IMG/VR virus record: IMGVR_UViG_3300047560_000290
Coordinates: 1-32,546 of that record
DNA: 32,546 bases
Source: a virus
Reading direction: 5' to 3' (one strand)
Positions 1 through 32,546 of the stretch are shown one piece after another. Numbering within the stretch: the first letter of the stretch is position 1; every line of letters begins with the position of its first letter. The position numbers and the translations under genes were made by a program. A model generated the notes under the pieces. It was not told the DNA's origin. It saw only the letters and a program-made list of their open reading frames with translations, and ran no database searches.

Positions 1-1061
1 TTATTTTTTATAATGGCACTTATTCTGCTGCAGTAGACGGCTGGGATATTTATAGTGCTGCGGCCAGTAAATTTATTGTTGGCACTGCTACGCAGTCTGA
101 GATTGCTACAACCACTGCAGCCAGTGGGAGTACTGTTGCTACAGCATCTGGGCTAGGTACCGCAGGCGCACACTATGGAAGTGCTGTTTCTGCAACTGGT
201 GGCGCAGGCACTGCTGACAGCAACCTTGTCACAGCCGGTAATCACACGCATACAGTAACCCCGTCTACAGTCACAGTCAGTACTGAGATGAAGCCGATCA
301 GTACAACAATTACCATGCTGCGCACTGCCACGGAGCAAAGGTTCTTTCCTGCCAATACCATCCATATCAATGGAACCAATTTGGTTAGCGGGTCTCAAAA
401 GTTGGCAGCAACATCTGACCGCTATATATCTGGCGGCAGTTCAGTTACAGACAACGCAGCAGCTACGCATACGCCTACGTTCACGGTTTCATCCTACAGT
501 TCTGGAAGCCATTCACACCTTCAGTATGTTGGAAGCGGTGCACAAATGACTGGCGCAACATCCGGAACAAGCCAGCCTGCGTATGTTTCTGCGTCTTCAA
601 CTTCACATTCTCATGTGCTGACTGGGTCTGCTTCAATCACTGCCCTTAAAGGCAAACTGTTGAAACTGTGGATTGCAGCGTCACGACAGATACCCCAGAA
701 CGCCACCATCGTCATGTATTGCGGAAACCTTTCCTTACTTCCACCTTACTGGAAAGTATGTGACGGAACCAACGGCACAATAGACATGCAAGGGTACTTC
801 CTTGGGTACGCCACGTCTTCTGCCACAGCGCATGGTGCGATTACCAGTGCTTCAACAACTTATGCGACCACGGTTCCTACGGCAGCATCGGACAACTTTA
901 CCCATGCTCACTTTACTTTGAGCAGCAGCATTTATTCGTTCTTGTACATTCCTCACGCGTCTACTTCGTTCCCCCATACACATACAGTATCTGGTGCGAC
1001 TTTGACAACTGATGCGCTTCCTGCAAACATCAAACTTGCTTTTATCCAATTGGTTATCTAG
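1..1061 (+). CDS. Tail collar/tail fibre protein, 5' truncated by window edge
   Basis: The frame (first full codon at 3) is open from the window edge to TAG at 1059-1061, so the real start is outside and the visible part is 352 residues. The protein is Ala/Thr/Ser-rich and beta-type. It has a collar-like segment (about nt 690-830) with PPYWKVCDG followed by GTIDMQGYF, resembling the Phage_Collar pattern CDG...TPDL.GRF. Five HxH motifs (HTH, HSH, HSH, HAH, HTH) are spread along it. In T4 gp37 and other fibre tips HxH histidines bind iron inside trimers. It ends in LPANIKLAFIQ, like collar-fibre C-termini. It is probably a trimeric host-recognition fibre tip. The next gene is a probable assembly chaperone. 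Family assignment is by motif only. Confidence 0.75.
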   Translation, partial: IFYNGTYSAAVDGWDIYSAAASKFIVGTATQSEIATTTAASGSTVATASGLGTAGAHYGSAVSATGGAGTADSNLVTAGNHTHTVTPSTVTVSTEMKPISTTITMLRTATEQRFFPANTIHINGTNLVSGSQKLAATSDRYISGGSSVTDNAAATHTPTFTVSSYSSGSHSHLQYVGSGAQMTGATSGTSQPAYVSASSTSHSHVLTGSASITALKGKLLKLWIAASRQIPQNATIVMYCGNLSLLPPYWKVCDGTNGTIDMQGYFLGYATSSATAHGAITSASTTYATTVPTAASDNFTHAHFTLSSSIYSFLYIPHASTSFPHTHTVSGATLTTDALPANIKLAFIQLVI

Positions 1062-1070
1062 GGGTTTACC

Positions 1071-1577
1071 ATGACTCAATACGTCTTTATTGATTTTTAC
1101 AACAACACCGCTTCTTGCCGAATCGACAACGTTGAGCATGCGTTTTCCTCTACCGACGCATTTAAGTATGGTGCGGGTTTTCCCTACTCTGAAACCATGC
1201 AGCTGGTGTCATATGAGCCCGGTCGCAGTATTTACGTGGTTGAGTTCACGGGTGGTAAGTCTGAGCATGGCCCAGATTTGCATGCGATTGTTTGGATCAA
1301 AGAGAACTTAGACAAGATCAAAGCTGCAGCCATTCAAGACTTGGCTGAGCATCCTCCATACCCCCCGCTTACCCTTGTGGACGCACGCAACGCCAAGTTG
1401 TACGCCACCGACTGGGTACTACAGCGCAAACAAGAAGAAGACCTGTTGGGTATTCCCAACACAATGTCAGCAGAGAAATTTACTGCTGTACTGGCATACC
1501 GCCAAGCCTTACGCGACATAACCAAGACGTATTCTGATATAAAGACAGTGGTGTGGCCAACCGACCCACTTTCTTAA
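1071..1577 (+). CDS. Putative tail fibre assembly chaperone, 168 aa
   Basis: ATG at 1071 follows an AGGGG-type ribosome site and lies 9 nt after the fibre gene. The C-terminal part (from about residue 125) runs AEKFTAVLAYRQALRDITK and ends with VVWPTDPL. This Y-R-x-x-LRD ... W-P-x-xP arrangement is characteristic of small phage tail-fibre assembly chaperones, usually encoded directly after the fibre. The N-terminal half is an acidic alpha/beta region with no family I recognise. By position and C-terminal motif it most likely helps fold or trimerise the fibre encoded upstream. It could alternatively be a minor tail component. Confidence 0.6.
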   Translation: MTQYVFIDFYNNTASCRIDNVEHAFSSTDAFKYGAGFPYSETMQLVSYEPGRSIYVVEFTGGKSEHGPDLHAIVWIKENLDKIKAAAIQDLAEHPPYPPLTLVDARNAKLYATDWVLQRKQEEDLLGIPNTMSAEKFTAVLAYRQALRDITKTYSDIKTVVWPTDPLS

Positions 1578-1586
1578 AGGATACCT

Positions 1587-2651
1587 ATGAAAATTGCCGT
1601 ATACGCCATCAGTAAAAACGAGGAACAATTCGTACAACGTTTCTGTGAGTCAGCCAAAGATGCCGATCTTATTCTTATCGCTGATACTGGTTCTACAGAC
1701 AATACTGCTAGTCTGGCCCGTTCTCTGGGTGCTACAGTGTATGACATCTCCGTTAGACCTTGGCGTTTCGACAAGGCGCGTGACACTGCCCTTAATTTAA
1801 TCCCTGCCGACTTTGACGTGTGTATCTCTCTTGACTTGGACGAAGTCATGGAGCCGGGCTGGAGACAAGAGATTGAGCGTGTATGGACAGAGCAGACAAC
1901 ACGCCTGCGCTACAAGTTTGACTGGGGCTGTGGTATCAGTTTCTTCTACGAGAAGATTCATCACCGCACTGGATACCACTGGCACCACCCAGTTCATGAG
2001 TACCCCCGTGCTGACAACCGCACCAAGGAAGTCTACGCACACACAGACATGCTGCTGGTAAGCCATCACCCAGACAATAACAAGTCTCGTGGCCAGTACA
2101 TGCCGCTCCTAGAGTTGGCTGTGGCAGAAGACCCACGCTGCCCACGTAATGCGTTTTACCATGCCCGTGAGTTGACGTTCTATTCCCGCTGGCAAGAAGC
2201 CATTACTGCGCTTGAGAAGTACCTTGCCATGCCTGAGGCTAACTGGCAGAACGAGCGTTGCTACGCCATGCGCTTATTGTCTAAGTCACACGATGAACTT
2301 GGCCATGTTGAAGAAGCCATGAAGTGGGCACGCCTTGCTGTTGCCGAGGCCCCCGGTACTCGTGAGCCATGGGTTGAATTGTCTATGCAGTGCTACCGCC
2401 GTAGCATGTGGGCGGAGTCTTACGCTGCTGCGCTGTCTGCGCTCGAGATCAAAGATAAAGCACTCGTGTATACGATGGACCCGTCGGTGTGGACTGAGAA
2501 GCCATACGACCTTGCCAGCATTGCTGCTTGGAATCTTGGCCTCAAAGATTCTGCTATCGAGTTTTGCAAAAAAGCTCTAGAATTCAATCCTACGGACAGC
2601 AGGCTTATTGCTAACCTTGCGTCTATGAACCCTACCGTGGAGTCGACATGA
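1587..2651 (+). CDS. GT2-type glycosyltransferase with TPR-like C-terminus, 354 aa
   Basis: AAGGA lies about 7 nt before the ATG. Residues 1-100 form a GT-A glycosyltransferase core: AISKNEE near the N-terminus, IADTGSTDNT (31-40) for nucleotide-sugar binding, RPWRFDKARDTAL, and the metal-binding DLDE at 83-86 (DXD-type). A SHHPDNNKSR segment follows about 75 residues later, as in GT2 proteins of the beta-4-glucosyltransferase/SunS-like group. From about residue 185 the chain is helical with TPR-like pairs (EAITALEKYL, EEAMKWARLAV, DSAIEFCKKALEFNP). It lacks a signal peptide and transmembrane segment, so it should act in the cytoplasm. Substrate is unknown. Location between fibre and lysis genes suggests modification of a virion protein or of a host surface precursor. 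Its stop overlaps the next start (ATGA). Confidence 0.85.
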   Translation: MKIAVYAISKNEEQFVQRFCESAKDADLILIADTGSTDNTASLARSLGATVYDISVRPWRFDKARDTALNLIPADFDVCISLDLDEVMEPGWRQEIERVWTEQTTRLRYKFDWGCGISFFYEKIHHRTGYHWHHPVHEYPRADNRTKEVYAHTDMLLVSHHPDNNKSRGQYMPLLELAVAEDPRCPRNAFYHARELTFYSRWQEAITALEKYLAMPEANWQNERCYAMRLLSKSHDELGHVEEAMKWARLAVAEAPGTREPWVELSMQCYRRSMWAESYAAALSALEIKDKALVYTMDPSVWTEKPYDLASIAAWNLGLKDSAIEFCKKALEFNPTDSRLIANLASMNPTVEST

Positions 2652-3007
2652 TCGGACGTCTGATCGCACTGTTGTTCTTAAGCCGCGAATACGCGCACAG
2701 AGCACACTTACGTACAACGAGTTTCGCCCAGCACATGGCGTTGGGTGAGTTCTACGCCAGCATTGTAGAAATTGCTGACTCACTGACCGAAGCCTACCAA
2801 GGACGCCACGGCATCGTTGAGGATATCCCCATGCTGGAAGAAACAGACAAAGGCGACCCCGCTGATGTTTTAGCACGCCACTTGGATTCTGTAGAAAAGA
2901 TTCGCTACACAGCAATCAACAAAACAGATACAGCTCTTCAGAACATCGTTGATGAAGCCGTTGCTGAATATTTGAGCACTCTGTACAAACTACGGAACTT
3001 GAAGTGA
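2648..3007 (+). CDS. Conserved helical phage protein (DUF5856-like), 119 aa
   Basis: Starts in an ATGA overlap with the glycosyltransferase. The protein is all-helical with histidines and acids spaced as in a helical bundle: HRAHLRTTSFAQHMALGEFY, then EIADSLTEAYQGRHGI. This pattern recalls small proteins of T4-like and marine phages listed as DUF5856, and ferritin-like bundles. No signal peptide is evident. Function is unknown. A metal-binding four-helix role is only a guess. Recognition is from memory of the motif and was not checked by search. Confidence 0.6.
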   Translation: MIGRLIALLFLSREYAHRAHLRTTSFAQHMALGEFYASIVEIADSLTEAYQGRHGIVEDIPMLEETDKGDPADVLARHLDSVEKIRYTAINKTDTALQNIVDEAVAEYLSTLYKLRNLK

Positions 3008-3240
3008 TGGACAACCAACAGATATTTAACTTTGTAGTAGCCATCGCGGCCTTCTTGGCCGTATTTGTGTTTAACCAAACGACTCGCAAGATTCAGAAGC
3101 TGGAAGATGACGCCAGTTCTTTGCGAGAAAGTCTGCTGAAAGACTACGTCCAAAAGGACGACTATAAGTCTGACATTGCAGAAATCAAAACCATTCTGAG
3201 ACAAATATTTGACAAGCTAGATTCAAAACAAGACAAATGA
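3007..3240 (+). CDS. Small membrane-anchored coiled-coil protein, 77 aa
   Basis: ATG at 3007 overlaps the preceding TGA by one base (TGATG). A GTG one codon upstream is possible but less likely. Residues 6-22 are a hydrophobic transmembrane helix. The rest is charged and helical (QKLEDDASSLRESLL, DYVQKDDYKSDIAEIK, ending DKLDSKQDK). This layout resembles XhlA/hemolysin-type accessory lysis proteins, which have the membrane helix at the opposite end, and i-spanin-like proteins. A true Rz/Rz1 pair is present further down, so a spanin role is unlikely. It sits just before the lysis genes and is coupled to both neighbours. Confidence 0.65.
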   Translation: MDNQQIFNFVVAIAAFLAVFVFNQTTRKIQKLEDDASSLRESLLKDYVQKDDYKSDIAEIKTILRQIFDKLDSKQDK

Positions 3241-3241
3241 A

Positions 3242-3529
3242 ATGCGCTGGCTGCTCCTACCATTGTTGCTGTTATTGGCAGGGGCTAGTGCAAAACCGCC
3301 TTGTCTAGTTGTTGACTTTTATAACGTAAGCTGGATCAGTGAGCCCACAAGAAGGCACATGGAATTGTCTCGGTGGCTTACAACAAATGGAGATAATTGT
3401 TCATCTGAAGACATGGCTTTAATATGGAATCGTTTGGCAGAGTGGGCTGGAGTGGCTGATTCTGCTGAACTCAGGGGCAAGGTTCTTTACTACTACGCTC
3501 GAGCGCGAGAAAGAGAGGACAAGAAATGA
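3242..3529 (+). CDS. Small exported protein, candidate RI-like antiholin, 95 aa
   Basis: Residues 1-17 form a clear Sec signal peptide (MRW, Leu-rich core, ASA cleavage site before Lys18). The mature part is about 78 residues, helical, with two cysteines (C21 and C53) that could form a disulfide in the periplasm. T4 RI is also about 97 aa, with an N-terminal export signal, a small helical periplasmic domain and a disulfide, and it blocks holin T. Here a T-like holin gene follows two genes downstream. Size, topology, cysteines and context fit an RI-like antiholin, but residue similarity is too low to claim homology by eye. The stop overlaps the next ATG. Confidence 0.6.
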   Translation: MRWLLLPLLLLLAGASAKPPCLVVDFYNVSWISEPTRRHMELSRWLTTNGDNCSSEDMALIWNRLAEWAGVADSAELRGKVLYYYARAREREDKK

Positions 3530-3762
3530 TTGACAAGATCAGACTGTTCCCGATTGTTGATGCCAGTGGATACCCTCAGAAAATTGATGGTACCCAAAGA
3601 CGAATTGAAAAGCACCAAGAAGAACATCGTGCAATAGTTAAATCGGCCAAAGCAGAACAGAAAATTCAAGACCTGCTGTTTGAGTTGTATTGCAAGAAGG
3701 CCGAACAAAATAGGATTAGGCTGGAAATATTCCAGAATCGTAAACTAGACATCTACGTATAA
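3526..3762 (+). CDS. Hypothetical protein, 78 aa
   Basis: Starts in an ATGA overlap with the exported protein. The N-terminus (IRLFPIVDASGYPQ) is beta-like. The rest is helical and very basic and charged (RRIEKHQEEHRAIVKSAKAEQ). There is no signal peptide, transmembrane segment or recognised family. Its place inside the lysis block and tight coupling suggest it is translated, but its role is unknown. Confidence 0.55.
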   Translation: MIDKIRLFPIVDASGYPQKIDGTQRRIEKHQEEHRAIVKSAKAEQKIQDLLFELYCKKAEQNRIRLEIFQNRKLDIYV

Positions 3763-3763
3763 C

Positions 3764-4486
3764 ATGGTCACCAAAAAAGCTCCTGCCAAAGTGCCAGCCA
3801 AAGTAGCACCCGTCAAACGTGCGGTGCCAAAGCCAACGCCAAAACCTAAGGCTGAGCCTGCTATTACTGTGACACATGCCCGTAGAAAAAACGAATCAAC
3901 AGCCGACAAGGTTATTGAGCTTATTAAATGGGTAGACAATCCATTCAAACTGTTTACCGTTATCTTGCTATCGTTTCTTGCCTTTGCAGGATACTTTGCT
4001 TGGGATTCACGGCAGGTTATTCTTGGTGCTATTACCAACAGTTCACACAAATCCTCACTGCGTGAAGTTCCTGCGCTTGAGAAAATTACTCAAAGCGTCA
4101 TGAAAGACTTGGAAGCTGACACCATGATTGTCCACAAAGCCAATCTGGTCGTGAACGGTCGTACTACGCTACTTGCATATGGTCCTAAAGGTCGAACCAA
4201 TGAGTTTGACGGTTATAACTCAACCCTGTTTAATAAAGACCCTGCACGAAATGCCGCCATGATTGCCATGATGAATGGTGAAGTCTATTGCGCTAAAGGT
4301 GAAGTAACGGGTAGAACATCTGAGTGGGAAGCTAAACAAGGTGTTACTTTTACTTGTTGGGTTTCTATCCCACCCGAGATTGGTGAGTTTGACGGCTACG
4401 CATCTGTTGGGTTCATGAAAGAACCTTCAGACCTGACTGTTGTAAAAACACGGTTGAACTTGGCTTCAACGGAAATGGCCAAATGA
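3764..4486 (+). CDS. T4 T-like (class III) holin candidate, 240 aa
   Basis: Topology is a Lys/Pro/Ala-rich cytoplasmic N-terminus (1-48), one transmembrane helix at about 62-80, and a periplasmic domain of about 160 residues with exactly two cysteines (C176, C198). T4 holin T (218 aa) has the same plan: short cytoplasmic tail, single TM, large C-terminal periplasmic domain with a disulfide that binds RI. The segment TFTCWVSIPPEIGEFDGY sits where T has its own Cys-aromatic-rich strand. The N-terminal basic Pro/Lys stretch is longer than in T. Context supports lysis: lipoprotein, two-TM protein, spanins and endolysin follow in one coupled run. A membrane-anchored periplasmic protein of another kind remains possible. 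Confidence 0.6.
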   Translation: MVTKKAPAKVPAKVAPVKRAVPKPTPKPKAEPAITVTHARRKNESTADKVIELIKWVDNPFKLFTVILLSFLAFAGYFAWDSRQVILGAITNSSHKSSLREVPALEKITQSVMKDLEADTMIVHKANLVVNGRTTLLAYGPKGRTNEFDGYNSTLFNKDPARNAAMIAMMNGEVYCAKGEVTGRTSEWEAKQGVTFTCWVSIPPEIGEFDGYASVGFMKEPSDLTVVKTRLNLASTEMAK

Positions 4487-4689
4487 GATATCTGCTCCTA
4501 ATCCTTTTACTGACAGGGTGCAAAGATGTTTACCGCTACCCATGTCAGAACCCTGACAACTTTGGTTTGGAACAATGCCAAAAGCCAAAGTGCTTATTTA
4601 CACAGCAGTGCCCCGAGTATTTAGTAGCACCCATATTAGATAAGCAAGCCCAGCCTGTTGTACAGCCTGCACCGGAGCCACACAAATGA
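4483..4689 (+). CDS. Small Cys-rich lipoprotein, 68 aa
   Basis: ATGA overlap with the holin candidate. The N-terminus MRYLLLILLLTGC is a short signal with a lipobox (LTGC, C13), so it should be lipidated. The mature part has a dense cysteine pattern (YPCQNP, EQCQKPKC, QQC) and a Pro-rich end. I recall similar lipoproteins with YRYPCQ(D/N)P near lysis or tail genes of other phages, without known function. It could be a second o-spanin-like or superinfection-exclusion-type lipoprotein. The cysteines suggest disulfides. The stop overlaps the next ATG. Confidence 0.75.
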   Translation: MRYLLLILLLTGCKDVYRYPCQNPDNFGLEQCQKPKCLFTQQCPEYLVAPILDKQAQPVVQPAPEPHK

Positions 4690-5171
4690 AACTTGAAATT
4701 AAAACAGTAGATGAATTAGTCCTACTGATCCAAGTGCTGGCTTGGGCGTTTGTAGTGTTTGTAGTCATGATGGTGTTTGGCGGGACGGTTATGTCCATGC
4801 TGTACTCGGTCATCTTTGTGACGCAGCCTATTAAGTCTATGGCCCCCATAGATATGGCGTTCACCAAAATGCTTAACGACGTGATGCTGCTGATGACTGG
4901 CTCGATCACTACGTTGATTGGTATGTTTGCAATTAACAAAGCAGCCAAGGCTGTGGCAGAAAAGTTGGCACCTTCAGTGCTGCCGCCTACGACACCTACA
5001 AGCACGCCTGCACCCACTTCTCCAATGTCCAACTACAACTGGATGGGATATACAAACCCTGAGCTGGATGAAACATGGGTGCCACCACCCCCACCCACAA
5101 CGCCGCCAGATCATTTAGAAGACGATCATGAAAGAGCGCAGACTGCGCTTGCACGGAAAGAGGCTGAGTGA
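4686..5171 (+). CDS. Two-TM membrane protein in lysis cassette, 161 aa
   Basis: Two hydrophobic helices are visible at about 11-40 and 63-83 with few charges between them. A Pro/Thr-rich tail (about 97-150, with PPPPPTTPPD) and a charged end (EDDHERAQTALARKEAE) follow. Size of the membrane part and context fit a class II holin or antiholin partner for the single-TM T-like protein. The long tail is unusual for holins. It is coupled to both neighbours (ATGA upstream, TGATG downstream). No specific family is recognised. Confidence 0.65.
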   Translation: MKLEIKTVDELVLLIQVLAWAFVVFVVMMVFGGTVMSMLYSVIFVTQPIKSMAPIDMAFTKMLNDVMLLMTGSITTLIGMFAINKAAKAVAEKLAPSVLPPTTPTSTPAPTSPMSNYNWMGYTNPELDETWVPPPPPTTPPDHLEDDHERAQTALARKEAE

Positions 5172-5638
5172 TGTTTGGCATCCCACTTCCATGGTTAATC
5201 ATCGGTGTCGCAGTTGCACTGTTTGGATCGTACCGTGGCGGATACCACTATGGCTGGACAGACCGTGACGCAGAAATGCAGATCGAGATTGCCAAGAAGA
5301 ATGACGAAGCCCGTGAACTTGAAAAGAACATGTCTTCCAAGTTGGCGGACAAAGAAACTGAACTGAGAAAGGCGCAAGATGACATTGTTAAAAAGCAGTC
5401 TGCTATGCGTGAGCTTGCTCGGACTGGCCAGCTGCGGCTCCCCACCGCAAGTTGCGTACAAGCCGCCCCAAGTACCCCCGCTCCCGCAGGAGATAAGCAA
5501 GATGGAACCGACGCTGAGCGACAGACTATTGAAGCTCTTATCGACCTCGTCGCAGAAGGAGACAAAGCCATCACCAAGCTCAATGCCTGCGTCGACTCCT
5601 ACAACCAAGTAAGGGATTTGATAAATGGTAACCGCTAG
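5171..5638 (+). CDS. i-spanin (Rz-like), 155 aa
   Basis: ATG at 5171 overlaps the previous stop (TGATG). A GTG one codon earlier is less likely. Residues 5-19 are an N-terminal membrane anchor. Residues 31-85 are a charged coiled coil (KNDEARELEKNMSSKLADK). A Pro/Ala linker and a C-terminal domain with LIDLVAEGDKAITKLNACVD follow. This is the classic inner-membrane spanin layout: anchored in the inner membrane, periplasmic coiled coil, C-terminus meeting the outer-membrane partner. The o-spanin gene is fully nested in the +1 frame (5379-5612), which strongly supports the call. It overlaps the endolysin gene by 14 nt. Confidence 0.9.
   Translation: MFGIPLPWLIIGVAVALFGSYRGGYHYGWTDRDAEMQIEIAKKNDEARELEKNMSSKLADKETELRKAQDDIVKKQSAMRELARTGQLRLPTASCVQAAPSTPAPAGDKQDGTDAERQTIEALIDLVAEGDKAITKLNACVDSYNQVRDLINGNR
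5379..5612 (+). CDS. o-spanin lipoprotein (Rz1-like), nested in Rz, 77 aa
   Basis: Lies entirely inside the i-spanin gene in the +1 frame. It begins with MTLLKSSLLCVSLLGLASC: a signal peptide ending in the lipobox LASC with C19 as the lipidated residue. The mature part is Pro-rich (PPQVAYKPPQVPPLPQE), as expected for an outer-membrane o-spanin. Shadow frames rarely give a lipobox plus a Pro-rich mature chain inside an Rz gene, so this is a real gene. The mature length of about 59 residues is in the usual range for embedded Rz1 proteins. Confidence 0.88.
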   Translation: MTLLKSSLLCVSLLGLASCGSPPQVAYKPPQVPPLPQEISKMEPTLSDRLLKLLSTSSQKETKPSPSSMPASTPTTK

Positions 5639-6221
5639 TCAACTACAGCAGCTTCACATTGGCCCCGAGTGGGTTGATGGGCTTAACGCTACGTTTCAAA
5701 AGTTTGACATTTCGTCGCCTTTGCGCCAAGCATCGTTCATTGGTCAGTGCAGCCATGAGTGTGGCAACTTCAAAATACTTGAAGAGAACTTGAACTACAG
5801 AGCCGAAGCCCTACAAAAGCTGTGGCCTAAACGATTTGACGCAGTTAAGGCACAAACGTGCGCCCGTAATCCAAAGCTCATTGCCAATACTGTTTACAGC
5901 AACCGTATGGGAAACCGTGACGAAGCCTCAGGCGACGGGTATCGTTTTCGCGGACGCGGATGCATTCAGTTGACCGGTCATGCTAATTATTACCATGCAG
6001 GTCAAGCACTGGGTATCGACTTTGTTATGGAGCCCGATCTGGTTGCCACGCCCATGTATGCATCGTTAACTGCTGGCTGGTTCTGGGACGTTCAAAAGCT
6101 CAATCGCTTTGCTGATACTCGTGACTATATTGGCATGACCAAGAAAATTAACGGCGGTACGATTGGTTTGAACGACCGCATCAAACATATTACTCATGCG
6201 CTTGAAGTCTTGACTTCTTAA
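5625..6221 (+). CDS. Endolysin, glycoside hydrolase family 19 (chitinase-like), 198 aa
   Basis: Cleaves peptidoglycan glycan strands. GH19 landmarks: FIGQCSHECGNF with catalytic Glu45, a second candidate acid at Glu53/54 (ILEEN), NRMGNRDE, the conserved GYRFRGRGCIQLTGHANY block, and KKINGG near the C-terminus. It is the usual length for a single-domain phage GH19 lysozyme, without a cell-wall-binding domain. There is no signal peptide or SAR helix, so it needs the holin for release. The start overlaps the end of Rz by 14 nt, and a hairpin terminator follows 15 nt after the stop. Confidence 0.93.
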   Translation: MVTASQLQQLHIGPEWVDGLNATFQKFDISSPLRQASFIGQCSHECGNFKILEENLNYRAEALQKLWPKRFDAVKAQTCARNPKLIANTVYSNRMGNRDEASGDGYRFRGRGCIQLTGHANYYHAGQALGIDFVMEPDLVATPMYASLTAGWFWDVQKLNRFADTRDYIGMTKKINGGTIGLNDRIKHITHALEVLTS

Positions 6222-6236
6222 TGGCAGAATGTGTGT

Positions 6237-6255
6237 AGGTCTGTGGAGACCTTTT
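6237..6255 (+). terminator. Candidate intrinsic terminator after lysis cassette
   Basis: A perfect 6-bp stem, AGGTCT (6237-6242) and AGACCT (6247-6252), closes a GTGG loop and runs into TTTT then A. It lies in the 55-nt gap between the endolysin and the next gene, which has its own strong AAGGAG site. The stem and T-run are short, so it may be a partial terminator or an RNA-processing hairpin. Confidence 0.45.
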
Positions 6256-6276
6256 ATCAACTTTTAAGGAGCCAAA

Positions 6277-6522
6277 ATGGCAATCAGTTTTGAACAATTC
6301 ATGGAAGCAACAGGCGCTGAGCTGGTTGCTGGCAACATTATCGTAGGTGTTATGGCGGGCCGTAAAAAAGTCGGTAGCTTGGACGATGACGGTGTTTTTA
6401 ACCTGAATGACGACGGTAAGGCTTTGGCAGATGAGATTGAGTCTGCTGGTGGTAAGAAAACAACAAAATCTAAAAAGGCCGAAGCTGTTGAAGCTCCTGC
6501 CGAAGACGCTCCTGCAGCTTAA
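6277..6522 (+). CDS. Hypothetical protein, 81 aa
   Basis: Strong Shine-Dalgarno AAGGAG sits about 6 nt before ATG, suggesting high expression. The first 50 residues are a compact mixed fold (MAISFEQFMEATGAELVAG, then GRKKVGSLDDDGVFNLNDDG). The C-terminus is a Lys-rich stretch followed by an Ala/Glu/Pro tail (KKTTKSKKAEAVEAPAED). Not recognised. A strongly translated small protein between lysis and tail genes may be a virion accessory protein, but this is inference only. Confidence 0.6.
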   Translation: MAISFEQFMEATGAELVAGNIIVGVMAGRKKVGSLDDDGVFNLNDDGKALADEIESAGGKKTTKSKKAEAVEAPAEDAPAA

Positions 6523-6538
6523 TTGAGAAGGTGGGATC

Positions 6539-8209
6539 ATGCCCGGATTACGTATTGATAATTTTTCCGGTATTGTGCCGAGGACTGGTCCCACTGCGCT
6601 CGAGGGTAACCAAGCGCAGATTGCTAACAATGCCAAGCTGACGTCTCTTGAGATTCGTCCTTGGAGAAACCCGACCTTAGAGTACACGCCAAGTGGCGGC
6701 TCTAGCGTTCAATCTATTTATAAGTTTAGAGGCCCATCCAGTTCTTCGCCTGTGTGGCTTGAATGGAACTATGACGTAGACGTTGTACCCGGTCCCGTAG
6801 CTGACTTAGATGAATTTCGCTTGTACTATACAAGCTCAGGGTTTACCCCTAGAAAGACTAACTGGGCGATGGCGACCAGTTCAGGAACTGCCCCTTACCC
6901 TAACTCCTATTATGAAATGGGAGTTCCAGCCCCAACAGGTGCGCCTGCTCTATCCAAAGCAGGCACAGGTACTGCGCCCAGCGAAGACCGTGCGTATGTA
7001 TATACCTATGTGACTAAATTTGGGAACGTATATGAGGAGTCTGCTCCTAGTCCCCCTACCAATATTACAGGAGTCAACACATCTGGTGACTCTGTAACCA
7101 TTACAGGTTTTGCTACGCCCCCCACTGGCAACTACAATTTCTACGAACGCCGTATTTATCGTTCTGTTATTGGGGCTACCACTTCTACCTATTTGTTAGT
7201 AGCTGCAATACCAATGGCTACAACTTCCTATGTGGACACAAAAACTGCAACTCAGTTAGGTGACTCACTGCAGTCGTTGTACTATTCACCCCCACCTTCT
7301 ACTCTACAAGGTATTGTGGCCATGCCTAACGGCATGTTGGCAGGTTTTACGGGCAACGAAATTTGGTTCTGCGAACCTTATTTACCCCATGCTTGGCCTG
7401 AAACCTATAAATTGACAACACATTTTCCAATTGTTGGGCTTGGTGTCTTTGGTAATTCACTCTTTGTAGGCACCACACATAACCCGTACATGATTACGGG
7501 TACGACACCTACTAGCATGATGCAAGAAAAACTGCCAATGATGCAGCCTTGTGTGTCTAAGAAATCCATTACATCTGACCAGTATGGCGTGTTGTACGCC
7601 AGTCCCAACGGCTTGGTTTCTATAGCCCCCGGCACTCAAGAAGTTATTTCTAATGCGCTATACACCCGTGAAGAATGGCAACAGTTAAACCCGTCATCCA
7701 TGATTGGCGCGGTATACAACAACATGTACTTTGGATTTTTCCAGACTGTCGCTGGTGCTCGTAACTCAATCATTGTTTTGCGAGGTGATAACCCGCCGTT
7801 GGCTACGTTTGACTCCCCTGCTAAAGCACGGTTTGTTGATTCTGTTACCGGTACGGTTTACTTTCTATCTGCCACAGACAACAAAATTTATTCGCTGGAC
7901 ACCAGTACAACGGGCAATACGATCTATACATGGCGGTCTAAAAAGTTTATTCACAACCGCCCTACAACCTACGCGGCGCTTCAAGTGCACGCAGATTATG
8001 TATACATGGCGGCTAACCCAGGTTCTTATCTAACAGTCAATCTGTACGCTGAAGGGCAGGGAGTTCTAACAATCAATATGACTGGCGATGAACCAGTCAG
8101 GATTCCAAATGTCACTCGGTCTTACTATTGGGAGATTGAACTTACCGGTAACGTGCCTGTACGCCGTATTACTGTAGCCACATCTGTGGATGAGTTGGAG
8201 CAAGCCTAA
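6539..8209 (+). CDS. Beta-propeller-type tail/nozzle protein (P22 gp10 / T7 gp12-like candidate), 556 aa
   Basis: The N-terminus has the pattern NFSGIVPRTGPTALEGNQAQ, then ANNAKLTSLEIRPWRNP. This G-x-x-P-R ... A-x-x-A-x-N-x-x-L-x-S/G ... P motif recurs at the start of podovirus tail proteins related to P22 gp10 and T7 tail nozzles. The rest is strand-rich with propeller-like blades (GNEIWFCEPYLPHAWPE, YGVLYASPNGLVSIAP, GTVYFLSATDNKIYSLD). An Fn3-like stretch lies around 150-225. It probably forms the tail nozzle or closes the tail tube. It overlaps the next gene by one base (TAATG). The precise homologue needs a profile search. Confidence 0.65.
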   Translation: MPGLRIDNFSGIVPRTGPTALEGNQAQIANNAKLTSLEIRPWRNPTLEYTPSGGSSVQSIYKFRGPSSSSPVWLEWNYDVDVVPGPVADLDEFRLYYTSSGFTPRKTNWAMATSSGTAPYPNSYYEMGVPAPTGAPALSKAGTGTAPSEDRAYVYTYVTKFGNVYEESAPSPPTNITGVNTSGDSVTITGFATPPTGNYNFYERRIYRSVIGATTSTYLLVAAIPMATTSYVDTKTATQLGDSLQSLYYSPPPSTLQGIVAMPNGMLAGFTGNEIWFCEPYLPHAWPETYKLTTHFPIVGLGVFGNSLFVGTTHNPYMITGTTPTSMMQEKLPMMQPCVSKKSITSDQYGVLYASPNGLVSIAPGTQEVISNALYTREEWQQLNPSSMIGAVYNNMYFGFFQTVAGARNSIIVLRGDNPPLATFDSPAKARFVDSVTGTVYFLSATDNKIYSLDTSTTGNTIYTWRSKKFIHNRPTTYAALQVHADYVYMAANPGSYLTVNLYAEGQGVLTINMTGDEPVRIPNVTRSYYWEIELTGNVPVRRITVATSVDELEQA

Positions 8210-10029
8210 TGGCTAACCTGCCAAAACTACCGGGTATACCCTCAATTAGTCCAGTTCAGGACACGACCATAGCGGCAATTCTGCGCCCTATGAAAGAAAG
8301 TCTGGAAATTCTTGGCGGGGCTATATCGGGTAATCCCTTACCTAATGGCACGGTGGTTGATGCAGGGTTAAACCCTGCCATCTCAAATACGACCATAAAC
8401 AATACCAATGTTTATGACGGGGCCACAGATACCACACCACCCCCTACCCCTGGTGGGTTATCAATCAGTGCTGGTTTTACCAACATTCTGCTTAGCTGGA
8501 CTGATCCCAATGTATCGGGCGGATTCCTTAATTACGCATATACAGAAGTCTGGCGTTCAGTTGACAACGTTCTTGCCCATGCTGTACTTCAAGGTTTTGC
8601 TCCCGGGGCTGTGTATTCCGATCCTGTAGGTACAAATAAAAGTTATTACTATTGGATTCGTTTTGTATCTCAAGCCAACATTGCTGGCCCATACAACAGT
8701 TCAACTGGCACACTTGGTGGCACTGGCCTTGTAGGCGGAGTAGACCTTAGCAATTTAATCATTGATGCCACAAAACTGGCAGCAGACGCAGTCGAGTCTG
8801 GCAAGATTAAAGACTACGCAATCACGACAACCAAGATTGCCAACCTTGCCGTGGGTAATGCAGCCATTGCAAACCTTGCGGTCTCTAACGCCAAGATTCA
8901 AGACCTTGCTGTAGACGATGCCAAAATCTCTAGCCTAGCGGTCAATAAACTTACGGCTGGCTCAATTAACGTTGGCCAATATATTCAATCTACCGGCTTC
9001 TCTTCTGGTTCAACTGGCTGGAAGATTGATGGCAATGGCTCTGCTGAGTTTGGTGCTGCCTCTATTCGCGGTCAATTAACTGCAAGCCAAATTGATACCC
9101 GTGGCTTATCCATCAAGGATATGTCAGGCAATGTAATCTTTGCCGCTGGTACAGCTCTTAGTTACAACTATATCAACGCCGACCCTGGCTGGTTAAATTC
9201 TGCATTAACCCCAAGCATTACTACCGCGCAAAATACAGCCAACTCCAAGATATCTAAGTCTGGCGATACAGTTACAGGACGTATTACTTTTTCCGTAACC
9301 GATGGTATGTTTGCTGGGTCTGACCTCAGCAATGGTGTGTATTTTGGTAAAGACGGCATTGTCGCCAAAAAAGCCGGAACTACTACTTTCGCCATTGACA
9401 ACCAAGGTAACGCCACGATTGGCGGTAATGTCACGACCGGTACGGTTGGCGGTAGCAACGTCAGCCCTACATATATTCGCTCCGGTAACTATTCTGCTGG
9501 TTCAACAGGCTGGACTATTGACAGCAACGGCAACGTAGAATTTAACGCCATCAGCGTACGATCTGGGCAAATTTCTGGTGCGCTAATGACTGCGTATCAA
9601 GTTAATTACTATTCAGGGCTTTATGTTCGAATTGTTAGTGGTACTCCTGTTTCTACAACAAACGGTCCATATTATTTAAACGGAAGCGGTAGCCCGTTAT
9701 ATCTTGTCTATGCCGGTACCATGCCTGCGCCTGTTAGCGCGCCCCACAAAATTGTTGTAATTGCCAACGTACAAGCAGCTGGCGTATCTGCTTCTCGCGA
9801 TCTTGGCGTAATGATCCTTGCAAACTACAATATTTCAGGCAGTACTGTAACTGCCGCAGAACAAATTTCTTATATGACCAATTCAGGATCATATGGAATT
9901 ACCACCAACTCATCGGGTGTGACGGCTGCTACGTATTCATCTGCAACCCCTGTAGGCATCTTTGTTACTGGAAATAACGCTGAATACACTGTCGAGCTAA
10001 TTAACGGCGTGGCGTGGGGGGTCCGGTAA
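8209..10029 (+). CDS. Tail fibre/tip protein with Fn3 domain and decapeptide repeats, 606 aa
   Basis: Residues about 75-170 look like a fibronectin type III domain (TPGGLSISAGFTNILLSW, then YYYWIRFVS). Six helical decapeptides of consensus xKIxxLAVxx follow (188-247). Next are two copies of a 30-residue strand module containing GSTGWxIDxxG (258-287 and 422-451, 18 of 30 identical). The C-terminal 150 residues are a beta-type head domain (YYSGLYVRIVSGTP, then YTVELINGVAWG). This order (Fn3, repeat stalk, GSTGW modules, tip) resembles the C-terminal half of lambda J-like tip and fibre proteins. It probably forms a trimeric fibre. The small gene after it may be its chaperone. Confidence 0.7.
   Translation: MANLPKLPGIPSISPVQDTTIAAILRPMKESLEILGGAISGNPLPNGTVVDAGLNPAISNTTINNTNVYDGATDTTPPPTPGGLSISAGFTNILLSWTDPNVSGGFLNYAYTEVWRSVDNVLAHAVLQGFAPGAVYSDPVGTNKSYYYWIRFVSQANIAGPYNSSTGTLGGTGLVGGVDLSNLIIDATKLAADAVESGKIKDYAITTTKIANLAVGNAAIANLAVSNAKIQDLAVDDAKISSLAVNKLTAGSINVGQYIQSTGFSSGSTGWKIDGNGSAEFGAASIRGQLTASQIDTRGLSIKDMSGNVIFAAGTALSYNYINADPGWLNSALTPSITTAQNTANSKISKSGDTVTGRITFSVTDGMFAGSDLSNGVYFGKDGIVAKKAGTTTFAIDNQGNATIGGNVTTGTVGGSNVSPTYIRSGNYSAGSTGWTIDSNGNVEFNAISVRSGQISGALMTAYQVNYYSGLYVRIVSGTPVSTTNGPYYLNGSGSPLYLVYAGTMPAPVSAPHKIVVIANVQAAGVSASRDLGVMILANYNISGSTVTAAEQISYMTNSGSYGITTNSSGVTAATYSSATPVGIFVTGNNAEYTVELINGVAWGVR
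8770..8949 (+). repeat. Six 30-nt units encoding decapeptide repeats
   Basis: Six in-frame 30-nt units encode TKLAADAVES, GKIKDYAITT, TKIANLAVGN, AAIANLAVSN, AKIQDLAVDD and AKISSLAVNK. Such xKIxxLAVxx repeats build trimeric helical or spiral stalks in tail fibres. Units 3-6 are the most alike, suggesting recent duplication. Confidence 0.8.
8980..9069 (+). repeat. GSTGW module, copy 1
   Basis: Encodes 30 residues starting YIQS and ending AASIR, centred on GSTGWKIDGNG. A second copy at 9472-9561 shares 18 of 30 residues. This is an internal duplication in the fibre protein. Confidence 0.75.
9472..9561 (+). repeat. GSTGW module, copy 2
   Basis: Encodes 30 residues starting YIRS and ending AISVR, centred on GSTGWTIDSNG. 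It is homologous to 8980-9069, and both copies are followed by similar (S)GQ(I/L) residues. Confidence 0.75.
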
Positions 10030-10346
10030 TGCAGCAATGGGTTAAAGTCGAAAACGGCCAAATTGTGTCCGGCCCAAGTACGCACAAAGAGGACGATACA
10101 TACCTTGAGTATGTGGAAATCCTGAACCTGACCCGCCCATACACACAAGTTTCAATAGAAACTGCCATAGCAGACGGTAAGTACATAAAGACCGTTACCA
10201 GCATTCCTGACTATAGGCTCCAGCGGGAAACGGAGTACCCACCCATAACTGACTACTTGGACGCAGTTGTCAAAGGTGACCAAGCTGGGATTGACGCATA
10301 TATTGCTGCTTGCCAAGCCGTAAAAACTAAGTATCCAAAAACTTAG
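10029..10346 (+). CDS. Small fibre-associated protein with YPPI motif, 105 aa
   Basis: ATG at 10029 overlaps the fibre stop by one base (TAATG). An in-frame GTG 15 nt earlier is less likely. The N-terminal part is beta-like (WVKVENGQIVSGP). The C-terminal half has YPPITDYLDAVVKGD, then YIAACQAVKTKYPK. The YPP(I)xDxLDA pattern recurs in small proteins placed after tail fibre genes (XkdW-like or fibre chaperone type). It likely helps the 606-aa fibre assemble or attach. The assignment rests on motif and position. Confidence 0.6.
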   Translation: MQQWVKVENGQIVSGPSTHKEDDTYLEYVEILNLTRPYTQVSIETAIADGKYIKTVTSIPDYRLQRETEYPPITDYLDAVVKGDQAGIDAYIAACQAVKTKYPKT

Positions 10347-10386
10347 CTATAGGACATAATGCACAAACAATGTAAGATACAGCCCC

Positions 10387-10839
10387 ATGAGTAACCATAC
10401 ACTTCGGCCCTTGTCCCCATGGATGACCGAGTCTGTAAAAGACTTGGAGGCTTTGGAGTTCCTGACTCTTGTCTTGAACGCTATTGAAGTATGGGATGAC
10501 ATCATTGACCAAGACAATCGGGTTACCCCTGATGACATTAACAATGTGTTTTCTCAGCTGCTACTTAAGTTGCCTGCAAACGAATTCTATCAGCGGCACT
10601 ACACGGCTTTGGCTGGAATGATTGTGGTCATGATTACGTCGTGGCATACATCCAACGCTGACCATAGTACTGATGAATCGCAAGCGCACGCCTATACGCT
10701 GCGCAAAGAATTTATTAATTTGGTAGTCTTGTGCGTGGCTTTAACCAGTAACTTTGCAGACGCACGTGCAGCATCATTGAGAGGGTGGACAGACTCCGCT
10801 TCCAATGATTCCTTTAACGAATTTTCAAGAGGTGAATAA
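10387..10839 (+). CDS. Hypothetical helical protein, 150 aa
   Basis: All-helical, neutral to acidic, cytoplasmic (no signal or strong TM). It contains AIEVWDDIIDQDN near residue 35, LLKLPANEFYQRHY, and W-x-x-S/A-N further on. The W-D-D-I-I-D-x-D stretch superficially resembles the aspartate-rich motif of helical isoprenoid synthases, but the protein is far too short for that family. I recall similar unassigned phage proteins in structural regions. No clear Shine-Dalgarno precedes the ATG. The stop overlaps the next start by one base (TAATG). Confidence 0.6.
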   Translation: MSNHTLRPLSPWMTESVKDLEALEFLTLVLNAIEVWDDIIDQDNRVTPDDINNVFSQLLLKLPANEFYQRHYTALAGMIVVMITSWHTSNADHSTDESQAHAYTLRKEFINLVVLCVALTSNFADARAASLRGWTDSASNDSFNEFSRGE

Positions 10840-11909
10840 TGTCATTCTGGGGTGGCTCTGCTCCTGCGCCCGATCCTAATATCGGTATTGCAGAAAAACA
10901 AATGTCTGATTTGTCAACAGAAATGTGGACAACTTTTAAAACGGATATTTATCCTACTCTGCTCAAGCAGATGGAAAAAGAAAATTCCCGTGCTGATGAA
11001 GTGTGGGCAATGGATAAAAAAGCTAGTGAGTTTCAACTTAAAAATGCCATGACAGACCGCTCCATCTACGAAGATGTTGGCTTTTCTGCGGGTAGAAAAA
11101 TAATTGAAGACGCTAATAAATACAACGAAGCAGGCTATCAAGAACAATTAGCAAGCCAAGCCGTTGGTGATATTGCCAGTGCACAAGAAGTTGCGCGTCA
11201 AACACAGGTTAATAGGGATCGTGCTTATGGTATTGATCCAACATCTGGTCGTTCTGGTGCAGGATTCAATGCTAATAACGTTGCCGCTGCTTTGGCAAAA
11301 GCCCAAGCTGGTACGCAAACACGCGAAGCAGCCAAGCAACTTGGTTTAGCAAAACAAGCTCAAGTATTTAATATGGCTGCCGGTCTTCCTGCGCAGTCTC
11401 TTGCGTCATCTAATTCTGCTGTGAGTTCTGGTACAGCTGGTATTGACGCTACTGGTAAAGCTTTGGCTGGTACGACATCTGCATCTGGTGCGTTGAATAG
11501 TGCAACGTCTACTGCCATGGGAGGCTGGAACAATGTTGGTAACCTTGGCGTTAGCAAATACAAAGCCGATTTGGAAAAATATTCTGCTGATTCAAATGCG
11601 TCTGCTGGCTTTGGAAGTATGTTTGGAACGCTTGGTGCTGCGGCTATTAAGAACCCAGCAAATGTTACTGCGCTCTTTGGCTCAGACATTAACATTAAAG
11701 AAAATGTTTACCAGATTGGCACACTGACCAATGGCTTCCCATTGTATGCGTTTGAATATAAACCAGAGTATCGCGACACATGGGGCCACGGTATCCAAAT
11801 TGGTGTGATGGCACAAGACGTTGAACCCATCTTGCCTGAGGCTGTAACCACCCACATGGATGGATACAAACTTGTTGACTATGATAAGGTGATGAATCAT
11901 GGGGTTTAA
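10839..11909 (+). CDS. Putative internal virion/ejection protein with C-terminal S74-type chaperone domain, 356 aa
   Basis: Begins MSFWGGSAPAPDPNIG. A long helical Ala/Gln/Lys-rich region follows (about 15-175), then a Ser/Ala/Gly-rich part (185-240). This is typical of small internal or ejection proteins of podoviruses, which lie before a mid-size and a giant protein as here. From S282 the C-terminus reads SDINIKENVYQIG, then LYAFEYKPEYRD, GIQIGVMAQDVEPILPEAV and DGYKLVDYDKV. That is the Peptidase S74 intramolecular chaperone pattern, with Ser282 and Lys287 in the S-x4-K spacing of the self-cleaving dyad. S74 domains usually end trimeric fibres, so their place on this type of protein is notable. 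It overlaps the next gene by 11 nt. Confidence 0.7.
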   Translation: MSFWGGSAPAPDPNIGIAEKQMSDLSTEMWTTFKTDIYPTLLKQMEKENSRADEVWAMDKKASEFQLKNAMTDRSIYEDVGFSAGRKIIEDANKYNEAGYQEQLASQAVGDIASAQEVARQTQVNRDRAYGIDPTSGRSGAGFNANNVAAALAKAQAGTQTREAAKQLGLAKQAQVFNMAAGLPAQSLASSNSAVSSGTAGIDATGKALAGTTSASGALNSATSTAMGGWNNVGNLGVSKYKADLEKYSADSNASAGFGSMFGTLGAAAIKNPANVTALFGSDINIKENVYQIGTLTNGFPLYAFEYKPEYRDTWGHGIQIGVMAQDVEPILPEAVTTHMDGYKLVDYDKVMNHGV

Positions 11910-13506
11910 TTTTGGCGCATTCGCTGGCGGCGCTGCCAAAGCTGGCGTTGATACCTATTTTCGTTTAGGCGAAGAAGAACGTCGTGATGCAGAAGCAAAA
12001 CGACTGCAGGAACTGCACGACGCCAAAATGGCGGAAATCCAAAAGGAAAATGAACTTGATAAAGCCTACGCAGACACGTTAGGCCGAACAGGTACTCCTG
12101 AAGCATGGAGAACAGCCGGAGGCTCCAGAGGCCCACAAGAAGAAGGTGCCCAACCAGCACTGTCTGCCAATCCTACAGAAGCGTTTCCAACGCAAAAATT
12201 GTATAGCCGCGATCAGGCTATGCAAGACTACAGAAATAAAATCATGGGTATTAGCGCCACAAAAGGCGCTGAAGTCCTTGGAAAAATGCAAGGCCTGGAA
12301 AAAGGCGAGCTGGAAATTGATGCTTACAAACGTGCTGCAAAAAAAGAAGCTGCGTTTGATACGTACATGAATACGTTGAAAGACAAGATTCCAGCACTGC
12401 GAGATGAAGTTCAAAGTGAACTAAAGACCAATGGTATAAGTGGCACTGTCACAAAATATGGTTCTGAATTTACAAAATTAACAGGACATACAGCGTCCGT
12501 TATTGGAAATGAACTTGTTATTAAAGACGCTAAAGGTAAAGTTATTGAACGCTTGTCAGACCACGATGACATTTTAAATGGCTTAACTGATGTGCTTGGT
12601 AAACGAATCCAACACAACGCCATGCAAGGTATGCTTACCGCTGGCGTGTTTACTAACGCCAAGGATTTGCAAGAGTTCTTTAAAACCCAGAGCACCATTA
12701 AAACGCAAGAGCAAACAGCCGCTGCCCACACAATGCAAGGTCAAGCTGCGCTACAAAATGCGGCGACCAGTGCATCTATTGCTCCATCTACGATTGCGCT
12801 TCATAACGCTCAAGCTGGGCATGCTACTGCACAAGGCGCGTTACTTCAGCAATCCATTGAATTGGCTAAAAATAATGTGGCAGCTCGAGAAGCAATGCAG
12901 CCATTCCTTGACAAAATTACCCAGATCGCAGACCCAACAACTCCAGAAGGTAAGGCAACTTACGAAAAACTGGTCATGCAGGCCGCTGCAGCTGGAGCCA
13001 CAAAATCTGCAGACATTAAAGGTTTGTTGGATTCTGTTAAGAAGCAACCCAAAGAACCTAAAGAACCCATCACTAATAAAGACGTGTTGGACTACGTTAA
13101 AGAATTCGGAAGCAAACCCAGCAACGAATTTGATAAAAAATCTGGCAAAGCAATTCCAATTGACCAATTGCCACCAAGCAAACAAAGAGCCTACGCAGAA
13201 GACTTTTATGGGAAAGGCGCAGGAACAGAAGGCGCAGGAGGTCTGCCTTCAGATGTAAAACCTGCTCCACGAACAGAATCAACTGCTCCAGCAGCACCAG
13301 CCGCAGCTATACCTACAAAGACTCAATCAGCCGTAGTTCCTGCAGCAGTGCCAGCCAGTGCGCCTATGCCTGTTAAAACAGTTGCATATGGAAAAACAGG
13401 TTATAAAATGCCTGGAATGCTCGGCGTATACGCTACGCCTGAACAAGCACAAGCTGCATGGGCACAAAAGAATGCGCCTCTGGCTCCTGCCGGTAGATTT
13501 GATTAA
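11899..13506 (+). CDS. Putative internal virion (ejection) protein, 535 aa
   Basis: N-terminus MGFNFGAFAGGAAKAGVD followed by a strongly charged coiled coil (about 20-65). A largely helical body rich in Ala, Lys and Gln follows. Residues about 390-500 are a Pro/Ala/Thr-rich linker. A short C-terminal segment (AYGKTGYKMPGMLG) may be a small folded unit. No enzyme motif is seen. Its position between a small S74-tailed protein and a 2570-aa giant parallels the T7 gp14-gp15-gp16 order. A mid-size ejection protein is the best inference. Sequence identity to T7 gp15 is not evident. Confidence 0.55.
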   Translation: MGFNFGAFAGGAAKAGVDTYFRLGEEERRDAEAKRLQELHDAKMAEIQKENELDKAYADTLGRTGTPEAWRTAGGSRGPQEEGAQPALSANPTEAFPTQKLYSRDQAMQDYRNKIMGISATKGAEVLGKMQGLEKGELEIDAYKRAAKKEAAFDTYMNTLKDKIPALRDEVQSELKTNGISGTVTKYGSEFTKLTGHTASVIGNELVIKDAKGKVIERLSDHDDILNGLTDVLGKRIQHNAMQGMLTAGVFTNAKDLQEFFKTQSTIKTQEQTAAAHTMQGQAALQNAATSASIAPSTIALHNAQAGHATAQGALLQQSIELAKNNVAAREAMQPFLDKITQIADPTTPEGKATYEKLVMQAAAAGATKSADIKGLLDSVKKQPKEPKEPITNKDVLDYVKEFGSKPSNEFDKKSGKAIPIDQLPPSKQRAYAEDFYGKGAGTEGAGGLPSDVKPAPRTESTAPAAPAAAIPTKTQSAVVPAAVPASAPMPVKTVAYGKTGYKMPGMLGVYATPEQAQAAWAQKNAPLAPAGRFD

Positions 13507-13517
13507 CGGAAGTACAT

Positions 13518-16500
13518 ATGCCAATTCGCTCGATAGACGAACTGCGTAGCTGGGCAGGGCCCGATTGGAAAGACGCTTCAGACGAAGACATTATTTCCAT
13601 GTACTCGAAGGTGGCCAAAGTGCCACCTACTCAAGTAGCTATGACCCTTGGCTATGACCCTGGAACTGGGGGCATTGGTGCTAAAGAATTTTCGTCATCT
13701 ATCGACCGATACCAAGCCGGACTCTATGGAGTTGGCGAGGCCGTAACCGGAGCCCTTGGTGCCAATAAAGCAAGCAGCTGGCTTGCTGAACAACGCCGTG
13801 CAAATGAACTTCAAGCTGATGTAGCAACTGCTCGTGCTCGCGAAATGGGCGCTGTTACTGATTGGAAAGACGTCCATGGTATTGAAGACTTTGGCAGCTA
13901 CGCAAAAAACTTAGCGATTCAATCTGCGCCTTACGCTGCTGAAGCATTAACGGGTGGTTTAGTTGCCCGTGGTGCAATGACCGGCACTCGTGCTGCGTTG
14001 GCTGGAGCTAAGACTGCTGAAGAAGCATTGGCTGCCAAGAAAGCCCTTGACCTTGGTTCTGAAGTTGGTGGTGTTGTTGCATCATATCCATCAGCTGTTG
14101 GTGATATCCTGAGTAACCAGCGTGAGCAAAGTGGCAAAACAGATTTGTTGGCTGCTGCAGGATTAGCTGTTCCATACGCTGCACTGAACGCTGTTGGTGT
14201 TGAAAGCGCAGTAATGCGCGGTAGTGCATTTAAAAACACAATCAATCTATTAGACCGCCCCGGTGGTATCTTAGGTGCTGCCACTCGTACTGTTGCCACA
14301 GGCACTGGTGTTGCGCTTAAAGAAGGTATCTCAGAAACTGGTCAAGAGGTATTGAACCAAGCAGGCCGCATGGCTGTAGACCCCAATGCTACGCTGACTG
14401 ACCCTGAAGCACTTGAGCGATATAAAGAATCGTTTATTGGTGGCGCAACCCTTGGCGGGGTAATGGGCGGCGGCCTTGGCGGTTGGAGAAGAAGTGCTCC
14501 TACTAATGAAATTCAACAAGCCTATTCACAACCGGACGTAAGCGGTACACCTACATCTAATGTAGCCCCTCCTGCCCCACCTGTTGCTCCTCCTGCAGCT
14601 GCTAATCATCCAGACCCCATGGCACGTTTGGCTGAGTTGGAAGCTATTGGTAGAGGTTCACCTGCTCGTACAGTTGAAGGTCCTGATGGTAAGCCGTTAA
14701 AAATTCCAGCAACCGAAGGTCGTTTCTTTACACCTGAAGAACAGCAAGAATACCAAGCTATAAAAGCCCAAGTAGCAACCATGACGCCTCCTGCAGTAAC
14801 AGGTGGCACAACAGACATTGCTCAGCAGACTCAAGCTGCTGCTGCACAAAACCAACAAGCTGACCAAGCACAGCAAAACTTAGCCAAGCGTGAAGAAGTC
14901 TTTGGCAAGGTGGCTACGCAGTATGACCCTGCAAACCCAACGTCTCTGAACATCTTTGGTCAGAATATTGAAGGCCCGCGTGTTGCTGTTTTTGGTGATC
15001 GCTTTGCTACTGTATTTAACATGCTGCCACCTCATGTGCAGCAGATTGCGCAGGCCATTACGCAAGCCAACAAAGCATTTGCTTCGCCTGAAAAGCCAAG
15101 CCCACTGGTAAGTTTTAACTTCAATGCTAATAACCCAGTGCCTTCCGCTGATAAAGCCATTGAGGCGCTTGGCAAAGTGATGACTAAGTTCCAGATTGAC
15201 CACGTTCAATCATTAGATGAAGCCGTACAGATTCTCAACAAACTCTCGACGACTACCAAAGGTAATCAACTTGAGCAACTCAACGCCATCTACGAAGCCA
15301 TTACTGGCAAAGACACGGATGGTTTCACAGCAGCGGAAGCTACTAAAGCGGAAAAAGGAGCTAAAGATGGAAAATTGCAACTGCAAACAACTACCGGGCT
15401 GGGAGCAGTTCCAGTCGAAGGCGGAACAACAGAAACAAGCGCAACAGGAGCTGGGGCTGTGGGACCCAGCAACGTTCAACCCGTCGGAGCAGGAAGTGTC
15501 CCTGAAGGATCGCTTGGTCTCCAAACTGGACAGTTATCAGGAGAAGGAATACGGACTGGCACCAGTGCAGTACCCGACATTCGCTCTAGCGTCTCCCCGC
15601 AAGACGCGGAAATAAACACGTTACTCCATCAAGCATTTGGTGGAGAACGTCCTCAAGGAGCATTTGATGAACAAGCCACGCAAGCAGGAGTTAGTGAGTC
15701 CGGACAACCCAATGTTTCAGCCTTGGCTGAGCCAACTGTGGCAAAAAGCACAGAGCCGCGAGTCTACGACCCAAACATCCCATACTACGCCACGGACCTT
15801 AGCCACATCAGCCCAGAACGTCGGGAAGAAATCCGCAAAAACTTAATCCGGTCAATCCTTGCTCCTAAGCAAGAACGAAAAGGCGGGATGAGTCTTGACC
15901 AACGAGTCGAAATGGTAATGCTGGCGCTTAGTGCTGGTGAAACCCATGCGGAAATTGCTGCTCGTTTAAAAGTTTCTGAGTCCACAATTCAGAAACAACT
16001 AGAGCGTTTGGGTATTGTTATTAAACCCAGGTTTACTGAAGCGCAACAGAATGAAGCTACTTCAATTGAACAGCGCCTTGGTATTCCTGCCGGTACTCAT
16101 AACACCACTACAAAACCTTTTGAAGTATCCAAGGCAATCACTAATACATTGCCTGTAGAAGAAACTGCCAAGTTGGTTGACCGACTTAATGAGCTTTATA
16201 AAGTAGCTGAAAAATCTTATGGAATAGACAAACCCAAAGAAGGCAAAGCCTTTGATGATTTGTTGTTGGACGCAGGCGCTGTGTTCAGATCACCTGAATT
16301 TCCTGATGGTGTTGGCGCAGGCGAAATTATTTATTTCTACAGTCGTAATAAAAAAATTACTACTAAAGACACGGCTAGTGAACAGCAGTCAAAAGAAATG
16401 AATGCAGCAACACCAGAACAGCTGAGTGCCGCTGGATTTGGAACTATTTCATCTGCTGGCGGAAGCCAAGGGGCTGTGGGTACACAAGCAACGTCTATAT

Positions 16501-19500
16501 TTAATAGCGCAGAAAAGCTGCAAAATGAACTGGACAAGCTGGAGCCAGGTACGCCCGAGCATACTGAAAAAGCCAAACAACTTGCTGAACTGTGGAATAA
16601 ATACGCCAAGAAGCAAGCTGCTTTAGATGAAGCTGAGCCCACTGTTATGGAAGAAGGGGAAGAGAATGCCGTTCAAGAGTCAAGCACAGAGGAAGTTCCT
16701 GTTCGCAAACGAACCGGAGGTGGCAAAAAGGTGGGCAAAGGAAACGCCAAAGGGGGCAAAGCTGCCGGAGAAACTGAAGTCAAAGTCGAGCCCAAGCAAG
16801 AAGCCAAGCCCGAAGAAGTAAAGACTCCTGCTGAGCAGTGGTCTGAAGTATCTAAACTAGCACCGGAGTTGCCACCATATGACGTTCTTAGAAAATCTGA
16901 AAAAGATCGCTGGGATGATCTCGTCCATCGTGGACAAGCTAACCTTGCGGCTGCTGTCAAAATTGTCGGTGAGATCACTCAACCTTCTGGCACAACACTG
17001 GCCAACGAAAAGCCTGAGGCAACAGGCACTAATGGAACTGCTGAAGCGGTAACCGCTGAAAACGAAATTCCAGCGCCAAAATCAACTCTGTTCTCAAAGG
17101 CAAAAGGCACGACAGAATCTAAAAACTCTGTCTACAACATCTGGAACACTCTTTATAAACTGTTTGATGTAATTCCTGCTGACAGCGCATACAAAGACTT
17201 TATTCGAATTTCACAGACCGCACAAGATGCATATGAGGCTGCTGGTAAGAAGGTGCCACTTGTGCAACTACAAAACGCTCAGGCGTTTATTGATCCGACC
17301 GATGATCGTATAGTGCACTTGATTGCAGACAACATTGCCAAGGGCAGTGAGCTTGCAGTTTTACTCCACGAAGTTGGTGTCCACGTTGGACTCAAGAAAA
17401 AACTTGGCGCAAACTTTAAGATTCTTGAAGGTCAAGTCAAGTCATGGGCAAATGCTTCTAAGGGAAGCCTTGAGCGTCAAGTCTATGAGCGTGCCATGGC
17501 TCGTGTAGCGGCTGCCCGTATGGATGGCGCAATTAGCGCTGATATCGCTGCTGAAGAACTGGTAGCCTACGCTGCTGAAGAAGCTGCTTTGGCTGGTGTA
17601 AAAGTTAAGGATGCTCCTCGTTCCCGCCTAGAAGCATGGGTCAAACAACTTCATGATATTGCTTCACAAGCATTTAAGAACTTCTTCAAGATAAACAACG
17701 TTCCAGAGTTGTCTGTCCAAGACTTGGTCAATTTCTCTTTTGCTGCTGCGCAAGAACACATGCAGGCACATCGTAGTGAAATCGGCGCAAACGCCAGAGC
17801 TACTGAAAGCCAAATTGCTAAGTACTATGCAGGAGCCAGAGGGACTTACGATGGCACAAGCGTAGTCGTAAATGAGGACAGACCCGGACCCGGTGAAGAG
17901 TCATTCTTCTGGAGTCCTGCTGACAAGTTTGGTTCCTTCACTGAAATTGGTACTAGAGGTTTTTATAGCCCCGCTCGCTTTCGTGCTCCTGAGTACGCAG
18001 CCATGGTGGTGACTTCTGCCGAGTCCAGAGCCTTTGGTGATGAGCAAAAGAACAATCAAGACAAAGTTTTGTTGACATTCCAAGCTACTCGCGACCACCA
18101 AACAAACATATGGTCTCTGATTGTGTCAGGCCCCGACATCGACAGTGCACTTTATGTTGATCTATATGTAGAAGGTTTGGCTACGACTACCAAAGACAAT
18201 GAAGGTAATGAATGGTCCCGCCTTGAGGGCATTTCTGGTCGTGACAATCTACGTTTACTGGGAGAGTTCCGTCGTCGTTTGACTCGTATGAAAGATGGAG
18301 AGATTCCAAACATTGACTTTGTACGAGTAACAGGTTCAGGTGCAACCAAAGAAGAAGGTAGACCGGGTGTATACGCAGCTGATACTTTGGCTACAAGGTT
18401 TTCCAAAGCGCCAACTGGGGAACAAGTCATTAAGGCTTTGCCCAAGCCCTTACAAGAAACAGCTCGTCGTCAGTTTACTAACATTAAGACACTGGCTAAA
18501 CGTGGCTTCTATGCTTCTGCGATTACAGAAGACTTGGCTAACATGGCTCAGAAGTACATGCCTTCAGTGTCCAAGTATTTGCAGGCTCAGTATGCTCGTC
18601 AAGCTACCCGCTTAAACTTTGAAAAGCGTATCGAAAATATCTTGGCTGCATTTGACAAGTTGCCTGAGAACCTTAAAGGCGAAGGTAAAGGCAGTGTCAA
18701 TGAATACATCCACGATTCAACTCGTGAAAAGAAGTGGGGCTACTACCCAGGTGAGCAGCAAGTGGGTACTAAGTTGTTTGAAGTTGATGAAGACTTTAAG
18801 AAACGCTTTGACGCATTCCCTGCCCCTGCACAGCAACTTATTAAAGACGTGTTCCAGCACGGCTACGATGCATTAAGACTCAAACAGCAAGCTGCTGAAA
18901 ACGCAGTGAATCGTGAGTTTGACTCTCGTATTAGAAACGCTGGTAATGATGCTGACCTGCTGCAACAGATTGCCAAGGAAAAGAAACAGGCAATCAAGCG
19001 GATTACTAACATTCGCAATGTCAGTGTTGGTGACCCTTATGCATACCTTGGACGTTATGGTGACTATGTTGTTGTTGCCAAGTCCAAAGAGTTTATTGCC
19101 TACGAAGAAGCAGCTACAGGTACAGAAGCTCGTGTCGGGGCAGAGTACGTCACTGGTGACAAACAACAAGCCAAAAATTGGCTGCAGGAAAATGTTTCCA
19201 ATCCCCTGCACTATATAGTTCAATTTGCCGAAACACAAGGCGAGGCTGATGAGATTGCTGCCAAGCTGCAAGCCACTGGCCAATATGATATTCAACCTGA
19301 AGACGCAGGTATCAAAGAAGCCAACGCATCCTACTTTGGTGGCTCAGATGTTCACCTTGCTGTAGCGCGCCTGCGTAACTTGGCAGAGCGTCGTTCTGAT
19401 TCGCCAGACTCCAAGCTCGATAAAGCAATCGCTGACTTGTATTTGATGTCCGTGGCTGATGCCAGTGCCCGTGCCTCTGAACTCCAACGCAAAAACGTTG

Positions 19501-21230
19501 CAGGCGCAGACAAGAACATGATGCGCAACTTGGCTACTAGCGGTCGTGCTGACGCACACTTCTTAGCTTCCTTGGAACACAGTGATGAGATTAGCGATTC
19601 ACTCGAAGCCATGCGTACCGAAGCACGCAGGAACCGCAAAGAAGCCATGCCAATGTACAACGAGTTGTATATTCGCCACGCAAACAGCATGGACTACCAG
19701 CCGGTCGGCGACTTGGCTAGTGCATTAACACGTATGACAACGCTGTGGACTTTGTCTACTAACCCAGCGTTCTACCTCCAACAGGTGCTTCAGACTTCTG
19801 TGTTGTCTTTGCCATTCATGGCAGGACGCCTCGGTTACTTCCGTTCTGCTCGTGCTATCAAGCGTGCTTACGGTGACATGTCTGAGTTGGTTAAAGGTTT
19901 GGGAGTTAATGAGCACATTGACTTCAACAAGGCCCCCGCAGATGTGCGCAATATGCTGAACACATTGGTCGGCATGGGTAAGATTGACCTTGGTATTGAT
20001 GCTGAAGCCAAAGCCCGTACTGATGAGCAGGGCACACTTGGTAAAGTGATGCTCAAGTTGCAAGGTGTTAATACACGTATTGAGTCAATCAACCGTGCCA
20101 CTGCGGCCATTGCAGCCTATCGCGGATACCTTGAGCGTTATAAGAACGGTGATACTGCCGCTGCTACCAAGTATGCTGCTGACGTTGTGTCCAACACACA
20201 TGGCTCATATGATGGATTCAATACACCTCGCGTGCTGCAAGGTGGCGTATCCAAGGTAGCGTTGCAATTCAAACGCTTCCAAATCATTCAGCTGTCCATG
20301 CTTGCCAAACTGATTCACACCTCATTCAAAGGTGCCAGTGCGGAAGAGAAGGCTGTGGCGCGTGCTTCACTAAGATTTATTACTGCACACATGGCAGTTC
20401 TTGGTGGCGCACTGGGCGTGCCGTTTGTTTCACAAGCCGCTTGGATTCTGTCTAAAGTGTTTGGAGATGAAGACGAGCCCGATGATTACGAATACAAGTT
20501 GCGTCGCATGATAGGTGACGGCCCTGCCGCTGACTTGCTGCTTCGTGGTGTACCTGCTTATTTGGGTTTAGAGTCTTTGGGCAAGAAGTTGTCCATGGAA
20601 AACGTTGCGTCTCCATTCGGTCCATTCGTAGAACCTGACCTGACTTCTCGTTCCGGTGCTGAAAAGATGTTGGTGGGGGTTATGGGCCCAGCCGCTAATA
20701 TTGGGCTGAAGTTTACAGACGCGCTTGGCATGATGTCCAAGGGTAACTACTACAAGGGCCTAGAGTTGGCGTTGCCTAATGGCGTAGCCAATGCGATGAA
20801 AGCGTACCGTTTCTCCACTGAGGGAATTACGATGCGCAATGGGGACTTGGTGATGAAGCCTGAAGACATCAGCTTAATTGATGCTGCCTTCCAAGCCGTT
20901 GGTCTCCCCACAACGACCATTACTGATAGACAATACACTCAGAAAGTGATTGCCGAGTTTGACAAGTTCTATTCAGAGCGTGCCAAGGATATTAAAGGTT
21001 CTTATGTGGAAGCCTCTCGTTCAAGTGATTCAGCTGCCATGGCTGAAGCACGAGATGACTGGCAGAAGTTGCAAGAGTCGAGAGTTAAAAACGGATACAA
21101 GCGTCAGCCAATGTCTGAGTTGTTCCGCGCACCAGTCGAAGCACGCAAGCGTGAACGTGGTGTTGTTGGTGGTGTAGAAACCACTAAATCAAATCGTAGG
21201 TTTGTCGAGCAAGTAAGCTCAGTTTCTTAA
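13518..21230 (+). CDS. Giant polyvalent-type internal virion protein, 2570 aa
   Basis: Single ORF of 7.7 kb. Visible order: a short N-terminal domain, a helical region with hydrophobic Ala/Gly-rich helices (about 125-310), a Pro/Ala linker, and a helical domain (about 455-620). Then comes a low-complexity linker, a helix-turn-helix (791-838, with AEIAARLKVSESTIQKQL), and a second Lys/Glu/Gly linker (about 1040-1190). A zincin-like LLHEVGVH motif (H1284, E1285, H1289) follows, with EELVAYAAEE at 1346 as a possible third ligand. Long helical polyvalent-protein-like regions and C-terminal hydrophobic helices (about 2085-2105 and 2290-2315) complete it. It is likely packaged and ejected with the DNA, where it could form a channel and protect the genome. 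The HEVGVH spacing is one residue longer than HExxH. Three small ORFs are embedded in another frame. Confidence 0.8.
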   Translation: MPIRSIDELRSWAGPDWKDASDEDIISMYSKVAKVPPTQVAMTLGYDPGTGGIGAKEFSSSIDRYQAGLYGVGEAVTGALGANKASSWLAEQRRANELQADVATARAREMGAVTDWKDVHGIEDFGSYAKNLAIQSAPYAAEALTGGLVARGAMTGTRAALAGAKTAEEALAAKKALDLGSEVGGVVASYPSAVGDILSNQREQSGKTDLLAAAGLAVPYAALNAVGVESAVMRGSAFKNTINLLDRPGGILGAATRTVATGTGVALKEGISETGQEVLNQAGRMAVDPNATLTDPEALERYKESFIGGATLGGVMGGGLGGWRRSAPTNEIQQAYSQPDVSGTPTSNVAPPAPPVAPPAAANHPDPMARLAELEAIGRGSPARTVEGPDGKPLKIPATEGRFFTPEEQQEYQAIKAQVATMTPPAVTGGTTDIAQQTQAAAAQNQQADQAQQNLAKREEVFGKVATQYDPANPTSLNIFGQNIEGPRVAVFGDRFATVFNMLPPHVQQIAQAITQANKAFASPEKPSPLVSFNFNANNPVPSADKAIEALGKVMTKFQIDHVQSLDEAVQILNKLSTTTKGNQLEQLNAIYEAITGKDTDGFTAAEATKAEKGAKDGKLQLQTTTGLGAVPVEGGTTETSATGAGAVGPSNVQPVGAGSVPEGSLGLQTGQLSGEGIRTGTSAVPDIRSSVSPQDAEINTLLHQAFGGERPQGAFDEQATQAGVSESGQPNVSALAEPTVAKSTEPRVYDPNIPYYATDLSHISPERREEIRKNLIRSILAPKQERKGGMSLDQRVEMVMLALSAGETHAEIAARLKVSESTIQKQLERLGIVIKPRFTEAQQNEATSIEQRLGIPAGTHNTTTKPFEVSKAITNTLPVEETAKLVDRLNELYKVAEKSYGIDKPKEGKAFDDLLLDAGAVFRSPEFPDGVGAGEIIYFYSRNKKITTKDTASEQQSKEMNAATPEQLSAAGFGTISSAGGSQGAVGTQATSIFNSAEKLQNELDKLEPGTPEHTEKAKQLAELWNKYAKKQAALDEAEPTVMEEGEENAVQESSTEEVPVRKRTGGGKKVGKGNAKGGKAAGETEVKVEPKQEAKPEEVKTPAEQWSEVSKLAPELPPYDVLRKSEKDRWDDLVHRGQANLAAAVKIVGEITQPSGTTLANEKPEATGTNGTAEAVTAENEIPAPKSTLFSKAKGTTESKNSVYNIWNTLYKLFDVIPADSAYKDFIRISQTAQDAYEAAGKKVPLVQLQNAQAFIDPTDDRIVHLIADNIAKGSELAVLLHEVGVHVGLKKKLGANFKILEGQVKSWANASKGSLERQVYERAMARVAAARMDGAISADIAAEELVAYAAEEAALAGVKVKDAPRSRLEAWVKQLHDIASQAFKNFFKINNVPELSVQDLVNFSFAAAQEHMQAHRSEIGANARATESQIAKYYAGARGTYDGTSVVVNEDRPGPGEESFFWSPADKFGSFTEIGTRGFYSPARFRAPEYAAMVVTSAESRAFGDEQKNNQDKVLLTFQATRDHQTNIWSLIVSGPDIDSALYVDLYVEGLATTTKDNEGNEWSRLEGISGRDNLRLLGEFRRRLTRMKDGEIPNIDFVRVTGSGATKEEGRPGVYAADTLATRFSKAPTGEQVIKALPKPLQETARRQFTNIKTLAKRGFYASAITEDLANMAQKYMPSVSKYLQAQYARQATRLNFEKRIENILAAFDKLPENLKGEGKGSVNEYIHDSTREKKWGYYPGEQQVGTKLFEVDEDFKKRFDAFPAPAQQLIKDVFQHGYDALRLKQQAAENAVNREFDSRIRNAGNDADLLQQIAKEKKQAIKRITNIRNVSVGDPYAYLGRYGDYVVVAKSKEFIAYEEAATGTEARVGAEYVTGDKQQAKNWLQENVSNPLHYIVQFAETQGEADEIAAKLQATGQYDIQPEDAGIKEANASYFGGSDVHLAVARLRNLAERRSDSPDSKLDKAIADLYLMSVADASARASELQRKNVAGADKNMMRNLATSGRADAHFLASLEHSDEISDSLEAMRTEARRNRKEAMPMYNELYIRHANSMDYQPVGDLASALTRMTTLWTLSTNPAFYLQQVLQTSVLSLPFMAGRLGYFRSARAIKRAYGDMSELVKGLGVNEHIDFNKAPADVRNMLNTLVGMGKIDLGIDAEAKARTDEQGTLGKVMLKLQGVNTRIESINRATAAIAAYRGYLERYKNGDTAAATKYAADVVSNTHGSYDGFNTPRVLQGGVSKVALQFKRFQIIQLSMLAKLIHTSFKGASAEEKAVARASLRFITAHMAVLGGALGVPFVSQAAWILSKVFGDEDEPDDYEYKLRRMIGDGPAADLLLRGVPAYLGLESLGKKLSMENVASPFGPFVEPDLTSRSGAEKMLVGVMGPAANIGLKFTDALGMMSKGNYYKGLELALPNGVANAMKAYRFSTEGITMRNGDLVMKPEDISLIDAAFQAVGLPTTTITDRQYTQKVIAEFDKFYSERAKDIKGSYVEASRSSDSAAMAEARDDWQKLQESRVKNGYKRQPMSELFRAPVEARKRERGVVGGVETTKSNRRFVEQVSSVS
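15355..15360 (+). promoter_or_regulatory. Shine-Dalgarno for nested ORF at 15367
   Basis: A perfect AAGGAG is separated by 6 nt (CTAAAG) from the ATG at 15367. It lies inside the giant gene, where a ribosome site has no use for the main frame. Confidence 0.6.
15367..15615 (+). CDS. Nested (overprinted) small ORF inside giant gene, 82 aa
   Basis: Lies wholly inside the 2570-aa gene in the +1 frame. It is preceded by AAGGAG at ideal spacing. The product starts MENCNCKQLPGWEQFQ and contains a Gln/Lys/Glu helix, LGLWDPATFNPSEQE, and GLAPVQYPTFALASP near the end. Two Trp, balanced composition and a conserved-looking end make it look like a real protein. The overlapping main frame is Gly/Thr/Ala/Val-rich low complexity there. 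Function is unknown. A second and a third nested ORF lie downstream in the same frame. It could be a small ancestral gene trapped when the giant gene grew through it. Confidence 0.55.
   Translation: MENCNCKQLPGWEQFQSKAEQQKQAQQELGLWDPATFNPSEQEVSLKDRLVSKLDSYQEKEYGLAPVQYPTFALASPRKTRK
15655..15660 (+). promoter_or_regulatory. Shine-Dalgarno for nested ORF at 15667
   Basis: A perfect AAGGAG is separated by 6 nt (CATTTG) from the ATG at 15667. It has identical strength and spacing to the site at 15355-15360. Confidence 0.5.
15667..15846 (+). CDS. Second nested small ORF inside giant gene, 59 aa
   Basis: Same alternate frame as the ORF at 15367, beginning 51 nt after its stop, with its own AAGGAG. 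The product begins MNKPRKQELVSPDNPM, then FQPWLSQLWQKAQSRE, which looks like a natural small basic protein with two Trp. The C-terminal 25 residues are Thr/Ser-rich and less convincing. The overlapping giant frame is again linker-like. No family is recognised. Confidence 0.42.
   Translation: MNKPRKQELVSPDNPMFQPWLSQLWQKAQSRESTTQTSHTTPRTLATSAQNVGKKSAKT
16666..16821 (+). CDS. Nested small conserved phage protein of MPFKS type inside giant gene, 51 aa
   Basis: Same alternate frame as the ORFs at 15367 and 15667. ATG is preceded by a GAAGGGG purine run about 6 nt upstream. The product reads MPFKSQAQRKFLFANEPEVA, then KRWAKETPKGAKLPEKL, ending in a Lys/Ser/Pro tail. Very small proteins beginning MPFKSxAQRR..Y/F-AxxPE-AKRW.K.TPK are common in phage genomes, and I recognise this family without knowing its function. 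The match covers almost the full family length, which a random shadow frame would not give. The giant frame here encodes only a Glu/Lys/Gly linker. Confidence 0.65.
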   Translation: MPFKSQAQRKFLFANEPEVAKRWAKETPKGAKLPEKLKSKSSPSKKPSPKK

Positions 21231-21234
21231 GGAG
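21229..21234 (+). promoter_or_regulatory. Shine-Dalgarno deciding the start at 21241
   Basis: AAGGAG overlaps the stop of the giant gene. The spacing is 3 nt to the first ATG (21238) and 6 nt to the second (21241), so the second ATG is preferred. Confidence 0.6.
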
Positions 21235-21240
21235 AAGATG

Positions 21241-21534
21241 ATGAGTGATCCCGTTGGTTTGAAATCAGCCCACCTGAGTGGCGCAACTACTGGTACTTTG
21301 TTTACTGGTAGTTTTTATTTGAAGAGCATTAACTGCTTGGGCACAGCCACAGGTGGTATGTTGACATTCCGTGACGGTGGCGCATCTGGCACAATTATTT
21401 GTCAGATTGATGTCCCAGGTAATGCAAACAACACTAACAATGTAATCATTCCAGCACCTGGAATTTTGTTTGAAACTGACTGCTATGTTTCAATGCCTAC
21501 TGGCTACAACTTGACTATTTTTTACGGAAAATAA
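21241..21534 (+). CDS. Small beta-rich protein, 97 aa
   Basis: Starts at the second of two adjacent ATGs, judged by the AAGGAG spacing. The chain is almost all strand: LKSAHLSGATTGTLFTGSF, GGMLTFRDGGASGTIICQID, PAPGILFETDCYVSMPTGYN, ending in LTIFYGK. Composition is Gly/Thr/Asn-rich, like small decoration or fibre-associated jelly-roll proteins. No signal peptide is present. It is probably a minor virion component. The family is not recognised with certainty. Confidence 0.65.
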   Translation: MSDPVGLKSAHLSGATTGTLFTGSFYLKSINCLGTATGGMLTFRDGGASGTIICQIDVPGNANNTNNVIIPAPGILFETDCYVSMPTGYNLTIFYGK

Positions 21535-21536
21535 TC

Positions 21537-21782
21537 ATGGCTAAGTCACCAGCATGGCAACGCAAAGAAGGCAAGAATCCAAATGGCGGCTTAAATGCCA
21601 AGGGTCGAGCCTCTGCTAAAAAAGAAGGCATGAACTTGAAGCCCCCACAACCTGAGGGCGGTTCACGTAGAGATTCTTTCTGCGCACGCATGGAAGGCAT
21701 GAAGAAGAAGTTGACCAGTGAGAAGACGGCTAAAGACCCCAACTCACGAATCAATAAATCTTTACGCGCTTGGAACTGCTGA
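21537..21782 (+). CDS. DUF6321-like small basic phage protein, 81 aa
   Basis: Contains PAWQRKEGKNPNGGLNAKGR near the N-terminus, then RRDSFCARMEGMKKKLTS, and ends SRINKSLRAWNC. This is the hallmark of a widespread small basic phage protein family that I know as DUF6321: NPxGGLxxKGR, then SFCARMxGMKKKLT, then a C-terminal KWxC/AWNC. Function is unknown. The conserved Cys at both ends and high charge suggest metal or nucleic-acid binding. It is the last late gene, ending at the convergent terminator. Confidence 0.8.
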   Translation: MAKSPAWQRKEGKNPNGGLNAKGRASAKKEGMNLKPPQPEGGSRRDSFCARMEGMKKKLTSEKTAKDPNSRINKSLRAWNC

Positions 21783-21814
21783 AAAAAACCCCCTAGTTTT
21801 TTAGGCTAGGGGGT
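21782..21814 (-). terminator. Strong intrinsic terminator at the convergence point, leftward
   Basis: A 9-bp perfect stem, ACCCCCTAG (21788-21796) and CTAGGGGGT (21806-21814), encloses a 9-nt loop. On the minus strand the hairpin is followed by a run of T (A-run 21782-21788 on plus), so it terminates the leftward replication operon after the primase-helicase gene. In the rightward direction it lacks a following T-run. It overlaps the stop of the last late gene. The rest of the gap to 21861 shows nothing else. Confidence 0.88.
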
Positions 21815-21861
21815 AAATCCAACTTAGGAGAGCAAAACACACTAACAAAGGGCAACCTCAA

Positions 21862-24825
21862 TTAGTGAGCAGATGATACTGCACTTTCCTCAGTTTGCAC
21901 AAGCGATACTGGACCACTGGTGTTTTCCACAGTACCTTCCATGGCTGCAAAGTCAAAAGCATAGCAAGTACAGCTACCAGTTGAATGGGCTGTTCCCCTA
22001 CCAATATTGAACTTTTCCTGCCAAGGAATAATCCATCCGTGCTTGACGGCACACTTAACAAGTTCCTTTGGCTCCATCCGGTTCTTGGCACACCATTCAC
22101 CAAATTCCTTCTTAGCAAGGAATAGCTTTCCGATGTACTTATCTTTACCCTTGGTCGTCTGATTGCCAATAATACGTCGTCCGGCAGGTGCGCCAACGAT
22201 TCTTGAGATTGAATCTTCAGGACCACGGGCATCTGTACGGATATCACGGTACTCGGCTGTCACTATGATGCGGTTGGATAAGTCGCGAATCATGCGGTTC
22301 AGAGCGTCCTCAGGTGTAGTCATGTTGCCAGTAGTAACTGCCAGACTCATATCGACCATCAGTCGCTTAGTAAAAGTAACAAGCTGGTCATAATCGAATC
22401 CAACAATTCCTAAGTCAATCAGAATACGCGCTGCTGCCAGTGTTGCAGTGGCATGGCTACGCCAAAACCTATATTCACTTTGTGGCAACGCAACTGACAT
22501 TTCGGTCTCGATCTTAGACCACAGCTTGGCTATTTCGTCTTGATGCGTGACCACGTATTTGAGGAACACATCACCGGCATTGCCCCAGTTATCGCGCATC
22601 TTATCGACAGCCGCAGATACTTCCACAGCTTTCTCGAATACAGGTACGCCATAAGTCTCAAAGTTAATGCCGATCATCCGCACACCCTCTGCTTGGGTAT
22701 TTGCATTATGTGCGGCTAACTTAGAGTGCAAGTCTTCGTTGGCAGTAATACCTACTACGGACTTCCATGTATGCCTTTCGGCTACACTGACCTTGCCGCC
22801 CGAAGATGTAAGACGCACACGATCTGCACCTTGAGAGACGGTATACGCCATGCTACTGACTTCAGCCGCGTCCAAGTCGGTCAGCTCATCTAACACGATT
22901 GGTATATTCTTGTGGGTACCGATAGTATTCCACCGAGCCTTCTGTGTTGAGCCATCCTTACCGCCAACGATTAGTTGGTTGGCATCAGCAAAGCCGTACA
23001 GCGCAGCCCGCCATACTGTTGTCTTACCCTTACCTGAGTGGCCTGAGTTAACAGCAACCAGTACACCGTTGTAGCTGTCTTCGCCAAATGGTGTCAGGAT
23101 AGAACCGTACACATTACAAAATACATACTGTGCGGCTTCACTGCTTTCACGGTTGTAGATAAAGTTGACAGCTTTAGTATATTCATCAAGCGTTCCACGG
23201 GGCGCAGGATACACAGTCTTATAGGCAGAAGCACCGCCACCCACGTACACATGACGAACTGAACCATCGGAATGATACAGTCGGTCACCTAATAGAAACC
23301 CTGACATGTTGTCTCGCCAACCAAATGAAGTCAGCGTATCAACTTCCCTCTGCTCAGTCATGAGCTTGGTAATAGAATCACGAATGTATGCAGTCAGGTG
23401 CATAGTTGCGTCCTTATTATTAGATGGCATTAGTTCATATCTAGACATGGCTTTGAGCAAATCGGCTGACGAAGCAATAGCCATAGTATCAACCTCAAAC
23501 TCTCTAATTCGCTTGTCCGGCAAGTGCATCCGAATGGTGAACGCATACGCTCCATCAGCCTTCTTGATACGCTGAATAGGATAGAACAGTTGATAACAGA
23601 ATGTAAAAGGTTGGTTGACCCCATCCTTGTCCTTGATGAAACGAATCATCCGGTTGTTCTGAAACTCATAGCTCTCCGGCAAAGGGGGCACAACAGTCTC
23701 GACAACCACTTCATCGTCTACGACCTCAACGATCCTTTCTTCGGGCTCAGGGATAACCCTACCCAATACCATTGGTGTGTTGATCTTTCCTTTGTGAGGG
23801 CAACCTACGCAACCTGCGGGGTTATCTGCTTCAAATCTGTCGCAAGTGGTAGAGGCAGCGTTCCATGTTTCATATCTTGTGGATACATCCACATTGGAAT
23901 GTTTGTCAGAGCGGTTCTCACTCCACTCATGAGCAAGGTCAATACCTTCAACACAGTGCTTGATAAGACCAACAACGTTGAACCATGTTTGGTAATTCAC
24001 ATCACCCTTGGTATCCCGCATGACTTTTACCTGTTGGCAGTGGTCAGCAATCAATCGAGCGGATGTTTCGTACTGTGGTCCATCGTATGGCGTAATCAAG
24101 TCATCATTTAAACCAGGCGCTGTTGTGTATTTTGGTACGTGAGCTTGAAGCGCTGCGACGGCGCGTGAGACTGCGGCTGCAAAATCTTGTGGTTCGACAA
24201 ACGTGGGTACGTTCTTAACCTTGACTTCACGGACTTCACGTCCGGCTTTACGATTATGTGTACCTGCGGGTCGCAGGATAGAAGACAAGTCAGCAGTGCG
24301 GGTTGGGTCAACCAGCAGTCCAGCGGCATTAAGCGCGGCTTTAAATTCATTGGCGATGGTACGCCAACTGTTAGGGCCAATAGCCTTGGTCAAAGGCCAG
24401 TAGCAATGTAGTCCACCGCCTGAGTCAACAAGCATGGGTTTAGCGAATTGGTAAGTCTGACAAAATCCAAGGATGGCTTTGGCTGCTTCTGTTTTATTCA
24501 GATAGCCCTTGCCCTCTTCGGCTTTGTCCTCACCGCAGTCGATATCAATCCAAAAGGATTTGGCTTTATGCCAGTTCTGTGAACCTCGGTATTTGGTTTT
24601 GGTTTCACCATTTACCTCGGCCTCGTAGCTTGGTGCCTTATAGGAACAGCAAGCATGGTAGACAATCAGGTTGCTTTGTGCATCATAAGATTCGATGGCT
24701 TGTGCCATGAGTTCTAAAGACTCATAGGCTTTGTGTGCAATACCATCGCGTCCAACACGTCCCAACCCTACGAACTTAAACCCCTCCTCAGGAAGGATTG
24801 TTTGCAGGAATTCGAGCGTGTTCAT
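21862..24825 (-). CDS. Primase-helicase (AEP primase plus P-loop helicase), 987 aa
   Basis: The N-terminal archaeo-eukaryotic-type primase has FWIDIDCGED (catalytic D94, D96), DSGGGLHCYWPL (H140), and the LRPAGTHNRK element at 184-193. A Cys-rich zinc element follows around residue 345 (TTCDRF...GCVGCPHKGKI). The C-terminal half is a P-loop ATPase with Walker A NSGHSGKGKTT (about 590-600) and Walker B IPIVLDEL, resembling DUF927/superfamily 3-like phage helicases. It should unwind the fork and make primers. It is last in the leftward operon, 3 nt after a small gene and just before the strong terminator. A single protein replaces separate primase and replicative helicase. Confidence 0.88.
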   Translation of the reverse strand: MNTLEFLQTILPEEGFKFVGLGRVGRDGIAHKAYESLELMAQAIESYDAQSNLIVYHACCSYKAPSYEAEVNGETKTKYRGSQNWHKAKSFWIDIDCGEDKAEEGKGYLNKTEAAKAILGFCQTYQFAKPMLVDSGGGLHCYWPLTKAIGPNSWRTIANEFKAALNAAGLLVDPTRTADLSSILRPAGTHNRKAGREVREVKVKNVPTFVEPQDFAAAVSRAVAALQAHVPKYTTAPGLNDDLITPYDGPQYETSARLIADHCQQVKVMRDTKGDVNYQTWFNVVGLIKHCVEGIDLAHEWSENRSDKHSNVDVSTRYETWNAASTTCDRFEADNPAGCVGCPHKGKINTPMVLGRVIPEPEERIVEVVDDEVVVETVVPPLPESYEFQNNRMIRFIKDKDGVNQPFTFCYQLFYPIQRIKKADGAYAFTIRMHLPDKRIREFEVDTMAIASSADLLKAMSRYELMPSNNKDATMHLTAYIRDSITKLMTEQREVDTLTSFGWRDNMSGFLLGDRLYHSDGSVRHVYVGGGASAYKTVYPAPRGTLDEYTKAVNFIYNRESSEAAQYVFCNVYGSILTPFGEDSYNGVLVAVNSGHSGKGKTTVWRAALYGFADANQLIVGGKDGSTQKARWNTIGTHKNIPIVLDELTDLDAAEVSSMAYTVSQGADRVRLTSSGGKVSVAERHTWKSVVGITANEDLHSKLAAHNANTQAEGVRMIGINFETYGVPVFEKAVEVSAAVDKMRDNWGNAGDVFLKYVVTHQDEIAKLWSKIETEMSVALPQSEYRFWRSHATATLAAARILIDLGIVGFDYDQLVTFTKRLMVDMSLAVTTGNMTTPEDALNRMIRDLSNRIIVTAEYRDIRTDARGPEDSISRIVGAPAGRRIIGNQTTKGKDKYIGKLFLAKKEFGEWCAKNRMEPKELVKCAVKHGWIIPWQEKFNIGRGTAHSTGSCTCYAFDFAAMEGTVENTSGPVSLVQTEESAVSSAH

Positions 24826-24828
24826 GGA

Positions 24829-25080
24829 TTACACCCCTGTGATGATTCGCTTGTCTTGTGCTTCAGCACCAACCTTAATGGTTTTCCCTATGTGGGCAAC
24901 AGCCACATTTAAAAGCTCACCGGCTTGAATAGAAGTCTCAGCGGACTCGACAATGACGCGTCCAATAAGTTCTGCAAGTCCCAAGATAACTTCACCATGA
25001 TTGAATCCTTTGTCGTTCAAGGCAGCGTTGGCCTCTAATACGACACCGACAACTTTGCGCTGATCTATTTGATATGACAT
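24829..25080 (-). CDS. Hypothetical helical protein, 83 aa
   Basis: Helical, amphipathic, no signal peptide. It contains RKVVGVVLEANAALNDKG, then HGEVILGLAELIGRVIVES and a regular Ala-rich helix to the end. The stop is 3 nt before the primase-helicase start. Position between the SSB-like gene and the primase suggests a replication accessory role, but no family is recognised. Confidence 0.6.
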   Translation of the reverse strand: MSYQIDQRKVVGVVLEANAALNDKGFNHGEVILGLAELIGRVIVESAETSIQAGELLNVAVAHIGKTIKVGAEAQDKRIITGV

Positions 25081-25134
25081 ATGTATTCCAGTAACAAGAA
25101 GGTGGGGGTACTAACTGCTCTCTCGCTAGCTTTC

Positions 25135-25157
25135 GGAAAAACTTTGCACAGTTTTCC
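25135..25157. other. Imperfect hairpin in the 87-nt gap after the SSB-like gene
   Basis: GGAAAAACT (25135-25143) pairs with AGTTTTCC (25150-25157) around a TTGCAC loop, with one bulged A. On the minus strand it lies right after the SSB-like stop, but no T-run follows. It may be an attenuator, a processing site or an mRNA-stabilising structure. No other element is seen between 25081 and 25167. Confidence 0.35.
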
Positions 25158-25167
25158 CCCCGATAAA

Positions 25168-26049
25168 TTAGTCGTCGAAGTTCAGGTCATCTAAATTCAA
25201 ATCGACTTCAGGCTCAGTCACCACGACCTTTGGCTCAGGCTTGGGTTCTGCTTTGGGCTTGGGTTTGGCTTCAGCTTTTGGCTTCTCAACCACAGGGGCA
25301 GGCTTGTCCAATGCGGCAACAGTCTCATCAACTGCTACGACACCAGTGCCTAAGATAGACGCAACTACCTCAGTTTCCACAACTGACTTGACCTCATTGT
25401 AGGCGGCTTCAGGCAAATAACCCATAGCCTTGAATGTCAATTTAGGTGTGGCGGCTTCGGCTTCAAATGCAATCTTAGTAACCACTTGAGAGTAGTGCAA
25501 GTTGCGCTTTGCCAATGCTGCGGCATACTCACTCAACGCCTTGATAGAGGCAGGAGGAACACGCAACAGGTATGGGTCGTTGATTAACCCAGCGGCTGCG
25601 ATAGCCAAGCGCTTAGAGTCTTGGCAAGCCTTGCCCTTACCACCATTGTCACCGATCTTGCTACCCCACTGATTGTGTGGGCAAGTAGAACACTGCTTGG
25701 ACTGAGGGTTCTTGGAGTTGTCTTCAGGTTTAACGCCTTCATTGCTGTAGCAGTCAGGCTTCTGATCGTCACTACCTTCTTGATAGCCCTTGGCGTAGTA
25801 CACCTTAGACACACCTTTGTTGCCTTTGAGCAACACCACCTCGATAGCCGTTGCAGGACTGTCAGGGTCTTTAGGGTTCATCATGGTCGTGCGCTCACCG
25901 CCACGAACAATCGCAAAGATTTTGCCCTTGATGGACACTACGGGAAAACCCGTAGATACGGTTGATATCAAATCACCGTTCAAGTTCTCCACGTTTTGGT
26001 TCTTTAAATAAGCAGGCAGGTTGCCATCGAATGGAATGATTTCGCTCAT
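25168..26049 (-). CDS. Putative single-stranded DNA-binding protein with zinc site, 293 aa
   Basis: The N-terminal 200 residues are strand-rich with four cysteines (C100, C120, C123, C142) around STCPHNQWGS, a plausible zinc site as in T4 gp32. A Lys/Pro/Ala/Glu-rich flexible linker (about 252-280) follows, and the last residues are very acidic (NLDDLNFDD). An acidic C-terminal tail after a flexible linker is the hallmark of SSB proteins that recruit replication partners. It lies among polymerase, primase-helicase and nuclease genes, where an SSB is expected and otherwise missing. The start has GGAG about 8 nt upstream. An OB fold is inferred, not shown. Confidence 0.6.
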   Translation of the reverse strand: MSEIIPFDGNLPAYLKNQNVENLNGDLISTVSTGFPVVSIKGKIFAIVRGGERTTMMNPKDPDSPATAIEVVLLKGNKGVSKVYYAKGYQEGSDDQKPDCYSNEGVKPEDNSKNPQSKQCSTCPHNQWGSKIGDNGGKGKACQDSKRLAIAAAGLINDPYLLRVPPASIKALSEYAAALAKRNLHYSQVVTKIAFEAEAATPKLTFKAMGYLPEAAYNEVKSVVETEVVASILGTGVVAVDETVAALDKPAPVVEKPKAEAKPKPKAEPKPEPKVVVTEPEVDLNLDDLNFDD

Positions 26050-26069
26050 GTGTTTACTCCGGTTAAAAA

Positions 26070-26450
26070 TTATGATCTACGAATGTTGACTGTCTTCTCA
26101 ACACGCCAGTCAATACCTGGGGGTAGGACTTCGTGTTCGTCTTTATATTGCTCAACAGCGGCTTGCGCACACCGTTTTTGCAACATGTGCCATGCGTCAT
26201 TCTCTTTACAGAATGTGATGAACGCATCGGGGTCTGCAATGGATGCAGTAGTCTTTGTGGATGTATAGGCAGTGCCGAATTCAGTGCGAACAGAATCCAT
26301 GCCCGTGGTCTCAAATGTCTTGAGCAGGGCGGCTTCAATCTTGTCCAGTACCTCATCGACCTTGGCTATCTTGCCATCGTACTCAGCTTTGATCTGAGCC
26401 TTCTTGTCGCGTACTTCTACGTATTTTGCTACTAGTTCTGATATTTTCAT
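26070..26450 (-). CDS. Conserved coiled-coil phage protein, 126 aa
   Basis: Residues 1-48 form an antiparallel-looking charged coiled coil (KISELVAKYVEVRDKKAQ, then KVDEVLDKIEAALLKTF). A C-terminal domain of about 75 residues follows, with TEFGTAYTSTKTTASIAD, DAFITFCKENDAW, and ending LPPGIDWRVEKTVNIRRS. I have seen this pattern in replication modules of other phages without an assigned role. The coiled coil plus small domain recalls Gam-type host-nuclease inhibitors, an idea that is untested. AGGA is about 6 nt before the ATG. Confidence 0.65.
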   Translation of the reverse strand: MKISELVAKYVEVRDKKAQIKAEYDGKIAKVDEVLDKIEAALLKTFETTGMDSVRTEFGTAYTSTKTTASIADPDAFITFCKENDAWHMLQKRCAQAAVEQYKDEHEVLPPGIDWRVEKTVNIRRS

Positions 26451-26507
26451 GTTTGTCCTAAGGGGCTATTAGCTTACTCTTATTTCGTGTGTCTGTGTTA
26501 AGTGTTT

Positions 26508-28073
26508 TCACTCATCTGATTCAATTCCTTTCATGATTTCAAGTAGTGCACCTTGCAGTTTCTGCTTGGTGCGTAGGCGGGTGTAAATGCGTCTTTCAAT
26601 ATCTGAACAAGCAATGTGAGCAATCACTGTCGTTCTAGTCTGCCCAGGTCTTCGCACTCGTGCGCAAGCCTGTTCATAGATATCGTTGCTGTGGATAGGA
26701 GCAAACCAAATGATGTTGGTTGCCGCTGTTAATGTCAGGCCGTGCGACATGGTTGCAGGGTTTGCCACCAGTATCCTAAGGTCTGTGCCGTTTTGGAATT
26801 CACCAAATATTTGATCGCGTTCAGCTTTGCTTGTGCCACCATGGACTGCCGCTACTGTCCAGTCAGTTGACAACTCACGCACTAGATGTTCTAGCACTCC
26901 AGTCAGCGGGACGAACACAATGACTTTGCCTTCTGAACTCTCGACTAACTCCTTGAGTACGTCAATGCGTGGCTTGTTAGGAATGTAGATGTGCTCGCCG
27001 TCTTTGCCATAGGCTACTCCGCAAGCAATCTGTACAAGCTTGTTGGCTTTAACTGCTTCGTTGACAGCGAGGACCTCGCCACCTTCGTATTCAGTTATCA
27101 GCTTCTCAAGCATACCCTTGTAGGCCACCTTCTGTTCATCCGTCATCTCCGCATCTCGGTTGATGAACGTCTGCTCGGGCAAGTCAATACAGTCATCGAG
27201 GGCAAACCGAACTGCAGGTTGCATGATCTTCTTAACTGTCTCGACTGCATCTACCCTTGGTATCCACTTGAACTGTGTAATCTGTTTCATGACTGAGTCG
27301 CGGAACTGACCAAAGTACTTGGGTACGTCAGGGTTGGTTGGACATACGATTCGGCATTGAGCCCATGCGTCTGTAGGTTCGTGTGGTGTGGGTGCACCAG
27401 TCAAAGCCCATATACGTCTGTGCGACTGCTTATTACATATGCTGTTCAGGATTTTCCAACGCTCTGTACTGGCATTTCGGAACATCGCAATCTCGTCAAC
27501 AATAATTAAATTGATGTCGGGTCTATTGGCTAACTCTTCTTGAATCGTTTTAATACCATCGGTATTGATAATGTAGATATCAGAGGGTTGGGCTAACAGT
27601 TTCTTGCGACGCTCTCGTGAGCCGTACACAACAGTGGTATCCAAATGGGGAAAGGTTCGGAATATTTCATCCGCCCAAGTACGCTCCATCGTGGACAGTG
27701 GACAGATAACTAATGCTTTGTTGACTAACTTAGAGTCACGCATGTAGTCGTATGCCCATAGCGATGTAACTGTCTTACCCAAGCCCATGCTGTTCAAACA
27801 GAACGCACGTTCATTCATAGATAAGAAGTTAGCAGTCTCGATCTGTGCAGCAAAAGGTTTGAAACGACCAGGCCACTTATAGTAATAAGTCATCGGGTCA
27901 GGCGGGTTAAAGCCTAAGTTTCGCAGTACCTTAACTTCATCAGGTCTGTGTGGGACAGCCACTAATGTCTGCCCTTTGTGCGTTACCAACTTTGCGGTTG
28001 GTATCGGTGTTGTTACTCTCGTTGGATGTTTTAATTTGAGGATTAGTGCCCTCTTATCTTGTCTGACTAGCAT
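26508..28073 (-). CDS. SNF2/DEAD-like helicase, 521 aa
   Basis: Superfamily 2 ATPase with both RecA-like lobes: Walker A LNSMGLGKT (93-101), motif Ia LVICPLSTMERTW, DExx box IIVDEIAMF (D193, E194), and motif III ALTGAPTPHEPTD. The second lobe has VIFVPLTGVLEHLV, ANPATMSHGLTLTAA and the SNF2-type motif VI ACARVRRPGQTR. The 521-residue length is compact, as in phage SNF2-type helicases found with VRR-NUC and PolA genes. It likely acts in recombination, replication restart or fork remodelling. The start follows the HNH gene stop directly (TAAATG). Confidence 0.92.
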   Translation of the reverse strand: MLVRQDKRALILKLKHPTRVTTPIPTAKLVTHKGQTLVAVPHRPDEVKVLRNLGFNPPDPMTYYYKWPGRFKPFAAQIETANFLSMNERAFCLNSMGLGKTVTSLWAYDYMRDSKLVNKALVICPLSTMERTWADEIFRTFPHLDTTVVYGSRERRKKLLAQPSDIYIINTDGIKTIQEELANRPDINLIIVDEIAMFRNASTERWKILNSICNKQSHRRIWALTGAPTPHEPTDAWAQCRIVCPTNPDVPKYFGQFRDSVMKQITQFKWIPRVDAVETVKKIMQPAVRFALDDCIDLPEQTFINRDAEMTDEQKVAYKGMLEKLITEYEGGEVLAVNEAVKANKLVQIACGVAYGKDGEHIYIPNKPRIDVLKELVESSEGKVIVFVPLTGVLEHLVRELSTDWTVAAVHGGTSKAERDQIFGEFQNGTDLRILVANPATMSHGLTLTAATNIIWFAPIHSNDIYEQACARVRRPGQTRTTVIAHIACSDIERRIYTRLRTKQKLQGALLEIMKGIESDE

Positions 28074-28337
28074 TTATTTTCCATACGCACCTATTTGGCG
28101 TTTCCTCCAGCCTCGGTTAGTTTCTTTATCCACCACACGCAAGTTTGATTTGCTGTTAGTGCCGCCACCGTCAAGCATTTTCTTGTGGTCAACATCTTTG
28201 CCATCACCCTTGTGTACTTTGCCATCACGCATCATCTCGGCACGTGCTTGGTTACGCATCTCGCGTTTCTTAACTTGGTCAGGGCGTGCGTTGTACGCCT
28301 TGTCGTAAGCCGCTTTAGTTGGTCCGCCTTTGTTCAT
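28074..28337 (-). CDS. HNH-type nuclease-like small protein, 87 aa
   Basis: After a basic helical N-terminus the C-terminal half reads DVDHKKMLDGGGTNSKSNLR, then VVDKETNRGWRKR. The D50-H51 pair, Gly-rich turn, N65-L-R and N74-R75 match the HNH beta-beta-alpha metal fold of minimal phage HNH proteins. No zinc-binding cysteines are present. GGAG lies 7 nt before the ATG, inside the end of the VRR-NUC gene, so the two are coupled. It could be a DNA nickase in replication or packaging. Homing activity is less likely because it sits in frame with the operon and not as an intruder. Confidence 0.75.
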   Translation of the reverse strand: MNKGGPTKAAYDKAYNARPDQVKKREMRNQARAEMMRDGKVHKGDGKDVDHKKMLDGGGTNSKSNLRVVDKETNRGWRKRQIGAYGK

Positions 28338-28620
28338 CTTTCATCTCCAAGAAATCAATAAGTTGTTGAACATCATCCACCACGATAGACCATCCACCAT
28401 GGGTAAAGATAGCTTCTAATGTACGTTCCTGATTTGCAGTTGTACACCCCCGTTTTCCCGGGGCCTTGGTCTCTACACCAATAAACTGACCACGATCGCA
28501 ACAGATAAAGTCAGGTATGCCGACTACACCCATGCCGTTTTGCATGGGCATAAAGAACCAAATGTTGCGCTTCTTCAGTTCTTTCTTTACGGCTTCTTTA
28601 ACTTTGCCTTCAGGAGTCAT
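28315..28620 (-). CDS. VRR-NUC domain nuclease, 101 aa
   Basis: The start at 28620 gives an ATGA overlap with the zinc-ribbon gene. An upstream in-frame ATG at 28692 would overlap that gene by 76 nt and adds an unlikely N-terminus. The protein is one VRR-NUC (PD-(D/E)XK) domain: GIPDF (P36, D37), IGVETKAPG (E50, K52), Q64 in TANQERTL, and a C-terminal VDDVQQLIDFL helix. Single-domain phage VRR-NUC proteins cleave branched DNA such as Holliday junctions as dimers. It overlaps the HNH gene by 23 nt. Confidence 0.88.
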   Translation of the reverse strand: MTPEGKVKEAVKKELKKRNIWFFMPMQNGMGVVGIPDFICCDRGQFIGVETKAPGKRGCTTANQERTLEAIFTHGGWSIVVDDVQQLIDFLEMKDEQRRTN

Positions 28621-28937
28621 CGTCCACCCTCGCCCCATTCCATATAAGTACTGCCCTTGTGTTGGTACACAGCCAAGCTGGGTACTTCGCAATTGCTTTC
28701 ACACCAAAACGTAATTAGCAATCCATGTCTACGTCGGCTAGGGTTGAGGCTTTCTGCCGAGTCTTCAGTTCGTACAGTAACTTCCCCGCTCTCAGCAACG
28801 GTTGTTACTGTGGTTTTTACTTCATCTTCAACGCGGTCAAAGACAGATACGTTTGCATGATGCAAATTGTTTCCACCACATACTGGGCATTCAATTGCAT
28901 TGTCTACTGCTGAGTCACTAAAATCTGGTAATTTCAT
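28617..28937 (-). CDS. Zinc-ribbon protein, 106 aa
   Basis: Two Cys pairs frame the protein: ECPVCGGNNLHH near the N-terminus and FWCESNC near residue 80, giving a four-Cys zinc ribbon with a long strand-rich insert (VSVFDRVEDEVKTTVTT). It ends AVYQHKGSTYMEW. This type of small protein is common in phage replication operons but has no known function. It likely binds nucleic acid or a partner protein. The start overlaps the Cas4-like stop and the stop overlaps the VRR-NUC start, both as ATGA. Confidence 0.7.
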   Translation of the reverse strand: MKLPDFSDSAVDNAIECPVCGGNNLHHANVSVFDRVEDEVKTTVTTVAESGEVTVRTEDSAESLNPSRRRHGLLITFWCESNCEVPSLAVYQHKGSTYMEWGEGGR

Positions 28938-29587
28938 CGTTTATCCTTGTAGAACTCACACGTTTTAACTGGACACCATCCCTTACATAACCCCGATGGT
29001 CGTGCAGGCCAAGCGTCACGCTCGTAAGCCGATTCCAACTTACGCACCTTCGGAATGAATGTCTGCCAAATCATCGGTACTTGGTCACGCGTAAACGTTT
29101 CCTTGTCGATCTTCTTGTCACGCATCCACACGAATCCGGTCACCACTGTATTAACCTGTGGGTATATGGCAAACGTATACCCCGCGTACAGCATCAGTTG
29201 ATGGGTCAGCTTGCGCTTGCCCGTCTTGTAATCAAGATTGACAGCCTTGTCACCGTTAACGATGAGTAGGTCAGCTATACCTCGAGTCCAAGCATTACCC
29301 CATGGTGCAGGTTGAAAGTTCTCATCCAACGCCATTTCAACTTCACAAAACTTCTGACCCGCCATGTTGGATATCTTGGTAGCCAAGCCTTCCCACTGCG
29401 TCATGCCCTCTGGTAAAGCCGTACCATCTTTGATACGATATTCCATAGCTTCATGCACACGACCGCCCCATAGCGTTGCTTCCGTGGGAGGCTCTACTAT
29501 GTCTCGTTTGACACGCACATGGTAAAACTGCCTAGGGCATGTTTCGAACTTCTCAAGCTGACTGTATGTCCAAGCAGGTATTGTCAT
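28934..29587 (-). CDS. Cas4/RecB-like PD-(D/E)XK exonuclease with candidate Fe-S cysteines, 217 aa
   Basis: All RecB-family nuclease motifs are in order: YSQLEKFETCPRQFY, GGRVHEAM (H45), CEVEMAL (E82/E84), RGIADLLIV (D106), LDYKTGK (D119, K121) and HQLMLYA (Q130). One N-terminal cysteine (C17) and three near the C-terminus (C201, C205, C210) form the arrangement that holds a 4Fe-4S cluster in Cas4, AddB and Dna2. It probably processes DNA ends in recombination with the SNF2 and VRR-NUC proteins. There is no cas1 or CRISPR array nearby, so this is a replication nuclease and not adaptation machinery. A promoter candidate lies upstream. Confidence 0.87.
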   Translation of the reverse strand: MTIPAWTYSQLEKFETCPRQFYHVRVKRDIVEPPTEATLWGGRVHEAMEYRIKDGTALPEGMTQWEGLATKISNMAGQKFCEVEMALDENFQPAPWGNAWTRGIADLLIVNGDKAVNLDYKTGKRKLTHQLMLYAGYTFAIYPQVNTVVTGFVWMRDKKIDKETFTRDQVPMIWQTFIPKVRKLESAYERDAWPARPSGLCKGWCPVKTCEFYKDKR

Positions 29588-29630
29588 AGGAGTTGCGCCC
29601 GAGGGGTAAAAACCTCAGGTGATGGTGTGT

Positions 29631-29658
29631 ATGTTAGGGCATCCATAGCGTATGTCAA
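29631..29658 (-). promoter_or_regulatory. Sigma-70-like promoter candidate, leftward
   Basis: A perfect -35 TTGACA (29658-29653) is 16 nt from TAACAT (29636-29631; four of six matches to TATAAT), in the 77-nt gap between the polymerase stop and the Cas4-like start. It would drive the lower replication operon independently. A 7-bp hairpin (CCTGAGG with CCTCGGG) lies in the would-be leader. Confidence 0.5.
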
Positions 29659-29664
29659 GTGCTT

Positions 29665-31515
29665 TTATTTAGCATCTGCATAATTATTTCCAATGTCTCC
29701 TTCACACGACACTGGCAAGTTGGAACACCACTTCGGAGGCACTGACATTGTGGTTGTCATGAACTCCAACGCCCACTGCGCGGCACTGTGTGGAACTACA
29801 CACACTACCTCGTCATGCACAGTCAGAGCAACCTTGTAGCGACAGTCAGCCAGTGGGTTATCGTTCTTACGCATCTCAATGTCTATCTTCGCCATTTGGT
29901 CAAACACAACAATCCTGGCAAGTGCTTGAACTACGTTCTCAACTACCTTACCACCGTATATCTTGACAGGACCATAGCGACCTTTGTACTCGTATCCATC
30001 ACCGTTCTTGCACAGTTCAGGGTAACGAATCATTGTGCCGTTGGGTAAGTGAATGCCCTCAGGTGTACAGCGCAACTCGATGCCGACACCGAACGTGGTC
30101 TCATAGCCCTGTGCCATTTTGTCTAATGCTTTCTGTGCATCCTTCCACAATTCTGCAATCATGGCGTACTTGGTTCTGTACGTAGTCACTGTCTGCTTGG
30201 CTTCGCCTGCATCCATCTCAACAGAGATACCACCTTGACCAATTTTCAAAGTACCTTGGAACTTATCAGGTCCCATGCCGTAGCCTAGGCCCAAGATGCA
30301 CGTCTTACCAACAAACCGTTCAACCTTGTCGGCTTTGGTTACTGGCTTGCCATACACGATGGAGGCGAACTTAGAATAAATATCCACACTGTTGCGAAAG
30401 TCAACAAGCAAGTCTTCTTGACCGGCCAGCCATGCCACGACTCGTGCTTCGATCTGCGCTGAGTCAACTGCAACAAGCACATGGTTGTCAGGTACTTTGA
30501 TAGACCTACGCAATGCACCGCCCCTTGGCAGGTTCTGTAGATTCATCTTGTCACCACCACTTGCACGCCCAGTGTGCGCACCCCAGTAGTTCAAGAGGAT
30601 TGGCAACGCACCACGATCAGCGATACCCAAGAACGATTCGGTGCGGGTTTCTTCGAGCGTAGACTTGATGCCGAGACGCGCAGCAACGACGGCTTGCACC
30701 GCTGTATTTGGATGCTCGAGTAATGCTTTGAATTCGTAGTCGGTTTTACTGAACGCATAGGCTTCCTTGTTAGTGCGCAGGCTTGTCTTGACTGGCGGCT
30801 CAACACCCAACTTCTTCAACACTTCAGCGAACTGTGGGTTAGACATGAGTGCGTCACGCCCAATGGACAAGTCAATGCGCTCCATCAACTTGGCTTTCTT
30901 ATCTTGCACGCTGTTCAGGTGAGCAATCAGAACATCCTTGTCCAACTCAAGTACTGGGTCAGTGAACATGCGCAGCATCAAGTCCTGTATGTACAGTTCC
31001 TTGGGAGGGTTATCCTTCTTCAGAATGTTGAACAGAGTCCAAGTAAGTTCCGTATCGTTGTTGCAGTAGTCACCGTACTTGGCAAGGTCCTCAGGGGTAA
31101 AGTCGAGTCTGCGTTTACCAAGTGCGTTCACGACTTCAGTGCCCTTGTGCCCATCAGTAAACTTCTCAGCCAGTGCCTTGAGTGAACCACCGACAGTTAA
31201 GCCCGTGATAGGTCGCGACATCGACAGCGTATCTAAATAGTATTTCGGAATGATTCCATAACGCCATGCGAGGATTGCCCCATCGAACGCCATGTTGTGA
31301 CAGATCAAGTAGCTGTTTGGAATGTCAAGTTCTTCCAAGGCCATAGCAATCTCGCCATTGGAACCAGTGACCCACTTGGCAGGCTCGTCACCCACCTTGT
31401 AGGAGAATCCAATGACTTCGAACTGCGGGTCCCGTATGTACGCCTCAGTCGTCATCTTGGACAGACTAAATTCCTTTGAGTAATAGGTCTCAAAGTCCAG
31501 AGTGATGTACTTCAT
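29665..31515 (-). CDS. DNA polymerase, family A, with 3'-5' exonuclease, 616 aa
   Basis: The exonuclease domain has LDFETYY (D7, E9), NMAFDG (D78), and the DEDDy element Y150-x3-D154. The polymerase domain has motif A AVDSAQIEARVVAW (D351), the motif B helix around KVERFVGKTCILGLGYG, and motif C TVHDEVV (H567, D568, E569). All catalytic residues are present. It lacks a 5' nuclease domain and, at 616 residues, is a compact phage replicase. In motif A the usual DYSQIELR reads DSAQIEAR. It should replicate the phage genome with the primase-helicase and SSB-like proteins. The start overlaps the upstream zinc-ribbon gene (ATGA). Confidence 0.95.
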   Translation of the reverse strand: MKYITLDFETYYSKEFSLSKMTTEAYIRDPQFEVIGFSYKVGDEPAKWVTGSNGEIAMALEELDIPNSYLICHNMAFDGAILAWRYGIIPKYYLDTLSMSRPITGLTVGGSLKALAEKFTDGHKGTEVVNALGKRRLDFTPEDLAKYGDYCNNDTELTWTLFNILKKDNPPKELYIQDLMLRMFTDPVLELDKDVLIAHLNSVQDKKAKLMERIDLSIGRDALMSNPQFAEVLKKLGVEPPVKTSLRTNKEAYAFSKTDYEFKALLEHPNTAVQAVVAARLGIKSTLEETRTESFLGIADRGALPILLNYWGAHTGRASGGDKMNLQNLPRGGALRRSIKVPDNHVLVAVDSAQIEARVVAWLAGQEDLLVDFRNSVDIYSKFASIVYGKPVTKADKVERFVGKTCILGLGYGMGPDKFQGTLKIGQGGISVEMDAGEAKQTVTTYRTKYAMIAELWKDAQKALDKMAQGYETTFGVGIELRCTPEGIHLPNGTMIRYPELCKNGDGYEYKGRYGPVKIYGGKVVENVVQALARIVVFDQMAKIDIEMRKNDNPLADCRYKVALTVHDEVVCVVPHSAAQWALEFMTTTMSVPPKWCSNLPVSCEGDIGNNYADAK

Positions 31516-31691
31516 TTCAAGTTCCTAACTGCCGCACGCTTTGTCCAGCAGTGAACGCAGTGCCATTTGGTCGGGCTCATTTGAATCCCACCTTCAGGCG
31601 GTTTGATCTCTCCACATTTATCACACTGTTTCATTTTGTGTAGGGGTTGTTTAGCCCCAATGTCTAGTTGTTGTTTAGCGAATCCGCTCAC
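31512..31691 (-). CDS. Small zinc-ribbon protein with GTG start, 59 aa
   Basis: A GTG at 31691 is preceded by AAGGAG at 5 nt spacing (31702-31697). The longer ATG form (31742) would overlap the upstream gene by 68 nt and has no such site, so GTG is preferred. The C-terminal 40 residues hold QCDKCGEIKPPEGG, then KWHCVHCWTKRA: a CxxC...CxxC zinc ribbon with a basic end. It likely binds nucleic acid or a replisome partner. The stop overlaps the polymerase start (ATGA), so translation of the two is coupled. Confidence 0.65.
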   Translation of the reverse strand: MSGFAKQQLDIGAKQPLHKMKQCDKCGEIKPPEGGIQMSPTKWHCVHCWTKRAAVRNLK

Positions 31692-31938
31692 GTGATCTCC
31701 TTCCAGTGTTTTCAGGTTTAGGGCAGTTCTCAGGTACTTCAACGATTACCCATATTGCCGCCAAGTTATTTCGGTATTCAGATTTTTCCCATCGGTCGAT
31801 GTATACGCCAAACACACTCTCCAATGATTTGTTGATCGAACGATTGCTGATACCGGTCAGCATGGAAATATCACTCGACTTCAAACCATCGGGGTACTGC
31901 TTGAGTAGATCACGAATGGTGTTGTGGTTACTCTTCAT
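31675..31938 (-). CDS. Small winged-helix-like protein, 87 aa
   Basis: Residues 1-65 resemble a winged helix-turn-helix: TIRDLLKQYPDGLKSSDISM, then LTGISNRSINKSLESVFG, then a beta wing (YIDRWEKSEYRNNLAAIW). The C-terminus is Pro-rich and basic. It could be a small DNA-binding regulator of the replication operon. It has no Shine-Dalgarno but starts in an ATGA overlap with a 30-codon ORF upstream, so it should be translated by coupling. Confidence 0.65.
   Translation of the reverse strand: MKSNHNTIRDLLKQYPDGLKSSDISMLTGISNRSINKSLESVFGVYIDRWEKSEYRNNLAAIWVIVEVPENCPKPENTGRRSRERIR
31697..31702 (-). promoter_or_regulatory. Shine-Dalgarno deciding the GTG start at 31691
   Basis: A perfect AAGGAG on the minus strand is 5 nt before GTG, inside the end of the preceding winged-helix-like gene. 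Confidence 0.6.
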
Positions 31939-32027
31939 AGAGGAGCATCTTCTTCGTTGTCAGGATTGAAAGGTAACCGGTCAAGCGGTTCATGCTCAAC
32001 CGGTTTGTTTGGGAAAGGCCAAGTCAT
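31935..32027 (-). CDS. Mini-gene, 30 aa, coupled at both ends
   Basis: ATG at 32027 overlaps the glutaredoxin stop (ATGA), and its TGA overlaps the winged-helix gene start (ATGA). It exactly fills an otherwise unexplained 85-nt gap. The product starts MTWPFPNKPVEHEPLDRL and ends NEEDAPL: Pro-rich and acidic, probably unstructured. It may act as a small partner peptide or simply carry ribosomes through to the next gene, which lacks a Shine-Dalgarno. Confidence 0.6.
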   Translation of the reverse strand: MTWPFPNKPVEHEPLDRLPFNPDNEEDAPL

Positions 32028-32254
32028 ATGATTAGGTCAAGGGCGGCTTGCAGTCCTGCTAGACCACCAACACGCTGACCATCAATGAATATCTGTGGCA
32101 TCTGCCTTGCACTTGGATTGCGTAGCAACAGCTCAGCCATAACATCAGCTTGACCAACATCGTATTCAATGTAGTCCAAGTTGTTTACGCTGAGCAGTCG
32201 CTTGGCAGTGTCGCAGTTTTGGCAGTTAACCTTACTGAACACTTCGATCTTCAT
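32024..32254 (-). CDS. Glutaredoxin-like protein, 76 aa
   Basis: Thioredoxin-fold glutaredoxin: IEVFSKVNCQNC with the redox pair C11-C14 (CQNC), QMPQIFIDG with the cis-Pro at 53, and VGGLAGL as the glutathione-contact loop. Usual length for phage or NrdH/GrxC-type glutaredoxins. Phage glutaredoxins commonly reduce ribonucleotide reductase for dNTP supply. No reductase is inside the window. ATGA overlaps join it to both neighbours. Confidence 0.9.
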   Translation of the reverse strand: MKIEVFSKVNCQNCDTAKRLLSVNNLDYIEYDVGQADVMAELLLRNPSARQMPQIFIDGQRVGGLAGLQAALDLII

Positions 32255-32546
32255 GCTTCAAACACCTTCTTGAGTTCCAAGTACACGGCTTTGGCCATGC
32301 CAACAGACATTGAGTTAACAATCTGTTCAGCACTTGGATTACTTGTCAGTGAAGTTGATGGTATGGCCGGGGCCTCCACAACTTGCTTCTTAGCCTTGTA
32401 TGTAGCGGCATATTGTTTCTGCTTCTCGCGTTTGATTTTCTTTTCCCTACGAGCGGCATGAGCTTTGGCTAGTATCGCTAGCTTGTCGAATGTAGGGTAC
32501 GCATCACCTACTGTGGTATACGCCCAATATCCATTCAGTTCAGTTC
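32251..32546 (-). CDS. Lysine-rich protein, 5' truncated by window edge
   Basis: The minus-strand frame is open from the right edge to TGA at 32253-32251, giving the last 97 residues. It has NGYWAYTTVGDAYPTFDKLA, then a highly basic Ala/Arg/Lys helix (REKKIKREKQKQYAA), a Pro/Ser linker, and a short C-terminal helix (NSMSVGMAKAVYLELKKVF). The stop overlaps the glutaredoxin ATG. Function is unknown. The basic helix suggests DNA or protein binding. Confidence 0.65.
   Translation of the reverse strand, partial: TELNGYWAYTTVGDAYPTFDKLAILAKAHAARREKKIKREKQKQYAATYKAKKQVVEAPAIPSTSLTSNPSAEQIVNSMSVGMAKAVYLELKKVFEA

Follow-up and report, generated by a model that had tools for sequence, protein, structure and literature searches.

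At positions 13518-21230 (plus strand) of the window, that is, of the whole 32,546-nucleotide stretch of viral DNA from IMG/VR analysed here, lies an open reading frame for a giant protein of 2570 amino acids of the DarB-like or polyvalent type. The protein matches phrog_10089 (DarB-like antirestriction; E 5e-59) and NF032893 (E 7e-87), and its score against the latter, 292.5 bits for a cut-off of 100, qualifies it as a member of that curated family. Its similarity to the polyvalent, DarB-like giant phage proteins (PMC5512222) rests on the phrog_10089 match and on a C-terminal PLxRFG (tail-700) domain, recognized by a domain match at residues 1902-2534 (19221-21119, plus strand). A helix-turn-helix-like segment (residues 793-830; 15894-16007, plus strand), which scores below the Pfam cut-off, is located between two nested genes described below. 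Among close relatives, the middle of the giant, from the nest of the small gene discussed here to the C-terminal domain, is highly variable in length, as if domains had been swapped; the distance from the nest to the conserved C-terminal block ranges from about 300 to 1070 residues.

A small gene inside the giant frame

Wholly within the giant gene, on the same strand and one base out of frame (+1), positions 16666-16821 encode a protein of 51 amino acids, MPFKSQAQRKFLFANEPEVAKRWAKETPKGAKLPEKLKSKSSPSKKPSPKK; translation thus bore out the out-of-frame ORF reported in the first-pass annotation. The open frame begins upstream, at 16627, and the start used by relatives is the methionine of MPFKS. 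As a complete gene inside another gene, on the same strand and in another frame, the ORF fulfils the definition of the embedded architecture.

The proposal that this product belongs to a recurrent small phage family was upheld. At least 447 relatives are encoded in viral contigs, and the protein search for stand-alone phage relatives, suggested as a check, returned many of them. The 51-residue product matches phrog_1375 weakly (E 4e-4, residues 3-48), a longer reading of the small ORF matches at E 4.7e-5, and 35 of 60 aligned MPFKS members match the same family (best E 3e-7). From the relatives, 80 loci with 49-98% identity in the best segment were kept for comparison. In the alignment of 60 members, M1, P2, F3, Q8, P17, A20, L33 and P34 are invariant, and the protein of the window, with a significant match over most of its length, the MPF start and the conserved residues, meets the criteria for membership. 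Of 45 records, 44 have just one copy of the gene. A chance origin of the ORF is excluded because the protein is homologous to stand-alone proteins and conserved. The function of phrog_1375 is unknown, and the library gives neither a function nor a hint of nesting; searches of Pfam and NCBIfam with the small protein yielded only chance-level matches (Ets, E 0.2; Dcp, E 0.11).

The ORFs at 15367 and 15667 share the frame of the MPFKS gene, as the first-pass annotation had stated. The former (15367-15615, plus strand, +1 frame) is a second nested gene, identified by the constraint scan and its relatives; it encodes 82 amino acids with a KQLPGWEQFQSKAEQ motif and a conserved AAAGGAGCTAAAGATG-type start. 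The scan flags 15348-15577, coinciding with this ORF, and both the product and the start (AAAGGAG, a short spacer and ATG), including the Shine-Dalgarno sequence, are kept in relatives. Of these, 28 were found; all those examined lie inside a giant frame, with no stand-alone copy among them. Soon after this gene follows a weaker candidate, 'MNKP' (59 amino acids; 15667-15846, plus strand), the start of which is kept in most, not all, close relatives and which gives no signal in the constraint scan. Another weak candidate (57 amino acids, +1 frame; 16879-17052, plus strand) gives a partial scan signal, and only the closest relatives keep its frame open. Hence, the broader view that linkers of the giant host small genes is supported for the ORFs at 15367 and 16666 and merely suggested for those at 15667 and 16879.

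Constraint on the two frames and the nested start

Pairwise comparison of 39 distinct nested cores, each 26 codons long, gives a mean identity of 0.69 for the small frame and of 0.50 for both the giant frame and the third frame; small-frame identity exceeds giant-frame identity in 96% of core pairs. Mismatches at small-frame codon positions 1, 2 and 3 amount to 0.22, 0.20 and 0.38, respectively, which is a coding pattern even though the third position of the small frame is the first of the giant frame. Conversely, among 14 giants related to that of the window, mismatch at the third codon position of the giant frame is 0.55-0.67 over the 130 codons upstream and falls to 0.08 and 0.16 within the nest, where this position becomes the most conserved. 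It is 0.20 to 0.40 in a generally conserved stretch of 78 codons just downstream of the nest and 0.63 to 0.69 past that block. When 15 giants were scanned for such an inversion, the MPFKS nest was flagged in 10 and gave no signal in three, and the remaining two had no homologs to compare. On the evidence of these comparisons, substitutions within the nest track the small frame, and the claim of real overlapping coding is sustained. The MPFKS frame might instead be a fossil, that is, the dead remnant of a once stand-alone gene through which reading continued after the fusion of two genes; stand-alone family members do exist, and the giant frame passes through a linker at this site. However, the start, frame and core sequence have been kept over very divergent giants, with substitutions following the small frame, and the codon-position pattern already contradicts a dead frame, so that only a very slight chance is left to this explanation.

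The giant frame, for its part, remains open. The first 36 codons contain no giant-frame stop in any of 41 distinct nested copies, as against at least one in 24 of the 29 stand-alone or fused ones. Counts of nested and stand-alone copies are not independent, owing to shared descent, yet the nested giants are very divergent, with the nest at amino acid positions from 339 to 1093. Constraint on both frames is thus met in the sense that the giant stays open and the small frame is conserved; individual residues of the giant within the nest have not been shown to matter. The same counts bear on the idea that the giant ORF is in fact two real genes separated by the small gene and joined by an accidental read-through. 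Seven relatives in which the giant ends just before MPFKS speak for such an arrangement, but the unbroken giant frame in 41 of 41 distinct nested copies, at a site where stand-alone copies usually have stops, and the continuity of sister giants over the site even without the nest reduce it to the least credible of the readings considered.

The nested ATG is preceded by GAAGAAGGGGAAGAGA, and a purine-rich, ribosome-binding-like stretch (GAAGAAGGGG; 16650-16659, plus strand) lies ahead of it; close relatives have GGAG or AGGAG there. A GGAG/GAGG-type motif at suitable spacing precedes 12 of 29 distinct nested ATGs compared with 178 of 2290 control ATGs, the controls being pooled same-frame ATGs of the same giants. 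The motif of the window, GGGG, is non-canonical and was left out of the 12. All 12 motif-bearing starts fall outside the AT-rich marine group, and these marine relatives mostly lack a Shine-Dalgarno sequence at the nested ATG. It is conceivable that ribosomes translating the giant frame slip by one base, which would make MPFKS an alternative end of the N-terminal half, and the constant relative frame (+1 in 58 of 58 nested cases of the giant-centred sample described below) would fit such slippage. Nevertheless, the small frame is open for just a few codons ahead of the methionine in many nested relatives, this methionine is invariant and is also the start of stand-alone relatives, and Shine-Dalgarno sequences occur at several nested ATGs; a frameshift product is therefore considered highly unlikely. 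Taken together, homology, nesting, frame and constraint, all established by comparison, support the reading of 16666-16821 as a functional overlapping gene with a probability of roughly 0.85; its translation is inferred, in the absence of translational or proteomic data.

Nested, abutting and separate copies

In a sample centred on the small protein (the window and the 80 best of at least 447 relatives), 48 of 81 copies lie inside a long ORF, in one and the same relative frame; the host ORFs of these copies span 761 to 3596 codons, several being shortened by contig ends. Since these loci had been selected by the small protein, a second sample was drawn via the giant, comprising 80 loci found with the conserved N-domain of marine giants. 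Seven of the 80 are uninformative, having no MPFKS match and a giant cut by a contig end. The expectation that relatives would keep the gene in the same nested position was met in 58 of the 73 informative giants, every one of which carries MPFKS in frame +1. Likewise, in the window's own clade, sampled by the C-terminal domain, the gene is nested in 18 of 18 loci that cover the region (two 5'-truncated loci fall short of it). Not foreseen in the first-pass annotation was that the gene may sit just after the stop codon of the giant: MPFKS lies directly 3' of the stop in seven of the 73, with gaps of 1 to 32 bases. It was not found in the remaining eight loci, for which a search of the whole records yielded one weak match. 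In two MPFKS-less loci, L292 (~16050) and L304 (~15850), a different small basic ORF (MPKDACY..FPSAYASGAIAKCRK) starts 2 bases past the stop of the giant. Across the sampled sequences, nesting is thus usual and not obligatory.

The gene is also carried by cultured phages, namely the Flavobacterium 'elemo' phages (68 records with that host were matched, and the frame was checked in five), and by the assembled podovirus ctfjg026. The nested product of the elemo phages has 42 amino acids. In the elemo stretches examined, only the giant is annotated, as a 'structural protein', and the nested gene is not; fully nested genes are easily overlooked in annotation. The five elemo species are identical over the nest and its flanks and hence provide no information on selection. 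The nesting identifies giant phage proteins as hosts of extra genes, with cultured phages available as test cases.

Sister giants with different arrangements amount to a natural experiment. The giants of L044, L064 and L093 (1608-1684 amino acids) align with that of L027, in which MPFKS is nested at residue 501, over much of their length (L064 over nearly all of it). In these three loci, MPFKS starts 2, -1 and 2 bases after the stop of the giant, respectively. An acidic stretch persists at the equivalent place in their giants but lacks DAIQ, a peptide imposed on the giant frame by MPFKS. These sister giants, with MPFKS outside, imply that the giant can do without the nested sequence and that the small gene can do without nesting. 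The notion that the linker of the giant exists only because of the nest is unsupported, as sister giants with MPFKS outside keep the acidic linker. In a tree of the giants' N-domains, nesting predominates, and two switches between the nested and the outside position are required, the direction of which is unresolved; the nested/outside label is hardly clustered on this tree beyond chance.

On average, the tail of the small protein has a charge of +9, and the linker that the giant draws from the same DNA one of -3.9. From the genetic code and these averages, it can be inferred that one stretch of DNA is able to encode both an acidic linker and a basic tail; such an overlap would be easy because a shift by one base turns the glutamate codons GAA and GAG into codons starting with AA or AG, which mostly specify lysine or arginine. 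It is judged slightly more likely than not that flexible linkers of these giants are a permanent location for small embedded genes (MPFKS and the gene at 15367 at the least, the latter observed solely in nested form) and that MPFKS has switched more than once between a nested position and one outside the giant. If so, this site would offer a directly traceable case of the formation or dissolution of overlapping genes.

Proposed function and comparison with known embedded genes

In the proposed mechanism, initiation at the internal ATG of the mRNA would yield the 51-residue basic protein, predicted to form a two-helix hairpin with a lysine-rich tail, and other ribosomes, reading the same bases one out of phase, would produce the acidic, flexible linker of a giant virion-type protein. 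The small protein would dictate the sequence in the nest, with the giant merely staying open and tolerating the resulting peptide. An independent gene is presumed to have become embedded in the giant, because family members also occur immediately behind the giant, at other places in head modules, and as parts of larger fusion proteins. The net charge of the window's protein is +11 (mean, +12 for nested and +15 for stand-alone copies), and its structure model has two helices (residues 6-15 and 17-26, high confidence) followed by a low-confidence tail. Neither a sequence search nor a fold search of the PDB produced a match (best E 0.2 and 5, respectively); a two-helix model of 51 residues is too small for a fold search to be very informative.

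Just ahead of stand-alone copies, genes for portal, head-tail adaptor, terminase or major head proteins are often found (tallied by family, not by locus). From this neighbourhood and the charge, it may tentatively be inferred, with less than even confidence, that the product is a small, head-associated binder of DNA or of the inner capsid or portal region, synthesized alongside the giant. Alternatively, the overlap is real and the small protein is instead an early host-takeover, anti-defence or regulatory factor. Giants of the DarB-like/polyvalent type, to which the host protein belongs, are known for counter-defence, and small basic proteins are often regulators; stand-alone copies, however, often occur in head modules beside portal and terminase genes rather than in early regions, which leaves such a role somewhat the less likely of the two.

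Double-stranded DNA phages are known to have genes fully embedded in the +1 frame of another gene, the foremost example being Rz1 within Rz of lambda (PMC6139136). The Rz/Rz1 spanins share with MPFKS the complete containment of a small gene in a second gene of the same strand, in the +1 frame and in a flexible part of the host protein. Among the spanin pairs surveyed by Kongari et al. (2018), 182 are embedded, 228 overlapped and 118 separated (PMC6139136); Rz1-type genes are thus also found overlapped and separated, as MPFKS has non-nested forms. However, no spanin family in that survey combines the embedded with another architecture (PMC6139136). Unlike the spanins, MPFKS is nested, abutting, separate and fused within one family, and its host is a giant virion-type gene. 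By reading of its sequence, the 51-residue protein has no cysteine and no long hydrophobic stretch, its net charge is +11, and nothing in it points to a lipoprotein or a role in lysis. In the article of Iyer et al. (2017) on polyvalent proteins, the terms 'overlapping' and 'different frame' are absent, and 'nested' there denotes a hairpin fold (PMC5512222). No earlier report of MPFKS nesting was found in the open literature, most subscription papers not being covered. Embedding itself is known; one family in all architectures and a giant virion-type host are new as far as the open literature shows. The occurrence of one family in nested, abutting, separate and fused forms makes the origin and cost of overlapping genes testable by comparison.

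The MPFKS module is also found at the N-terminus of larger proteins of 125 to 1517 amino acids (L021, L022, L032, L045, L056, L068, L072, L178 and L231). In L021 the fused part is M48-peptidase-like, and in L022 it is a DUF5661 domain; no named domain other than these two was detected in the fusions. The module could be a docking or packaging tag. In addition, a cousin family with the pattern MPFKSQAQRRKFAELLVEGKIS..FEEWNRETG..LPERV (L104-L122) is encoded on bacterial contigs of up to 260 kb (Acidobacteria, Chloroflexi, Elusimicrobia and others) and is possibly cellular.
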